Of a DNA stretch of 64,000 nucleotides, positions 1 through 64,000 are shown piece after piece (position 1 is the stretch's first letter; the number at the start of each line of letters is the position of its first letter). The notes under the pieces were generated by a model. That model was given only the letters and a program-made list of their open reading frames with translations. It did no database searches and was not told where the DNA came from. The stretch covers positions 3,968,001 through 4,032,000 of the forward strand of contig NZ_CP070351.1 of the NCBI RefSeq assembly GCF_016919385.1. The letters run 5' to 3'. Position numbers and translations under genes: made by a program. The stretch comes from Gordonia sp. PDNC005 (GTDB lineage: Bacteria > Actinomycetota > Actinomycetes > Mycobacteriales > Mycobacteriaceae).

Positions 1-1172
1 TCCAGGATCGCAACAAGCCAGCGCGTCGTGGCGAGTGTCCCGTTGAGTGTCGCGGCGGTCTGCGCTTTGCCGTTCTCGTCGCGGTACCGGACCTGTAGAC
101 GGCGCGCCTGGAAGGTGGTGCAGTTCGACGTCGAGGTCAGCTCACGGTAGGTGTTCTGGGTCGGGACCCACGCCTCGCAGTCGAACTTGCGGGCTGCAGA
201 GCTGCCGAGATCTCCACCCGCGACGTCGATGACGCGGTACGGGACGTCGATCGCGGCGAGCATGTCCTTCTCCCACGCGAGGAGACGCTGGTGCTCGGCT
301 TCGGCGTCTTCCGGCCTGCAATAGACGAAGCCCTCGACCTTGTCGAACTGGTGGACGCGGATGATGCCGCGGGTGTCCTTGCCGTACGAGCCGGCTTCAC
401 GGCGGAAGCACGTCGACCAGCCTGCGTAGCGCTTCGGGCCGTCGGACAGGTCGAGGATCTCGTCGGAGTGGTAGCCGGCGAGCGGCACCTCCGACGTGCC
501 TACGAGGTACATGTCGTCGGCTTCGAGGTGGTACACCTCGTCGGCGTGCGAGCCGAGGAATCCGGTTCCCTGCATCACCTCGGGCCGAACCAGTACGGGC
601 GGGATCATCAGCGTGAAGCCGTTGGCGGTGGCCTTGGCGGCCGCCATGTTGAGCAGGCCGAGCTGGAGTTGTGCGCCGAGGCCGGTGAGGAAGTAGAAAC
701 GCGATCCCGACACCTTGGCGCCGCGCGCCATGTCGATGAGGCCGAGGCGTTCGCCGATCTCGAGATGATCCTTCGGGTCGACGATCTCGCGGGGCTCACC
801 CACGTGCTCGATGACGACGTAGTCGTCCTCGCCGCCGGGCGGGGTGGCCTCGGAGACGATGTTCGAGATGGCGCGCTGGCAACGAGTCGCGGTCTCGTCG
901 GCCTCACTCTGACGGGCGACTGCGGCCTTGACCTGCTCGGCCAGTTCTTTGCCGCGCGCGAGCAGGGCAGCCTTCTCGTCTCCGGACGCCTTGCCCACCT
1001 GTTTGCCGAGGGCCTTCTGCTCCGAGCGGAGGGCGTCGGCCTCGGAGATGGCGGCACGACGGTCCACGTCGGCCTGCAACAGCTGGTCGACGAGCGCCGG
1101 GTCTTCGCCGCGAGTGCGCTGCGACGCGCGGACGAGGTCGGGATTATCACGCAGGATCTTCAGATCGATCAC
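1..1172 (-). CDS. serS: Seryl-tRNA synthetase (C-terminus cut by window edge)
   Basis: Class II aminoacyl-tRNA synthetase charging tRNA-Ser with serine in the cytosol. The minus-strand frame starts at a GTG and reads [11 protein letters not shown], the usual SerRS N-terminus. An N-terminal coiled-coil arm rich in Lys, Glu and Ala follows. At the window edge the frame reads [17 protein letters not shown], which is class II motif 3 in the SerRS form. About 390 codons are present, and roughly 30 C-terminal residues lie outside the window. It is divergent from the septum-type membrane protein gene, as Rv3834c is from Rv3835 in M. tuberculosis. Identification is firm; the GTG start is inferred from the conserved N-terminus. 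Confidence 0.95.
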
Positions 1173-1214
1173 ACCTCGACCCTACTAGGAAGACACAGGC
1201 TCAACCGACCAGGC

Positions 1215-2426
1215 ATGATGGATGTGATGACTTCCGACAGCGACAACGGCGGGGACGGCAGCGAACTGCTGCCGTCGTTGGACGACGCCGACGAGTTCAA
1301 GACACAGCCGGTCGAGGGCGACGCCTCCGATCAGGCCGACGACGCTGCGCCCGACACGGACCCGGCGACGCTGCGAGGCCCACGCCATCGACTGCGGTTC
1401 GTTCTGGGTGCAATCCTGGTCGGCGCGGTTGTCGCGGGAGGTGTGCTGTTCGCGACGGACGCGTTCGCCGAAGGCGGCGGAGTCGGCTCGACCGAGATCG
1501 GCGAGAGCAGCACGATCGACGACGATTTGAGTCGTTCGGAACCGGGCGACTGCTTGCAGTGGACCGTCAACCCGCCCAGTAAGGCGAGCACCGTCGACTG
1601 CGCGGACCCGCACCGTTTTGAGGTCGCCGGGACGCTCGACACCTCGGCCTTCCCGTCGTCGGAGTTCGCCGCTGACGCGCCGTGGCCGGGGGAGGAGCGA
1701 TTCGCCTCGATCCGTGACGAGAACTGTCCCGCGGTCGTCGACCGTTACCTCGGCGGCGGCCTCGACCCGGCAGGTCGGTTCTCCGTCGGACTCATGCGTC
1801 CGGGCCGCTCACAGTGGGAACGCGGAGCTCGCGTGCTGCGCTGCGGGATCGAGCAGGCGGGCGCCAAGGGAGTCCAGGAGGAGTTCACCGGGCGCGTCGC
1901 CGATGTCGACCAGTCGTTCGCGTGGCCTGTCGGCACGTGCATCGGAATCAACAAGGAGACGCGGGAGCCGACCGGCAAGGTGGTGAACTGCGCGGAGCCG
2001 CACGCCTTCCAGACGACGGGCGTCATCGACCTTTCTCAGCGGTTCGGGGGCCGAAACTCGGGCAAGCCGTGGCCCAACACGCAGACGCAGAACGACTATC
2101 TGAAGCGCATCTGCCCGTCCCAGACGAACAAGTTCTTCGGTGGAGCCGACAAGTTCGCCGACACCACGTTGAACGTCCAGTGGTCGGTCACTGCCGAAGT
2201 CGGCTGGCTGACGGGCAGCCGCCGCGTGGCCTGCTACGTCGCCCTCCCCGACCGTGGTGGCTTCGCGACGCTCGTCGGCGACGCACGGCAGGGCGAACTG
2301 CTGATCAACGGTCGTGTTCCGGTGCCTCCGAAGAAGGGGCCGCCCGGCCGATCGCTGGGAACTCCGGTGCCGCTGCCGCCTGGCTACAACGTCGACGACC
2401 GGGAGATCCCGGCCCCGGCCGGCTGA
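1215..2426 (+). CDS. Membrane protein with two septum-formation-type domains
   Basis: Predicted single-pass protein of 403 residues (Rv3835-like). An acidic, Asp-rich cytoplasmic part of about 58 residues precedes one transmembrane helix at about 61-81. The extracytoplasmic part holds two similar cysteine-containing modules. One begins near residue 112 (GDCLQWTV, then VDCADPHRFEV) and the other near 240 (VGTCIGIN, then VNCAEPHAFQT). This paired Cys and C-x-x-PH pattern is typical of the Septum_form family. The molecular function is unknown; a role in the envelope or division is inferred from the family name and topology. Candidate ATG starts are at 1215, 1218 and 1227; 1215 is used. The much longer upstream open frame is antisense to serS and is not real. 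Confidence 0.85.
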   Translation: MMDVMTSDSDNGGDGSELLPSLDDADEFKTQPVEGDASDQADDAAPDTDPATLRGPRHRLRFVLGAILVGAVVAGGVLFATDAFAEGGGVGSTEIGESSTIDDDLSRSEPGDCLQWTVNPPSKASTVDCADPHRFEVAGTLDTSAFPSSEFAADAPWPGEERFASIRDENCPAVVDRYLGGGLDPAGRFSVGLMRPGRSQWERGARVLRCGIEQAGAKGVQEEFTGRVADVDQSFAWPVGTCIGINKETREPTGKVVNCAEPHAFQTTGVIDLSQRFGGRNSGKPWPNTQTQNDYLKRICPSQTNKFFGGADKFADTTLNVQWSVTAEVGWLTGSRRVACYVALPDRGGFATLVGDARQGELLINGRVPVPPKKGPPGRSLGTPVPLPPGYNVDDREIPAPAG

Positions 2427-2429
2427 GCC

Positions 2430-2780
2430 ATGCCCGTCGTGATGTCGAACCGTGAGTTCGAGAACCACGTCGGAGACGCGCTCGACCTGTTGCCGACCGA
2501 GTTCACCGACGCGATGTCGAACATCGCGATCCTGGTGCGGCCGTACAACTCGGAGGAGCCGACCCTCCTCGGGCTGTACCACGGTGTCGCACTCACCGAG
2601 CGAACCTTCGACTACCAGGGTTTTCTTCCCGACACCATCGAGATCTACCGTGAGCCGATCCTGGCCATGTGCCACTCCGCAGACGAAGTGCGACACGAAG
2701 TCGCGGTGACCGTTCTCCACGAAGTCGGCCATCACTTCGGCATCGACGACGAATGGCTCCACGCCAACGGTTGGGGATAG
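2430..2780 (+). CDS. Small zincin-like metallopeptidase
   Basis: Cytosolic 116-residue protein of the minimal zincin family (Rv3836-like). The extended zinc motif HEVGHHFGIDD lies at residues 97-107. It gives the HExxHxxGxxD arrangement, with two His plus a third acidic ligand and the catalytic Glu98. No signal peptide or membrane segment is seen. It starts 3 bases after the stop of the septum-type membrane protein, so the two are probably co-transcribed, as in mycobacteria. The natural substrate of this family is not known. Confidence 0.85.
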   Translation: MPVVMSNREFENHVGDALDLLPTEFTDAMSNIAILVRPYNSEEPTLLGLYHGVALTERTFDYQGFLPDTIEIYREPILAMCHSADEVRHEVAVTVLHEVGHHFGIDDEWLHANGWG

Positions 2781-2782
2781 TG

Positions 2783-3364
2783 ATGGCACCGTTGCGTGAC
2801 GACGCCGCCGAGCTTCCGCGCCTTGCTTCATCGGTGCGCGGTGTTCTCAACAGCTCCACTGATGCAATGATCGTGCTGGTCGGTGCCTGGTGCTACCGCT
2901 CAAGCGTTCGCTTCGATTTCGAGATGACCAAGCGCGACGGCGTCGGCCTGGTCGAGTCGCACGGGTTTGGGCGGCCGCCACACGATGTCGAGGACGTCCT
3001 CCTTGCGTTCGAATGGTCAGACGGGAGCGTGTCGTCGAATCTTCCCGGACGGGGCCGCGACGGCGGTCTGAGCTCGGTAGGCGGAAGCAGCGGACCGCAT
3101 CGGGGGCGAATGGGGTTGGTTCTCGATCATCTGCCGCCGCCCGGAGAGTTTCGGATTCACAGTCGTTGGCGCAGGCGGGGACTTGTCACACGAGCGAGTG
3201 ACTTCTCGGCCGACGAACTCCGTCGAGCGGCTACCGGAATTGCCGTGGAAGATTCATCCGTCGATGGCGACGAACCCGATTGGTTCGAGGCTTATGCGTC
3301 ACAGCTTCCGGAGTCGGCGGCGTCTCAGTCGCGCTGTCGACCGTGGATTCCGGACCCGGAATGA
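2783..3364 (+). CDS. Hypothetical protein, 193 residues
   Basis: I do not recognise a family. The ATG at 2783 directly follows the zincin stop (2778-2780), and an in-frame GTG at 2780 overlaps that stop, so the gene looks like the third member of the operon. The protein has no clear signal peptide or transmembrane helix. An N-terminal hydrophobic strand (AMIVLVGAWCY) is followed by a Gly/Arg/Ser-rich middle (about residues 70-110) and a segment RIHSRWRRRGLVTRASDFSA. Codon use is GC-rich like its neighbours. It sits where M. tuberculosis has no gene between Rv3836 and Rv3837c, so it is accessory relative to that genome. It is convergent with the phosphoglycerate mutase-like gene, with 3 bases between the stops. 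Confidence 0.6.
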   Translation: MAPLRDDAAELPRLASSVRGVLNSSTDAMIVLVGAWCYRSSVRFDFEMTKRDGVGLVESHGFGRPPHDVEDVLLAFEWSDGSVSSNLPGRGRDGGLSSVGGSSGPHRGRMGLVLDHLPPPGEFRIHSRWRRRGLVTRASDFSADELRRAATGIAVEDSSVDGDEPDWFEAYASQLPESAASQSRCRPWIPDPE

Positions 3365-3367
3365 CAG

Positions 3368-4012
3368 TCAGCCCATCGGATCGACGACTGCGCCTGGAGT
3401 CGGGAGATCAGCGGAGCCCCAACGCTCGACCACCCAGAGTCCGTCGCGGTATTCGAGATCAACCGACCCGGTGTTGGGCAGGTAGTTCTCCATCGCGAAC
3501 TGCGGGTCGATCTGGGAGAGGTGCGCAGCGATCAATCGGATCGCCGCACCGTGCGAGACCAGGTAGACGTCGCGGTCCTCGCCGACGATGAACCGCTTGG
3601 TCAGGTCGTCGACGGTCGGCAGGTAACGCTCCCTGAGCATCTCCAACGATTCGCCGCCGGGCAGCCGCGCGTCGATGTCTCCGTGATGCCATCGGGTGAC
3701 CACGTCGTGGAACACCTCGTGCGCCTCACGGTCCGAGCGGCCTTCGAAATCGCCGACCTGGATCTCGTGGACGCCGTCGACTGCCACCGTGTCGCCGTCC
3801 CACGCCGACGCGATCATGTCGGCGGTCTGCCGTGCTCGGTGAGCAACGGAATGGGCGAGCACCGCTCCTCTGCCGTCCTGATTGTCGAGTCCGAATCGGA
3901 CTCCCTGGCGGGCGCCGAAATCGGTGAGGGACGCGCCGGGGAGGGCGGTGTCCAGAATCTTCATCACATTGGACGTGGTCTCACCGTGCCGGACGAGGTG
4001 TAGTCGTGCCAT
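3368..4012 (-). CDS. Histidine phosphatase / phosphoglycerate mutase-like protein
   Basis: Cytosolic 214-residue member of the histidine phosphatase superfamily (Rv3837c-like). The N-terminus MARLHLVRHGET carries the RHG signature, with the phospho-acceptor His at residue 9. The second histidine box is YLVSHGAAIRLIA in the C-terminal half, and the acid and Arg sites are in the middle (EIQVGDFEGRS). The family includes phosphatases as well as cofactor-dependent mutases, and the substrate cannot be told from sequence. It lies one base downstream of pheA on the same strand, consistent with a two-gene operon conserved in mycobacteria. Confidence 0.85.
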   Translation of the reverse strand: MARLHLVRHGETTSNVMKILDTALPGASLTDFGARQGVRFGLDNQDGRGAVLAHSVAHRARQTADMIASAWDGDTVAVDGVHEIQVGDFEGRSDREAHEVFHDVVTRWHHGDIDARLPGGESLEMLRERYLPTVDDLTKRFIVGEDRDVYLVSHGAAIRLIAAHLSQIDPQFAMENYLPNTGSVDLEYRDGLWVVERWGSADLPTPGAVVDPMG

Positions 4013-4013
4013 G

Positions 4014-4937
4014 TCAGTCGGTCCCTTCCAGCAGTCGTGCGAACCAGTCGTGCGATTCGCTGTGATCCGGCGGCACGTCGGGGATGCCGCGGTCGATGGG
4101 CCATGAACCGAGATAGATCACGCGCTCGGATCCGCGGTGCAGGGCGCGCAACGCCTCGCCGACGGCGGCGTCGTCGATGTGGCCGCAGGCGTCGAGGTAG
4201 AAGCGGTACTGACCGGGAGTGCCGGTACCCCGCGGGCGCGACTCGATGCGGGTGAGATCGATGCCGCGCGTGGCGAACTCGTTCATCGCGGTCACCAGGG
4301 AGCCGGGAACATTCGGCAAGTCGAGGATCACGCTCGTGCGGTCTGTGCCGGTCGCCGGTGTCGGCCGCCCGGGCGGCCCGATCAGCAGGAATCGGGTGAC
4401 GGCGTCGTCGGAATCGGCCATGTGCTCGGCGATGGGCGTCAGACCGTGCAGCCTTGCGGCGGCGGCGGTGGTCACGGCGGCGTCCGCTCGACCGGCGGCT
4501 ACGTCCGCGGCGGCGCCCGCATTCGAAGTCGCGATGACGAACTCGGCGTTGTCGAATCGCTCACCGACACTCCGCCGGACCTGAGCGGATGCCACCGGGT
4601 ACGCGGCGATCGTCCGGACTGCGTCGTCGTCGATGGACTCACGCGCGGCGATGGTGAACGCGATGTCGAGCGACACTTCCGCGTACGCCTGCACGCGCCG
4701 TTGCCCGTCGCGCGGGACGAGGGCGTCCATCGTGGCGGGGACGGCGCCTTCAAGCGAGCTCTCGATCGGCACACAGCCGAAGTCGGCCGCGCCCGAGCGG
4801 ACCGCGGCGATCACCGCGAGAGGACTCGCCAGCGGTGACTTCTCGACGGTCTCCTCGTGCGGCGCCCTTGCGAGGATCTCGTCGAGAGCCATCTCGGTGA
4901 AGGTGCCTGCGGGACCGAAGTAAGCGAAGACTGGCAC
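4014..4937 (-). CDS. pheA: Prephenate dehydratase
   Basis: Converts prephenate to phenylpyruvate in phenylalanine synthesis. The periplasmic-binding-like catalytic fold begins VFAYFGPAGTFTEMAL. The catalytic-region motif DDAVTRFLLIG contains the conserved Thr-Arg-Phe. A C-terminal ACT domain contains LPNVPGSLVTAMNEFATRG and the ESRP box that binds phenylalanine for feedback inhibition. The GTG at 4937 is used because it places the start just before the conserved FGPAGTF, as in mycobacterial PheA; this gives 307 residues. Longer in-frame GTG starts exist at 4946 and 4988. It is followed immediately by the histidine phosphatase gene and is divergent from the DUF2470 gene. Confidence 0.92.
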   Translation of the reverse strand: MPVFAYFGPAGTFTEMALDEILARAPHEETVEKSPLASPLAVIAAVRSGAADFGCVPIESSLEGAVPATMDALVPRDGQRRVQAYAEVSLDIAFTIAARESIDDDAVRTIAAYPVASAQVRRSVGERFDNAEFVIATSNAGAAADVAAGRADAAVTTAAAARLHGLTPIAEHMADSDDAVTRFLLIGPPGRPTPATGTDRTSVILDLPNVPGSLVTAMNEFATRGIDLTRIESRPRGTGTPGQYRFYLDACGHIDDAAVGEALRALHRGSERVIYLGSWPIDRGIPDVPPDHSESHDWFARLLEGTD

Positions 4938-5032
4938 GTGGTCCACAGTAACCGAGCGCGGCGGGGTTCGGCCCGGCGTGATCGTCACCGTTGACGCGCG
5001 CCCCGACGCGCACTAAGTTAGGGTCACATTAC

Positions 5033-5051
5033 TTAGGGTTGCCTATCAACG
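5033..5051. promoter_or_regulatory. Possible IdeR/DtxR-type iron box
   Basis: TTAGGGTTGCCTATCAACG lies 15 bases before the DUF2470 gene start. Its first 13 positions fit the IdeR consensus TWAGGTWAGSCTW with two mismatches, but the second half is poor. A second TTAGGG sits about 20 bases upstream. The M. tuberculosis counterpart Rv3839 is reported to be IdeR-repressed, which is the main reason to call this site. Confidence 0.4.
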
Positions 5052-5066
5052 ATTCGAGGAGTGCAG

Positions 5067-5831
5067 ATGCCGAACGGTCCCCTGCAGACCATCGCCGCGC
5101 CGTGTGACGCCGAGCAGATCCAGACGGCCTGCCGTCGCGCGACGGGTGGCACCCTCTCGGTCGACGGCTCCGACGCGGCCTGCGACTCCGCCACGATGAT
5201 CCACCTGTTCGAAGGTGACGCGTTCCTTCTGCTGGCCGACGATGCGCCCGCGATCGGAGTGGCCCACGGCGACGGCGAGTCGTCGGCTGTGCTCGAGGTG
5301 ATCGACACCGCTCCGCTGCAGCTCCGCGAACGAGTCCGGTCGCTGATCTGGCTCACGGGAAAGCTCTTCGAGGTGCCCGCCGACATGCAACGTGACCTCG
5401 CGGTTGAGATCGCCGGGGATCATCCGGACGAACGGCTCCTCGACATCGGGCACGGCTACACGATGATTCGAATGGCGATCGAATCGGCGGTCATCGCTTC
5501 CACCGCGGGCGCTGGTGCGGTCCCTGCAGAGGCTCTCGCCTGCGCTGAGCCGGATGTCTTCTGGGCTTTTGAGAGCGACTGGCTGGCGCACTTGGAGTCC
5601 GATCACGCCGATCTGGTCCATCAGCTCTCGAGGCGCTTTCCTCCTGCGCTCCGTACCGGTCGTGTGCGGCCGCTGCGGTTGGACCGTTTCGGCATCACCT
5701 TCCGCATCGAGACCGCCGACTCCGATGAGGACGTTCGCCTGCCGTTCAGTCGACCTGTCGCGCGCGTCGCCGACCTCTCGGCGGCGCTCCATGCTCTCGC
5801 ACTTCACCCTTCTCTCGATCACCTGATGTGA
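5067..5831 (+). CDS. DUF2470-type protein, Rv3839-like
   Basis: Cytosolic protein of 254 residues resembling Rv3839. DUF2470 domains also occur at the C-terminus of haem-utilisation (HugZ-like) proteins. Visible features are the N-terminal stretch with HLFEGDAFLLLADD, a middle LIWLTGKLFEVPADMQRDLAVEIA, and a C-terminal DUF2470-like part with RFGITFRIE and acidic D/E patches. No membrane segments are seen. The ATG at 5067 is preceded by GAGGAG. Position next to pheA and the possible iron box suggest iron-responsive expression. A role in haem or iron handling is inferred from the family, not shown by the sequence. Confidence 0.75.
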   Translation: MPNGPLQTIAAPCDAEQIQTACRRATGGTLSVDGSDAACDSATMIHLFEGDAFLLLADDAPAIGVAHGDGESSAVLEVIDTAPLQLRERVRSLIWLTGKLFEVPADMQRDLAVEIAGDHPDERLLDIGHGYTMIRMAIESAVIASTAGAGAVPAEALACAEPDVFWAFESDWLAHLESDHADLVHQLSRRFPPALRTGRVRPLRLDRFGITFRIETADSDEDVRLPFSRPVARVADLSAALHALALHPSLDHLM

Positions 5832-5917
5832 CGCGCAAACTTGGGCGGCTCTTCTTGGTCTGACAGCGGGAGAAGTCGCCAACGTTCGTGTTCCCCTGAG
5901 GGCACTAGAGTCGAACC

Positions 5918-6676
5918 GTGCGAGTGGAGGATCCGAGGCAGCGGCGGGCGATCGTCGTCGAACTCGTCATCGTCGGGATCCTGACCTTCGGCTTCTCGGC
6001 TCTTTCGGCGATCCTGTCGCTGATCGAGTCGCAATTGGGCGCGGGCATCTCGGAGACGACGGTCGCGCTGAATCCGGCCGAGTCGTCGTCGGTTGTGATC
6101 GACGTGATCCAGCAACTGATGCGTGCGGCCCGCCTGCTCGCGATCGGGGCGCTCGGCGCATATCTGCTGTGGCGCACAGGAATCCATCTCAAAGAGGTCG
6201 GTTTGGGGCGGCCGTCCAGGCGTGACCTTGCACCGGGTGCCGGGCTGGCGGCCGCCATCGGGATACCGGGCCTTGTGCTGGTCGCCGCGGCGTCGGCCCT
6301 CGGCCTGAACGGGCACCTGATCCCCGCGCCGGATGGGAGTCCGTGGTGGCGGATGCTGCTGCTCTGCCTGATCGCGGCGGGCAACGCGGTCGCCGAAGAG
6401 GTCGTCGTCGTCGGCTACTTCATGACCAGGCTGCGGCAGTTGGGAGTCGGAGAGGGAGTGACGCTCGTGTCGTCCGCCGTGCTGCGCGGCGGATATCACC
6501 TCTACCAGGGAGTCGGCGCAGGAGTCGGCAACGTCGTGATGGGCCTGGTGTTCGGGCGTTGGTATCAGAAGACGAACCGTCTGTGGCCGCTGATCATCGC
6601 TCACGCGTTCATCGATGTGATCGCGTTCGTCGGGTACGCGCTGCTGGCCGACCATCTCGGCTGGCTGGGATTGTGA
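5918..6676 (+). CDS. CPBP-family intramembrane protein (CAAX protease-like)
   Basis: Integral membrane protein of 252 residues with about eight hydrophobic segments (first at about 12-35). The conserved CPBP region includes motif 1 AEEVVVVGYFMTR, a histidine in RGGYHLYQG, and motif AHAFIDVIAF with a second His and Asp. Family members with the EExxxR motif are metal-dependent intramembrane proteases such as Rce1. Here the Arg of EExxxR is replaced by Val, so peptidase activity is uncertain. The start is a GTG at 5918. It stands alone on the plus strand and converges with the TetR gene at 6959. Confidence 0.8.
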   Translation: MRVEDPRQRRAIVVELVIVGILTFGFSALSAILSLIESQLGAGISETTVALNPAESSSVVIDVIQQLMRAARLLAIGALGAYLLWRTGIHLKEVGLGRPSRRDLAPGAGLAAAIGIPGLVLVAAASALGLNGHLIPAPDGSPWWRMLLLCLIAAGNAVAEEVVVVGYFMTRLRQLGVGEGVTLVSSAVLRGGYHLYQGVGAGVGNVVMGLVFGRWYQKTNRLWPLIIAHAFIDVIAFVGYALLADHLGWLGL

Positions 6677-6835
6677 CCGGAGCGAAGAGGGGGGGAGCGC
6701 GGCGCGGATCAAGCTGGGGACAGGCCCCGCGATCCTCGCCGCGCTCCAACGATCCGAGCAGCTCCCTCCCAAGAGCCCCGATTCCACCCGGATCGAGCTT
6801 TGTCTGCCACCGCTCCTCTCGGAACCAGGCGGCTT

Positions 6836-6861
6836 GTTGTGAGACTTCACAGTCTCACAAC
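6836..6861. repeat. Perfect inverted repeat in convergent intergenic region
   Basis: GTTGTGAGACT and AGTCTCACAAC form 11-bp perfect arms around a TCAC loop. It lies between the converging CPBP and TetR genes. There is no T tract, so it may be a bidirectional terminator or a regulator site. A second, weaker inverted repeat (GTGCC, spacer, GGCAC) follows at about 6929-6945. Nothing else was found in the 282-base gap 6677-6958. Confidence 0.5.
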
Positions 6862-6958
6862 CGACTGAACGAACCTATCATGCGAGAATCGGTCGCGCAT
6901 AGGGCTGGTGTGACATCCGGCGTTGTAAACGTGCCTACCGGGCACACATACTGCTAAA

Positions 6959-7597
6959 TCAGTCGGAATCGACCGCAATGCGAATTAGAAGATCGGCCAG
7001 CAAATCGACGACCATCTCTCGGTCGGGGCGCGGGTCGGCCGTCGCCCACCGATGAACGACGGCCGTCATCGACCCGATGAACGCCGTGGCGCTGTAGTCG
7101 ATCGGCTTCGACGTAGTGCCCGGCAGAGAGGCGATCATCGTCCCCATGTACTGGGCCCACTGGTCTCGGCTGAGGATTCGGTGCGACTCCATCGCCTCGG
7201 AGATCCCGCCGATCTCGATGAACGCGCAGCGCACGATCCGCGAATCTTCGGCAACTGCGTCGAGATAGGCGCGCATCGCGTTCTGCGCGACCCCGTAGAC
7301 ATCGGTCTTGTCGCTGTCGGCGATGGCCCGCGACACCCGGTCCAACGCAGTCGTCTGAATGCCCTGATAGATCTCGGTCAGCAACTCCTCGCTGCCGGAG
7401 TACTCCTCGTAGAACTGGCGTCGCGAGAGGCCCGCCTCGGCGCACAGCGCGGAGATCGTCACCCTGGCGAAGCCGAGAGTTCCGAACAGTTCCAGGCCGG
7501 CGGCCTTGAACCGTGCCTGCCGGTCGGCACGACGATCCTCCAGCGACTGCCCGCGATACGAGCGGGCTGAGGGTGGGGTCGGATCGTCGGACGTCAC
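6959..7597 (-). CDS. TetR-family transcriptional regulator
   Basis: DNA-binding repressor of 212 residues. The N-terminal helix-turn-helix spans about residues 27-75: RFKAAGLELFGTLGFARVTI, then ALCAEAGLSRRQFYEEYSG, a standard TetR recognition helix with the Phe-Tyr pair. The C-terminal part is an all-helical ligand domain of the usual length. The GTG at 7597 is preceded by AGGA at suitable distance. It is 14 bases downstream of the Rieske/MBL gene on the same strand, so it is probably co-transcribed and may regulate that gene. The ligand is unknown. Confidence 0.85.
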   Translation of the reverse strand: MTSDDPTPPSARSYRGQSLEDRRADRQARFKAAGLELFGTLGFARVTISALCAEAGLSRRQFYEEYSGSEELLTEIYQGIQTTALDRVSRAIADSDKTDVYGVAQNAMRAYLDAVAEDSRIVRCAFIEIGGISEAMESHRILSRDQWAQYMGTMIASLPGTTSKPIDYSATAFIGSMTAVVHRWATADPRPDREMVVDLLADLLIRIAVDSD

Positions 7598-7611
7598 GGG
7601 AGTAGTTCCTA

Positions 7612-9189
7612 TCAGGACTGGACGCGCTCGGACCGCAATTCGTGGCCTTTTGACGTGAGGCAGCGCCCGCTGGTGAGGTCCCACTGCCATCCGTGCAGGT
7701 TGCAGGTCAGCTTCTCGCCCTCGACGACGCCGAACTTGCTCAGATCCGCCTTCAGGTGCGGGCACCGACGCTGGATGTTCCAGCCGTCGAGCTCGATGGA
7801 CGCGGAGTCGTCGTGGGCCTCGTTGAACCAGCCGTCGGCGTACGCGATCCGTTCGTCGGTGAGGCACTTGAAGAACGTGTACAGGTACTCGTTGTAGCCG
7901 CCGATGCGCCACGTTGTGAAGCGGGTCGACAGGAAGATCGTGTTCACCCAATCCGGCTCGTTGTCACGCAGCACGGTGCGAACGAGCTCGGGGGCGATGC
8001 GGAAGCCGTACCGGTACTTGCCGTCGCCGTCCTCCTTCATGCGCACCACGCGCTTGGGGAAGTCGAGCACAAACGTTTCGTCGCCGACCACGATGCCGAC
8101 CGGGTATCCGATGCCGTCCGAGATCAGGTCGGACGCCGCCATGATCGGCTCGAACAGTGCCTTGAGCTGCGGCAGCAGCGGCTCGCCGTCGGCGTCGGCC
8201 CATGTCGCCTTCTCCGCGGCGATGATCGGCGCGAACTTGGCCTTCATGGAGTCGAGGTACGCCTTCTTGCCCTCGCCGAACACCTGCTCCGGCGGGTACG
8301 GGTGCGAGATCTCGAGCAGTTCGTCGGCGCGGAAGTCGGCCTTCGAGCCCGACACCATCATCAGGCCGCGATGCTTGACGCCGTCGTCGGTCCCGTGGAT
8401 CCGCATCTGCTCCAGGAAGTCGGCCTGGTCGGGGAAGATGCTGGCCTTGTCCGCATCGCTGCCGGTGTTGAAATCGTTCAGGACGTACAGGTCGTCGTCG
8501 AGGAACATCGGCGGACCGGCCGACGGGACCACCCACGTCGCCCCGACCTGTTCGATGTACGAGCGGGCGCGGTCCATGCCGCGCTGACGCTTCTGCATCG
8601 CGAAGTTCGCCTTCGACTTCCGCGGGATGTCGTAGACCATCGGGTACCAGATGGCGCCCGAGTACTGCAGCAGGTGGACGTCGACCCGGCCGAACTCTTC
8701 GCGGACCACGTCGAGATCGATCGGCCGAGCATCGTTCATGTTGAAACAGACGGTCTCGCCGTCGTCGACGATGAGTCCCGAGTCTCCGATCGGGCCGTCG
8801 GCCGGTGCGCGCAGCGCGATGATCATCACGTCGAGATCACCCTTGGGGCCGGAGACGCGATGCTTCTTCGAATCATCGGTCTCGACGAACTTGGTGAACC
8901 CGAGGCGTTCCAGCTCGCGCTTGAGGTCCGGCACGGGGTAGTCGGGGAGCAGGACGGTCGCGTCCTTGTTCACGTTCTCGAGCAGGTTCTTCTCGTCGAA
9001 GTGATCGCGGTGGAGATGCGAGACGTACAGGTAGTCGCAGTCGCCGATCGCCTTCCAGTCGAGCTCGGTGTTGTCCGGGAAGGGGATCCACGACGCGAAG
9101 TAGGCCGGGTTCACCCAGGGATCGCACACGATGGAGCCGGCCGCGGTCTGGATGTGGAATCCGGCGTGGCCGATGCTGGTGATCTGCAC
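7612..9189 (-). CDS. MBL-fold and Rieske [2Fe-2S] fusion protein (Rv3818-like)
   Basis: Cytosolic 525-residue protein with two recognisable parts. The N-terminal metallo-beta-lactamase-type domain has the metal motif HLHRDH at residues 58-63. The C-terminal Rieske domain has CPH (Cys476, His478) and CNLH (Cys496, His499), the four ligands of a [2Fe-2S] cluster. The length matches Rv3818 of M. tuberculosis (about 516 residues). The arrangement recalls CMP-sialic acid hydroxylase-like and UlaG-like hydrolases, but no substrate is known. It is probably an oxidoreductase or hydrolase fed electrons through the Rieske centre (inference). It is followed by a TetR gene in the same operon. Confidence 0.88.
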   Translation of the reverse strand: MQITSIGHAGFHIQTAAGSIVCDPWVNPAYFASWIPFPDNTELDWKAIGDCDYLYVSHLHRDHFDEKNLLENVNKDATVLLPDYPVPDLKRELERLGFTKFVETDDSKKHRVSGPKGDLDVMIIALRAPADGPIGDSGLIVDDGETVCFNMNDARPIDLDVVREEFGRVDVHLLQYSGAIWYPMVYDIPRKSKANFAMQKRQRGMDRARSYIEQVGATWVVPSAGPPMFLDDDLYVLNDFNTGSDADKASIFPDQADFLEQMRIHGTDDGVKHRGLMMVSGSKADFRADELLEISHPYPPEQVFGEGKKAYLDSMKAKFAPIIAAEKATWADADGEPLLPQLKALFEPIMAASDLISDGIGYPVGIVVGDETFVLDFPKRVVRMKEDGDGKYRYGFRIAPELVRTVLRDNEPDWVNTIFLSTRFTTWRIGGYNEYLYTFFKCLTDERIAYADGWFNEAHDDSASIELDGWNIQRRCPHLKADLSKFGVVEGEKLTCNLHGWQWDLTSGRCLTSKGHELRSERVQS

Positions 9190-9361
9190 GGGGCTTGTGC
9201 CTTTCGGTCGAGACTTTCACCTGCTGGTTGGGCGGTGACGAGCGCAGCGAGGAGGCGAGCGCGCACTCTGGCAGACGCGCTCGGCCGGGTCGAGAACGAC
9301 GTCTGCGACTCCTCCTGCACTAAGGATATCGCCGAGCGGGCCGGTTCCGTCCGCCGCCGGT

Positions 9362-9375
9362 GGGACCTAGGTCCC
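9362..9375. promoter_or_regulatory. 14-bp palindrome, candidate operator
   Basis: GGGACCTAGGTCCC is a perfect palindrome one base beyond the stop of the TetR gene at 9377 and about 170 bases upstream of the Rieske/MBL gene start. It could be an operator for the TetR encoded downstream of that gene, or incidental. The rest of 9190-9376 holds a copy of the GAGCGCAGCGAG dispersed repeat (9240-9251) and no gene. Confidence 0.3.
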
Positions 9376-9376
9376 G

Positions 9377-9952
9377 TCAGGCGCTGATTCCGGCGGTCAG
9401 GATGGCGGCCAGCTCGCGGTACGCGTCGGCGTCGTCGAGGCCGGTAGCGTCGCGTACCGCGCCCTGTTGGATGCGGACCATCGTCGTCGCGGCCAGATCT
9501 GCGGCGAACGTCGCGTGCACGTCACGGAACTGTCCTGCGGCAACGCCCGCGTCGATCAGGTCTTTGACGCGACCCGCGGCGATGCGGGTGTTCTGTTGGT
9601 ATGCCTCGCGCGCGGGCGGGAAGGCCGCCACATCGGCGAGCCACTGCGGGGAGGCGCCCGACAAAGCGCGGCCGACGGCGGAGAGATACACGGTGATCTG
9701 CTCGCGTGGGTCCTCGGAGCCTGCGACGGCGGCCTCCACGTCGTGCGTGGCACGGCGGAAGAAGCCGATCGTTGTTGCGCGGACGAGCTCGTCCTTGCTG
9801 GGTGCCAGGTTGTAGAGCGTGGATTTGGAGCACTTGAGGCGAGCCGCGATCGCGTCGAGGGTGAGGTGGGTGAAGCCCTCGGTGAGGAACAGGGCGAGGA
9901 GGTCGTCGAACAACTGGGCGTGGCGCGCGGTGGCGAACGTCGACGAGGTCAT
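9377..9952 (-). CDS. TetR-family regulator divergent from acyl-CoA dehydrogenase
   Basis: DNA-binding regulator of 191 residues. The helix-turn-helix near residues 15-55 includes LFLTEGFTHLTLDAIAARL and the recognition helix KCSKSTLYNLAPSKDEL. The C-terminal ligand domain contains AAFPPAREAYQQNTRIAAGR. The ATG at 9952 is used because it starts just before the DNA-binding domain; an upstream in-frame start at 9994 would run into the operator repeats. It is divergent from the acyl-CoA dehydrogenase gene and probably represses both genes through the AGTACTG repeats between them. The inducer may be an acyl-CoA (inference from the partner gene). Confidence 0.85.
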   Translation of the reverse strand: MTSSTFATARHAQLFDDLLALFLTEGFTHLTLDAIAARLKCSKSTLYNLAPSKDELVRATTIGFFRRATHDVEAAVAGSEDPREQITVYLSAVGRALSGASPQWLADVAAFPPAREAYQQNTRIAAGRVKDLIDAGVAAGQFRDVHATFAADLAATTMVRIQQGAVRDATGLDDADAYRELAAILTAGISA

Positions 9953-9963
9953 GGCATCACAGT

Positions 9964-10027
9964 AGTACTGGCGAAGCTCTTGTAGTACTGCCACGACGGC
10001 AGTACTCTGATCGCAACTTCAGTACTG
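9964..10027. promoter_or_regulatory. AGTACTG repeat array, likely TetR operator
   Basis: Four copies of AGTACTG or its complement lie in the divergent region at 9964-9970, 9984-9990, 10000-10006 and 10020-10027. The middle two form an inverted repeat, AGTACTG, nine bases, CAGTACT. The position between a tetR gene and its divergent neighbour is typical of an autoregulatory operator. Confidence 0.6.
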
Positions 10028-10051
10028 TCCGATCTCGCGAGGAGCCCCACC

Positions 10052-11188
10052 GTGCCTGCTGACCGTCTGCTGCCGACCGAAGAGGCACGCGACCTCATCG
10101 ACTTGACTCGTGACATCGCCGACAAGATCCTGGCACCGATCGTCGATGAGCACGAGAAAGCCGAGAAGTACCCCGACGGAGTGTTCGAGACCTTGGGCGA
10201 AGCCGGACTGCTGAGCCTGCCGTACCCGGAGGAGTGGGGAGGCGGAGGCCAACCGTACGAGGTGTACCTGCAGGTTCTCGAGGAGATCGCATCCCGCTGG
10301 GCGGCTGTCGGCGTCGCGGTGAGCGTGCACAGTCTCGCCTGCCATCCGCTGTTCGCCTTCGGAACCCAGGAGCAGAAGGAGCGCTGGCTGCCGGACATGC
10401 TCGGCGGTTCGACCATCGGCGCGTACAGCCTGTCGGAGCCGCAGGCCGGATCCGACGCGGCGGCTTTGACGTGCAAGGCGTCGAAGGTCGACGGCGGGTA
10501 CTCGGTCACCGGTGAGAAGGCGTGGATCACCCACGGAGGCGTCGCAGACTTCTACAACCTCTTCGCGCGGACGGGCGAGGGGTCGAAGGGCATCTCCTGC
10601 TTCCTCGTCCCCGACGGCGTCGACGGACTCACCTTCGGTCGACCGGAGGAGAAGATGGGACTCACGGCTGTGCCGACCACGTCCGCACGCTACGACGGCG
10701 TCCACCTTCCGGACGAGCGTCGGATCGGCACGGAGGGGCAGGGCCTGCAGATCGCGTTCAGCGCCCTGGACTCGGGCCGGCTTGGCATCGCCGCGGTCGC
10801 GACCGGCATCGCACAAGCCGCGCTCGACGAGGCCGTCGCCTACGCCAAGGAACGGGAGACGTTCGGCCGCAAGATCATCGATCACCAGGGCCTGGGCTTC
10901 CTGCTCGCCGACATGGCTGCCGCGGTCGACTCGGCACGAGCCACCTACCTCGACGCCGCACGTCGCCGCGACGCCGGACTCCAGTACTCGCGAAACGCGT
11001 CGGTCGCCAAGCTCGTCGCGACGGATGCCGCGATGAAGGTCACCACTGACGCCGTCCAGGTGCTCGGCGGCAACGGGTACACGCGCGACTTCCGACCCGA
11101 ACGGCTCATGCGCGAAGCCAAGATCACCCAGATCTTCGAGGGCACCAACCAGATCCAGCGACTCGTCATCAGCCGTTCGCTGGCGTGA
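10052..11188 (+). CDS. Acyl-CoA dehydrogenase
   Basis: FAD-dependent enzyme of 378 residues that introduces an alpha-beta double bond into acyl-CoA. It has the normal three-part fold: N-terminal helices, a middle strand domain with YSLSEPQAGSDAAAL and KAWITHGG (FAD and substrate contacts), and C-terminal helices with QVLGGNGYTRDF. The catalytic Glu is Glu363 in the motif FEGTNQIQR, as in short and medium-chain enzymes. It starts with GTG at 10052. It is divergent from a TetR gene and likely controlled by it. The chain length or substrate (fatty acid, branched amino acid or steroid side chain) cannot be decided from sequence. Confidence 0.92.
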   Translation: MPADRLLPTEEARDLIDLTRDIADKILAPIVDEHEKAEKYPDGVFETLGEAGLLSLPYPEEWGGGGQPYEVYLQVLEEIASRWAAVGVAVSVHSLACHPLFAFGTQEQKERWLPDMLGGSTIGAYSLSEPQAGSDAAALTCKASKVDGGYSVTGEKAWITHGGVADFYNLFARTGEGSKGISCFLVPDGVDGLTFGRPEEKMGLTAVPTTSARYDGVHLPDERRIGTEGQGLQIAFSALDSGRLGIAAVATGIAQAALDEAVAYAKERETFGRKIIDHQGLGFLLADMAAAVDSARATYLDAARRRDAGLQYSRNASVAKLVATDAAMKVTTDAVQVLGGNGYTRDFRPERLMREAKITQIFEGTNQIQRLVISRSLA

Positions 11189-11235
11189 CCCGTTCGTCTG
11201 CGGGCGCCGTCGGAAGCAGCGTCTAGGCTTGTCCC

Positions 11236-11982
11236 ATGGAACCCGTGTACGCGTCTGTGATCTCCACCGCCCGCATGTTGTGGCTCGCGCAGGGCCTCAA
11301 GTTCGACATCTCGGGTGTCGAGAACGTCCCCGCCGACGGACCCGGAGTGGTGGCCTTCAATCACACCGGATACCTCGACTTCACCTTCGCCGGCATTCCC
11401 GCCTACCTGCAGGGCCGCCGGTACGTGCGGTTCATGGCGAAGAAGGAAGTGTTCGACAACTCGGTCGGCGGCCCGATCATGAGGTCGCTCAAGCACATCC
11501 CGGTCGACCGGGCCAACGGAGCGCAGAGCTATCAGGACGCCGTCGACTACCTCAAGCGCGGCGAACTCGTCGGCGTGTACCCGGAGGCGACGATCAGCCG
11601 CAGCTTCGAGTTGAAGTCGTTCAAGAGCGGCGCGGCCCGGATGGCACTCGAGTCCGGTGCTCCGCTGGTGCCGACCATCGTGTGGGGCGCGCAGCGCATC
11701 TGGACCAAGGGCCACCCGCGAAGCATGGGTCGCAACGGTTACAAGATCATGGTCGGCGTCGCCGAGCCGATCGCGCCCGAAGGCACACCGGAGCAGCTGA
11801 CGGCGCAGCTCCACGAGTCGATGCGCGCGAAACTCACCGAACTTCAGGACAACTACGGCCCGTATCCGCCCGGCGAGTTCTGGGTGCCCGCTGCTCGTGG
11901 TGGCGGCGCTCCGACGCTTGAGGAGGCGAACGCGATGGACGCCGCGGACGCGGAGGAGAAGGCCCGCAAGCGCGGAGAGTGA
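11236..11982 (+). CDS. PlsC-type acyltransferase, first of a tandem pair
   Basis: Glycerophospholipid acyltransferase family protein of 248 residues, likely membrane-associated. The catalytic HX4D motif is NHTGYLD (His43, Asp48). The second conserved block is GVYPEATISRS (about 112-122). It is related to 1-acylglycerol-3-phosphate acyltransferases and to the Rv3814c-Rv3816c group of M. tuberculosis, where three such genes are adjacent. The second copy follows one base after the stop. The C-terminus is rich in Ala, Glu, Lys and Arg. The acyl acceptor is unknown; phospholipid or another envelope lipid is the family expectation. Confidence 0.88.
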   Translation: MEPVYASVISTARMLWLAQGLKFDISGVENVPADGPGVVAFNHTGYLDFTFAGIPAYLQGRRYVRFMAKKEVFDNSVGGPIMRSLKHIPVDRANGAQSYQDAVDYLKRGELVGVYPEATISRSFELKSFKSGAARMALESGAPLVPTIVWGAQRIWTKGHPRSMGRNGYKIMVGVAEPIAPEGTPEQLTAQLHESMRAKLTELQDNYGPYPPGEFWVPAARGGGAPTLEEANAMDAADAEEKARKRGE

Positions 11983-11983
11983 G

Positions 11984-12772
11984 ATGGAGCCCGTCTACCG
12001 CACGCTCGAGCTGATCGCCACGTCGATTCACGGTGTGCAGGGCACGCGGCGCACCTACACCGGTCTGGAGAACATCCCCGCCGAGGGCGGGGCGGTGATC
12101 GCGGTCAATCACACGGGCTTCACTGACTTCATGCCGCTCGGCCTGGCGCTGCGGCAGCGTCGTCGGCGGGCACGGTTCATGGTGAAGTCCGAACTCATGG
12201 ACATCGGCATCATGCGGTTCCTGGTGAAGCACTGCCGCGCGGTTCCAGTCGACAGGTCGGCCGGCGCGGACGCCTACCGCGTCGCCGTGGACGACTTGCG
12301 GTCGGGTGAACTCGTCGGCGTGTACCCGGAGGCGACGATCAGCCGCAGTTTTGAACTCAAAGAGTTCAAGACCGGTGCAGCCAGGATGGCACTGGAGGCC
12401 GGTGTCCCGGTGATCCCGGTGATCGTGTGGGGCGCGCACCGGCAATGGACCAAGGGCACCGCCCGCCGTATGGGACGACACCGCATCCCGATCCGCGTCG
12501 ACGTGGGTGAGCCGATCCACTTCGACTCCGGCGGTGATGTGCACGACGCGACCGCCGCGATGCATGAGGCGATGGCCGAGCAACTGCACCGCGTGCAGTC
12601 CGACTACAACGATGCTCCCGCAGGTGCGGACTGGGTGCCCGCGCGTCTAGGCGGGTCGGCTCCCACCCCTGAGCAGGCACTGCTCCAGGAAGACGCCGAG
12701 GCTGCGGAGAAGGCGGCCCGCCGGGCCGCGAAGCGGGCGAAGAGCCTCGAGAAGAAGCAGGGGAAGAAGTGA
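11984..12772 (+). CDS. PlsC-type acyltransferase, second of a tandem pair
   Basis: Paralogue of the preceding gene, 262 residues. The HX4D motif is NHTGFTD (His43, Asp48), the block GVYPEATISRSFELK is nearly the same as in the first copy, and the C-terminal tail is lysine-rich (KRAKSLEKKQGKK). The ATG at 11984 lies one base after the upstream stop, indicating translational coupling. Shared motifs at the same residue numbers point to tandem duplication. It overlaps the HAD hydrolase start by four bases. The specific acyl acceptor is not known. Confidence 0.88.
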   Translation: MEPVYRTLELIATSIHGVQGTRRTYTGLENIPAEGGAVIAVNHTGFTDFMPLGLALRQRRRRARFMVKSELMDIGIMRFLVKHCRAVPVDRSAGADAYRVAVDDLRSGELVGVYPEATISRSFELKEFKTGAARMALEAGVPVIPVIVWGAHRQWTKGTARRMGRHRIPIRVDVGEPIHFDSGGDVHDATAAMHEAMAEQLHRVQSDYNDAPAGADWVPARLGGSAPTPEQALLQEDAEAAEKAARRAAKRAKSLEKKQGKK

Positions 12773-13599
12773 CCTTCGGTCCACCGACCATGATCGCGTC
12801 CGACGTCGACGGGACCCTCATCGTCGGCGATGACGCGATCTCTGCGCGCACCGTCGACTCCCTGGTGCGGGCCCGCGCTGCGGGCGTCGAACTGATCCCG
12901 TCGACGGGCAGGCCGCCTCGCTGGGTGCCGCCGATCACCGATCAACTCGCGGACACCCCCGCGGCCGTGCGGTTCGCGGTGTGCGCGAACGGCGCCATCG
13001 TCTACGACGTGCTCGCCGATCGGATCCTGCACGCCGCCGAGTTGGCCACCGACGTCCTCGAGACCCTTCGCGACATCTGCATGCAGGCCGTGCCCGGAGC
13101 GGGCCTGGCCGCCGAACGGGCTGGGACGTCGGCGCACGACGCCGCGACGTCGTCGTTCGTCGCGACCGCCGGCTACCAGCACGCGTGGCTCAACCCGGAT
13201 CACGTCGAGGTCAGCGACTCCAGACTCGTCGAGGCGCCCGCGGTGAAGCTCCTCGCACGCAAGCCGGGCATGTCGTCGCGCGAGATGGCCGCGGCCGTCA
13301 CGCCCCTTGTCGGCGACCTCGCCGAGGTGACGTTCTCGATCGACACCGGGCTCATCGAGCTGTCGGTTCCCGGGGTCCACAAGGCGGCGGGCCTGACGTG
13401 GCTGCTGGCCAACACCGATGTCGACGGGGATGCGTCGATCGCGTTCGGCGACATGGCGAACGACGTCGAGATGCTGCGCTGGGCGTCGCACGGTGTGGCG
13501 ATGGGCAACGGCGATCCGCTCGCTCTGGCCGCCGCCGACGAGGTGACCGGCTCTGCCGCCGACGACGGGATCGCGCGCGTCCTCGACCGCTGGTTCTGA
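12769..13599 (+). CDS. HAD-superfamily hydrolase, Cof type
   Basis: Soluble phosphatase of 276 residues, resembling Rv3813c. Motif I is SDVDGTLI (nucleophile Asp12, acid Asp14). Motif II is in LIPSTGRPP and motif IV in FGDMANDVEMLRWA, followed by GVAMGN. A Cof-type C2 cap lies between. It starts with GTG in a GTGA overlap with the acyltransferase stop, so the three genes from 11236 form one operon. Substrates of this family are usually sugar phosphates, nucleotides or cofactors; this one is unknown. Confidence 0.88.
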   Translation: MTFGPPTMIASDVDGTLIVGDDAISARTVDSLVRARAAGVELIPSTGRPPRWVPPITDQLADTPAAVRFAVCANGAIVYDVLADRILHAAELATDVLETLRDICMQAVPGAGLAAERAGTSAHDAATSSFVATAGYQHAWLNPDHVEVSDSRLVEAPAVKLLARKPGMSSREMAAAVTPLVGDLAEVTFSIDTGLIELSVPGVHKAAGLTWLLANTDVDGDASIAFGDMANDVEMLRWASHGVAMGNGDPLALAAADEVTGSAADDGIARVLDRWF

Positions 13600-13711
13600 C
13601 GCTGACGCCCTGGTGATCGGCAATCGCCGGGCAACATTCGAACACTCGTCCGACAACCGTGACGCGCTTGTGACCGCGTGAGCTTGTCGTGCGGCACAGA
13701 TCTTCACTACT

Positions 13712-13738
13712 GTCACAGGAGTCCCACTAGTCACACGG
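13712..13738 (+). promoter_or_regulatory. MtrA-box-like 9-mer repeats before SpoIID gene
   Basis: Three successive 9-mers GTCACAGGA, GTCCCACTA and GTCACACGG lie about 45 bases upstream of the SpoIID gene start. The spacing and the GTCACA core fit the direct 9-mer repeats described for the response regulator MtrA, which controls peptidoglycan hydrolase genes in Mycobacteriales. The middle unit is degenerate. Confidence 0.45.
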
Positions 13739-13782
13739 GCCCCAGGAGCGCTCCCGGGGTTCCCGCCCGAAGGGGTTCCGCA

Positions 13783-15405
13783 GTGCCCAACGTCCGTCCC
13801 AGTCGTACCAAGAAGCGAACGCTCACTTTTGCAGCGCTGGGGTTGGCGCCTGCGCTCCTCGCCGGCGGTCTTGTCATCGGCGGATCCGACATGCTCGACA
13901 GCGATGTCGGCCTCGCCGCAGACAGCAGCTACGTGCTCGACGGCCACGGCCACGGGCACGGCCGCGGACTGGGTCAGTGGGGTGCGTACGGCTACGCCAA
14001 ACAAGGCTGGTCGGCGGATCGAATCCTGCGCCACTACTACAGCAACACCACCGCGGGGAAGGTGGGCACTGCCAGTGAGGTGACGGTCTCGCTCAGCGAG
14101 AAGTCGTCTGTCAGTGTCCATGCGGCAGCGGGATCGCGAGTAGGCGGCCAGACGGTGGCTCCCGGACAGGCCGTCAGCCTGTCCGGGGGTACCGCCACCA
14201 TCACCCAAGGGTGTGGAGGCGCCGTCGTGAAGACCGTCCCCGCCACGCAGGTCGACCCGGTCAACACGGCTCCGAACCGACCGGCCAACGAATTCCTCAC
14301 CTTCTGCTCGAGCGGTGACAAGTACCGCGGTTCCATCGGCACCGCGGGCGGCAAGGTGATCAACAAACTCCATGTCGACGACTACGTGAAGGGTGTGATC
14401 CCGAAGGAGTCGGTCCCGTCGTGGGCCGACACCGGCGGGTTCGAAGCGCTCAAAGCGCAGGCCGTCGCGGCTCGTTCCTACGTCCTGTCCGGTCTGCAGT
14501 CGGGCCGCGCGATGGACAACACGCAGTCGTCGCAGATGTATCACGGTGCATCCGGCGAGGATCCGCGCACGTCCCGCGCCGCCGATGCCACCGCGGGACA
14601 GATCCGCCTGCTCGGCGGAAAGCCCGCCCTCACCGAGTTCTCGGCGTCCACCGGCGGATTCACCGCGGGCGGCCTGTTCCCGGCAGTCGAGGACAAGGGC
14701 GACTCGCTTTCGCCGACCCACAACTGGACGGCCGAGGTCAGCGCGGGCAGCATCGCGTCGGCCTTCGGTGTCGGCTCGCTCAAGAGCTTCGAAGTGATCG
14801 AGGCCAACGGGCTCGGCGCGGGAAGCGGACGTGTGGTCAAGGTCCGAGTCGTCGGCACCGCCCGCACCGTCGAAGCCAGTGGAAACGACGCTCGCGTGAA
14901 GTTGCAGCTCAAGTCCGACTGGTTCTCGATCAAGGGGCAGAAGTCGATGCCCAAGATCGTGAAGCCGGCGGTGGCTCCGCCTGCCGCGGGCGGCGGTCTC
15001 CTCGACCTCGGTCCGATCGGCGACGTGCTCAACCAGGTGATTCCCGGCCTGTCTGCGCTCGGTTCTCCCGACCTCGAAGCGATCACCGCGCAGTTGCGGC
15101 CGATCATCGAGCAGATCATCGCCCAGGGCACCGCGGCGCTCGGTCTGAAAGCCGATTCGCTCAAGGGCCTGGTGAGCGAGGAGAAGAGCGACAACTCGCA
15201 GGGTTCCACCGGCACGGTCAGTGCCCTGCAGCTCATCACCGACGGCCGTGGCATGCACGGCCTGGTGCAGGTGCTGCAGAACGGGGTCCTGTACTTCAGT
15301 CCGCTGACCGGTGCACACGCGCTCTTCGGTGACGCTCTGACCGAGTTCCTGAACGCGGGCGGCCTGGCGAAGCTCGGCTTCCCGACCGTCGACGGCTTGA
15401 AGTAG
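13783..15405 (+). CDS. Secreted SpoIID/LytB-domain protein (Rv3811-like)
   Basis: Exported protein of 540 residues. A basic N-terminus (RTKKR) and a hydrophobic segment (FAALGLAPALLAGGLVIGG, about 15-33) form a signal peptide or anchor. The SpoIID part includes GHGHGHGRGLGQWGAYGYA (about 50-70), DYVKGVIPKESVPSWA, EALKAQAVAARSYVL and SSQMYHG, all typical of the family. SpoIID of Bacillus is a peptidoglycan lytic transglycosylase. The C-terminal third has a helical region and a LGFP-like end (ALTEFLNAGGLAKLGFPTVDG). The GTG at 13783 has AAGGGG upstream and is preferred to longer starts. The next gene is glf. Likely a cell-wall hydrolase, probably under MtrA (inference). Confidence 0.82.
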   Translation: MPNVRPSRTKKRTLTFAALGLAPALLAGGLVIGGSDMLDSDVGLAADSSYVLDGHGHGHGRGLGQWGAYGYAKQGWSADRILRHYYSNTTAGKVGTASEVTVSLSEKSSVSVHAAAGSRVGGQTVAPGQAVSLSGGTATITQGCGGAVVKTVPATQVDPVNTAPNRPANEFLTFCSSGDKYRGSIGTAGGKVINKLHVDDYVKGVIPKESVPSWADTGGFEALKAQAVAARSYVLSGLQSGRAMDNTQSSQMYHGASGEDPRTSRAADATAGQIRLLGGKPALTEFSASTGGFTAGGLFPAVEDKGDSLSPTHNWTAEVSAGSIASAFGVGSLKSFEVIEANGLGAGSGRVVKVRVVGTARTVEASGNDARVKLQLKSDWFSIKGQKSMPKIVKPAVAPPAAGGGLLDLGPIGDVLNQVIPGLSALGSPDLEAITAQLRPIIEQIIAQGTAALGLKADSLKGLVSEEKSDNSQGSTGTVSALQLITDGRGMHGLVQVLQNGVLYFSPLTGAHALFGDALTEFLNAGGLAKLGFPTVDGLK

Positions 15406-15422
15406 CCGGCATTCTTCGTCTG

Positions 15423-15484
15423 ACCATCACCGCTCAGCGGGAGGACGCCCTCACACGGGCCTACTCCAGCTGAGCGGTAATGGT
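15423..15484. terminator. Long nested hairpin between SpoIID gene and glf
   Basis: The 16-base arms ACCATCACCGCTCAGC (15423-15438) and GCTGAGCGGTAATGGT (15469-15484) pair with a single mismatch. The 30-base spacer carries a further GCCC/GGGC stem. No T tract follows, so it could be an intrinsic-like terminator, an RNA-stability element or a REP-like repeat. Confidence 0.5.
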
Positions 15485-15572
15485 TGTGCGGACGAGGGGT
15501 GACGCCCCAGCGTGAGATGCGTTATTCCGCGGCCGTGCTCGGCGAATACTCAGCTTCGGTCGGATAGGCTGA

Positions 15573-16775
<1,203 letters not shown>

Positions 16776-18707
16776 ATGAGCACCACCACCAAAGCCGTCA
16801 GCCTCCTGCAGCGCGTCATCTTCCCGCGCCAGGGAGAGCCTCTGGACGTGCGGTCCCTCTATTTGGAGGAGGCTGCCACCAACAGCGGACGAGCCCACGC
16901 GTCGAGCCGCACCAGTGTCAGCCTCGGCTCCGACTCGGAGGCCAGTTTCGCGACGTACTTCAACGCGTTCCCGGCGTCGTACTGGCGACGCTGGAGCACT
17001 CTGACGTCCGTCGTGCTGCGAGTGGAGCTGCGTGCCGCCGGGAGGGAGGCGAGCGGGGCAGATGTCACCGCGCCTGCTCGAATTGATCTGTACCGCTCGA
17101 AGATCGACGGTTCGCGCATCGGCATCGGCGGCGACCTCGTCGAGATCGACCCGAAGACCGGTACCGGCGTCATCGAGCTGGAGACCGACCTCGGTCCGTT
17201 CGAGGACGGCGGGTGGATCTGGTTCGACGTCACCACCGACTCGGCCACCGAGATCCTGTCCGCCGGTTGGTACGCCACCGTCGAACCCGAACACGGCTCC
17301 AACAATGTGACCGTCGGCATCCCCACATTCAACCGGCCCACCGACGCCGTCGCGGCGTTGGCCGCGCTGACGTCCGACCCGCTGGTCAACGATGTGATCG
17401 ACGCCGTCCTGATGCCCGATCAGGGCACCCGCAAGGTGAAGGACGAGCCCGGCTACACCGACGCCGCTGACGCGCTCGGCGACCGCCTGCACATCTTCGA
17501 CCAGGGGAATCTCGGCGGATCCGGCGGCTACTCGCGCATCCTGTATGAGGCGCTTCGTCTCACTGACAGTCCGTACATCCTGTACATGGACGACGACATC
17601 ATGATCGAGCCGGACTCGATCCTGCGTGCCCTTGCGTTGTCGCGGTTCGCGAAGAGCCCGATGCTCGTCGGCGGTCAGATGCTCAACCTGCAGGAACGCA
17701 GCCACCTGCATTGCATGGGCGAGGTGATCGATCACCACAAGTTCATGTGGACGGCCGCACCGTTCGTCGAGTACGACCACAACTTCGCGAAGTACCCGCT
17801 CACCGATCGGGAGAACTCGAAGAACCTGCATCGACGCATCGACGTCGAGGGCAACGGCTGGTGGATGTGCATGTATCCCCGCGAGGTCGCCGAGACCATC
17901 GGGCTGCCGCTGCCGCTGTTCATCAAGTGGGACGATTGGGAGTTCGCGCTTCGCGCCGCCCGCGCCGGTTACCCGACCGCGACGGTCCCCGGCATCGCGA
18001 TCTGGCACATGGCGTGGAGCGACAAGGACGACGCCATCGACTGGCAGGCGTACTTCCACCTCCGCAACCGACTCGTGGTCGCGTCGATGTACAAGGACGG
18101 CTCGATCGACGGCATCCTCACCTCGATGGCCAAGGCCACCGCCAAGCACCTGATGTGCCTGGAGTATTCGACGGTCGCGATCCAGAACGAGGCGATCCGC
18201 GACTTCCTCGCAGGTCCCGATCACATCCGATCCATCTTGCCGACGGCTCTCGGCAAGGTGGCCGGGATCCGCAAGCAGTATCCGGACGCCGTCGTCCTGC
18301 CGTCCGCTCAGGACCTGCCGCGTACCAGCGGCGAGGCCACCGCGCTCGGTGTCAACGCGCCCCAGGGCGCCGTCGCCAAGGTCAAGACGCTCGCCAAGGT
18401 GCTGCTGAACAACGCTCGCCCCGCCGATCCGCGCCATCACGAGACACCGCAGGCCAATTACCCGCCGATCGAGGCGCGCTGGTTCTCCCTCGGCCGGGTG
18501 GACGGTGTCACCGTGACCACCGCCGACGGGCGTGGAGTGGTCTACCGGAAGCGCGATCGCGACACGATGGTCGAACTCGGCCGCGAGTCGGCCGAGCTGG
18601 TTCGTGAACTGCGGGAACGCTTCGACGAGATGCGCGTGGAGTACCGCGCCGCACACGACGACCTGGTGAGCAAGGAGAGTTGGGCACGTGTCTTCGGAAT
18701 CGATTGA
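16776..18707 (+). CDS. glfT2: Galactofuranosyltransferase GlfT2
   Basis: Polymerising GT2 enzyme of 643 residues that extends the galactan of arabinogalactan with alternating beta-1,5 and beta-1,6 galactofuranose, at the inner face of the membrane. An N-terminal beta-barrel domain (about 1-165) precedes the GT-A domain (VTVGIPTFNRPTDAV). The metal-binding DDD is at about residues 272-274 (LYMDDDIMIE). The catalytic-site WDDWEF lies near 385-390, and IWHMAW supplies a conserved His. The C-terminal helical domain mediates assembly in the family. The ATG overlaps the glf stop region, and the gene end overlaps the PAP2 gene by 20 bases. Confidence 0.96.
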   Translation: MSTTTKAVSLLQRVIFPRQGEPLDVRSLYLEEAATNSGRAHASSRTSVSLGSDSEASFATYFNAFPASYWRRWSTLTSVVLRVELRAAGREASGADVTAPARIDLYRSKIDGSRIGIGGDLVEIDPKTGTGVIELETDLGPFEDGGWIWFDVTTDSATEILSAGWYATVEPEHGSNNVTVGIPTFNRPTDAVAALAALTSDPLVNDVIDAVLMPDQGTRKVKDEPGYTDAADALGDRLHIFDQGNLGGSGGYSRILYEALRLTDSPYILYMDDDIMIEPDSILRALALSRFAKSPMLVGGQMLNLQERSHLHCMGEVIDHHKFMWTAAPFVEYDHNFAKYPLTDRENSKNLHRRIDVEGNGWWMCMYPREVAETIGLPLPLFIKWDDWEFALRAARAGYPTATVPGIAIWHMAWSDKDDAIDWQAYFHLRNRLVVASMYKDGSIDGILTSMAKATAKHLMCLEYSTVAIQNEAIRDFLAGPDHIRSILPTALGKVAGIRKQYPDAVVLPSAQDLPRTSGEATALGVNAPQGAVAKVKTLAKVLLNNARPADPRHHETPQANYPPIEARWFSLGRVDGVTVTTADGRGVVYRKRDRDTMVELGRESAELVRELRERFDEMRVEYRAAHDDLVSKESWARVFGID

Positions 18708-19254
18708 TGTGATCGGCCCGGCGTCGGGGGAGGCCGCGGCGCTCGTCGCGATTCAGGCCGCCATCGGGGACCGGCCGGGTGTGCTGCCCGCCGCTCGCGC
18801 CCTCTCCCATTTCGGGGAGCACTCCCTCGGCTGGTTTGCACTCGCCGGAGCGGGGGCGCTCGCCGCACACCGCCGTGGTGACCTGGTGGCCCGTCGCCGC
18901 TACGTCGAGGCGGGCGTCGGAGCGTTCACCGCACACGCCGCGTCGGTCGTCATCAAGCGTGTGGTGCGCCGCAAGCGCCCGAATCACCCCGACATCAACA
19001 TCGGAGTCGGCACGCCGAGCAAGCTGAGTTTCCCGTCCAGCCATGCGACGTCCACCACGGCTGCGGCGATCCTGCTCGGACGAGCGGCAGGCCTGCCGCC
19101 CGCCGCGCTCCCCGCGCTCGTGGTCCCGCCGATGCTCGTTTCACGTTTGGTGCTCGGTGTCCACTACCCTTCCGATGTGACTGCCGGAGCACTCGTCGGA
19201 GCGCTGACCGCAGGCGCGGTCATTGCCGCAGACACGAGAATCGAGGAGCAGTAG
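18688..19254 (+). CDS. PAP2-family phosphatase (Rv3807c-like)
   Basis: Integral membrane acid phosphatase of 188 residues. The three signature blocks are present: KRVVRRKRP, then FPSSHATST, then SRLVLGVHYPSDV, giving the Lys, Arg, His, Arg and His active-site set. In mycobacteria this position is the proposed phosphatase that removes the 5-phosphate from decaprenylphosphoryl-phosphoribose, between the UbiA and DprE1/DprE2 steps. That assignment comes from gene context. It starts with GTG inside the glfT2 3' end and stops immediately before ubiA, so all are co-transcribed. Confidence 0.9.
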   Translation: MSSESIDVIGPASGEAAALVAIQAAIGDRPGVLPAARALSHFGEHSLGWFALAGAGALAAHRRGDLVARRRYVEAGVGAFTAHAASVVIKRVVRRKRPNHPDINIGVGTPSKLSFPSSHATSTTAAAILLGRAAGLPPAALPALVVPPMLVSRLVLGVHYPSDVTAGALVGALTAGAVIAADTRIEEQ

Positions 19255-20172
19255 ATGAGCGAGGAGCCGATCGAGACCGGTGTGGCCGGTCCGCCGAAGA
19301 ACTTGGCCTCCGGGCTGATCAAGGCGTTGCGTCCCCGCCAGTGGGTCAAGAACGTCCTGGTGCTGGCCGCGCCGATGGCCGCGGGCACCGACACCCTCAC
19401 CGACGGTGGCAAGATGGCCTCCGTCGGCATCGCCTTCGTCGCGTTCTGCCTGGTCGCGTCGTCGATCTACCTGATCAACGACGCCCTGGACGTCGAAGCC
19501 GATCGCCAGCACCCGACGAAGCGATTCCGTCCGATCGCCGCAGGTGTGGTCCCGCGCAACCTGGCCTTCGTGCTGGCAGCGGTCCTCGCCGCCGGCTCGA
19601 TCGGCATCTCATTCGTCGCCAACTGGCAGACGGCCGTCACCATCGCCGTCTACCTGGTGATTCAGCTCGGATACTGCTTCGGGCTCAAGCACCAGGCCGT
19701 CATCGACATCTGCATCGTGTCGTCCGGCTTCCTCCTGCGCGCGATCGCCGGTGGCGTCGCTGCCGAGATCGCCCTGTCCAAGTGGTTCCTGCTGGTCATG
19801 GCCTTCGGCTCGCTGTTCATGGCGGCGGGCAAGCGGTACGCCGAGCTTCAGCTCGCTGAACGCACAGGCGCCAAGATCCGCAAGTCGCTCGAGTATTACA
19901 CCACTACGTACCTGCGTTTCGTCTGGACGCTGTCGGCCACCGCCGTTGTTCTCTGTTACGGACTGTGGGCGTTCGACGGCACGCAGGGCGACAACGTCTT
20001 CTACGCGATCTCGATGGTGCCGTTCACCATCGCGATCCTCCGATACGCCGTCGACGTCGACGGCGGTCAGGCGGGCGAGCCGGAGGAGGTCGCTCTCGGC
20101 GACCGCGTCCTGCAGGCGCTGGCCGTCGCGTGGGTCGTGCTCGTAGGTGTGGCCGTTTATGCCCCGTTCTGA
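19255..20172 (+). CDS. ubiA: Decaprenyl-phosphate phosphoribosyltransferase (UbiA family)
   Basis: Polytopic membrane enzyme of 305 residues that transfers 5-phosphoribose from PRPP to decaprenyl phosphate, the first committed step to the arabinose donor. The UbiA motif NDALDVEADRQHP begins at residue 75 and is followed by KRFRPIAAG, with the Asp residues that bind magnesium pyrophosphate. The second motif area is DICIVSSGFLLRAIAGG, and about eight hydrophobic helices are seen. In M. tuberculosis, changes in this gene (Rv3806c) contribute to ethambutol resistance. Start ATG at 19255 directly follows the PAP2 stop; aftB overlaps its end. Confidence 0.95.
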   Translation: MSEEPIETGVAGPPKNLASGLIKALRPRQWVKNVLVLAAPMAAGTDTLTDGGKMASVGIAFVAFCLVASSIYLINDALDVEADRQHPTKRFRPIAAGVVPRNLAFVLAAVLAAGSIGISFVANWQTAVTIAVYLVIQLGYCFGLKHQAVIDICIVSSGFLLRAIAGGVAAEIALSKWFLLVMAFGSLFMAAGKRYAELQLAERTGAKIRKSLEYYTTTYLRFVWTLSATAVVLCYGLWAFDGTQGDNVFYAISMVPFTIAILRYAVDVDGGQAGEPEEVALGDRVLQALAVAWVVLVGVAVYAPF

Positions 20173-22177
20173 CACGGCCTCCGAGCAGGCCGCAGGTTCT
20201 TCACGTGCACGTCTGATCGCGCCGATCGCGAGTTTCTCGATCGGCGCGATCGTCGTGACCACACTCTTCGCGATCGGGGCGTGGCAGCGCCGGTGGATCG
20301 CCGATGACGGCCTGATCGTCCTGCGGACCATCCGGAATCTGCTGGCGGGCAACGGTCCCGTGTTCAACGCGGGGGAGCGGGTGGAGGCGAACACGTCCAC
20401 CCTGTGGACGTACGTCATGTGGTTCTTCTCGTGGATCACCGGCGCCGAGCACACCGAATACGTGGCTCTGTGGGTGGCGCTGATCCTGTCGGTCACAGCG
20501 ATTCCGCTGGCGATGTACGGCACCGCCCGCCTGTACGGCCGTCGAGTGACCGGCCCCGGCGTCGGACTCCTCTTGCCGCTCGGCGCAGTCGTGTACATCA
20601 CGATCCCGCCTGCGCGAGACTTCGCGACCTCGGGTCTGGAGAACGGTCTGACGATCTTCTGGGTCGCAGCTCTGTGGTGCCAATTCCTGGCGTGGGCCCG
20701 TCGGCGCGACGCCGAACCGACGCGCCGCACTCGCGCGGCGTTCTTGGCGCTTGCTTTCACCGCGGGACTCGCCCCGCTGGTCCGCCCCGAGGGTGCGGTG
20801 GTCGGCGTGCTTGTTCTGCTCGTACTGTTCTGCTCGCCGATCGGCTGGAAGATGCGCGTCGCGATGACAGCGGTCGCGGGAGCTCTGCCTGTCGGCTATC
20901 AGATCTTCCGGATGGGCTACTACGCCGTCCTCGTGCCGAACCCGGCGATCGCGAAGGACGCCAGCGGCGCCAAGTGGTCGCAGGGCTTCACCTACCTCGG
21001 CAATCTCTTCTCGCCGTACACGCTGATCCTCCCGGTGATTCTCGCCGTGGTCGTCGGCGTCCTGCTGGCCGTTATGGCCCGTGCCGACCGACTCTCTCGC
21101 GATTCCCTCAGTTCATCGAGCGTGGACGAGACGCCTGCTCTCGACGCCGAGACGCCCGAGATCCTCGACACTCATGAGTCCGCCACCACGCGGGAGCGGG
21201 TCGCTTCGTTCTGGGCCTCGTTCTCGTCAGGCATGCAGTCGCAGCGCACGGTTGTCATCACGATGCTGCTCGCGGGAGCGATTCTCAGCGTGTACTGGCT
21301 GCGCCAGGGCGGCGACTTCATGCACGGCCGCGTCCTGCTGACGCCGATGTTCATCCTGCTTCTCCCGGTGATGGTGGTGCCCGCCGTGCTGCCTGCGACT
21401 GTCCGGACTCGCAGTGGGCAGCTGCGTCTGGCCGCGGCGATCGGCATCGTCGTGTCGTGGGGCGTCACCGTGTGGTGGGGCGTCTCGGCGCACGAGAAGG
21501 TCCTGTCGAACGCTCCGATGGACATCGGGCGGGACGGCATCGTCGACGAACGGCGCTTCTACGTCACCAACATGGGCAATGAGAACCCGGTGACGGCGGA
21601 GGACTACCTCGACTATCCGCGTATGCGGGCGATGGTCGAGCGGATCAACGAACTGCACGCCACCGGCGGCATCATCCTGCCCTCGGCCAACTACGACCAG
21701 TGGTATGTCGCGAAACTGCCGGACAAGATGCCGGAGGGCAAACCGCGTGAGGTGACGGTGTACTTCCTGAACCTCGGCATGACGAGCATGAACGCGCCTC
21801 TCGACGTCCGGGTGATCGACCAGATGGGGCTGGCCTATCCGTTGGCCGCCCACACGGCCCGCCTGCCCGACGGGCGGATCGGGCACGACAAGAACCTGCC
21901 GAGTTCATGGGTCGTCGCGGAGAGCGGCGGTGTCAGTTCGGGGACGGGTCTTCCCGCGTTCATCCCGAAGCGGGAAGTGATGCTGGCGAAGCTTGCACTC
22001 ACATGTCCGGACACTGTCGACCGGTTCGCGTCGTACAAGGACACCTGGAGTTTCACTCGCTTCCGCCATAACCTCCGGCAGTCGGTGGGCTTCAACAGCT
22101 ATCGGATCTCGCGGGTGCCGGAATACGAGATCGCACGCTGCGGGCTCACGATGCCCGACGTCGGGAATGAGAAGTAG
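20159..22177 (+). CDS. aftB: Terminal beta-1,2-arabinofuranosyltransferase AftB
   Basis: Membrane GT-C glycosyltransferase of 672 residues that caps arabinan with beta-1,2-linked arabinofuranose from decaprenylphosphoryl-arabinose. The first hydrophobic helix (about 23-42) precedes the GT-C acidic motif ADDGLIVLRTIRNLL and the family segment ERVEANTSTLWTYVMWF. About ten transmembrane helices are seen, with a large C-terminal extracytoplasmic part. Residues about 300-350 form an insert rich in Ser, Asp and Glu (SSSVDETPALDAETPE). The ATG at 20159 overlaps the ubiA 3' end by 14 bases; a GTG at 20147 is an alternative. This ends the glf-to-aftB run of overlapping genes. Confidence 0.94.
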   Translation: MPRSDTASEQAAGSSRARLIAPIASFSIGAIVVTTLFAIGAWQRRWIADDGLIVLRTIRNLLAGNGPVFNAGERVEANTSTLWTYVMWFFSWITGAEHTEYVALWVALILSVTAIPLAMYGTARLYGRRVTGPGVGLLLPLGAVVYITIPPARDFATSGLENGLTIFWVAALWCQFLAWARRRDAEPTRRTRAAFLALAFTAGLAPLVRPEGAVVGVLVLLVLFCSPIGWKMRVAMTAVAGALPVGYQIFRMGYYAVLVPNPAIAKDASGAKWSQGFTYLGNLFSPYTLILPVILAVVVGVLLAVMARADRLSRDSLSSSSVDETPALDAETPEILDTHESATTRERVASFWASFSSGMQSQRTVVITMLLAGAILSVYWLRQGGDFMHGRVLLTPMFILLLPVMVVPAVLPATVRTRSGQLRLAAAIGIVVSWGVTVWWGVSAHEKVLSNAPMDIGRDGIVDERRFYVTNMGNENPVTAEDYLDYPRMRAMVERINELHATGGIILPSANYDQWYVAKLPDKMPEGKPREVTVYFLNLGMTSMNAPLDVRVIDQMGLAYPLAAHTARLPDGRIGHDKNLPSSWVVAESGGVSSGTGLPAFIPKREVMLAKLALTCPDTVDRFASYKDTWSFTRFRHNLRQSVGFNSYRISRVPEYEIARCGLTMPDVGNEK

Positions 22178-22506
22178 CAAAGTGTTACATGAGCGCCAGA
22201 TAAGTGACACATGGAACAGCGGCTTGCTGACGATGATCTCGGAACGGTAACGTCAGCTCTCGATCAGTCGATAGAACTCAGTAGGAACCACCGCTTCGGT
22301 GAGGGTTACGAACGAGTGGGCCTGCCCGCCCAGCTCCTGTGAGACGGCTCACATGGTGTTTGGGAAGGTGTGTCGCTCTCGATAGACTCCCGTCTATCCG
22401 TTGCGGATGTGGCGTGTGTGAATCGTGAGTCGGCATGGGTCGACAGCGGCGCGCAGATGGAGATTCCATCGAAGCGCCGGAACAACGTTAGGGAGATTTC
22501 AAGTCA
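22178..22506. promoter_or_regulatory. Intergenic control region before mycolyltransferase gene
   Basis: This 329-base gap has no gene. It contains a TGTGA-N6-TCACA site (22338-22353), a pair of TTACAT/TGACACAT-like words at 22184-22212, and a GGGAGATTTCAAGTCA stretch just before the ATG at 22507 that includes the ribosome binding site. It is the likely promoter region for the antigen-85 gene. Confidence 0.6.
22338..22353. promoter_or_regulatory. CRP/GlxR-type site TGTGA-N6-TCACA
   Basis: TGTGAGACGGCTCACA is a perfect match to the CRP/GlxR consensus TGTGA-N6-TCACA and an inverted repeat with six-base arms. It is centred about 160 bases upstream of the mycolyltransferase start. Binding by a cAMP-receptor protein is inferred from the motif. 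Confidence 0.55.
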
Positions 22507-23505
22507 ATGCGTGAAGCGAAGAGCACGCGGCGCTACGGTCGCAAGGTGACCGCAGTCGTCCTCGCGGTCGTCACCGCAATGGGCCTGATGGGTACCTCGA
22601 TCGGCTCGGGTAAGGCCGACGCGGCCCCGGGCTTCCAGGAGTTCTGGATCGATGCCTGTGGCATGCCCACCAACGGCGCCTTCGGCAACAAGTCGATGGC
22701 TCCCGGCAAGGTGAAGGTCCGCGCCTGGAAGAAGGCCGGCAATCAGCGCACCGTGATCCTGCTGGACGGCATGCGTGCGCAGTACGACCGCAGTGGCTGG
22801 GAGATCAACACCAACGTTCAGAACTTCGTGAACCGCGGCGTCAACGTCGTGGAGCCGGTCGGTGGCCCGAACAGCTTCTACACGAACTGGGACGCTCCCT
22901 CGAACTTCAACGGCCAGAAGAAGCGCTACATGTGGGGCTGTGTCATCGACAACCGCCTCGTCCCGGCGCTCCGCTCGCGTGGCTTCAAGGGCAAGGGTGG
23001 CAAGTACGCCATCATGGGCCTGTCGATGGGCGGCGGCGCCGCTCTGACTCACGCCGCACAGCGTCGTGACCTCTACTACGCAGCCGCATCGCTCTCGGGC
23101 TACAACTGGCTGACCGCTCCGGGCATGCGCACCGCTCTCCGCATGGCGATGCTCGACGTCGCACCGGCGCCGTGGAACGTCGACGCCATGTGGGGCGCTC
23201 CGTGGAGCCCGCGTTGGGCCCAGAACGACCCGACCATGCTCATCAACCGCATGCGTGGCCTGAAGATCTTCGTCGGCTCGGGCAACGGCCTCTTCGGTCG
23301 CTACAACTACCCGCAGAACGTCATCGACGACTTCATCAAGGGCACCCCGCTGGAGCTCCTCGCGTTCACCCAGGCCAAGGCCTTCGAGGTCAGCGCACTG
23401 GTCCAGGGCGTCCCGACCATGACCTACTACGCCAACGGCACCCACGCGTGGGGCTACTGGAAGGACATGGCGTGGAACGCGCTGAACCGCGGGTTCTTCC
23501 GCTAG
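22507..23505 (+). CDS. Secreted mycolyltransferase (antigen 85 family)
   Basis: Exported esterase-fold protein of 332 residues that transfers mycolates between trehalose monomycolates and onto arabinogalactan. A twin-basic N-terminus and hydrophobic core (TAVVLAVVTAMGLMG) end at an Ala-rich cleavage site near residues 38-41. The nucleophile is Ser173 in GLSMGGGA and the catalytic His is His313 in GTHAWGYW. The family segment LDGMRAQYDRSGWEINTN is present. There is no C-terminal LGFP extension, so it has the basic Ag85 form. It corresponds by position to fbpA (Rv3804c), downstream of aftB. A strong terminator follows, separating it from the accessory cassette. Confidence 0.93.
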   Translation: MREAKSTRRYGRKVTAVVLAVVTAMGLMGTSIGSGKADAAPGFQEFWIDACGMPTNGAFGNKSMAPGKVKVRAWKKAGNQRTVILLDGMRAQYDRSGWEINTNVQNFVNRGVNVVEPVGGPNSFYTNWDAPSNFNGQKKRYMWGCVIDNRLVPALRSRGFKGKGGKYAIMGLSMGGGAALTHAAQRRDLYYAAASLSGYNWLTAPGMRTALRMAMLDVAPAPWNVDAMWGAPWSPRWAQNDPTMLINRMRGLKIFVGSGNGLFGRYNYPQNVIDDFIKGTPLELLAFTQAKAFEVSALVQGVPTMTYYANGTHAWGYWKDMAWNALNRGFFR

Positions 23506-23526
23506 TCGCCTAGACACGCTCGTCGA

Positions 23527-23559
23527 GAATGCCCCCGCACATCAAGTGCGGGGGCATTC
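23527..23559 (+). terminator. Rho-independent-type terminator after mycolyltransferase
   Basis: GAATGCCCCCGCAC (23527-23540) and GTGCGGGGGCATTC (23546-23559) form a perfect 14-bp stem with an ATCAA loop, followed by TTCTATCC. It lies 21 bases after the stop at 23505. Confidence 0.88.
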
Positions 23560-23562
23560 TTC

Positions 23563-23632
23563 TATCCGCGCTCCCTTCGGCCGCAGCTGCTCCCTCCACG
23601 GCGGGAGCGGATGTCGTGGGAGGGAGCGGATG
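23563..23632. repeat. Left terminal repeat array of cassette 1
   Basis: Contains two degenerate minus units (ATCCGCGCTCCCTTC and GCTCCCTCC) and two plus units (GGGAGCGGATG at 23603 and GGAGGGAGCGGATG at 23619-23632) separated by TCGTG. The last unit supplies GGAGGGAG and an ATG at 23630 that fits as ribosome binding site and start codon of the gene. Confidence 0.75.
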
Positions 23633-24613
23633 GCAGGGCTGTGGACAACGCAGGTGCGCTTCCCGCGAGTTCGGTGTCTACTTCGTCGCATGTGGCCGAC
23701 GGATCAACACGGGATTGTTCAACGCGACGCCGCACTGGCGCGCGGAATCTCGACGCGACGCGTCGACAATGCAGTGCGGTCAGGTGCGTTGATCCTCTTG
23801 GCCCGCGGACGCTACCTCCCCCGTGAAGCGCTCGCCGACGTCGACGCCCCGCGCGACGAGCTGTACCGATACCGGAGCATCGCGTCGGCTCTCGGGTCCG
23901 GGCGCCCTGTTCTCAGTCACGACTCCGCTGCCGCGGTCCTCGGGCTGAAACTCCTCTACCCGGATCAGAACAACGTTCACGTGACGAACGGCAGGAAGAG
24001 CGGAGGCTCACGACGCCCGCAACGGAATGTCCATGCCGGGCTGCTCCCGGATGACGACCTCGTCGACGTCGACGGGGTACTCGTGACTGGGCCGGCGCGG
24101 ACCGCCGTCGATGTCGCACTCGCGACCGCCACATTCCCTCAAGGGCTGACCGCCTTCGATGCCGCGCTCGCCGCCGGGGTCGATCGTGAGGATCTCCGCC
24201 GGATGCTCGCAACATCGCGTCGCGGCGTCGGCCTCGCCCGCCGGGCGCTCTCGTTCGCCGACGGCCGGGCCGAGTCGCCCGGGGAGTCCTGGAGTCGTGC
24301 GCAGATGATCGAAGCCGAGCTCCCCGTCCCCGATCTGCAGGTGGAGTACGTCCTCGCGTCCGGAAAGACCGCACGATGCGATTTCGGGCTCGACGACATC
24401 TTCGTCGGAGAGTTCGACGGCCTTGTCAAGTACCGCCGATCGATGCGCGCCGGCGAATCGCCGGAGGACGTCGTCATCCGCGAGAAGATCCGCGAGGACG
24501 AACTCCGAGACCTCGGCCTGGACGTGGGGCGCTGGGTGTGGCGAGATCTCCGCCAGACGACGATGGTCGCCAAGTTGAAGCGCCGCTACGACCGGCTCGG
24601 TATCCGGTACTGA
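23630..24613 (+). CDS. wHTH (AbiEi-like) plus PD-(D/E)xK-like nuclease protein, cassette 1
   Basis: Soluble 327-residue protein of an actinobacterial family with an AbiEi-antitoxin-like winged-helix N-terminus (HGIVQRDAALARGISTRRVD, then VRSGALILLARGRYLPR). Its C-terminal domain resembles DUF559/Vsr-type nucleases. The nuclease signature is seen as GESWSRAQMIE, then ARCDFGL, then GEFDGLVKY and VIREKIREDELRDLG: a Glu, an Asp, an E-x-D-G and Lys/Arg residues in the right order. The chosen ATG at 23630 lies inside the left repeat with a strong GGAGGGAG ahead of it; ATG 23690 is the alternative. The stop is 3 bases before the right repeat array. The function is unknown; DNA binding and cleavage are family-based inferences. 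Confidence 0.7.
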   Translation: MAGLWTTQVRFPRVRCLLRRMWPTDQHGIVQRDAALARGISTRRVDNAVRSGALILLARGRYLPREALADVDAPRDELYRYRSIASALGSGRPVLSHDSAAAVLGLKLLYPDQNNVHVTNGRKSGGSRRPQRNVHAGLLPDDDLVDVDGVLVTGPARTAVDVALATATFPQGLTAFDAALAAGVDREDLRRMLATSRRGVGLARRALSFADGRAESPGESWSRAQMIEAELPVPDLQVEYVLASGKTARCDFGLDDIFVGEFDGLVKYRRSMRAGESPEDVVIREKIREDELRDLGLDVGRWVWRDLRQTTMVAKLKRRYDRLGIRY

Positions 24614-24614
24614 C

Positions 24615-24683
24615 ATATCCGCTCCCTCCCACGACATCCGCTCCCTCCGCAGAGGGAGCGGATGCAGCCGGAGGGAGCGGATG
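24615..24683. repeat. Right terminal repeat array of cassette 1
   Basis: Two minus units ATCCGCTCCCTCC at 24617-24629 and 24636-24648 are followed by plus units at 24652-24664 and 24670-24683. CATCCGCTCCCTC (24635-24647) and GAGGGAGCGGATG (24652-24664) form a perfect 13-bp hairpin with a CGCA loop. The first 29 bases (24617-24645) are the exact reverse complement of 23603-23631. Confidence 0.8.
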
Positions 24684-24745
24684 GGCGGTCGAAGTCACAC
24701 GGGCGGATGTCTAGCGCCGCCGACCAGCGAAATCGAGACACATTA

Positions 24746-24772
24746 GTCACACAATTCACACGCGTCACAGCG
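24746..24772 (+). promoter_or_regulatory. MtrA-box-like 9-mer repeats before second mycolyltransferase
   Basis: Three contiguous 9-mers, GTCACACAA, TTCACACGC and GTCACAGCG, lie about 100 bases before the start at 24875. The GTCACA core and 9-base period match the direct repeats reported for MtrA at the M. tuberculosis antigen 85B promoter. Confidence 0.55.
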
Positions 24773-24874
24773 TGGCGCGCACAAAACCCTCGACCGGACG
24801 TGTAGAAATTTCTCAGGAACCTTCGTCATGAGTATTGGCGAGGGGAGAAGACCCGGTCCCTCGAGGAGCACGTA

Positions 24875-26287
24875 GTGAAGATCTGGAAGACGACGGCGCC
24901 GCGCAAGGCCGTGGCCGCAATCGCGGTCGCGGCGAGCGCATCGCTGGCGCTGACGGCCGCGCCCGTCCATGCGACGCCTAACCCTGCTCCCACCACGCAG
25001 GTGACGCCGAAGAAGAAGCCTGCGCCGAAGTCGAGCGCCAAACCTGCTGAGAAGGCGCCGCCCGCCAAGCCGGCACCGCCTGCGACGGTCAAGAAGGTCG
25101 CCTGGTACTCGTCGCATCGCGTGGCAGTGTGGGTGCACTCGCCCGCGATGAACACCGACATCCAGGTGCAGCTGCTCCTGGCGCGCGACTGGTTCTCCAA
25201 GCCCGACATGAAGTTCCCGCAGCTGACCATGCTCGACGGTCTGCGCGCGCAAGATGATCAGAACGGCTGGATCATCAACACCAATGTCGAGCAGTTCATG
25301 GCCGACAAGAACGTGAACGTGGTGCTCCCGGTCGGCGGCGAGTCGAGTTTCTACACCGACTGGAAAGAACCCGACCGCGGCAAGAACTACAAGTGGGAGA
25401 CGTTCCTCATCCACGAACTGCCCACGATCCTGGAGAAGGACTGGCGGTCCACGCAGGTCCGCGCGATTCAGGGCCTGTCGATGGGCGGCACGGCCGCGAT
25501 GATGCTCGCCGCTCGCAACCCGGGCTTCTACAAGTTCGCAGGCTCGTTCTCGGGCATCCTCCAGATGACGTCGTACGGCATGCCCGAGGCGATCCAGTTC
25601 GCCCTGCGCGACGGCGGTGGGTACGACGCGGCGAAGATGTTCGGTCCGCCCAGCGATCCCGCGTGGAAGGAGCACGACCCGTACCTGCTCGCCGACAAGC
25701 TCCGCGGCACCAGCCTGTATATCTCCTCCGGCAACGGAGTCGTCGGCCCGCACGACAAGCCGTCCGACATCCCGCTCCTCGCCACCAACTACTCGGGCGT
25801 CGGCCTCGAAGTGCTCTCGCGGATGACGAGCCAGCAGTTCGCGTCGAAGCTCAACAAGCTCGGCATCAACGGCCAGGCCGTCTACCGCCCGTCCGGAACG
25901 CACACGTGGCCGTACTGGCAGTTCGAGATGGTTCAGGCCTGGCCGCAGGTCGCGGGGGCCCTCGGGTTGTCCGGCGACAAGGTCGCGTGCGTCGTGGGCG
26001 ACGCCTTCAAGAAGGCGCCTCAGGTCAGGGGCCTCGGCGGCTGCCTCACCCCGGAGTACGCGGTCCCGGGTGGACGCGCACAGGACTTCCGAAACGGCCG
26101 CATCTTCACCGGACCCAAGGGGCCGCGTGTGGTCGGCGGGGCGATAGGCGGGGCGTACGTGCCCGCGATGGAACGCCTCGGACTGCCGACCAGTGACGAA
26201 CTGACCGGCCGCGACGGCGTCAAGTTCAACACCTTCGAACGTGGCAAGATCACGTGGACTCCGCAGGCCGGGGCCCGCGTCGAGTGA
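24875..26287 (+). CDS. Secreted mycolyltransferase with C-terminal LGFP-like repeats
   Basis: Exported antigen-85-type enzyme of 470 residues, longer than the first copy. A signal peptide (KAVAAIAVAASASLALTAA, cut near AHA/HATP) is followed by a Lys/Pro/Ala-rich linker at about residues 35-72. The esterase domain has the nucleophile Ser202 in GLSMGGTA and His343 in GTHTWPYW. The C-terminal part (about 400-470) has LGFP-type repeats (AQDFRNGRIFTGPKG, then MERLGLPTSDELTG), which in corynebacterial PS1-type mycolyltransferases are thought to bind the wall. GTG start at 24875. It follows the accessory cassette, and upstream MtrA-like repeats suggest wall-stress control. Confidence 0.92.
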   Translation: MKIWKTTAPRKAVAAIAVAASASLALTAAPVHATPNPAPTTQVTPKKKPAPKSSAKPAEKAPPAKPAPPATVKKVAWYSSHRVAVWVHSPAMNTDIQVQLLLARDWFSKPDMKFPQLTMLDGLRAQDDQNGWIINTNVEQFMADKNVNVVLPVGGESSFYTDWKEPDRGKNYKWETFLIHELPTILEKDWRSTQVRAIQGLSMGGTAAMMLAARNPGFYKFAGSFSGILQMTSYGMPEAIQFALRDGGGYDAAKMFGPPSDPAWKEHDPYLLADKLRGTSLYISSGNGVVGPHDKPSDIPLLATNYSGVGLEVLSRMTSQQFASKLNKLGINGQAVYRPSGTHTWPYWQFEMVQAWPQVAGALGLSGDKVACVVGDAFKKAPQVRGLGGCLTPEYAVPGGRAQDFRNGRIFTGPKGPRVVGGAIGGAYVPAMERLGLPTSDELTGRDGVKFNTFERGKITWTPQAGARVE

Positions 26288-26377
26288 CGCCGACCACCCC
26301 TCTGGCCGGATTGTCTGAACAACGCCTGAGAACTACCCGTGGCTTCGGCACGGGAACCCGACGAGAGGCCGGAACAG

Positions 26378-26947
26378 ATGAACTCGGCCGGTAAAGTCTC
26401 GAGCATGAGTGTGAAGTTCTTACGCGTCCTCGCCACCGTCGGCGTCCTCTTGGTCGGGGCCACCGCGTTGGCGGCGTGCAACGACTCCACGACCGCCAGC
26501 GCCCCGATCGGCACCGAGGCCGTCACCACGACGTCGATGAACGCCTCCGATTCGGCGGAGGCGGCCTCCGAGGCGTCGAAGGAGGCCGAGTCGGGCGCGT
26601 CCAACGCGAGCGTCTCGGTCCCGGCGACAAGCCCGGACTCGTCGACCAAGGTGCCGAAGAACTTCCCCGGCGGCGTCCCGACACCCACCGGAGTGAAGCT
26701 CTCCGACAAGGAGAAGGCTTACCTCGCCGAACTCAAGCGCAAGAACGTCTCGTTCATGGGCGACTCGGACAACAACGTCGCGCTGACCATGGGTGCGTAC
26801 GTCTGCTCGCAGCGCGCGCAGAAGACCGACCCGACGATGATCAAGGCGTACATGCGCGCCGCGATCGGCCCGATGTCCAAGAGTGAGGCCGACGCGGGCG
26901 TCAAGGCCGACAAAGTGATCGCCGCGGCCGACGAACACCTCTGCTGA
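26378..26947 (+). CDS. DUF732-type lipoprotein
   Basis: Predicted membrane-anchored lipoprotein of 189 residues. The signal peptide ends in the lipobox LAAC (VGATALAACND), so the Cys would be lipidated. A low-complexity Ala/Ser/Glu/Thr linker follows, then a DUF732-like C-terminal domain with two cysteines (AYVCSQ and the final HLC) and the segment FMGDSDNNVALTMGAYVC. The ATG at 26378 has GAGAGG upstream; ATG 26405 is a closer start to the hydrophobic core and equally possible. It is 4 bases before the cutinase gene, so probably co-transcribed. The function of the DUF732 family is not known. Confidence 0.78.
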   Translation: MNSAGKVSSMSVKFLRVLATVGVLLVGATALAACNDSTTASAPIGTEAVTTTSMNASDSAEAASEASKEAESGASNASVSVPATSPDSSTKVPKNFPGGVPTPTGVKLSDKEKAYLAELKRKNVSFMGDSDNNVALTMGAYVCSQRAQKTDPTMIKAYMRAAIGPMSKSEADAGVKADKVIAAADEHLC

Positions 26948-26951
26948 CCGC

Positions 26952-27923
26952 GTGAGCGCCAACCGCAAGCCGCGGCGCAGGATCGGTAAGCTCCTGCTCG
27001 TAGTCGCGCTCCTCGGGCTCGTCGCGATCATCCTCATCGCCGCACTGATCTTCCTGTGGCTCAAGCCGACGCCCGCACCGCCCGGTGGTCCCACAACACC
27101 GCCGACCAGCACCACGAAGCGGCCGACCACTCAGCCGGCCGACTGCTCGAAGGTCTTCGCGCTCGTGATTCCCGGCACCTGGGAGTCGAAGTCGGACGAC
27201 GATCCGTACAACCCGACCGCCAACAAGCGCTCGTTGATGCTCAAAGTCAGCTCCAAGCTGCGTGACGATTTCGGCGAGTCGACGGCTGACGTGTACACGC
27301 TTCCGTACAAGGCCAAGTTCCGTAACCCGGCCAATCTCGGGGACCGACAGGCCACCTACGACGATTCCCGAGCACAGGGCAAACGTCGGGCCGTAGCCAA
27401 GATCAAGGCTGTCAACGAGCACTGCCCGCTGACGAAGTTCGTCCTCATGGGCTTCTCTCAGGGCGCCGTCATCGCGGGCGACCTCGCCTCCGACATCGGC
27501 AACGGTCGTGGACCGCTGTCCGCGCAGGATGAAGATCTTGTGCTCGGAGTGGGGCTGATCGCCGACGGTCGACGCCAGTCCGGAGAACAGAACGATGTCG
27601 GGCCGAGCCCGGACGGCGTGGGCGCAGAGGTGTCGATCGGTGGGCTCGGCAGGCTCGTTCCCGGGACGACGATGACCGGAGCGCGCGCAGGCGGTTTCGG
27701 GACGCTCCGCGATCGGACGTATTCGATCTGTGCCAAGGGCGATCTGATCTGCGATGCACCGACTGTGACCAATCCGGTCAAGGCGATCACGGACTTCGCG
27801 AACGCCGTGAACAATCCGGTCCACGCCATGTACGCGACCTCCAAGTACTGGAGTTATCAGGGTCAGACGGCCACCGAGTGGATGCTCGGCTGGTCGGGTG
27901 ATCTGATCAGAGGAACACGGTAG
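26952..27923 (+). CDS. culp6: Cutinase-like lipase/thioesterase (Rv3802c-like)
   Basis: Envelope-anchored alpha/beta hydrolase of 323 residues. A basic start (KPRRR) and one transmembrane helix (about 13-36) precede a Pro/Thr-rich linker and the cutinase domain. The nucleophile is Ser169 in MGFSQGAV, the acid is in KGDLICDAP, and the His is in NNPVHAMYA. Rv3802c, its counterpart, is an essential phospholipase A/thioesterase inhibited by tetrahydrolipstatin and linked to the mycolate pathway. It lies between the mycolyltransferases and fadD32 as in M. tuberculosis. GTG start at 26952. A wall-lipid role is inferred from synteny. Confidence 0.9.
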   Translation: MSANRKPRRRIGKLLLVVALLGLVAIILIAALIFLWLKPTPAPPGGPTTPPTSTTKRPTTQPADCSKVFALVIPGTWESKSDDDPYNPTANKRSLMLKVSSKLRDDFGESTADVYTLPYKAKFRNPANLGDRQATYDDSRAQGKRRAVAKIKAVNEHCPLTKFVLMGFSQGAVIAGDLASDIGNGRGPLSAQDEDLVLGVGLIADGRRQSGEQNDVGPSPDGVGAEVSIGGLGRLVPGTTMTGARAGGFGTLRDRTYSICAKGDLICDAPTVTNPVKAITDFANAVNNPVHAMYATSKYWSYQGQTATEWMLGWSGDLIRGTR

Positions 27924-28048
27924 CGGGGCGATCGCTCGGCGAGACGTGCCCGCAGGTTTGGGAATCGACGGTGTACCTGCGGTAATCTGCTCGGGTTGAG
28001 GCCACGGCGTACCTGCTGGGGCGAGGACCTGAGCGAGGAGAGGCGTAC

Positions 28049-29056
28049 GTGACCACACCGGACTCGTCTACGCACAACGCCGACGGACTGCGTAAGTTCC
28101 GTTTCGGCGCGGGCGGCGAAGGAAACAAAGACGAGGGCGGCGCACGCAAGTTCGTGAAGCTCGCGCAGACCGCTGAAGAGTACGGGTACGACACGTTCGC
28201 CATCCCGGACCACCTGGGCAATCAGGTCGGGCCGCTCGCTGCACTCGGTGCACTGTCGCAGGCGACGGACACGATCCGCCTGGCGACCTCCGTGCTCGCC
28301 AACGGCTTCCGCCATCCCGCCATCCTGGCGAAGGAGGCGACCACCATCGACGTCCTGTCGAAGGGTCGCCTCGAGCTGGGCGTCGGCTCGGGTTGGATGA
28401 AAGAGGAGTTCGACAAAGCGGGCCTCGAGTTCGGCACACCCGCCGAGCGGATCCGCAAGCTCGACGAGTCGTTGACGATCCTCGACAGGCTCATGCGCGG
28501 TGAGACCGTCGACTTCGACGGCGAGTTCTACCAGATCAACGGCCTCCAGGGCACCCCGCGTCCGCGTCAGGGCCCGCGCCCGCCGATCGCCGTCGGCGGT
28601 GGCGGACCCAGGATGCTCGCGCTCGCCGCGAAGCACGCCGACATCATCTCGGTCGCCACCGGATCGACCAAGGACGGCCGGATGCGTCTGTCCGACATGA
28701 CGATCGAGAAGACCGCGGAACGTGTCGACCGGATCCGCCAGGCCGCAGGCGACAGGTTCGACCAGATCGAACTGAACTGGACCATCGCGACGATCGTCAT
28801 CACCGACGATCGTGAGGCGACTGCAGAGATGGCATTGCAGGCGATCGCGAGCGGTTACCCGCCGAATATCGCGGTCGACGCGGAACTGACCGTCGACGAC
28901 ATCTTGGCGTCCCCGTACCTCGCGTTCGGAACGTTCGAGGAGATCGCGGAACAGATCCGCGAGGTGCGTCGGCGCACCTCGATGAGTTATGTCGGGATCT
29001 TCCCGACTCAGATGGATGCTTTTGCACCCGTCATCCCTATTCTCCGAGGAGAGTAG
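28049..29056 (+). CDS. LLM-class F420-dependent oxidoreductase
   Basis: Cytosolic flavin/F420-type oxidoreductase of 335 residues with the luciferase-like monooxygenase barrel. Visible family blocks are YGYDTFAIPDHLG, IRLATSVLANGFRHPAILAKEATTIDVLSKGRL, GVGSGWMKEEF, and ERIRKLDESLTILDRLMRGE followed by PPIAVGGGGPRMLALAAKHAD. Deazaflavin F420 rather than FMN is the likely cofactor for this mycobacterial-type subgroup, and the substrate is unknown. It is inserted between the cutinase and fadD32, a position not occupied in M. tuberculosis. GTG start at 28049 with GAGGAGAGG upstream. Confidence 0.88.
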   Translation: MTTPDSSTHNADGLRKFRFGAGGEGNKDEGGARKFVKLAQTAEEYGYDTFAIPDHLGNQVGPLAALGALSQATDTIRLATSVLANGFRHPAILAKEATTIDVLSKGRLELGVGSGWMKEEFDKAGLEFGTPAERIRKLDESLTILDRLMRGETVDFDGEFYQINGLQGTPRPRQGPRPPIAVGGGGPRMLALAAKHADIISVATGSTKDGRMRLSDMTIEKTAERVDRIRQAAGDRFDQIELNWTIATIVITDDREATAEMALQAIASGYPPNIAVDAELTVDDILASPYLAFGTFEEIAEQIREVRRRTSMSYVGIFPTQMDAFAPVIPILRGE

Positions 29057-29170
29057 AATCAACAAGGTTTTAGGTGCGCTGGGGGGCGGTTCACGCGGTT
29101 CGCGTGTGACCGAGCACGGAACGATGGCACACGGACCGCGGTTCGACACTGCGGACACAGGAGTTATTGG

Positions 29171-31075
29171 ATGCTGAACACGGAACTCGAGGGTTTCTTC
29201 GACGAGAACGGCCAGATCCGTTTCCCGGACGATGCGACCCTCGTCGACTACGTCGAGCAGAACGTGCGGATGCACGCTGACACGCTGGCCTACCGCTTCA
29301 TGGATTACAGCCGTGAACGCGACGGCGAGGCGATCGACCTCACCTGGGCCCAGTTCGGCAAGCGCCTGCGCGCCGTCGCGGCCCGCCTGCAGCAGGTCAC
29401 GAAGCCGGGTGACCGTGTCGCGATCCTGGCACCGCAGTCGCTTGAGTACGTGATCGGCTTCTTCGCCGCGCTGTACGCCAGCAACGTCGCGGTCCCGCTG
29501 TTCAGCCCCGACGAGCCGGGACACACCGATCGCCTGCACGCCGTGCTCGGCGACTGCCAGCCGACGGCGATCCTGACGTCCACCAAGTCGGCCGAAGCTG
29601 TCCGCGACTTCTTCTCGGACCGTCCGGCGAAGGACCGTCCCCGTGTCATCGCAGTCGACGCCGTGCCCGACTCGGTTGGTTCGTCCTGGACTGCACCGGT
29701 CCTCGGCGTCAATCACGACGTCGACTCGGTCGCCTACCTGCAGTACACCTCCGGCTCCACCCGCGTCCCCGCCGGTGTTGAGATCACCTACCGCGCTGTC
29801 GCCGCGAACTGTGTGCAGATCGCCCAGTGCATCAACATCGACCGCAACTCACGCGGCGTCACCTGGCTGCCGATGTTCCACGACATGGGCCTGGTCACGG
29901 TCATCCTGCCTGCGCTCGGCGGCAAGTACGTGACGATCATGAGCCCGCAGGCGTTCGTCCGACGCCCCGGACGGTGGATCCGCGAGCTGGCGGCCGTCGA
30001 CGACCATGCCGCGACGTACGCCGCGGCGCCGAACTTCGCCTACGAGCACGCTGCCGCACGCGGTCTGCCCGCGGAGGGTGAGGATCTCGACCTGTCGAAC
30101 GTGATCGGCCTGATCAACGGCTCGGAGCCGGTCACTGTCAGCTCGATGCGCAAGTTCAACGAGGCGTTCGCGCCCTACGGACTGTCGCCGAAGGCGATCA
30201 AGCCCTGTTACGGCATGGCCGAGGCCACTCTGTTCGTGTCGGCGACTCAGCGCGACGATGCGGCGAAGGTCAGCTACGTCGACCGGAACGAACTCAACGC
30301 GGGCCGTTTCGTGGCCGTCGACCAGAACGATCCCGAGGCCGTCGCCCAGGTGTCCTGCGGTCAGGTCGCGGTGAGCCAGTGGGCCGCGATCGTCGACCCG
30401 GAGACCGGCACCGAGCAGGCCGACGGCAATGTCGGAGAGATCTGGCTGCACGGCGTCAACATCGGCCAGGGCTACTGGAACAAGGCCGACGAGACTGTCG
30501 AGACGTTCCACAACAAGGTCGACGTCCCTCTTGCGGAAGGCAGCCACACCGAGGGAACCCCGGCCGACGCGCAGTGGATGCGCACCGGCGACTACGGCGT
30601 CTGGTACGGCGGCGAGCTTTACATCACCGGTCGTGTGAAAGACCTGGTCATCGTGGACGGTCGCAACCATTACCCGCAGGACCTCGAGTTCAGCGCGCAG
30701 GAGGCCAGCCCCGCACTGCGTCCCGGTTTCGTCGCCGCCTTCGCAGTGCCCGCGAATCAACTGCCCGCAGAGGTGTTCGAGCAGGGCCACAGCGGCCTCA
30801 CCTACGACGCCGACGACGCGTCGGAGCAGCTCGTTGTGGTCGCCGAGCGAGGCCCGGGCCGTCGCACCGACCCGCAGGAAGTGGCCGACACGGTCCGCGC
30901 GGCAATCGCCGGACGGCACGGTGTCATGGTCCGCGACCTGCTGTTGGTCCCCGCAGGTTCCATCCCGCGCACGTCGAGCGGAAAGATCGCGCGCCGCGCG
31001 ACCAAGGCCGCCTATATCGACGGAACGCTGCGCGGCGGATATCAGCAGACCGCGTTCCCGGACGCAGGCGAATAG
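29171..31075 (+). CDS. fadD32: Long-chain fatty-acid AMP ligase FadD32
   Basis: Cytosolic acyl-AMP ligase of 634 residues that activates meromycolic acid as acyl-adenylate and loads it on the N-terminal ACP of Pks13. The AMP-binding P-loop is [11 protein letters not shown] near residue 193. It is followed by [21 protein letters not shown] and the hinge region [19 protein letters not shown] with [17 protein letters not shown]. The C-terminal lysine motif is [15 protein letters not shown]. Length and motifs match the mycobacterial enzyme. The ATG at 29171 has AGGAG upstream. Pks13 follows after a 99-base gap containing a hairpin. Confidence 0.96.
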
Positions 31076-31095
31076 CGAGAGAACTCCCGAATGCG

Positions 31096-31131
31096 AGCCC
31101 GGTACGACCTCGTTCAGAGGCGTACCGGGCT
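31096..31131 (+). terminator. Hairpin between fadD32 and pks13
   Basis: AGCCCGGTACG (31096-31106) pairs with CGTACCGGGCT (31121-31131), with an inner CCTC/GAGG stem and GTTCA loop; one A bulges. The run after it is TTGCG, not a T tract. It may be a partial terminator or processing site that lowers pks13 relative to fadD32. Confidence 0.55.
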
Positions 31132-31174
31132 TGCGTGCTACCAACGATCGAACCGATCAGTAGGCTGGTGAACG

Positions 31175-34100
31175 ATGTCTGACAACACAACACCCGAGTC
31201 CCATGACGACACCGCAGGCGAGACCGCGGGCGACATGACCGTCGAAGAACTGCAGGACTGGCTGCGCGCATGGGTTGCGCAGGCGACCGCGCAGCCGATC
31301 GACAACATCGCCGTGGACCGGCCGATGGAGGAGTTCGGGTTGTCGTCCCGCGACGCGGTGGCACTGGCCGCCGACGTCGAGGACCGGACGGGTGTCATCC
31401 TCACCGCCACCGTCGTCTACACGCATCCGACGATCGCGTCGCTGTCCAAGCGCGTCATCGAAGGCGACCCCGACGAGGGACTCGACGTCGACACGGACCG
31501 CTTCTGGGAACGTGAGCGCGACCGCGACGACGACATCGCGATCGTCGGTCTCTCGACTCGATACCCGGGCGCGGGCGACACCCCGGAGTCGACGTGGCAG
31601 GCGCTGATCGACGGAAACGACGGGATCTCCGACCTCCCCGAGGATCGGTGGACCGAGTTCAAGGCCGAGCCGCGTCTCGCCGAGTTGATCGAGAAGGGCA
31701 ACGTCCAGGGCGGCTATCTCGACGACGTCAAGGGCTTCGACGCCGACTTCTTCCAGATGAGCCCGCGCGAGGTCGAGATGGTCGACCCGCAGCAGCGCCT
31801 GGCACTGGAGCTGACGTGGGAGGCGCTCGAACACGCCCACATCCCGCCGAGCGACCTTCGCGGCGGCCAGGTCGGCGTGTTCATGGGCACCTCGACCAAC
31901 GACTACCAGTTGCTCGCGACGATGGGACTCGGCGACGGTGCGAGCGAGACCGCAGCGTACGCGTTGACCGGCACCGCGACATCGATCATCGCGAACCGCG
32001 TCTCCTACTTCTTCGACTTTCACGGCCCGTCGATCGCGCTCGACACGGCGTGTTCGTCGTCGCTGGTCGCAGTGCACGAAGCTGTTCGCAGCCTCCGCAA
32101 CGGCGACTCTGACGTCGCCATCGCCGGCGGCGTGAACATGCTGATCACGCCTGCCGCGACCCTCGGCTTCGACCAGATCGGCGCCATGGCGCCCAACGGC
32201 CGCATCAAGGCGTTCTCGTCCGACGCCGACGGCATGATCCGTTCAGAGGGCGGCGGCGTGTTCGTCCTCAAGCGGATGGCCGACGCCCGTCGTGACGGCG
32301 ACACCGTGCTCGCGGTGATCGCGGGCAGCGCCGTGAACTCCGACGGACGGTCGAACGGCATCTTCGCGCCGAATCCGGAAGCTCAAGTGGAGGTGCTGCG
32401 TTCGGCGTACGCCGACGCCGCGATCGATCCGCGAACCGTCGACTACGTGGAGGCGCACGGCACCGGAACCGTGCTCGGCGATCCCATCGAAGCCGACGCC
32501 CTCGGGCGTGTGGTCGGTCGTGGACGCGAGCCCCAGTCCCCGATGCTGCTGGGTTCGGCGAAGACGAACTTCGGGCACATGGAGTCGGCCGCGGGCGCGG
32601 GAGCGCTCGCCAAGGTGGTCCTGTCGTTGCAGAACGACGTGCTCCCCGCGTCGAAGAACTACGTGGGCCCGAATCCGTACATCCAGTTCGAGGCCACCAA
32701 TCTCCGCGTCATCACCGAGTCGACGGCATGGCCGCGGTACTCGGGGCACGCAGTCTCGGGTGTCTCGGGCTTCGGCTTCGGCGGAACCAACGCGCACGTC
32801 GTCGTGCGCGAGGTCTTGCCGTCCGATCTCGTCGAGGCTGCGGCCCAGGAATCCGTCGTGGCGGAGTCGACGCCCGTCGACGCCTACGACGATGACGACG
32901 ACGAATACTTGACCGAGGCCGAGCGCGCCGTGCTCGCCGCACAGGCGCCGAAGAAGATCGATGCGGCGCCGGTCGCCGAAGTGGATCCGGCCGAGGGCTT
33001 CGCACCCGCCGCCGTTCCCGGGGCCGTCGTCCCGCTCGTGATCTCCGGTTTCCTCGCGTCCCGCCGCCGCAAAGCCGCCGCCGATCTCCTCGAATGGCTT
33101 GAGGCCGATGCAGGCGCCACGCCGCTCGCCGACATCGGGCGTGCGCTCGCGCACCGCAACCACGGTCGCACCCGTTCGGTCGTCATGGCCCGTACGCACG
33201 AGGACGCCGTCAAGGGGGTGCGCGCCGTCGCCGAGGGCAAGGCGCTGCCATTCGTCTACACGTGCGACTCCCCGGACGCCGCGTCGGCCGTGTGGCTGCT
33301 GTCGGGCTTCGGTTCGCAGCACCGCAAGATGGCCAAGCAGCTGTACACCGAGAACCCGGTGTTCGCGAAGTACGCCGACCGGGTGGACGCGATCATCCAG
33401 AACGAACTCGGCTACTCGATGGTCGAGATCTTCCTCGATGACGAGCAGACGTACGCGATCGAGACCGCGCAGATCGGCATCTACACGATTCAGGTGGCGC
33501 TCGCCGACACCATGCGGCACTACGGTGCCGAGCCGGGCGTGCTGGTGCCCCACTCGATGGGTGAGGCGTCCGCCGCATACATCAGCGGCGGCCTGACGCT
33601 CGAGGACGCGACCCGCGTGATCTGCCAGCGTTCGCGCCTCATGGGCGAGGGCGAGGCGATGCTGACCGGCGACGACGTCCGTTTCATGGCGCTCGTCGAA
33701 TACAGCGCCGAGGACATCAACGACGTCCTCGTCGACTTCCCCGACCTGGAGATCTGCGTGTACGCGGCTCCGACGCACACCGTCATCGGCGGCCCCGGAC
33801 CGCAGGTGGACGCGATCGTCGCCCGCGCCGAGGCGGAGGGCAAGCTCGGCCGCAAACTGCAGACCAAGGGCGCGAGCCACACGTCGCAGATGGATCCGAT
33901 TCTGGGCGAACTGTCGTACGAGCTGACCGGCATCACGCCCGCTCGGCCGACGGTCGGCTTCTACAGCTCGGTGGACCGCGAGGTGTTCTACCGTCCCGGT
34001 CACGAGCCGGTCCACACCATCGAGTACTTCCTCAAAGGACTGCGCCACAGCGTGTGGTTCGCTCAGGCGATCGCGAAGTCGGTGGAGAACGGGCATCGCA

Positions 34101-36451
34101 CGTTCGTCGAACTGTCGCCGAACCCGGCAGTCCTGATCTCCGTCGCTGCGACGACGTTCGGTGCCGGAGTGCACGACGCCGAGCTCATCGAGACCTTGCG
34201 TCGAAAGGAAGACGAGAGCTACGGCCTGGTCAACGCGTTGATGAAGCTGTATGTCCACGGTCATCCCGTCGACGTTGCTTCGCTGTTCGGCAGTGGGCAG
34301 GGTGCCAAGTTCGCGGACATCCCGCGCACCCGTTTCGAGCGGAAGCCGTACTGGCTGACCGCAGTCCTGGCGAGTGGCTCGGGCACCGGCACGATCCCCG
34401 GTTCACACGTCGGTCTGCCCGACGGCCGCCATGCGTGGGAGGTCAACGCGTCTGCGGTCACCGATCCGCGTGAACTCGTCCTCGCCGCCGCGAAACACGT
34501 CCTCGGCTCCGACGCGAGCGTGGCCGCGGCCGAGTCGGCCGCCCCGTTCCCCGCATCGGGCACTGTGACCACAACGTTCACCGCACATCCGGGCGGCGGC
34601 GCGATCACCGTTCACGCCGACGCGACCGGCGGCCACGCGCTGCTGTTCTCCGCGGCGGTGACCGGCTCGGCCCCTGTCGCAGCGCCTGCGGTCGAATCGG
34701 CTGAGCCCCGTGCCACCGTCGCCGCTGACGACAAGGTCGTCGAGGAGCCGGAGATCGTCGACGACATCGGGGCGGGTGCCAAGTGGAGTCCGGACTCGGG
34801 CGAGACCGTCGGCGACCGTCTCGCGGTGATCGTCGGTGAGTCGATGGGCTACGACCCGGAGGATCTGCCGCGCGAGATCCCCCTGATCGAGCTGGGACTG
34901 GACTCTCTGATGGCGGTCCGCATCAAGAACCGCGTCGAGTACGAGTTCGACATCCCGCAGCTTCAGCTGCAGGCCATGCGCCAGGCGAACCTCGGCGACG
35001 TCGAGAAGTTCGTAGCCTTCGCCGTGACGCACCGCGATCAGCTCGACGACCTGTCGTCCCGCACCACCGATGGCGGCGAACTCGACACCGCAGCCCTCAA
35101 CGCGTACATCGATGAGCAACTCGCGAAGGATGCGGAGGCGCCCCAGGCACCGCAGCCTTCATCGCAGGTTGAGCCGGTTGCGAGCACTAGCGAGGAACCG
35201 AGCGCCGTCCTGAACGAGCGCAGCGAGTCGAAGGGTCGAGACCAGGCGACAGACGCACCCGAGCAGATCACGGCGACGGACACCCCGGCACCCGACCCCG
35301 TCGACATCCACAGCCAGTCCGCTGCGGCGGAAGCTGCGGGGACGGACGTTCCGCCGCGCGATGCCGCGGAGCGTCTCACGTTCGGTGCGTACGCCGTGGT
35401 GACCGGCAAGTCCGCGGGTGGCATCTTCAACAAGCTGCCGGTTCTCGACGAGGAGACCGCACAGAAGCTGACCGACCGTCTCAATGAGCGGACCGGTGGT
35501 GAGGTCGACATCGAGGACGTCCTCGATTCGGAGACCATCGAGGAGTTGTCCGACTACGTCCGGCAGCAGATGGACGACGCGGCCGACATCGATGGATTCG
35601 TGCGTTACCTGCAGGTTCCGTCGAAGGACGGGAAGCCGCAGCACGTCTTCGACACCACCGCGGGCGATCCGACTCCGATGCTGGTGTTCCACCCGGCTGG
35701 TGGAAACACGTCGGCGTACGAGGCGCTGGTGAAGCGTCTGCCCGACGACATGCCGGTCATCGGCTTCGACCGAGTCGAGGGAACCATCGAAGAGCGGGTG
35801 AAGCAGTATCTTCCGAAGCTCCGCGAGATCGCTCCGCACGGTCCCTACGTGCTCGTCGGGTGGTCGTTGGGCGGTGCGCTCGCCTACGGCGCCGCACAGT
35901 TGCTCATCGAGCAGGGCGAAGAAGTTGCGTTCGTCGGTCTCATCGACGTCGTCCGCCCGCGCGAGGATGTCGCCGACACCCCGGAGAACAAGCGAGCTCG
36001 GCTGGAGAGGTGGAAGGACTTCGCCGTCCGCACCTACGGTCTGGACGAGAACATCCCGATCCCGATGGATCGTCTGATGGCCGCTGACGACAACGAGCAG
36101 TTCGCGATCATCCTCGAGATGATGTCGATGTCCGACCAGAAGATTCCCGGCGGAATCATCGAGCATCAGCGGACGTCGTTCATCGACAACCGTGTCCTCA
36201 CGAACATCAACCCGTCGCGCTACGACGGCAAGGTCGTCCTGTACCGCGCCGACAAGATGCACGACGGCGCGATCGAACTCGAACCGCAGTGGGCGGTCAT
36301 CGATGAGGACGGCCGTTGGAGTGAGGTCGTGGACGATCTGGAGATCCTGCACATCGGCGGCGATCATCTCGGCATCGTCGACGAACCGCATGTGGCGAAG
36401 GTCGCGGCCGATCTGGCTCGTCGTGTCGCCGACTTGAGTGCTGATAAGTAG
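31175..36451 (+). CDS. pks13: Polyketide synthase Pks13 (mycolate condensase)
   Basis: Cytosolic type I synthase of 1758 residues that condenses meromycoloyl and carboxyacyl chains to alpha-alkyl beta-ketoacids. Domain order is complete. The N-terminal ACP has its attachment Ser in [10 protein letters not shown] (about Ser58). The KS has Cys293 in DTACSSS plus EAHGTGT and GSAKTNFGH. The AT has Ser794 in PHSMGEA. The C-terminal ACP has Ser1244 in LGLDSLMAV, and the thioesterase has Ser1564 in GWSLGGA. A linker after the second ACP (about 1330-1400) contains [11 protein letters not shown], encoded by a dispersed genomic repeat. It is flanked by fadD32 and accD4, as in mycobacteria. Confidence 0.97.
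35209..35243 (+). repeat. Dispersed repeat inserted in frame in pks13
   Basis: CCTGAACGAGCGCAGCGAGT, continuing into CGAAGGGTCGAGACC, matches the family also seen at 50098, 62991 and, in its GAGCGCAGCGAG core, at 9240. Here it reads [12 protein letters not shown] in the ACP-thioesterase linker. Confidence 0.7.
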
Positions 36452-36464
36452 AACTGGAGACGCC

Positions 36465-38015
36465 GTGACCGATACGACTGCCGCAAAGCTCGCCGACCTG
36501 CGGGCGAAGCTGGAGCTTGCGAAGGAGCCGGGTGGCGACGCCGCGATCGCCAAGCGCGCCAAGAAGGACATCCTGTCGCCGCGAAAGCGTTTGGAGCTGC
36601 TGTTCGACGAGGGAACGTTCGTCGAGGTCGGTGCGCTCGCCAAGACACCCGGTTCATCGGAGACGGGCTACGGTGACGGTGTCGTCACCGGTCACGGCCT
36701 GGTGAACGGGCGTCCGGTCGCCGCATTCAGTCACGACCAGACGGTCATGGGCGGCACGGTCGGCGAGATCTTCGGCCGCAAGGTCGCCGGACTCATGGAA
36801 TGGGCAGGCAAGCTCGGCTGCCCGATGGTCGGCATCAACGACTCGGCGGGCGCGCGCATCCAGGACGCGGTGACGTCGCTCGCGTGGTACGCGGAGATGG
36901 GACGTCGCAACGACTTGCTGTCGGGACTGTCGCCGCAGATCTCGGTGATCCTCGGCAAGTGCGCCGGAGGTGCGGTGTACACGCCGGCGAACACCGACAT
37001 CCTGGTCGCTGTCGAAGACAAGAGCTACATGTTCGTCACCGGGCCGGACGTGATCAAGCAGACGACAGGTGAGGAGATCTCCGCCGAGGACCTCGGCAGC
37101 GCCCACAATCAGGCGCGGTGGGGGAACATCCACCACGTCGCCGAGGACGAGAAGGCCGCCTTCGAGTGGGTGCGCGAGTACCTGGAGTACATGCCGTCGA
37201 GCACGTTCGAGCAGCCTCCGGTGATCAACCCCGGTCTCGAGCCGGAGGTCACCGAGTCCGATCTCTCGTTGAACGAGTTCATGCCGGACAACGACAACGC
37301 CGGCTACGACATGCGGGACATCATCCTGCGCCTGTTCGACGACGGTGCATTCCACGAGGTCGGTGAGCTCTTCGCTCCGAACATTCTCACCGGCTTCGCG
37401 CGCGTCGACGGGCACAGTGTCGGCATCGTCGCCAATCAGCCGAGCGTCATGGCGGGCACGATCGACACGGACTCGTCGGAGAAGGCGACCCGCTTCGTCC
37501 GCATCTGCAACGCGTACAACATTCCGCTCGTGTTCCTGGTGGACACGCCCGGCATCCTCCCCGGCCTGGCCGAGGAGCAGAAGGGCACGATCCGTCGCTC
37601 GGGCAAATTCCTGTTCGCATACGTCGAAGCCGACGTTCCGAAGGTGACCGTGGTGCTTCGCAAGGCATACGGCGGCGCCTACGCGGTGATGGGTTCCAAG
37701 CAGCTCGGCGCGGACGTCAACTTCGCGTGGCCGACGGCCAAGATCGCGGTGATGGGTGCTGAGTCGGCGGCGGCGATCCTGACGCGTCGTCAGACGGAGG
37801 GATTGAGTGCACATGACGCCGACAAGGTCCGGCAGGACTTCATCACGTTCTACAACGCGATGATGGCCACGCCGTACCTGGCTGCTGAGCGCGGTTACGT
37901 CGACGCCGTCATCGAGCCTGCTCAGACGCGTCTGCAGCTCCGCAAGGCGCTCGCGCAGCTCCGCGACAAGCAGGTCATCCGGAATCCCCGCAAGCACTTC
38001 TTGATGCCGATCTGA
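36465..38015 (+). CDS. accD4: Acyl-CoA carboxylase carboxyltransferase subunit AccD4
   Basis: Beta subunit of 516 residues of the long-chain acyl-CoA carboxylase that makes the carboxylated alpha-chain extender for Pks13, working with an AccA3-type biotin subunit encoded elsewhere. The carboxyltransferase fold includes [15 protein letters not shown], the N-terminal oxyanion region [13 protein letters not shown] and [10 protein letters not shown]. The C-terminal one is [22 protein letters not shown] followed by [22 protein letters not shown] start at 36465 with GGAGA upstream, 13 bases after the pks13 stop. Fatty-acid chain preference is inferred from operon membership. Confidence 0.95.
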
Positions 38016-38082
38016 GTTCCATGTCGGTGGGTCCGGGCACACTGGGCCAGTCAGCTGTTTTCTCGAGCGAGGGGTCGGGCCC

Positions 38083-38400
38083 GTGTATTTCATCGTTGTG
38101 AAGTTCAAAGTGAAGCCGGAGAGTGTGGAGGGATTCCCCTCGGCGGTGGCGGAGTTCACCTCAGCCACTCGCGCAGAACCGGGGAACCTGTGGTTCGAAT
38201 GGTCGCGCAGTCTGGACGATCCCAACGAGTTCGTGCTGGTCGAGGCGTTCACCAACGACGGCGCCGGTCCGCATGTGACGAGTACTCACTTCGCGGCGGG
38301 TCTCGAGGCGATGCGGCCGCATCTCGTCGAGACGCCGCGCATCATCTCCCGTCAGGTCGACGGTGACGGCTGGGACGCGATGGGCGAGCTGCAGATCTAG
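38083..38400 (+). CDS. Antibiotic biosynthesis monooxygenase-domain protein
   Basis: Small 105-residue protein with an ABM ferredoxin-like fold. It begins MYFIVVKFKVKPESVEGFPSAV and has the family pattern EPGNLWFEWSRSLDDPNEFVLVEAFTN, then H in STHFAAGLEAM. Such proteins are cofactor-free quinol monooxygenases or dimeric oxygenases; the substrate here is unknown. GTG start at 38083. It lies 67 bases after accD4 on the same strand and may be co-transcribed. It is convergent with the VIT-type gene. Confidence 0.82.
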   Translation: MYFIVVKFKVKPESVEGFPSAVAEFTSATRAEPGNLWFEWSRSLDDPNEFVLVEAFTNDGAGPHVTSTHFAAGLEAMRPHLVETPRIISRQVDGDGWDAMGELQI

Positions 38401-38407
38401 GCGTGCC

Positions 38408-39127
38408 CTAGCCGACGACCTGTCCGAACGCGGCGCCGATGCCGTAGGTCACGGCCATGGCGACGGCGCCGCCGACCACCATCCGGACCGTGGGGCGGAC
38501 CGGTGAGCTCTGTCCGAGATACGCGCCGAGGGCACCGGTGGCCGCAAGCGCTATGAGCACGGCGACGAACGTCACCGGAACACGCCAGCTCTCGGGCGGT
38601 AGCAGGATCGCTATCAGCGGGAGCAGCGCACCGACCGTGAACGACACCGCAGACGACACTGCGGCCTGCCACGGATTGGTCAGATCCTCGGGGTTGATGC
38701 CGAGCTCAACCTGGGCGTGGGCGGCGAACGCGTCGTGCTCGGTGAGTTCTTCGGCGGCTTCGCGCGCCGTCGTCTCGGACAGGCCTCGTGCGATGAGCAT
38801 CTGAGTCAGCTCGTCGAGTTCGTCCTCTGGCTGGTTCGCGAGTTCCCATTTCTCCTTTGCGAGCAACGCGGCCTCGGTGTCCCGCTGTGTGCTGACTGAG
38901 ACGTACTCGCCGAGTGCCATCGACACGGCGCCCGCCGCGAGTCCGGCGATGCCCGCGGTGAAGATTGGGCCTCGTTCGGCGGTCGCCGCGGCCACCCCGA
39001 TGACGATGCCCGCAGTCGACACGATTCCGTCGTTCGCGCCCAGTACTCCGGCGCGCAGCCAGTTGAGCCGGTTCGCGAGGCCGCTGGCATGCGGTTCGTG
39101 CGGGTGCGTGGCGTCGTCGGTCGTCAT
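38408..39127 (-). CDS. VIT1/CCC1-family membrane transporter
   Basis: Membrane protein of 239 residues related to vacuolar iron/manganese transporters. The first conserved helix is WLRAGVLGANDGIVSTAGIVIGVAA, with the Asp used for metal binding. The second is AGIAGLAAGAVSMALGEYVSVSTQRD, whose Gly-Glu-Tyr is typical of the family. The cytosolic helical segment rich in Glu (about 80-130) is the metal-binding domain in plant VIT1. Three further helices complete the five. Iron or manganese export is the expected role. The ATG at 39127 is used; an upstream start at 39166 gives an atypical N-terminus. Confidence 0.88.
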   Translation of the reverse strand: MTTDDATHPHEPHASGLANRLNWLRAGVLGANDGIVSTAGIVIGVAAATAERGPIFTAGIAGLAAGAVSMALGEYVSVSTQRDTEAALLAKEKWELANQPEDELDELTQMLIARGLSETTAREAAEELTEHDAFAAHAQVELGINPEDLTNPWQAAVSSAVSFTVGALLPLIAILLPPESWRVPVTFVAVLIALAATGALGAYLGQSSPVRPTVRMVVGGAVAMAVTYGIGAAFGQVVG

Positions 39128-39173
39128 GCGTTGATCTTGTCCTCCGCAGAGGGCGGCGACAAGCAATGCGAGG

Positions 39174-39950
39174 CTATGCGAACTGGTCGACGGAGAGTTT
39201 CACGGCCATCACCACGACGACTACCAACAGCGCGTATCGAACGATCGCGGTTCCCCGCCCGAGGACGAGTCGGGAACCGAGCACGGAACCCGCGACGTTG
39301 GCGATCGCAAGGATCGCCCCGAGCAACCACATCACATGGCCCTGGGATGCGAAGACGATGAGCGCGCCGACGTTTGTTGCGGTGTTGGCGACTTTGGCCA
39401 TGGCCGCGCTCTGCAGGAAGGTCTGATGGAGCAGGGCGGTGAGGGTGATGATCAGGAACATCCCGGTGCCTGGACCGAACACGCCGTCGTAGAAGCCGAT
39501 CACGCCGAGCATCCCGAGTGCGACCGCGAAACGGCTGCGCGACACGGGCTCCGACGATTCGTGCGTCGCGCCGAACTGGGGACGGAACGCGACGAAGGCG
39601 CCGACGGTCACCATCAAGACGATGACGAACGGCCGCATCACGTCGGAGCTGACGGCGGACGCGGCGAGTGCGCCGATCACCGCGAACCCACCCGCGATGG
39701 GGACGCTGACGGCGACCATCCGGCGGTCGACGTCCACTTTGCGCAGATACATGAACGCGGCGGTGGCCGTACCCCAGATGGCAGCGAGCTTGTTGGTGCC
39801 GAACGCCGTCGCTGGGGCGATGTTCGGGAAGACGATCAGCATCAGCGGAATCAGGACGAGGCCGCCGCCTCCGACGACCGCGTCGATCCAACCTGCGACG
39901 AGGGAACCGCCGATCAGGAGGGCCAGCAGCCCACCGTCGGGTAGTCCCAC
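39174..39950 (-). CDS. TSUP-family (TauE/SafE) sulfite exporter-like protein
   Basis: Polytopic membrane protein of 258 residues with about eight hydrophobic helices. The first repeat has AGWIDAVVGGGGLVLIPLML and ATAFGTNKLAAIWGTATAA; the second has GVIGFYDGVFGPGTGMFLII and VANTATNVGALIVFASQG. These two glycine-rich repeats define the family, which moves organosulfur compounds, sulfite or other small anions. GTG start at 39950. It lies 46 bases upstream of the VIT-type gene on the same strand. Substrate unknown. Confidence 0.88.
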   Translation of the reverse strand: MGLPDGGLLALLIGGSLVAGWIDAVVGGGGLVLIPLMLIVFPNIAPATAFGTNKLAAIWGTATAAFMYLRKVDVDRRMVAVSVPIAGGFAVIGALAASAVSSDVMRPFVIVLMVTVGAFVAFRPQFGATHESSEPVSRSRFAVALGMLGVIGFYDGVFGPGTGMFLIITLTALLHQTFLQSAAMAKVANTATNVGALIVFASQGHVMWLLGAILAIANVAGSVLGSRLVLGRGTAIVRYALLVVVVVMAVKLSVDQFA

Positions 39951-40034
39951 AGTGCTCCTCCGGTCAGGTTCGATGCTGGTGACGTCTCACGTTACCCGGC
40001 GAACTCGGCGTCACGTCTCTACGATTCTGAGGCT

Positions 40035-40511
40035 ATGGACACCTTCAACGGTCTGCCGCTGCATCCGCTCGTTGTGCACTTCGTCGTCGTCGCGGTTCCG
40101 GTCGCGGCATTCGTCGCGATCGCGGCAGCCGTGTGGCCTGCGGCGCGCGGCAAGATGGGCCCGCTCCCGTCGATCATCGCGTTCCTCGGCCTCATTGCCA
40201 CGTGGGTCGCGATGTCGGCGGGTGAGTCGTTGGAGGAGAAACTGTTCCCCGACGGTGTGTCCGGGCCGGTCGCGACGCACACCGAGGCGGGCGACGTGGT
40301 GATCATCGGCGTCGGCTGTCTCTTCGGTGCCGCGCTGCTGATGTACCTCGTGACGATTCCGGCGATCGTCGATCGTCTTCCGTTGTCGGAGCCGGTCGTG
40401 AAGGCGATCGACGTCGCCGCCCGTGTGCTCTCTGTTGCCGCCGCCGTCGCCGCCCTGTACCTCGTGTACAAAGCAGGCGACTCCGGCGCCCGCGCAGTCT
40501 GGGGCGGTTGA
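40035..40511 (+). CDS. DUF2231-type four-helix membrane protein
   Basis: Small integral membrane protein of 158 residues. The N-terminal HPLVVHFVVVAVPVAAFVA carries the two histidines that mark DUF2231. Four hydrophobic segments are seen (about 12-33, 46-62, 83-107, 121-143). The family has no established role; the histidines suggest haem or metal binding (inference). ATG at 40035. The stop at 40511 lies 7 bases before the first palindrome of cassette 2. Confidence 0.82.
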   Translation: MDTFNGLPLHPLVVHFVVVAVPVAAFVAIAAAVWPAARGKMGPLPSIIAFLGLIATWVAMSAGESLEEKLFPDGVSGPVATHTEAGDVVIIGVGCLFGAALLMYLVTIPAIVDRLPLSEPVVKAIDVAARVLSVAAAVAALYLVYKAGDSGARAVWGG

Positions 40512-40518
40512 GTTTCGT

Positions 40519-40557
40519 GCCGTTGATCGTGACCACTATGTGGTCACGATCAACGGC
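40519..40557. repeat. 39-bp palindrome, left end of cassette 2
   Basis: GCCGTTGATCGTGACCAC and its exact complement flank a TAT loop, giving perfect 18-bp arms. The same 39 bases recur at 41578-41616 with one change (C to T at position 18). Confidence 0.9.
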
Positions 40558-40616
40558 GTAAGAGCCTGTGGACACCGCACTGTCGCGTTTGCCGCTTCGG
40601 TGGCATCCTGCGTGGC

Positions 40617-41585
40617 ATGAGGGAGTCGGAAACACCTGCGGTCCGACGTTTGACGGCCTTGATCCGCAGACAGGACGGGGTCGTGAGCCGGAAGCAAGCT
40701 CTTGAGTGTGGCGTTCCGCCTTCCTACGTCAGGAGCAGACGGCGTGGGGGTCAGTGGGTCGCGGTGTTCCCCGGTACGTACGTGACGCACAACGGCTCGC
40801 CGACATGGATTCAGCGGGTGTGGTGCGCGGTACTCGATGCGGCACCCGCAGTGGTGAGCCACGAGTCGGCGCTGCAAATGCTCGATGGGTCGGGAATAGG
40901 TCCCGTGCACATCAGCGTCGATCGCCGACGTAATGTGCCGCGTCGTCCTGGAGTCGTGCTGCACTACCGGACGGGGTTGGCTGAGGTAGCGGTGCTCGAC
41001 GCGCATCCACCGCGGATGCGCACCGATTACGCAGTCCTCGATGTTGCGCAGGATGCGCGGTCCGAAAATGCGGCGGTCGCCCGCATGGCAGACGCCGTCC
41101 AGAGCGGTCTGACCACGGCAGACCGCCTTCTGCACTTCCTCGGGACCCTTTCGAGGGCACGGCGCGGCGCGTTCCTGAGGTCCGCCCTCCTCGATATCAG
41201 AGACGGCACCTGCTCAGTACTGGAACATCGATACCTGGTCAGTGTCGAGAGGGCGCACGGGCTGCCGGTCGCTCGACGGCAGGCTCCGACCGGGGCCGGT
41301 CGTAGGGGATTGCGCGACGCCGTCTATGCGGATTGGGGGCTGATCGTCGAACTGGACGGTCGGCTGTTTCACGACACAGCGGACGCGCGTGATCGCGACC
41401 TCGAGCGTGACCTCGACGCGGCGGTCGAAGAGGACTTGCGAACCATCAGAGTCGGATACGGGCAGGTGTTCGACCGCGCGTGTGAGACCGCGATCAAGAT
41501 CGCAAAGATACTGAGAAGACTGGGATGGACCGGGGAACTCACGCCCTGCCGAGCAGCAGAGTGTCCGATACGACAATGCCGTTGA
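40617..41585 (+). CDS. wHTH (AbiEi-like) plus PD-(D/E)xK-like nuclease protein, cassette 2
   Basis: Soluble 322-residue protein. The N-terminal winged helix reads LIRRQDGVVSRKQALECGVP, then VRSRRRGGQWVAVFPGTYV, as in AbiEi-type antitoxin domains. The C-terminal nuclease-like domain shows a Glu in CSVLEHRYLVSV, an Asp in RDAVYADWGL, then VELDGRLFHDTADARDRDLERDL, typical of the DUF559/Vsr-like PD-(D/E)xK fold. The layout equals that of the cassette 1 protein, but sequence similarity is low. Its TGA stop lies inside the right palindrome, so the last three residues are repeat-encoded. The gene stands apart from the DUF2231 operon. Function unknown; a role as homing or anti-invader nuclease is speculative. 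Confidence 0.72.
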   Translation: MRESETPAVRRLTALIRRQDGVVSRKQALECGVPPSYVRSRRRGGQWVAVFPGTYVTHNGSPTWIQRVWCAVLDAAPAVVSHESALQMLDGSGIGPVHISVDRRRNVPRRPGVVLHYRTGLAEVAVLDAHPPRMRTDYAVLDVAQDARSENAAVARMADAVQSGLTTADRLLHFLGTLSRARRGAFLRSALLDIRDGTCSVLEHRYLVSVERAHGLPVARRQAPTGAGRRGLRDAVYADWGLIVELDGRLFHDTADARDRDLERDLDAAVEEDLRTIRVGYGQVFDRACETAIKIAKILRRLGWTGELTPCRAAECPIRQCR

Positions 41586-41616
41586 TCGTGACCATTATGT
41601 GGTCACGATCAACGGC
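41578..41616. repeat. 39-bp palindrome, right end of cassette 2
   Basis: GCCGTTGATCGTGACCAT, TAT loop, then GTGGTCACGATCAACGGC; 38 of 39 bases match the left copy. It overlaps the last 8 bases of the nuclease-like gene and ends 9 bases before the embB stop codon on the other strand. Confidence 0.9.
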
Positions 41617-41625
41617 ATAGACGTC

Positions 41626-44600
41626 TCAGTAGCCCTTCGACCGCATGGGAGCGGGGTTGCTCAGACCGCTCACCTTCTGCGTGCCCGTGACGATCTCGGC
41701 GGGTTCCGCGTCGACGAGCGGGGTGAAGCGCTCGAGGCCGCCCCAGTCGCGAGCCCAGTTGTTGCGTTGGTAGGTCGGGACCAGGGTGTACGAGAGCAGA
41801 CCCTCGGTGATGCCGAGTGGACCGCCGTTCACGCCGTCCTGCCACGTCTGGGTGTTCTTCCGCGTCGCCTCCGCGTCGGGCATGATTCGCCACTTGGGAA
41901 GCTCGAGGAGCCCGTTGCGGACGGCCATCGGCCGCTGGCAGGGGAACACCAGACCGGGCATCCAGTCGATGAACACAGGATCGGTGCGTCCGACGACGTC
42001 GTTCAAGGTCTGCAGCGTCGGTACGCGCGGCGGCGTGAGGGCCACCCACTCGTTGACGGCGGCGCCGTCGTCGAGCACGTGGATCCGGACGAGGGACGCG
42101 CGAGGCGGAGCGTCGGCCAACGCGAACCGCAGAGTGCGCCAGTTCAACGACTTCGCGAACGCATCCACCGGCACCTGAGGTGCGCCGACAGGCGTCACGC
42201 GGCCGTCGGCCTCGCGTCGCGCGTACTCGGCGACGACGCGTCGACCCTCGGTGAGCACGCCGTGATCGTCGAATGCGGCGATCGAGCCTGCCGCTGCGAC
42301 ACTCAGCAACGGCCGGTCCTGCGGAGTCTCGCCCGCGGCGGAACCGATCTCGTACCACCCGGTCGTGAGCTCACTGACCTGCTTGGAGCCGTAACTGCCC
42401 AACATCGGGGTGGTGAGGCCGTACGGGAGCTTCACCTTCGTCGTCGGCTTCTCGGCGACTTCCTGCGAAGCCGTCTCCGACTCATCGGAGGAGGTCTCGG
42501 ACTCGTCGACGGAGTCTCCGCCCGCGGTCGGGGGCGCAGTCGCGTCCTCTTCCTCGGTGTCGTCCTTCTTCTGATCGAGAGGATCGATGATGGCCGTCGA
42601 CGGAACACCGTCGGCGGTGAACCCCGAGTTCGCAGCGCCGAGAGCCGTAGCGGCCGACGGGGCGGGCCGGCCGTTGACAGCGGCGGGCTTCAACACGGCC
42701 GCGTTCGGGTCGGACTCCACGAGGATGTCGTTCGCGAGAGCGCACTCGTCTCCGGTCAACGCACGAGCATTCGACTTCGCCCACGACCAACTGTCGCGCT
42801 GCACCCAGGCGCCCTTCACGAACGACCCGAGCATGAACACGACGACGAGTGCGGCGATCACGGGAATGGGCGAGAACGTGAACCGCATCAGGCCCGACCG
42901 TTTCGTGCCGGTCCGGACATCGTCGTCGGCGTAGTCGTCGCGGAAGTGGAACCACAGACCGATACCTGCGACGACGAAGGTGGCGGCCAACGCGAGCCAG
43001 CTCAGCTTCACGCCGGCGATCGCGATCGGCTGATCCCACCACGGGATGCCGTACGAGCCGACGTACCACCACATGTTGCTGCCCGCGGTGGCGACCGCGG
43101 TCACCAGCAGGACCGCAGCGGCGAAGAACGTGCGGTTACGACGTGATCGGAGCAGCCCGGGCGCCATCATCGCGGTGGTACCGGCGACCAACAGGGCGCC
43201 GATCGTGGCGTAGATGCCGAAATGGTGCGTCCACTTGGTCGGCGTGAACGACATGAAGAACATCGTGCCGATCATGATGCCGATCAGACGCCAGAACGGA
43301 GCTCTCGCGACCCCGGCGGGGTGACGGCTCGACACCAGTCGGAAGATCGCCACCACCAGCGCGAGGATCATCAGAAGGATGCCGAAGCGGCGGGGGAACG
43401 TCCCGTCGCCGGTGTTCAACACCAGCCAGTAGTAGCGCTGCGGCTCCTGCCACCACTGCTCGGTCGGTCCGACGTCGGTCGCGACCTTGTTGCCCTCCAG
43501 CAGCGGGCCGAGAGCCTGCGAGTAGAAGATCATGAACAGCACGGCCGAACCGGCGGCGAGTATCGGAGCGATCAGAGGCAGCAGTCCGTCGCGCTTGCGT
43601 CGCGCCACCACACCCTTGACGACCGGCCGCAGGCCGGCGATCAGTGCGGCGGCGGCCATCAGGCCTCCCGGTGCGAGTGCAAGCGTCACCGCTGCCGCTA
43701 TCGTCGCGAACGCGTACGGAAGCAGTCGGCGAGTGGCGATCGCCCGCTCGACGCAGGCCCAGGTCAGCAGTGCGCCGACGGCTTCGGCGGGCTCGGGGCG
43801 GATGCCGTTGTTGTACGGCATCCAGATCGCGAGGAACACCATCGCCCCGGCCCACACGGCCGCGGAGGAGTTGCGGACTGCGCGACCCAGCCGCGGGATG
43901 CCCTCGCGGCTGATGATCCACCAGCCGAGGAGCCCCAAGAGCAGCGACGGAAGTCTCAGCCACGGTGTCGCGACACTCACGTGCGTCATCCACGACAGGA
44001 CCTGGAAGTGCCAGCCGAACGGATCCTGCGGGACACCGAAGTATCGGAAGTAGTTGTCGGCGTATCCGGCCTCGCTGGTGATGCGCGCGACGGTGATGTT
44101 GTAGCCGTCATCGGAGGTGTTCGAACCGATCAACCACCACAGCACCAATACGGCGAACACGGCGACATCCTGCCCGCGGATGGTGAACCATCCAGCGGGC
44201 AGGAACCGCTTGTGGCCGCGGCCGTCACGAGAATCGAGGACGCCGAGGGCGATCAACGACAGCAGGGTCATCAGGATGCCGAAGACGATGCACGCAAGCT
44301 TCAGCGGTGTCGGCGAGTTGATGAAACGGGTGTCGACGGTCGCGTGGAGGTTCAAACCCTCGCGCGACGCCGTCGACGGCAGGTCGGAGAAGACACCGGT
44401 GATCTGCGGTCGCATGTCGGGATCGTCGGTGGTGTACGACGTCGTGTCGCCCGCGGGGACGCCGGAGATGCCCGCGGTGACGCCGTCACCGCTGCCGGTG
44501 AGGGTGAACGCGCAGTCGGCGCTCGTCTCGGCCAGTCTCCGGTCGACGCTGACCAGCACCACGTCGCGGACCACCATGTCGACGGTGTCCGCGGTGGCGC

Positions 44601-44922
44601 GCACGAACAGCCCGCGGGCGGTCGCCTTGCGGCCCTTCGTCGGGAGTGTCGACAGGAGGACGCCGCCCTCGCGCGGCAACGACTTCGTCAGTGAGCACGG
44701 AACCGTCGCCGTCATGTCGATCGGCACGAACGACACCATCGGCGCCGTCACGTTCGTGATCGCATCGTTCTGCGGCCACTGCAGCTCGGCGGTCTTCTGG
44801 TTGATCGGGAGGATCGGTGTCAGCACCGCCATGAGGAAGCCGAGGAGTCCGGCTACGACGGCTGTGATCTTCGCCAGGCGGTACCGGGAAGCCTCGGGGC
44901 GCCGGGTATCAGAGTCGGTCAT
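41626..44922 (-). CDS. embB: Arabinosyltransferase EmbB
   Basis: Membrane GT-C arabinofuranosyltransferase of 1098 residues that branches and extends arabinan using decaprenylphosphoryl-arabinose; a target of ethambutol. The N-terminal helix (about 20-40) leads to the first carbohydrate-binding-like domain. The acidic GT-C motif is NTSDDGYNIT (Asp271, Asp272), the conserved TPTKWTHHFG lies mid-protein, and a large periplasmic C-terminal domain ends with GLSNPAPMRSKGY. The residue equivalent to M. tuberculosis EmbB Met306 is Val278 (TVARIT in place of GMARVA). The ATG overlaps the embA stop as ATGA, so the two are translationally coupled. Assignment as EmbB rests on gene order. Confidence 0.93.
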   Translation of the reverse strand: MTDSDTRRPEASRYRLAKITAVVAGLLGFLMAVLTPILPINQKTAELQWPQNDAITNVTAPMVSFVPIDMTATVPCSLTKSLPREGGVLLSTLPTKGRKATARGLFVRATADTVDMVVRDVVLVSVDRRLAETSADCAFTLTGSGDGVTAGISGVPAGDTTSYTTDDPDMRPQITGVFSDLPSTASREGLNLHATVDTRFINSPTPLKLACIVFGILMTLLSLIALGVLDSRDGRGHKRFLPAGWFTIRGQDVAVFAVLVLWWLIGSNTSDDGYNITVARITSEAGYADNYFRYFGVPQDPFGWHFQVLSWMTHVSVATPWLRLPSLLLGLLGWWIISREGIPRLGRAVRNSSAAVWAGAMVFLAIWMPYNNGIRPEPAEAVGALLTWACVERAIATRRLLPYAFATIAAAVTLALAPGGLMAAAALIAGLRPVVKGVVARRKRDGLLPLIAPILAAGSAVLFMIFYSQALGPLLEGNKVATDVGPTEQWWQEPQRYYWLVLNTGDGTFPRRFGILLMILALVVAIFRLVSSRHPAGVARAPFWRLIGIMIGTMFFMSFTPTKWTHHFGIYATIGALLVAGTTAMMAPGLLRSRRNRTFFAAAVLLVTAVATAGSNMWWYVGSYGIPWWDQPIAIAGVKLSWLALAATFVVAGIGLWFHFRDDYADDDVRTGTKRSGLMRFTFSPIPVIAALVVVFMLGSFVKGAWVQRDSWSWAKSNARALTGDECALANDILVESDPNAAVLKPAAVNGRPAPSAATALGAANSGFTADGVPSTAIIDPLDQKKDDTEEEDATAPPTAGGDSVDESETSSDESETASQEVAEKPTTKVKLPYGLTTPMLGSYGSKQVSELTTGWYEIGSAAGETPQDRPLLSVAAAGSIAAFDDHGVLTEGRRVVAEYARREADGRVTPVGAPQVPVDAFAKSLNWRTLRFALADAPPRASLVRIHVLDDGAAVNEWVALTPPRVPTLQTLNDVVGRTDPVFIDWMPGLVFPCQRPMAVRNGLLELPKWRIMPDAEATRKNTQTWQDGVNGGPLGITEGLLSYTLVPTYQRNNWARDWGGLERFTPLVDAEPAEIVTGTQKVSGLSNPAPMRSKGY

Positions 44923-47900
44923 TGTTGCGGCTGCTCCAGACGGATGGTTCCAGTGCGACTCCAGCCCCACGCGGTGGCCGGTGCGGTGTGGACGCGGGCG
45001 ATCGTGGCGTCAGGGGTGAGCGGGGTGAGCTTCTCGAGCGAACCCCAGTCCTGATGCCAGTCGTCCTTCAAATAGGTCGGGACGGTCGCCTGCTTGGTGG
45101 TCGATTCGACGATCGACAGCGGCCCGCCCGCCTTGGCCGTCATCCACGTCCGCGACTGCGAGTTCGCCGTCACGAAGTCGGGCCTGATCCGCCACTGAGG
45201 CACCTGGCTGACTCCGTGCGTGAACGTCATCGGCTGCTGACAGGGGAACTGCGCGGCCGCCGAGAAGTCGATCAATGTCGGAGCATCCGAGCCGACCATC
45301 TCCTGCAACGTCACGAGCTTCGGGGCGCGCGGCGGCGTGATGCCGATGAACTGCCAGACGCCGAGATTGGTGTCGGCGAGATGAAGGCGCATCGCCGTCG
45401 CGGCAGGCGGGACGGCCGTCATCGGAACGCGGAGGTTGCGCCACGGCCTGTTCGGCATCACGGGACCCGGATCGATCGGCGTCACGTCGGCGCCGACCTG
45501 AATGAATTGGCCGTCTGGTCCGGTCTTGCCGAACTGGGCCACCACCACCTGGCCGGGACCGCGGTTGCCGTCGACGTCGAACGTCGACACCGCGCCTGCC
45601 GTCGAGAAGACGATGATCGGCGACGCGTCGCGCTTGGGGAGCTGGTACCAGCCGGTGGTCAGGTACGCGTTGGCCTGGTAGCCGAAACTGCCGAGGACCG
45701 GCGTCGACTCCGGCTTGAGGCCGAACGGCAGGGCAGCGTTCGAGCCGTTGACCGTGGTGGGTCCGACGCCGCCGTCGGAACCGGCTCCGAGCCCTCCGAC
45801 GATCGCGAACGGCTTCGACGTTGAGCCGCCGACGTGCATCTGCCCTGCGCGCGCGCTCGACGGGTCGGGCGTCAGGTCGCCGGGGATGCCGGTCGGAGTG
45901 AAGCCGACGGGCTTGTCACCGGTCAGCGCCTTCGTCGCCGAGACACCGCCGACGGGGACGAGCATTCCGGCGTTCGCGTCAGGTTCGGCGAGGACCTTGT
46001 CGGCCATCGCGCACGTACCGCCGGTCAGAGAAGCGACGTTGTTGCTGAACACAGTCATCGCCGGACTGCGGGTGACGACGGCTTTGCCGAACGCCGCGAG
46101 GGTCGCGACGACCATCAGCGATGCGATCAGGAGCAGCGGAGTCGATGCGAGCGCGAGTCGCCGCTTGTCGGCGGGGGAGTCGGGCTCTCCGGCGTCGTGG
46201 TGGGCGAGGCCGCGGTTGGCGACGTAGTCCGAACGCAGGTGCAGCCACAGTGCGGCGGCGACGGCGACGACTGCCAGGAACAGCAGCACCGACGACGCCT
46301 GGATGTCACGGAACGCGGGCGGCATGTCGAACCACACGATGCCGTAGCGGTAGGCGTACGGCCAGGCGTTCTTGCCCGCCGCGGCGGCGGCCAACGCGAA
46401 CAGCAGGCCCACGGTGAGCACCGCCAGATTGCGCGACGAACGGGCGCCCGCCTGGGCGATCGCCAGACAGGCGATCGCCGACAGGGCCGCGGCGAGTCCA
46501 GCGAAGATTCCGAACTGGATCGTCCACTTGACCGGCGTGAGGAACAGCAGCAGGAGGGTGACGCCGAACGCGCCGACGAGGCGCCAGGCCGGGCTGTACT
46601 TCACACCGTCGATGGTGCGCCGGCGCAGCAGCACGATCGCGGTGATGATCGCTGCGACGAACATCAGCAGGACGGCGATGCGGCGAGCCAGAGCGCCGTC
46701 CGGTGTGGTGACGGTGAGGAAGAAGTACCGGAGGAACTCCTGGTGCCACGGCACGATCGGGCCGGTCTGGTACTTGACCTTCACCGCTTCGAGGATGGTC
46801 ATGAGCGTCTGGTCACGGAACACGACGACGGCCACCACGGTCCCGGCGGCGGCGATCGGCGCGAGCAGGGGTGCAAGCCCCACCTCACGGCGTCGGTCCA
46901 CGAGCAGGTGCAGCAGCGGCCGGGCCGCGACCAGCAGGATCGCGATGCCGATCACGCCCTGAGGCGCGAGTGCAAGGGTGAACGCCGCGGTGGTCGCGGC
47001 GAGTGCGGCGGGTAGCAGGCGCCGTCGAGTGATCGCCGCCTCCGTCGCCCACCAGGTGAGCAGGGAGCCGAGGACGATCACGCCTTCGGTGCGCAGCCCG
47101 GAACACAGCGGCAGCCAGAACGCGAGGAGGACGGCCGCGGCGGTGCCGGTGGCCCATGCGTTGGACGAGCGCGCCACACCGAGGTGAGGCAGCACCACGC
47201 GGGACAGGACGAACCAGGTCAGCAGGCCCGCGACCAGCTGCGGGAGATGCATCCACACGATGCCCGTCGACACCTGCGACCACAGGGACAGGAAGCTGTA
47301 GTACCAGTCGAACGGTGCTTCGGCGGCGCCGTAGAAGCGGTAGTAGTTCGACATGTAACCCGACGCGTCGGCCGCGCGGCCCATCGTCAGGATGTACCCG
47401 TCGTCCGGGGCGGCCGCGCCGAGGAACGTCCACAGCACCATGACGCCGGTCACGACGGCGTCCGAGACACGAGGACGCAGCAGCGACAGCCAGGAGCCGG
47501 TGCGGCGGACGAGACCGCCGATGTAGCCGTGGACCCGGTCCAAGCACCACAGTGCGAACAGAGCGACAACGGTGGCGAGGACGGCGATGACCATCGCGAT
47601 CACTTTGAGTGCCGAGGGGCTGCTCTCATACCGATTGTCGATGTTGATGCGCGCGTGCAGGCCCTTCGCGGCAAGCTGCTCGACCTGTGCGGTGGTCAGA
47701 GTCGTGTAGAAGCCTTCGACCTGGGGCCGCTTGCTCGCGTCGAGGATCTTCGCCGGGCCGAGGCCGACGAACTGTGCTCCAGTCTCGGCGGGGGAGGCGA
47801 AAATCCGCAGTGCCGTGCACTTGCCCGCGGCGATGTCGGCGCGAGAGGCGGTGGCAGCGATGTTCGCGCGCATGAGCACGGTGACAGCGGTGTCGGACGT

Positions 47901-48272
47901 GGTGACCGTCAGCATCTTCTGCGATGCGCCTGGCGCCTTGGCCGGCATCGTCGCGAGAACGGTTGAACCGCCCTGCGGCAGTCCGGCGAGCGCGGCACAC
48001 GGAATCGTGACGTCGAGCGACTGCGCGGTCTGCGCGATCAGCGGGGCCACCACCGAGGGGTCGGTGCCACTCAGCGCCTGGCCCTGCGGCCAACTCACCG
48101 ACGCGGTTGTCGTGGACACCGGCAACAGCGGGGTCAAGACTGCTGCGATGACGGCCACGAGTCCGGCGATGACGGCGACGAGTCTCGCGGTCCCCGCGGA
48201 GAGCGGGCTCGACGCGGGCTGTTCGGACGGTTCGTCCGGACGTTCGGCTGGGGCGGGTGTCGACACTGGCAC
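44919..48272 (-). CDS. embA: Arabinosyltransferase EmbA
   Basis: Membrane GT-C arabinofuranosyltransferase of 1117 residues that with EmbB forms the heterodimer making the terminal hexa-arabinofuranoside of arabinogalactan (known in mycobacteria). Visible features are an N-terminal helix (about 28-50), WPQG near residue 60, the acidic motif APDDGYILTMGRAADASGY with Met at the position that is Val in the adjacent EmbB, the segment TPVKWTIQFG, and a long C-terminal domain ending GWSRTGTIRLEQPQQ. GTG start at 48272. It is preceded by 109 bases after the epimerase gene on the same strand, probably with its own promoter. Its last bases overlap embB. Confidence 0.92.
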   Translation of the reverse strand: MPVSTPAPAERPDEPSEQPASSPLSAGTARLVAVIAGLVAVIAAVLTPLLPVSTTTASVSWPQGQALSGTDPSVVAPLIAQTAQSLDVTIPCAALAGLPQGGSTVLATMPAKAPGASQKMLTVTTSDTAVTVLMRANIAATASRADIAAGKCTALRIFASPAETGAQFVGLGPAKILDASKRPQVEGFYTTLTTAQVEQLAAKGLHARINIDNRYESSPSALKVIAMVIAVLATVVALFALWCLDRVHGYIGGLVRRTGSWLSLLRPRVSDAVVTGVMVLWTFLGAAAPDDGYILTMGRAADASGYMSNYYRFYGAAEAPFDWYYSFLSLWSQVSTGIVWMHLPQLVAGLLTWFVLSRVVLPHLGVARSSNAWATGTAAAVLLAFWLPLCSGLRTEGVIVLGSLLTWWATEAAITRRRLLPAALAATTAAFTLALAPQGVIGIAILLVAARPLLHLLVDRRREVGLAPLLAPIAAAGTVVAVVVFRDQTLMTILEAVKVKYQTGPIVPWHQEFLRYFFLTVTTPDGALARRIAVLLMFVAAIITAIVLLRRRTIDGVKYSPAWRLVGAFGVTLLLLFLTPVKWTIQFGIFAGLAAALSAIACLAIAQAGARSSRNLAVLTVGLLFALAAAAAGKNAWPYAYRYGIVWFDMPPAFRDIQASSVLLFLAVVAVAAALWLHLRSDYVANRGLAHHDAGEPDSPADKRRLALASTPLLLIASLMVVATLAAFGKAVVTRSPAMTVFSNNVASLTGGTCAMADKVLAEPDANAGMLVPVGGVSATKALTGDKPVGFTPTGIPGDLTPDPSSARAGQMHVGGSTSKPFAIVGGLGAGSDGGVGPTTVNGSNAALPFGLKPESTPVLGSFGYQANAYLTTGWYQLPKRDASPIIVFSTAGAVSTFDVDGNRGPGQVVVAQFGKTGPDGQFIQVGADVTPIDPGPVMPNRPWRNLRVPMTAVPPAATAMRLHLADTNLGVWQFIGITPPRAPKLVTLQEMVGSDAPTLIDFSAAAQFPCQQPMTFTHGVSQVPQWRIRPDFVTANSQSRTWMTAKAGGPLSIVESTTKQATVPTYLKDDWHQDWGSLEKLTPLTPDATIARVHTAPATAWGWSRTGTIRLEQPQQ

Positions 48273-48381
48273 GCCTGTTGACGTTAGTCGACGGTGCCGT
48301 CACCTGCCCAAACGACACTTGCGTCGTTCGAGCAGAATGTGCCAGCGAGAGCTGTCTCGTCCGCCTCGCCGCGGGACGCGT

Positions 48382-49407
48382 TCAGGCAGGCACCACGGAG
48401 GTGAAGCGGCGGCCCGACTTCGGGCGAGCCGAGCCCATCTGGCGGGAGTCGGCGAGGAAGGCGTCGAGGTCGGAGAGGGTGTCGGCGGAGGAGCGCGGCT
48501 GGTAGCCGAGCACAGTCCGAGCCTTGGTGATGTCGACTGTCGGCTGGGCGACGAGCGCCGCGATCGACGCCTTCGACACGAGATCGGAGCCGAGCCGGTT
48601 GCCGATGGGCTCGATCAGCGGCACGAACACCTTGAGGACGCCGAGCGGGAGGGCCGCGAGCGGGCGGGGACGGCCGCAGTCCTTGGCGACGGCGCGCATC
48701 GCGTCGAACAGTCGGACCTTTTCGCCGCCGAGGAGGTAGTTCTCGCCGGTCACCCCGTGCTCGGCGGCCAAGGTGAGGCCGATCGCGACGTCGCGGACGT
48801 CGACCAGGTCGAACGTGCCCTCCGGGAACAGCGGGACCTTGCCCTGGGCAGCGTCTCGCAGCATGCCGTTGATGCGTGACAACCCGTGGTCGACGGGGCC
48901 GTACACGCCGGTGGGGTTGCAGATGACGGCGTCGAGGCCGTCGGCGATCACCTTGCGGAGTTCCTGCTCGCCAGCCCACTTCGAACGGTCGTATACGGGG
49001 AGTTCCGGGTCCTCGGAGCGGCGCGACGTCTCGACGACGACGCCGTTGTCGGTGTACTGGTCGAACGAGTGGATCGAGCTGCAGTGGACGAAGCGGCGGA
49101 CGCCTGCGGCGAGTGCGGCGCGCGCTGTGGACGCGACCCCCTCGGTGTTCACGCGCCACGCCAGCTCGTCCTTCTGCTTGAGCGTGATCATCGCGACGAG
49201 GTGATAGACGGTGTCGACGCCGTCGAACGCCGACTCGAGAGCGGCCTGGTTGAAGATGTCGGCCGAGAGCCACGTGACCTGTGAGTGGTCGATCGCGTGT
49301 GCCGGCGACACCCGGTCGATGGCGACGACATCGTGGCCGTCGGCGACGAGCTGGTTGACCAGGTTGGTTCCGACAAAACCTGCGGCTCCGGTGACGGCGA
49401 CCTTCAT
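48382..49407 (-). CDS. NAD-dependent epimerase/dehydratase, 3-beta-HSD-like
   Basis: Extended short-chain dehydrogenase of 341 residues. The NAD motif is TGAAGFVGTNL (about residues 6-16). The catalytic YDRSK motif is in ELPVYDRSKWAGEQE, and the conserved NPTGVYGP follows. The pattern fits the 3-beta-hydroxysteroid dehydrogenase/flavonol reductase branch, so a sterol or sugar-nucleotide substrate is possible. ATG at 49407. It is divergent from the VOC gene, with a palindrome of KstR type in the shared promoter (49463-49476). It interrupts the usual embC-embA adjacency. Confidence 0.85.
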   Translation of the reverse strand: MKVAVTGAAGFVGTNLVNQLVADGHDVVAIDRVSPAHAIDHSQVTWLSADIFNQAALESAFDGVDTVYHLVAMITLKQKDELAWRVNTEGVASTARAALAAGVRRFVHCSSIHSFDQYTDNGVVVETSRRSEDPELPVYDRSKWAGEQELRKVIADGLDAVICNPTGVYGPVDHGLSRINGMLRDAAQGKVPLFPEGTFDLVDVRDVAIGLTLAAEHGVTGENYLLGGEKVRLFDAMRAVAKDCGRPRPLAALPLGVLKVFVPLIEPIGNRLGSDLVSKASIAALVAQPTVDITKARTVLGYQPRSSADTLSDLDAFLADSRQMGSARPKSGRRFTSVVPA

Positions 49408-49462
49408 GTGAATCCTCTACGTGTCCGACGTGGCGCGACCCGTCTCGGGAGTCGCGATAAAC

Positions 49463-49476
49463 TAGAACATGTTCTA
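49463..49476. promoter_or_regulatory. KstR-type operator TAGAACATGTTCTA
   Basis: A perfect 14-bp palindrome matching the KstR consensus TnnAACnnGTTnnA. It lies 56 bases from the epimerase start and 98 bases from the VOC start, in a divergent promoter. KstR represses cholesterol-degradation genes in Mycobacteriales. Binding is inferred from the motif. Confidence 0.65.
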
Positions 49477-49573
49477 ATTCATGGGTTCGGGTCAGCATAG
49501 GTCACAGTGGAGGCCGTGCCAACCCCGTCCACGCGGTCGGCATGGATTCGGCGAATGGCAGAAGGGCTCAGCT

Positions 49574-50080
49574 ATGGCAGTTCGACGTCTCAATCACGCG
49601 GTGTTGTTCGTGAGTGACGTGCAGCGAAGCGTCGATTTCTACACCTCGGTGCTCGGCTTCACCGAGCTCCCGGTCGAGTTCCCCGGAGGCGCGTTCCTCC
49701 GCTGCGGCAACTCGGCCAACGACCACGACCTCGGCCTCTTCCAGGCGCGCGCCGATCGGAAACCGACCGGCGCAGTCGGTCTGTACCACCTGGCGTGGGA
49801 AGTCGAGACCCTCGCCGATCTCGCCGCGGTCCGCGACAAGATGGTCGCCGCCGACGCGATGACAGGCGCGTCGAACCACGCGGCGACGAAGGCCGTCTAC
49901 GGTGTCGACCCCGATGGGATCGACTTCGAAGTCACCTGGTTGGTGCCCGACGCGCACGTCCGGGAGGAGCTGTACCCCGGCGTCCCGCCGACCCGGCCGC
50001 TCGACCTCGACGCCGAGATCGAGCGCTACGGAGCGGACACTCCGGGTGGTCCGCGAACGGATCTGTCGATCTACGGCTGA
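49574..50080 (+). CDS. VOC-family (glyoxalase/dioxygenase-like) protein
   Basis: Cytosolic 168-residue protein of the vicinal-oxygen-chelate superfamily. It has the beta-alpha-beta-beta-beta repeat start RRLNHAVLFVSDVQRSVDFYTSVLGF, with the first metal His in LNHAVL. The second half has GLYHLAWEVETLADLAAVRD and the Glu of DPDGIDFEVTW. Together these give the His, His, Glu metal set of ring-cleavage dioxygenases and glyoxalases. ATG at 49574 with AGAAGGG upstream. It is divergent from the 3-beta-HSD-like gene under a KstR-type site, so a role in aromatic or steroid metabolism is plausible but unproven. Confidence 0.85.
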   Translation: MAVRRLNHAVLFVSDVQRSVDFYTSVLGFTELPVEFPGGAFLRCGNSANDHDLGLFQARADRKPTGAVGLYHLAWEVETLADLAAVRDKMVAADAMTGASNHAATKAVYGVDPDGIDFEVTWLVPDAHVREELYPGVPPTRPLDLDAEIERYGADTPGGPRTDLSIYG

Positions 50081-50097
50081 ATCAGGGTGGTTGCGGC

Positions 50098-50157
50098 ACC
50101 TTTCGACTCGCAAGCTCGCTCAAGGGGCAGGATTGGCAAGCTCGCTCAAGGGGCAGG
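50098..50157. repeat. Dispersed repeat between VOC gene and embC
   Basis: ACCTTTCGACTCGCAAGCTC at 50098-50117 starts a copy of the family CCTTGAGCGAGCTTGCGAGT (minus orientation). The words CAAGCTCGCTCAAGGGGCA at 50111 and 50137 form 21-base direct repeats 26 bases apart. Confidence 0.7.
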
Positions 50158-50186
50158 GACTTGCGAGCTCGGCGGAAAGCCTCCGG

Positions 50187-53100
50187 TCAGTGGCGGATGG
50201 GAGCGGGACTCCAGAGTCCGCTGCGGGTGGAGGTGGAGTAGGTGATCTCCGCAGGGACGGCGCCGTCATAGGGCGTGTACTTCTCCAGGGCTCCCCAGTC
50301 GCGGCCGATGTCGCCTCGGAGGTACGTCGCGATGGTGTCGGCCTCCTGAGACACCTCGATCCAGCCGAGGGGGCCGCCGCCGAGAGCTCCCTGCCAGGTG
50401 CTGACCGCTGCCGACAGATCGGCGCCCGGCTTCACTCGCCACTTGGGGATCTCGACCACGCCTGCGTGGAAGTTGTAAGGCCGCTGGCAGGGGAACACCA
50501 GGCCGGACGTCCAGTCGACGTGAACCGGATCGGTGTCGCCGACAGTCTCCTGGAGAGTTGTCATCTCGGGTAGTCGCGGTGGAGTCACGATCAGGAACCG
50601 GTCGTCGGTCAAGTTGGAGTCGTTGGCGACGATCCGCACGGCGGTCACGCCCGACGGCAACGACGGAGTGTCGATCCGCACGTTGCGCCACGACGGCCGA
50701 GGACCGGGATCGATCATCGTCATATCGCTGGACGGTGCCAGATCGGCGTCACGGGTGGACGCGGTGATCGGATCCGTCGTGAACTCGATCCTCAGATCAT
50801 CGGAGTCGAACAGGCCGGCGACGGAGAACGTCAGCAGCGGACGGTCCTTGTAGTCGGCGGGCATCCGGTACCAACCGGACGTCAAGTTGGCAGGTGTCTG
50901 CTCGTCCTTCATGTAGCTGCCTGCCACGGGCGTCCTGGACGGGTCGAGTTGGAAGGGCAGCTTGGCGAACGAACCGTTCGCGCCGGGAGTTGTTGTGGTG
51001 CCGCCGCCCGTTCCTCCGCTGTTCGAGATGAGCACGTCGGGGTCGGCGCCTGCGTTCCACGCCAAGACTCCGAGGGTGCCCGCGGGCGCCTTCGTCGTCA
51101 GATCGTCGGGTACGCCTGCGGGAGAGAAACCGGATGTCGAGCCGCGGTCACTCGCCGCCGGTTGAGATGTCGGGCCGAGGAGTGGATCACGCAGGGTGGC
51201 GTCGACCGGGTTCAGTTGGAACCGGCTCGGATCGGACTCGACCCATATCTTGTCGGCCATGCCGCACGGCTGCCCGGCGAGGGCTTCCAGGTTCGACCGG
51301 GGAACTGAGAACGACTGACTCTGCTTGACGCCGGTCATCGCGGCGGTGGCCAGCAAGAATGCGGCGACGGCACCTGCGGCGATCCCCAGCGGCGACGCGG
51401 CGAGGAAGCCGCCGACTCGATGTCGGAGGGTTCGCGGGTGCTTCACGACGGGGTCGACCCCCGTGAACGGCTCCCGGAAGTGGAACCAGAGCGCGAGCAG
51501 CAGCAGGGCCAATGAGGAGTAGAGAAGCACCTGGGGGAGGAGGACGCCACCGACCGAGACCTGCGCGGTCGACCAGGGCATCCCCCATGCGGACGCGTAG
51601 TAGAAGGAGTTCGGCGCCGTGAACGCCAAGCCGGTCACGAACACCACAAGTGCCGCGAACACCGTTCGGTTGCGCCGCGAATGTGTGGACGACGCGCTCA
51701 TCGCGATCGCCGCGAGTCCCGCGAGAGCGGCCGCGAGTCCCGCGAAGACTCCGAAATGGTGGGTCCACTTGGTCGGCGTGAACATGAGGAACAACAGCGA
51801 TCCGAAAGTGATGCCGACGATGCGGCGCGACGGACCGATCGCGGTTCCGGGGATCCGCGACTTGCGGATGAGGACCGCGCCCGCCACAGCCATCGCCAAG
51901 AACATGGCGACCACCGCGAACCGGCGCGCCACTGAGCCGTCGGCGGAGAACGCGAACAGTGACGAGTAGCGGTCGATCTCGTTGTACCAGTGAGACGACG
52001 GGCCGAGTTCGGTCTTCATCGTCGAGCCCTCGGTGAACGCGGTCAACGTCAGACCGGAGAACACCACGAAGATCACGAACGTTCCCGCGGCGACGATGGG
52101 TGCGAGGAGGCTGGCGTACGCGAGTGCAAGACCGCGGCCTGCCTGTTGTTGAACTTCTCGCGCACGTTTGACCAATGCGAGGAACATCGGCCGAGCCCCC
52201 GCGACGAGAGCGGCGACAGCGAGGACACCCGTCGGGCCTGCGGCGATGCTGAATGCGCCTGCTGCGCACGCGACGGCTGCGGGGAGCAGGCGACCCGTGG
52301 CGATTGCGCGTTCCACCGAGCACCAGGTCAGGAGTGCGCCGAGGCAGATGATGGGTTCGGGACGAAGTCCGTTGTTGAACGGGAACCATGCGACGAGGAA
52401 CACGGCGGCCGCGGTCCACCCGACCGCGGGGCGAGTGATCGCCGCCCGACCGAGCCTTGGCAGGATCTCGTGCGAGATGATCAGCCAGGAGATGACGCCG
52501 CACGCCAAGGCGGGCAGCCGCACCCACGGGCTGGCCACGCTCACGTGGCTGAGCAGGCCGAACACCTGGTAGTACCAGCCGAACGGCGCCTCAGGTGCAC
52601 CGAACCAGCGGAAGTAGTTCGCCGTGTAGTCGCTGTCCTGCGCCACCCGGGACATCGTCAGCAGATAGCCGTCGTCCGAGGTGTTCGGGCCGATGAAATG
52701 CCACACCAGCAGCAGTCCGACGACTACGTAGTCGCGCGGGTTCAGACGCCACCAGCGGGCCGGGAAGAACCGGCGGTGCCGACGTCCGTCGGTGCCGTCC
52801 AACCGAGCGAGCGCGGCCAGCGAGATCAGCATCGCGAGCACGCCGACGATGATCGCCGTCCACTTCAGCACGGTCGGTGTGGTCGTGTAGCGAGAGTCGA
52901 TGACGACATGAGCGGACAGCCCCGGCAGTGCGGCCGCCGAGCCGTTGAGCTGGGTGTACAGGCCGGTCATCTGTGGACGCTGATCGCCGCCGGGTGTCTC
53001 GACGGTACTGCCTTCCCGCGGATCGCCCGAACCGGTCGTCAGCCCGACGAACTCGGCGGTCACCGCATCCGATGTCGCGTGGACGTCGATGCTCATGCAC

Positions 53101-53504
53101 GACGACGACAGGACATCGTTCAGCGGTGCCGACACCAGAGGGATGTTGCGGTTGATCACTTCGACGCTGCGCTTGGCGGTCGGGGTGGCCTGCTCGCCGG
53201 TCACCCGGATCACCAGGCCGCGCTGCGTGGACTTCGCCGCAGACGGAGCTGTGGTCTCCAACAACACCGACTTGCCCGCGGGCAGGGCTCTTGCGGCCGA
53301 ACAGGGGACGTTCACCGACAGGTCGATCGGCGTGTACGACATGAGCGGCGCGGACACGGAGTTCACCGTTCCGTTCTGCGGCCAGCTGATCTCCGACACT
53401 GTCTGCTTCACCGGCAGCAGGGGTGTCGCCAGGGCCAACACCAGACCCAGCAGGCCGGTGACGACGGCGACTATCTGGGCTTTACGGACGGTGAAGGCTG
53501 GCAC
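50187..53504 (-). CDS. embC: Arabinosyltransferase EmbC
   Basis: Membrane GT-C arabinofuranosyltransferase of 1105 residues. In mycobacteria EmbC extends the arabinan of lipoarabinomannan and, with the others, is an ethambutol target. The N-terminal helix (about 10-30) is followed by ISWPQNGTVNSVSAPLMSY. The acidic motif is NTSDDGYLLTMSRVA, with Met retained at the ethambutol position. TPTKWTHHFGVFAGLAAALAG marks the conserved core, and the C-terminus ends RSGLWSPAPIRH. About 13 transmembrane helices fit the family. The start at 53504 is GTG. It is the first emb gene in transcription order, separated from embA by the KstR-type gene pair. The identity as embC is by order. Confidence 0.9.
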   Translation of the reverse strand: MPAFTVRKAQIVAVVTGLLGLVLALATPLLPVKQTVSEISWPQNGTVNSVSAPLMSYTPIDLSVNVPCSAARALPAGKSVLLETTAPSAAKSTQRGLVIRVTGEQATPTAKRSVEVINRNIPLVSAPLNDVLSSSCMSIDVHATSDAVTAEFVGLTTGSGDPREGSTVETPGGDQRPQMTGLYTQLNGSAAALPGLSAHVVIDSRYTTTPTVLKWTAIIVGVLAMLISLAALARLDGTDGRRHRRFFPARWWRLNPRDYVVVGLLLVWHFIGPNTSDDGYLLTMSRVAQDSDYTANYFRWFGAPEAPFGWYYQVFGLLSHVSVASPWVRLPALACGVISWLIISHEILPRLGRAAITRPAVGWTAAAVFLVAWFPFNNGLRPEPIICLGALLTWCSVERAIATGRLLPAAVACAAGAFSIAAGPTGVLAVAALVAGARPMFLALVKRAREVQQQAGRGLALAYASLLAPIVAAGTFVIFVVFSGLTLTAFTEGSTMKTELGPSSHWYNEIDRYSSLFAFSADGSVARRFAVVAMFLAMAVAGAVLIRKSRIPGTAIGPSRRIVGITFGSLLFLMFTPTKWTHHFGVFAGLAAALAGLAAIAMSASSTHSRRNRTVFAALVVFVTGLAFTAPNSFYYASAWGMPWSTAQVSVGGVLLPQVLLYSSLALLLLALWFHFREPFTGVDPVVKHPRTLRHRVGGFLAASPLGIAAGAVAAFLLATAAMTGVKQSQSFSVPRSNLEALAGQPCGMADKIWVESDPSRFQLNPVDATLRDPLLGPTSQPAASDRGSTSGFSPAGVPDDLTTKAPAGTLGVLAWNAGADPDVLISNSGGTGGGTTTTPGANGSFAKLPFQLDPSRTPVAGSYMKDEQTPANLTSGWYRMPADYKDRPLLTFSVAGLFDSDDLRIEFTTDPITASTRDADLAPSSDMTMIDPGPRPSWRNVRIDTPSLPSGVTAVRIVANDSNLTDDRFLIVTPPRLPEMTTLQETVGDTDPVHVDWTSGLVFPCQRPYNFHAGVVEIPKWRVKPGADLSAAVSTWQGALGGGPLGWIEVSQEADTIATYLRGDIGRDWGALEKYTPYDGAVPAEITYSTSTRSGLWSPAPIRH

Positions 53505-53530
53505 AGCACGTCATCCTATCTGCCCCGATG

Positions 53531-53565
53531 TCCGGGTCCGGTCGTCCCCGCAGACCGGACCCGGA
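53531..53565 (-). terminator. Hairpin terminator after ectD
   Basis: TCCGGGTCCGGT (53531-53542) and ACCGGACCCGGA (53554-53565) form a perfect 12-bp stem with an 11-base loop. It lies between the ectD stop and the embC start on the minus strand, where it would limit read-through into embC. Confidence 0.7.
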
Positions 53566-53585
53566 ACTGTCGTGTCGAGCGAACC

Positions 53586-54545
53586 TCAGGAAAACACTGT
53601 GCGCGGCAACGGCGTCAGCGGCGTCGTGTCGAGGTCGGCGATGTACGACGGCCGGTGACGCGTCGCTGCGAACGGCGCGGTAGGAGCGTTGTGCACGCTG
53701 TTGAACACCAGGAACACGTTCGCCCGCGAGTACGGGGTGATGTTGTTGCTCGATCCGTGCATGGAGTTGGAATCGAAGAACAGCGCCGAACCGGCGGCAC
53801 CGGTGAACTGTTCGATTCCGTGTTCGTAGCCGAGCTCGAACACCGTGTCGTCGTCGGGAACCCCGACCCGCTGCCGCTGCAGGGACTCGCGGAAGTTGTC
53901 GTCGGGCGTCTGTCCGACACACGGCACAAACGTGCGGTGTGCGCCGGGCATCAACATGAGTCCGCCGTTGAACGCGAAGTTGTCGGTGAGCGCGATCGAG
54001 ACGCTCACGGCCCTCGGCGTCGGCAGACCGTCCTCGGCGTGCCATGTCTCGAAGTCGGAGTGCCACCCGAAACCGGTGCCGACCATGCCGGGCATCGCGT
54101 TGATGCGGGACTGGTGGATGTAGACCTCCGAACCGAGGATCTGTCTCGCTCGGTCGAGAATCCGCGGGGTGCGGGCCAACGCGTCGATCACCGGGCTGTG
54201 CCGGTGGACGGCGAAGATCGAGCGGACCGCGTCGCCGTTCGGCTCGCGGATGACGGCGCCCGAAGCCGCGACATCGGGGTCGCCGGTGAGCCGGTCGAAC
54301 TCGGTCCAACACTCCTGGACCTGAGCGGGTGTCAGGAGCCCGTCCTCGATGTGGAAGCCTTTGGTGCTGTAGTCGTGGATCTCGTCGGCGGTGAACGGGC
54401 CGTCGACCGTGCCCCAGACGACGGGGTCGGGTCGCCGCACCATCGGGGCGGCTTCGTGAAGCCGCGTCGGATAGCGATCATGCACGTTCGTCGAACGCAT
54501 GGCGCGCGTCGATGGGTCCGTGGTTGTGTCATTCGCAGTGGTCAA
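53586..54545 (-). CDS. ectD: Ectoine hydroxylase EctD-like dioxygenase
   Basis: Iron and 2-oxoglutarate dependent enzyme of 319 residues predicted to convert ectoine to 5-hydroxyectoine. The EctD signature FGWHSDFETWHAEDGLP is intact, with iron ligands His162, Asp164 and His263 (SMHGSSNNITP). The N-terminal TNVHDRYPTR and DPVVWG also match the family. A TTG at 54545 is chosen because GGAAGGGAGGA sits just upstream; an internal ATG at 54500 would give the typical length of about 304. The ectABC genes are not in the window, so it is an orphan copy here. It lies alone between the thioesterase and embC, with its own terminator. Confidence 0.9.
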   Translation of the reverse strand: MTTANDTTTDPSTRAMRSTNVHDRYPTRLHEAAPMVRRPDPVVWGTVDGPFTADEIHDYSTKGFHIEDGLLTPAQVQECWTEFDRLTGDPDVAASGAVIREPNGDAVRSIFAVHRHSPVIDALARTPRILDRARQILGSEVYIHQSRINAMPGMVGTGFGWHSDFETWHAEDGLPTPRAVSVSIALTDNFAFNGGLMLMPGAHRTFVPCVGQTPDDNFRESLQRQRVGVPDDDTVFELGYEHGIEQFTGAAGSALFFDSNSMHGSSNNITPYSRANVFLVFNSVHNAPTAPFAATRHRPSYIADLDTTPLTPLPRTVFS

Positions 54546-54651
54546 GGAATCCTCCCTTCCTACAGATGTGGTGATCTCGACGGTTGTCGAGTCCACCCTC
54601 CACCGCTACCAGAGCCGGCCGATCGGGGCATCCCGCCGATGAAAGGAAGTC

Positions 54652-55056
54652 ATGCACGTCTACCGCCATCAGATCCGATATCACGAGACAGATGCGCAGG
54701 GATTCCTGTTCAACGCCCGCTATCTCGAGATCGCCGATGTGGCCATGACGGAGTTCCTGCGTGCTCTCGGCCACCGCTTTCAAGACCTCGGCGCCATCGG
54801 GTTCGATCCGTCGCTGGTGAAAGCGGAGATCAACTTCCGCAAGCCGACTCATTTCGACGACGTCGTGGACGTGGACGTGACCTGCAGCCACGTCGGACGG
54901 TCGAGCTTCGCCCTGCGGTACACGATGTCGTGCGCCGCGGCGCCCGTCTGCGACGTGGACATCACATATGTGAACATCGCCCGCGACACGGAGACCTCCG
55001 AACCGCTCCCCGGCGTGATCGCGGACGCGTTGCGCGCTCACGCGGGCCAGGTGTGA
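54652..55056 (+). CDS. Hotdog-fold acyl-CoA thioesterase
   Basis: Cytosolic 134-residue protein of the 4-hydroxybenzoyl-CoA thioesterase group. It begins HVYRHQIRYHETDAQGFLFN, where the Asp after YHET is the catalytic residue of the YbgC-type subgroup. It continues with RYLEIADVAMTEFLRALGH and a hotdog helix, then FDDVVDVDVTCSHVGRSSFAL. The substrate acyl-CoA is unknown. ATG at 54652 with GGAAG upstream. It is divergent from ectD and followed by aroQ on the same strand after 96 bases with a large hairpin. Confidence 0.88.
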   Translation: MHVYRHQIRYHETDAQGFLFNARYLEIADVAMTEFLRALGHRFQDLGAIGFDPSLVKAEINFRKPTHFDDVVDVDVTCSHVGRSSFALRYTMSCAAAPVCDVDITYVNIARDTETSEPLPGVIADALRAHAGQV

Positions 55057-55063
55057 CGCTCTG

Positions 55064-55139
55064 GTGTCGCGTGTCGAGAGTTCCTTGATAGTTGGCGGCG
55101 CCCACCACCGACCGTCTAGGAATTCTCAACACGCGACAC
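55064..55139. repeat. Large imperfect hairpin between thioesterase gene and aroQ
   Basis: Left arm 55064-55085 (begins GTGTCGCGTGTCGAGAGTTC) and right arm 55118-55139 (begins AGGAATTCTCAACACGCGAC) pair over 20 of 22 positions, with a 32-base spacer. No T tract follows. It may terminate the thioesterase transcript or be a REP/MITE-like remnant. Confidence 0.65.
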
Positions 55140-55152
55140 TAGGGTTGGCGGC

Positions 55153-55593
55153 ATGACCGATCTGCCGATCCTGCTGCTCAACGGGCCGAACCTGAACACG
55201 CTCGGAACACGCCAGCCGGACGTGTACGGTTCGGACACACTGGCCGACGTCGTCGCCCTCGCCGAGCGCACGGCCGCCGACGAAGGGTTCGGTCTCCGGG
55301 CGTTTCAGACCAACCACGAGGGCGAGATGATCGACGCGATCCACGCCGCTCGCGGTGAGGTGTCGGCGATCGTGATCAACCCCGGCGGGTGGACGCACAC
55401 CTCGGTGGCGCTGGCCGACGCCCTGGTGATCCCCGAGGTGCCGATCATCGAGGTGCACATCAGCAACGTGCACGCTCGTGAGGCGTTTCGGCATCACTCA
55501 TACATCTCGCCGATCGCGTCCGGGGTGATCGCCGGGTTCGGCGTCGCCGGTTACGAATTCGCCGTCCGCCGCGCGGCGACCCTGATCCGCTGA
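55153..55593 (+). CDS. aroQ: Type II 3-dehydroquinate dehydratase
   Basis: Shikimate-pathway enzyme of 146 residues that dehydrates 3-dehydroquinate. It reads [20 protein letters not shown], with the catalytic Tyr in DVYGSDTL. The conserved [15 protein letters not shown] and [16 protein letters not shown] follow, then [25 protein letters not shown], whose His is the general acid. Dodecamer formation is known for the family. ATG at 55153. It is encoded apart from other aro genes, with a DEAD-box helicase downstream. Confidence 0.95.
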
Positions 55594-55891
55594 CTCTTCG
55601 CTCATCGAGCCCTGTCAGGTTCGTTCATCGAGCGCAGTCGAGATGTGTCCCCCGTCGCATTCATCCCATGAATGACGGTCCCCGTCCGGTTGTGGCGTAG
55701 ACTGATTCCATTCGGCGCGCCGCGCCGTGCGTCGTAGAACGCTTCCACGCAGACCCCGATCACCTCGCTGTGGTCGCTGGGTGCGTGAAAATTCATACGG
55801 CGAACCGACACGCCAACTCGCGCGTTTCGCCAACCGATCACACATCGGCAGTTTCTGCCGTGCTGTGATCCTTGCCCGCAAAGGCTGTTTC
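55594..55891 (+). promoter_or_regulatory. Long leader before DEAD-box helicase gene
   Basis: This 298-base gap has no gene. It holds a dispersed word TCATCGAGCGCAGTCGAG (55625-55642), a possible -10 box TAGACT at 55698-55703 and then about 185 bases of likely untranslated leader. The leader ends with AAAGG before the ATG. Structured leaders are common before helicase genes, which often autoregulate. Confidence 0.4.
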
Positions 55892-57319
55892 ATGACTTCA
55901 TTCGCTGATCTCGGCGTGCCCGCACCCATCGTCGACGCCCTCGCCGCCGACGGCAAGGCCTCGGCATTCCCCATCCAGGAGCACACGCTCCCCGATACCC
56001 TTGCGGGCCGTGATGTGCTCGGCCGCGGCAAGACCGGCTCCGGTAAGACCGTCGCCTTCGCGGTTCCGCTCGTTGTTCGCCTCGCCGAAGCAGGCGTGAA
56101 GCGTCGCCCCGGCCGCCCGACCGGACTGGTCCTGGCGCCCACCCGTGAACTCGCGACGCAGATCGCCACCCAGATCGAACCGCTCGCCGACGTCGTCGGG
56201 CTCCGCGTGACCACCGTGTTCGGCGGTGTCAAGCAGGCTCGGCAGGAACGTGCGCTTGGTGCCGGCGCCGACATCGTCGTGGCCTGCCCGGGTCGCCTCG
56301 AAGACCTGATGAAGCAGCGCATCGTCTCTCTCGACGATGTGAAGATCACGGTGCTCGACGAGGCTGACCACATGGCCGACCTCGGCTTCCTTCCCGTCGT
56401 CACCCGCATCCTCGCGGCGACCCCGGCCGGCGGCATGCGCATGCTGTTCTCGGCGACGCTCGACAACGGCGTCGACAAGCTCGTCAAGCGTTTCCTCAAC
56501 AACCCCGTCACTCACTCGCTGGAGGACGCGACATCGCCGGTCGCGCAGATGACGCACCACGTGTTCCGCGTCGGGACCACCGCCGAGAAGACCGAGCTGG
56601 TCCGTGTCCTCGCGTCCGGCACCGGTCGTCGCATCCTCTTCACGCGCACCAAGCATCAGGCCAAGAAGCTCGCCAAGAAGTTGACAGCCGACGGCATCCC
56701 GGCCGTCGATCTGCACGGCAACCTCTCACAGGCGCAGCGCGACCGGAATCTCGCGTCGTTCGCGGCGCCGGAGGGCGCGAAGGTCCTCGTCGCCACCGAC
56801 GTGGCGGCCCGTGGAGTGCACGTCGACGGCGTGGAACTGGTCGTACACGTGGACCCGCCCGCCGAGCACAAGGCGTACCTGCACCGTTCGGGTCGTACCG
56901 CTCGCGCCGGCTCGTCGGGCGACGTCGTCACGATCTGCCTGCCCGAGCAGTGGGGCGATCTCCGGAAGCTTCTGCAGAAGGCCGCCATCAAGGTGCCCGG
57001 CCAGCAGGTGACCGCGACGTCGGACGCCGTGACCGAACTCGTGGGCGAGCATGCTCCTCTGCGTCACCTTCCCGTGCAGGCTCCCGCGCAGCAGCAGCGT
57101 TCGGGCCAGGGTCAGGCGCGTTCCGGTCAGGGGCGCGGCTCGCGTGGCACCGGCCGTGGTCGTCGTGGTCAGGGCCAGGCGCAGGGCTCGAGCCAGAGCC
57201 AGCGGCAGAGCAGTGGCCGCGGCGAGCAGTCGTCGACTCGCGAGCACGGTGCCGCCGCGGTCAACCCGCGCCGCCGTCGCAGCGCGCGTCGCCCCGCAGG
57301 CGCTCCCGCAGCACGCTGA
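55892..57319 (+). CDS. DEAD-box RNA helicase
   Basis: ATP-dependent RNA helicase of 475 residues for ribosome biogenesis or RNA turnover. The Q-motif is FPIQEHTLPDTLAGRD. Motif I is GRGKTGSGKT, motif Ia APTRELATQ, motif II is the DEAD box in VLDEADHMADLGF, and motif III is SATLD. Motifs IV to VI include RILFTRTKHQAKKLAKKL, VATDVAARGVHVDGVELVVH and HRSGRTARAG. The C-terminal 90 residues are an Arg/Gly/Gln/Ser-rich disordered tail typical of RhlE/CsdA-type enzymes. ATG at 55892. A possible autoregulatory leader precedes it. Confidence 0.94.
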   Translation: MTSFADLGVPAPIVDALAADGKASAFPIQEHTLPDTLAGRDVLGRGKTGSGKTVAFAVPLVVRLAEAGVKRRPGRPTGLVLAPTRELATQIATQIEPLADVVGLRVTTVFGGVKQARQERALGAGADIVVACPGRLEDLMKQRIVSLDDVKITVLDEADHMADLGFLPVVTRILAATPAGGMRMLFSATLDNGVDKLVKRFLNNPVTHSLEDATSPVAQMTHHVFRVGTTAEKTELVRVLASGTGRRILFTRTKHQAKKLAKKLTADGIPAVDLHGNLSQAQRDRNLASFAAPEGAKVLVATDVAARGVHVDGVELVVHVDPPAEHKAYLHRSGRTARAGSSGDVVTICLPEQWGDLRKLLQKAAIKVPGQQVTATSDAVTELVGEHAPLRHLPVQAPAQQQRSGQGQARSGQGRGSRGTGRGRRGQGQAQGSSQSQRQSSGRGEQSSTREHGAAAVNPRRRRSARRPAGAPAAR

Positions 57320-57325
57320 GAACGT

Positions 57326-57376
57326 CGCTCGTGGACCCAGCACCGATCGAGGGGTGTGGTGCTGGGTACACGAGCG
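57326..57376. terminator. Bidirectional hairpin terminator between convergent genes
   Basis: CGCTCGTGGACCCAGCACC (57326-57344) and GGTGCTGGGTACACGAGCG (57358-57376) pair over 18 of 19 positions around a 13-base loop. It lies between the helicase stop and the converging MBL gene end. Confidence 0.8.
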
Positions 57377-57462
57377 GGCTGTTCGTCGTATCGACGCGTA
57401 TGCGCCGAGAACTCGGCGACAACAGCGGGAATCGGCGAAGTACGTGGTGGTAGACGACGCGG

Positions 57463-58218
57463 TCAGTCGGAGGAGCGGGTCAACGCCTGTTCGACGAAGA
57501 CCGCGATGTCACCGCGGAGCAGTGGGCCGTGCCCAGGCATCACAACCGTCGCGTCCAATGCGGCCAGCGATGCCACTGCAGCCTCATTCGCCGGGACGTC
57601 GTGCGTGAACACGTGACCGATGCACTGAGGTCCGGCGACAGCAGAGATCATGTGACCGCTGATCAGAGCGTCTCCGGTCACCGCGATCTCTCCGCCGCCG
57701 ACGACGAACGCGCTGTGGCCGCGTGTGTGGCCATGGGTAGGCACGGCCACCGGTGAACCGGGAAGCGCCGACAGGTCAGTGAACGGCAGGGCGTCTGCGA
57801 CGCCCGTCTTGTCGAGCGCGCCAAGCGGCATTACCTCACTCAACCACCGTAGGACACGCGGCCGGTATGCGATCCGGGCGATGTCCGTGGGTGAGGCCTG
57901 CTCGAGTAGGTCCCGGCGCGCGTGACCGACCTCGTCGGGGTCGGCGAACACGTCGAACGAATGTCCGCGTCGGAGTGCGGCGATACCGCCGAGATGGTCC
58001 ACGTGTGCGTGGGTCAGGAGCGCGCCTCGGATCTCCTCAGGGGCGCTCCCGATCCGATTCAACGATTCGACGACGGCCGACGCGTGCCCAGGGTAGCCGC
58101 CGTCGATCAGGGTGACGCCGGAATCGTCCTGCAAGATCACCCAGTTGACCGTCGCCGTCGACACGAAGTGAGTGCGGACGTCGCCGTCGGAGATCGACGA
58201 GACCGTCAACGAGGCCAT
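57463..58218 (-). CDS. MBL-fold metal-dependent hydrolase
   Basis: Soluble 251-residue protein of the metallo-beta-lactamase superfamily. The zinc motif is LTHAHVDHLGG (HxHxDH). Further ligands are in VPTHGHTRGHS and GDALISGHM, and the last His is in VVMPGHGPLL. The closest general class is the glyoxalase II/lactonase-like hydrolases; the substrate is unknown. ATG at 58218, 5 bases after the aftA stop, so it is the last gene of the dprE1-dprE2-aftA operon. This link to arabinan synthesis is positional only. Confidence 0.87.
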   Translation of the reverse strand: MASLTVSSISDGDVRTHFVSTATVNWVILQDDSGVTLIDGGYPGHASAVVESLNRIGSAPEEIRGALLTHAHVDHLGGIAALRRGHSFDVFADPDEVGHARRDLLEQASPTDIARIAYRPRVLRWLSEVMPLGALDKTGVADALPFTDLSALPGSPVAVPTHGHTRGHSAFVVGGGEIAVTGDALISGHMISAVAGPQCIGHVFTHDVPANEAAVASLAALDATVVMPGHGPLLRGDIAVFVEQALTRSSD

Positions 58219-58223
58219 TCGTG

Positions 58224-60170
58224 TCAGCCCTTCTTCACGACGAGCACAAACGGCCCGACTTCGGTGACCGTGAACGCCGGGTCGTCGAACACGACGGGGG
58301 AGAACGTCACGTTGTATCGGCTCACGTTCGGGTCGTTCGGGAACACGTCCTTCGCGAGGCGCAGCGTGTAGCCGTCGGCGCTGTAGCGGAAGAGGAAAAC
58401 GTCGGGCTTGCGCCACGGTGTGGCCGACATCTTGGTCATCAGCTCAGCGGTCGACGTGGCCTTCGACCATTCTTCGATGGCTGCGGCGCGCCTGTCGAAT
58501 TCTGCGAGCGGATTCGCATAGTGCGAGGTCAGGCCCTGGAAGCCCCAATACGGGTAGATCGAGAGGAAACCGAAGTCGGCGGTCAGAACCACATTCTGAT
58601 TCGCCGGCCGACCTGTCTGCTCGCGGATCAGCCGGTGGATCTCGGGGTAGTACGATTCAGCGCCGGCCGGGTGCTGGTCGGCTCGCTTTCCGTAGCCGTC
58701 GGTGTCGGTGTAGGCGGTGGTGATCTCGGACGACAGGTGCGCGGGAATCGCCTGCGTGAGGGCGATCGCGAACACGGCGGCGAGTACGCCGATCACGGTG
58801 CGAACGTCGCCGAAACGACGGACGGCGAGACGCGACAGCTCGACGATCCCGAACACGCCTCCCGCGACCAGCACAACAGCGGTGATCGGCTCGAGCCGGA
58901 ACGACAGCAGCGTGGTGCCGATAGCCGTCAGTGCGAGTGACATGGCGGTCAGGCCGACGACACCCAACAAGGTCCAGCCGAGCGCCGCCGCGATGGTCCG
59001 CTGACGGACGCGCAGAAGCACCCAGACGAGACCGATGAGGGTGAGCACCCCGATCAGGTTGGTCTGGAACATCGGCAGGCCGAGGATCGCGCCGTTCTCG
59101 GGCAGATAATGCTCCGCGCTTCCCGACACCGGCACGGTGGCCGAGACTCGGTCCAGCAGGTACGGACCCCACACGATGAGCGCAAACAGGCCGGAGAGGA
59201 TCCCGGCGGCGGCCAGCCGCACGATCACCGCGAGGTACCGCGCACGGGCGTCCGCGGAGGAGTCGACGGCGGAGTTCCGGGTCGACAGGAACACCTGGAC
59301 GAGGCCGCCGAGCGCCATGAGGACTACGGTGCCCGCGAACAGTGCCGTGTACAGCGTGTACACGGTGGCGGAGACGCCGAGGAACACCCCGACTGCTGCC
59401 ACCGCGAGCCAGTTCGTCTCACCGATGGTCGACGGGCCGTCGGCGAGTCGACCGCGCCCGCGGATCGCTGATGCGGCGACCACCATCATGGGCACGCCGA
59501 CGAGGATCAACGTCGCCGAATACGGTTCAGGGGAGGCGTAAGCGATCGCAACGGCCGTCGACGCGAGGCCGACGGCGGTTCCGACTCCGACGCCGACCAT
59601 CCGGTTCCACAACGCGGTGCCCAGGGCCGCGGCGACCGCGATCGACAGGATGGCCCACGGCTTGTACGCCTCCCAGCCGGGCAGCCCGACGACGTTGGCG
59701 AAACGTCCGCCGAACCAGAACCACGATGCCGGGTAATACGGCGACAGACCGTCGTACGTCATGTCCGCGAGATGCGGACTGTCGGTGAGACGGGTGAGGT
59801 ACTCCGTGCGGAACTGCTGGTCCACAGACAGTCCGAACAGATACAGCTTGGTGGCGCCGAGTGGCATGCCGAGGGTGACGATCACCAGCAGTGCCGACGC
59901 GAGTGAGGACACCAGCGATGTGACCAGCGGTGACCGGCCGTACCGGTACGCGATCACGGCTACGGCGGCCAGGACGATGGTGACACCCTGGCCGAGGGTG
60001 GTGAGGGCTCGCGTCACGTTCGACGTGTTGAACGCGGGCCACCCGACCGCCCCGATCACCTTCAGGCCGACGTAGGCGGCGATCGCGGCCAATACGACGG
60101 CGCCGCCGAGTTCAACAACGTCGCGCAGGCGGCGGTTCTTCAGGATCTGTGTCGGGGCGGTGGACTGCAC
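58224..60170 (-). CDS. aftA: Galactan 5-O-arabinofuranosyltransferase AftA
   Basis: Membrane GT-C enzyme of 648 residues that places the first arabinofuranose on the galactan chain, priming arabinan. About 11 hydrophobic helices occupy residues 20-450. The family motif GLSVDQQFRTEYLTRLTDSP, with acidic residues for donor binding, is followed by YDGLSPYYPASWFWFGGR. A periplasmic C-terminal domain has TADFGFLSIYPYWGFQGLTS. The GTG start at 60170 is 6 bases after dprE2. It is co-transcribed with the donor-synthesis genes; in this genome it is not next to embC, unlike in M. tuberculosis. Confidence 0.93.
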   Translation of the reverse strand: MQSTAPTQILKNRRLRDVVELGGAVVLAAIAAYVGLKVIGAVGWPAFNTSNVTRALTTLGQGVTIVLAAVAVIAYRYGRSPLVTSLVSSLASALLVIVTLGMPLGATKLYLFGLSVDQQFRTEYLTRLTDSPHLADMTYDGLSPYYPASWFWFGGRFANVVGLPGWEAYKPWAILSIAVAAALGTALWNRMVGVGVGTAVGLASTAVAIAYASPEPYSATLILVGVPMMVVAASAIRGRGRLADGPSTIGETNWLAVAAVGVFLGVSATVYTLYTALFAGTVVLMALGGLVQVFLSTRNSAVDSSADARARYLAVIVRLAAAGILSGLFALIVWGPYLLDRVSATVPVSGSAEHYLPENGAILGLPMFQTNLIGVLTLIGLVWVLLRVRQRTIAAALGWTLLGVVGLTAMSLALTAIGTTLLSFRLEPITAVVLVAGGVFGIVELSRLAVRRFGDVRTVIGVLAAVFAIALTQAIPAHLSSEITTAYTDTDGYGKRADQHPAGAESYYPEIHRLIREQTGRPANQNVVLTADFGFLSIYPYWGFQGLTSHYANPLAEFDRRAAAIEEWSKATSTAELMTKMSATPWRKPDVFLFRYSADGYTLRLAKDVFPNDPNVSRYNVTFSPVVFDDPAFTVTEVGPFVLVVKKG

Positions 60171-60176
60171 GGGAGA

Positions 60177-60938
60177 TCAGATGGGCAGCTTGCGGAACAC
60201 CGGACGCGGGATGTGGCGCAGCGCCATCATGATGAACCGGAACGGACCGGGGACCCAGACGATCTCCTTGCCCTTGTCGACGGCGGCGACCGCGAGACGT
60301 CCCACGTCCTCCTTGTTGACGGTCAACGGCGCTTCGGCGACGTGTGCCGACAATCGGGTGCGGACCTGACCGGGGCGGATCACGAGGACGCGGACACCCT
60401 CGGGGCGCAGTGCGTCGCCGAGTCCGAGGTAGAAGCCGTCGAGGCCGGCCTTGGTGGAGCCGTACACGAAGTTGGAGCGGCGGACGCGCTCGCCGGCGAC
60501 CGAGCTCATCGCGATGATCTGGCCGTGGCCCTGCTCGCGCATCTTCTCGCCGAGGAGCACACCGACCGAGACGGCCGCGGTGTAGTTGATGTTCGCCTCG
60601 AGCACGGCGAGCTTCTGGTCCTGCCAGGCCTGCTCGTCGTCGCCCTGGATGCCGAAGGCGACGATCGCGACGTCGATGTCGCCGTTCGCCCATGCCTTCT
60701 CGATCACGTCGCGGTGCGTGTCGGTGGCGAGGGCGTCGAAGTCGATCTGCTCGACGGACGACGCGCCCGCATCGGTCATCTGCGCGACAGCGGCCTGCGC
60801 CGCGGGATCGTTCGGAACCGTTGCCAGGACCACCCGCATCGGTCCCTTGGTGAGGAACTCCGATGCGATGGCCAGGCCGATCTCAGACGACCCGCCGAGG
60901 ATCAGGATGGACTGCGGAACGCCGACGGCGTTGAACAT
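60177..60938 (-). CDS. dprE2: Decaprenylphosphoryl-2-keto-pentose reductase DprE2
   Basis: Short-chain dehydrogenase of 253 residues. It reduces decaprenylphosphoryl-2-keto-D-erythro-pentofuranose to decaprenylphosphoryl-D-arabinose, completing the epimerisation begun by DprE1. The NAD(P) motif is [10 protein letters not shown] (residues 14-23). The catalytic Tyr159 and Lys163 lie in [15 protein letters not shown], with Ser in MSSVAGE. The C-terminal end FRKLPI is normal length. ATG at 60938, 30 bases after dprE1. The pair acts at the outer face of the membrane with dprE1 according to work in mycobacteria. Confidence 0.94.
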
Positions 60939-60968
60939 GTGGATCTGCTTTCTTGTGTTGTGCAGCGG

Positions 60969-62387
60969 TCAGACGAGTTCGAGACGACGGCCCATGTCGG
61001 ACATGAACACCTGATTCGGGTCCACTCGACGACGGGTCGCGATCCACTCGTCCACCTGCGGGTACATGGCGTGGAAAGTCTCGGCGGTGGTGCGCGAGTC
61101 CTTCGCTGTGTAGAGCCGGCCGCCGATCTCCATGACACGACGGTCGAGTTCGGAGACGAACTCGTGCAGGCCGCGCTTGATCGGGAAGTCGACGCAGATG
61201 TTCCAGCCGGGCATCGGGAAGCTCAGCGGCGCCTGGTTGCCCTCACCGAACAGCTTGAAAACGTTCAGGAAGCTGACGTGTCCGGACGCCTGGATGTCGT
61301 AGATGATGCCCTTGAACTCTTCAACGGCCTCCGGCGGCACGATGAACTGGTACTGCAGGAAGCCCTTCGAACCGTAGGCGCGGTTCCAGTTCCCGAACAG
61401 GTCGAGCGGGTGATAGAACTGCGTCAGATTCTGGACCTTGCCCTGGTAGTTCCCGCCCATGCGGTAGTACGCCTCGCCGACCATCGAGAAGTTCATCTTG
61501 TTGGCCAGGCCATTGGGGAAGATGTCCGGGAAGTTGACGAGTGTGGGCGCGTCGAACTTCAGCGGATCCTTCGCGAGCTTGTCCGGCAACTGGTCGAGGC
61601 GGGCGAGGCTGCCGCGCGAGAACGTTCCACGTCCCAGGCGCGGAGGCTTGCTGATCGCGTCGAACCAACCGGAGCTGTACGTGTAGTTCTCCTCGGAACC
61701 GTCCATGTGCAGCGCGATGGTCTCGTCGAGGCTCTTGGTCACGGTGCCGTCGGCGATGAAGTACGCGGTCTCGGTGCGCGTCATCTTGATCTTGGCGCGC
61801 AGGATGATGCCGGTGAGTCCGATGCCGCCGATGGTCGCCCAGAAGATCGACGCGTCGGGGTCGTCGCTGCTGCCCTCGGGGGTGAGGGTGAGGATCTCGC
61901 CGGACGCGACGAGCAGCGTGATCTCAACGACGTGATTGCCGAAGGAGCCAGAGCTGTGATGGTTCTTGCCGTGGATGTCGCAGCCGATGGCGCCACCGAT
62001 CGTCACCTGGCGAGTGCCGGGCAGAACGGGAACCCACAGGCCGTGAGGCAGAGCGACGCGCATCAGAGTGTCGAGGTCGACGCCGGCGTCGAGATCAACG
62101 ATGGCGGTCTCGTCGTCGATGCTGTAGATCCGCGTCAGCTGGGTCATGTCGATGGTGAGCCCGCCCGAGTTCTGAGCGTTCTCGCCGTACGAGCGGCCGA
62201 GACCACGCGCGATGACACCGCGCTTGAGGTACGACGGCTTGTCGGCGTTGTGGTCGGCGACGCGTGCGACGGCGTCGGCGATGACCTCGGGGTACGGCGT
62301 CGACAGCACGTGCGCCTGCGTCGGCATGGTCCGCCCCCAGCCCATCAGCGTGCGGGTCTGGATCGGGAGAAGGTCTGTGTTCGTCAT
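60969..62387 (-). CDS. dprE1: Decaprenylphosphoryl-ribose 2-epimerase oxidase DprE1
   Basis: FAD-dependent oxidase of 472 residues (VAO/FAD-linked family) that oxidises decaprenylphosphoryl-ribose at C2, the target of benzothiazinones. The FAD-binding part includes [20 protein letters not shown] (about 61-80) and [20 protein letters not shown] (about 131-150), with the His of the active site. The benzothiazinone-reactive Cys is conserved at about residue 398 in [11 protein letters not shown], preceded by [16 protein letters not shown] or GTG start region at 62387. It is the first gene of the dprE1-dprE2-aftA operon. Confidence 0.96.
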
Positions 62388-62478
62388 CGAAGTAGAGGTT
62401 ACCCGCCCGTCACGTCAGAAGGTCCCTGTCGTGACGGTCGTCTACATTCTTTGAGCAGAGGGGTTCGAAAGGAAACGC

Positions 62479-62910
62479 ATGATCGTCGTCGGATATGCAG
62501 GCGGTTCAGCGGGCCGAGCCTGCCTGGAACAGGGCATTGTCGAAGCGACCGTCCGAGACACCTCGATGCTGCTGATCAGCGCGGTGTCGACTGGACGTGG
62601 GCAGCGGATGGTGGATGCCGACGAGATCGCCGAGGTACAGGCGCGCCTGAGCCGCTCAGGGATCAAATTCGAGATCAGGCAGCCGATCGGAGCCGATCCG
62701 TCGGAGGAACTGCTGCGTGCGATGGACGCCGACGACGCCGACGTCCTGGTGATCGGGATGCGCCGACGCACCCAGGTCGGGAAGCTCTTCATGGGCTCGA
62801 CATCGCAGTATCTGCTCATCGAGTGCAGCAAGCCGATCCTGGTGGTGAAGCCGAACAGAACGGCCGCGACGCCCGTCGACCCCGCCCCCGGGGGCCCCAC
62901 TGCTCCTTGA
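62479..62910 (+). CDS. Universal stress protein-like
   Basis: Cytosolic 143-residue protein with the UspA fold. It starts MIVVGYAGGSAGRACLEQGI. The C-terminal nucleotide loop is VLVIGMRRRTQVGKLFMGSTSQYLL, with the final GST in place, followed by SKPILVVKP. The first glycine spacing of the ATP loop is altered, so ATP binding is uncertain. ATG at 62479. The last residues (PAPGGPTAP) are encoded by the first bases of a repeat cluster whose TGA provides the stop. It is divergent from dprE1. Confidence 0.85.
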   Translation: MIVVGYAGGSAGRACLEQGIVEATVRDTSMLLISAVSTGRGQRMVDADEIAEVQARLSRSGIKFEIRQPIGADPSEELLRAMDADDADVLVIGMRRRTQVGKLFMGSTSQYLLIECSKPILVVKPNRTAATPVDPAPGGPTAP

Positions 62911-62921
62911 GCCAGGCCCCT

Positions 62922-62979
62922 CTCCGTGAGCGCAGACCCCCTCTCCGTGAGCGCAGACTCCCTGTCTCCGTGAGCGCAG
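62922..62979 (+). repeat. Triplicated CTCCGTGAGCGCAG word
   Basis: CTCCGTGAGCGCAG occurs at 62922, 62943 and 62966, spaced 21 and 23 bases. It continues into the palindrome at 62990. No gene is seen in 62911-63074. Confidence 0.75.
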
Positions 62980-62989
62980 GTGCCCCTCT

Positions 62990-63063
62990 GCTCCTTGAGC
63001 GAGCTTGCGAGTCGAAAGGTCGTAACGACGGACCTTTCGACTCACTTCGTTCACTCAAGGAGC
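62990..63063. repeat. Palindromic dispersed repeat after USP gene
   Basis: GCTCCTTGAGCGAGCTTGCG (62990-63009) and its inverse at 63040-63063 enclose AGTCGAAAGGTC and GACCTTTCGACT. This is the same family as at 50098 and in pks13. It may act as a terminator between the converging USP and lipase genes. Confidence 0.75.
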
Positions 63064-63074
63064 AGACAGCAGGC

Positions 63075-64000
63075 TCAGCGCATGATGCGCGCGAGGAACG
63101 GTGTGGAGTCCTTCATGGACGCGAGGACCGTTCCGGAGTGATCCTGCGTCGGGTAGATGTGCAGGTCGACGGGCTGTCCGGCGGCACGCATCTGTGCGTA
63201 CAGCGACAGTGCCGATGGTGCGGGGACGTCCATGTCCTTGAGCCCCTGACCGAGGAAGATCGGGCGGTCGTATCCCGAGTACGGCGTGCTCATGTACTTG
63301 ACGAGAGCCGCCTGGACGCCCGGAATCGACGAGATCGGGCGGGTGAACCAGGAGTTGACCTTCGCACCGGTCATCTTGGCGTGCAGCTCCGGGTAGCAGA
63401 GGGTCTTCGCCTCGGCGACCACGCTGCGTCCCTTGGCGCTCAGGATGCGGTCGAGGTGAAGGTCGGGACGTGCGTCGCCGAAGCCGGCGAGGATGTACGC
63501 CGAGTACGTCGACAGTCCGGCAGGCATGCCGATCGGCGGGAACGACGGACCGGCCTGCCACACGATGTGCTCGATGTTGGCGGGGGTGCCGGTCGCGACC
63601 ACGCCGCGGTAGTCCAGGCCGGAGCCTCGGGAGATCGACGTCGCGCGTCGAGCTGCGTTGAGGGCGGCGCTTGCGCCCTGCGACTGTCCGACGATGGCCC
63701 AGGTCCGGCTCAGCGGCAGACCCGCCTTCTGCGCGGCGATCACCGAGTCGACAGTCGACGACGCCTGCACTGCGCCGCTCAAGTAGCTCATCAGGCCGGG
63801 GGTGCCGAGGCCGACGTAGTCGGTGGCGACGACGGCGTATCCCTGATTCAGCCAGTGACCGAGGTACGCCACGTCGCGTTCACTGCGGGGCTGCGCCGAC
63901 GGAGCGCAGTTGTCCCCGAGTCCAACGGTGCCGTGTGCCCAGGCGACGACTTTGTAGCCGCCCTTCGGAGCGGGACGCTTCGGCAGGAAGATCGCGCCGG
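63075..64000 (-). CDS. Secretory lipase-family protein (N-terminus outside window)
   Basis: Alpha/beta hydrolase of the fungal/actinobacterial LIP family. The frame is open to the window edge (about 308 residues seen). Visible blocks are WAHGTVGLGDNCAPS, VVATDYVGLGTPGL, and the nucleophile elbow VGQSQGASAAL (G-x-S-x-G). The acid is in the region FLGQGLKDMDVPAPSALSL, and the catalytic His is in YPTQDHSGTV. The start and any signal peptide lie beyond 64000. Triacylglycerol or wax ester hydrolysis is the family role. Confidence 0.87.
   Translation of the reverse strand, partial: GAIFLPKRPAPKGGYKVVAWAHGTVGLGDNCAPSAQPRSERDVAYLGHWLNQGYAVVATDYVGLGTPGLMSYLSGAVQASSTVDSVIAAQKAGLPLSRTWAIVGQSQGASAALNAARRATSISRGSGLDYRGVVATGTPANIEHIVWQAGPSFPPIGMPAGLSTYSAYILAGFGDARPDLHLDRILSAKGRSVVAEAKTLCYPELHAKMTGAKVNSWFTRPISSIPGVQAALVKYMSTPYSGYDRPIFLGQGLKDMDVPAPSALSLYAQMRAAGQPVDLHIYPTQDHSGTVLASMKDSTPFLARIMR

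Follow-up and report, generated by a model that had tools for sequence, protein, structure and literature searches.

The locus lies in a 64,000-nucleotide stretch of Gordonia DNA (hereafter the window) from a genome that consists of one contig of 4.26 Mb. Two converging genes define it, a DUF2231 membrane protein gene on the left (40035..40511, + strand) and an arabinosyltransferase (emb) gene on the right (41626..44970, - strand), and both served as flanks outside the cassette for the junction comparisons. Between them is a putative nuclease gene encoding 322 aa (40617..41585, + strand), which is bracketed by an upstream 39-bp palindrome with 18-bp arms and a 3-nt centre (40519..40557) and a downstream 39-bp palindrome (41578..41616), neither of which has an assigned strand. 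An earlier note on this DNA had described two 39-base palindromes differing at one base and flanking one gene, 7 and 9 bases from the stops of its converging neighbours, and this description is exact. The single difference between the copies is a C/T change close to the centre, the upstream palindrome begins 7 bases past the DUF2231 stop (40509-40511), and the emb stop codon (41626) stands 9 bases beyond the end of the downstream palindrome. The end of the upstream palindrome is separated by 59 bases from the start codon of the nuclease gene, and the stop codon of that gene, TGA, falls within the downstream palindrome.

Hairpins were scored as the arm length minus 2 per mismatch, allowing a loop of up to 8. 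The two cassette palindromes are the only hairpins in the window with a score of at least 17, and a sample of twenty 20-kb stretches of the same genome (400 kb) contained 9 such hairpins; one of the nine, at genome 1663695, is a member of the cassette's palindrome family. The core GTTGATCGTGACCA has exact matches in the window only in the four arms of the cassette palindromes; allowing up to 2 mismatches gives 5 window matches versus a mean of 0.62 in shuffled sequences.

A Pfam search of the encoded protein identified AbiEi_4 (E 3e-8) and, below the cutoff, HTH_21 (E up to 1), and the PADLOC AbiEi models also match it. Neither DUF559 nor an HUH/Y1 tyrosine transposase was recognised by Pfam at E up to 1, and the gene has no match to the transposase families in Pfam, in agreement with the earlier statement that the protein is not a known transposase. 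Fold comparison using a predicted model assigned almost the entire chain: residues 7-195 (40635..41201, + strand) resemble the AbiEi antitoxin fold, with an N-terminal winged helix that is the candidate reader of the palindrome, and residues 199-304 (41211..41528, + strand) resemble the fold of Vsr and of the EDxHD homing endonuclease I-Bth0305I. The proposal of an AbiEi-like winged helix followed by a DUF559/Vsr-like domain is therefore upheld by Pfam in its first part and not, as regards DUF559, in its second, for which the Vsr/DUF559-like resemblance comes from the predicted fold. Residues E203, D234, E245, D247, H252, D261 and D265 are invariant among 60 aligned homologues. The protein is thus predicted to combine two folds, a DNA-binding one like that of AbiEi and a nuclease one like that of Vsr/EDxHD enzymes, and a DNA-cutting protein is the likely gene product. 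Among the best 120 of 1182 listed homologues, those with an organism name are almost all from Gordonia, with two from Nocardioides.

Matched palindromes in the nuclease family

The same genome contains four further core relatives of the window protein (49-57% identity) and one distant match. All four core relatives have a long palindrome near the gene, each different in sequence. When the loci of the own and related genomes were examined together, a matched upstream/downstream repeat was found at 31 of 51 loci, comprising 26 of 41 core loci with broken genes counted and 5 of 10 outer members. Restricting the core subfamily to intact members, defined by an open frame of 280-370 aa, gave a matched pair in 24 of 32, and the remaining 8 have no significant one. 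The control, from which genes close to the end of a stretch or with N in the flanking sequence were excluded, gave a matched pair in 0 of 242 ordinary genes; the pair-score threshold of 32 was chosen after seeing the data, and the background maximum was 25. Where the copies were found, the upstream one mostly ends some 55-120 bases ahead of the start codon and the downstream one mostly abuts or overlaps the stop codon. Of the 31 significant pairs, 23 obtain a higher score as direct repeats and 8 as inverted repeats, in some cases by a small margin, so that the pairs conform strictly neither to an attL/attR arrangement nor to inverted terminal repeats. Relatives also contain nuclease copies that are truncated or broken (L141, L142, L146, L147, L149 and L153), some of them still beside a good palindrome, which suggests frequent gene decay.

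We extracted 47 palindromes with a hairpin score of at least 11 and, leaving out L125, L138, L147 and two of L151, aligned 42 of them without gaps over 45 columns (alignment A2). The only invariant positions are G7 and the symmetric C39; 25 of the 42 palindromes have T in column 8, and GTAG is present in only part of the set, within the stem. The 95% pairing in the alignment is inflated because the palindromes were chosen for their symmetry. Changes on both sides were seen in 14 of 15 pairs, a figure that is subject to the same choice by symmetry. Among the 15 cassettes with both copies in the alignment, the upstream and downstream copies differ by a median of 8% (maximum 27%), and palindromes of different cassettes differ by a median of 46% (minimum 0); the copies are thus similar within a pair and usually unlike between genes. 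For 23 cassettes the palindrome distance correlates with the distance between winged helices (Mantel r 0.37, p 0.001), with that between residues 61-195 (r 0.26, p 0.009) and, more weakly in a nominal comparison of r values, with that between the nuclease parts (r 0.25, p 0.017).

Outside the core subfamily, matched flanking repeats were found at 6 of 18 other loci of the own genome, with the start codon picked to favour the pair. One of these loci, cassette 1, is in the window itself (23560-24690), where an AbiEi-type gene (ORF about 23660-24613) has other matched flanking repeats, of the CCGCTCCCTCC type, with a pair score of 91; judged from its sequence, it follows the same logic in another lineage. 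The other five (L016, L018, L021, L039 and L042) are AbiEi/DUF559 genes whose repeats score 85, 63, 60, 106 and 32. A 63-base near-perfect palindrome at L024:653-715 lies 5 bases past the stop of an AbiEi_4-type frame, where the upstream pair score is only 22.

Lone palindromes and their distribution among species

The covariance model R1, trained on eight of the ten cassette palindromes of the own genome including both window copies, which it matches, identified at E up to 0.01 at least 22 distinct palindromes in that genome; the R1 counts are lower bounds because the initial scoring was confined to 150 candidates per genome in the own-genome scan and to 106 in the wider scan. Ten of the 22 flank the five core cassettes, and among these only the palindromes at 2918852 and 3662712 are independent finds since the other eight trained the model. 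The other 12 stand alone. The palindrome, for which the earlier note had suggested testing whether it is found only next to this protein family, is thus not confined to the nuclease gene. According to a simple gene call, eleven of the lone copies are intergenic or reach the end of a gene. The twelfth (4086762) is located within the final 135 bases of a predicted frame, which itself runs into the following gene; if it is included, converging genes flank seven of the 12. The lone copy at 2045483 shares a 41-base identity with the upstream palindrome of the window cassette. In G069, the closest relative seen, the palindrome is kept at 9 of the 12 lone sites and is missing at 3928220, 597383 and 502086. 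One lone palindrome is common to the own genome, G069 and G020, and its symmetry is preserved in G020 by a paired change, a pattern that, as far as the sequence goes, leaves room for a maintained host role such as termination. Elsewhere in the own genome (L081:3158-4264, genome 3927158-3928264), two near-identical palindromes with opposite loop orientation surround serine-hydrolase and MerR-type genes without a nuclease, and the second of them is absent in G069.

The wider scan for palindromes covered 59 genomes, 37 of which, all from the genus, were screened for both the palindrome and the core nuclease (best E below 1e-50). Palindromes were found in 17 of the 19 genomes with a core nuclease versus 4 of the 18 without one (Fisher p 5e-5; Spearman 0.79 for the counts), where the tallies include the cassettes' own palindromes and the species are not independent. 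G004 and G052 contain a core nuclease, and the R1 palindrome was not found in them; G015, G043, G045 and G048 have palindrome matches without a detected core nuclease, and these are perhaps relics. The matches in G001 and some other genomes are the cassette's own palindrome only. Four palindromes lie inside 0.8 kb at G020:C5:1566014-1566808, a possible array.

Junction comparisons and exchange at the palindromes

The DUF2231-emb junction was compared in relatives; emb is beside DUF2231 in only 4 of 23 relative DUF2231 loci. In G069, which was not included in the nuclease search of genomes, the C-terminal 250 aa of emb are 98% identical and DUF2231 is 90% identical to those of the window. At the junction G069 has another cassette, with different palindromes and a nuclease that shows 57% identity to the window's and 70.5% to the nuclease of G020, which carries another cassette at this junction too. 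In a sliding DNA comparison of G069 with the own genome, identity is 84-90% up to the first palindrome, drops to 53-69% within the palindrome-bracketed block and recovers to 87-97% beyond it, with the breakpoints at the palindromes. For another cassette of the own genome, L069, the counterpart in G069 is 94% identical and forms part of a collinear region of 11.7 kb, which means that the divergence at the window junction is not the general rate. The junction of G016 consists of about 76 bp holding an unrelated hairpin, and the gap between DUF2231 and emb is filled by about 0.6 kb of other sequence in G004 and about 1.0 kb in G003. The G004 gap (L089:1980-2610) has, by eye, short repeat clusters of the GTTCGTCCAC / GAATCCGTTCTGCC type on both sides, which in sequence are reminiscent of window cassette 1. 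A true empty site was not found in the close relatives, that is, in the four emb-adjacent DUF2231 loci and G069. The junction is therefore not identical in all relatives, and the earlier note's reading is partly supported: replacement of the block between the palindromes is seen here (G069), whereas the empty convergent gap that insertion as a unit would call for was not found in these relatives.

The site of a second cassette, L067, occurs in three states: G007 has the two converging genes directly adjacent and no palindrome between them, G020 has a lone palindrome of the same type as that of L067, and the own genome has palindrome, gene and palindrome. L067 and the 75% identical L136 of G020 share DNA from palindrome to palindrome, at different sites. 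The own-genome site was considered as a clean reciprocal empty site for L136 and rejected, as one flank differs. Next to cassette L068, about 2.3 kb of additional DNA is present in G020 (L188:9035-11379) and absent in the own genome. This segment contains a protein-kinase gene (Pkinase, E 2e-40) and a terminal palindrome; its edges are at or near palindromes, and the adjoining cassette region is otherwise 92% identical. For comparison with insertion sequences and MITEs, the junctions were inspected for a target-site duplication; none was observed, and no junction among them is a clean close-strain cassette insertion. The exchange of the block between the palindromes among strains is well supported by these sequence comparisons, and homologous recombination of the usual kind, acting on a short segment, could account for it.

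A proposed mobile element, its alternatives and known systems

We propose, with a probability of about 0.6, that the window gene and its palindromes form a small selfish or mobile cassette, similar in organization to REPtrons, whose nuclease would act on its own palindrome. The AbiEi-type winged helix would read the palindrome of its own cassette and the Vsr/EDxHD-type nuclease would cut or nick the DNA there, with a lone cognate palindrome elsewhere serving as the landing site. Repair of the cut, utilizing the two matched half-palindromes as homology, would then copy the gene in, so that an intact palindrome stands at either end of it; if the two copies recombined, the gene would be lost and a lone palindrome would remain, and the lone palindromes would be the gene-less, REP-like form. 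At the sequence level, what can be seen directly are the matched pairs, the lone copies, the junction swaps at the palindromes and the three-state locus; from these we infer binding, cutting, the direction of change and the repair route. The three-state locus and the cassette swap are compatible with homing, in the sense of cutting and copying into a cognate empty site. Against the proposal stand the mixed orientation of the pairs, the failure to see a target-site duplication, the 8 intact core members with no significant pair, and the genomes in which palindrome and core nuclease do not coincide. Our observations suggest that the palindrome-nuclease-palindrome unit is an undescribed kind of small mobile element.

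The palindromes could also belong to an AbiEi-type host or defence regulator that represses itself through them, in which case the lone copies would be other regulated sites and the exchange between strains passive and homologous. The AbiEi fold and the PADLOC AbiEi matches, the promoter-like distance of the upstream palindrome and the correlation of palindrome and winged-helix distances would all be expected of such a regulator, but it does not account for a second copy at the 3' end, over or beside the stop codon, for lone copies located mostly at the end of a gene or behind it (7 of the 12 in convergent gaps) rather than at promoters, for the invariant residues of the nuclease part or for breakpoints located at the palindromes, and we regard it as unlikely. 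Less probable still is that these are ordinary structural palindromes, either bidirectional terminators or hairpins of the REP type, that have no enzyme dedicated to them and beside which the nuclease genes just tend to sit. Many lone copies between converging genes, the other, different long hairpins of the genome and the lone copy conserved with a paired change agree with this reading, whereas the pair recurs at similar start and stop positions in the family and in 0 of 242 other genes, the palindromes have a common length and register, and their presence tracks that of the nuclease across species. The earlier note had held that a generic terminator, together with a junction identical in all relatives, would weaken the mobile interpretation; we rejected a terminator as the complete explanation, since the matched pair is tied to the nuclease gene family and the converging genes of G007 abut without a palindrome.

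An unrelated transposase or recombinase acting in trans, with the nuclease as cargo, would explain the protein-kinase segment of G020 with its edges at or near palindromes, and also the own-genome palindrome pair around serine-hydrolase and MerR genes. However, the recurrent partner of matched palindromes at the examined loci is the nuclease gene, which has no transposase family match, and we consider such mobilization a rather remote prospect. Returning to the self-acting cassette, we also put forward, tentatively and at somewhat under even odds, that it represents an element independent of REPtrons, in which an AbiEi-Vsr/EDxHD fusion would spread and maintain a private palindrome, home into lone copies and restore the palindrome at both ends of the gene. 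Several AbiEi/DUF559 lineages of this genome may work by the same logic, with palindrome and winged helix co-evolving in many private pairs. If this is true, the HUH transposases behind known REPs are not the only enzymes able to drive palindromic repeats in bacteria: an unrelated one can do so as well. Many actinobacterial genes now annotated as 'AbiEi antitoxin' or 'DUF559' would then be selfish nucleases, each acting on DNA sites private to it. With different palindromes and proteins that are often 45-60% identical, the numerous pairs of nuclease and palindrome found in nature would also make the co-evolution of DNA recognition and the spread of palindromes directly testable. An association of a palindrome with an AbiEi/DUF559 nuclease was not found in the titles or abstract openings of the papers listed, a scope to which the subscription literature is mostly external.

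Several known systems share part of this arrangement. The protein has the predicted AbiEi antitoxin fold of AbiE type IV toxin-antitoxin systems, but the cassette is not an AbiE system: no AbiEii nucleotidyltransferase toxin gene adjoins it, and the protein also carries a fused nuclease-like domain. Compared with Vsr very-short-patch repair endonucleases and DUF559 proteins, the cassette nuclease differs in its fusion with a DNA-binding domain and in having palindromes on both sides of its gene, and neither of the neighbouring genes encodes a cytosine methyltransferase. EDxHD homing endonucleases such as I-Bth0305I share the EDxHD/Vsr-like predicted fold, but the DNA-binding part of the cassette protein is AbiEi-like and no intron or intein was seen. 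In ordinary homing the insertion destroys the target, whereas the target-like palindrome of the cassette is intact on both sides and not interrupted. REPs often reach hundreds of copies per genome, in contrast to a count here of at least 22 in the own genome, with a palindrome sequence largely private to each cassette. REPtrons (REP with RAYT / TnpA-REP) are outlined as a dedicated DNA-processing gene between short palindromes, with lone intergenic copies and co-evolution of enzyme and palindrome, and their HUH enzyme as handling single-stranded REP (PMC3733652, PMC8266576). The cassette is not a REPtron, as an HUH enzyme was not recognised, its enzyme having the predicted AbiEi and Vsr/EDxHD-like fold instead, and its palindromes have no fixed GTAG or CGTC end tag; what it has in common with REPtrons is a gene placed between palindromes that also stand alone between genes.
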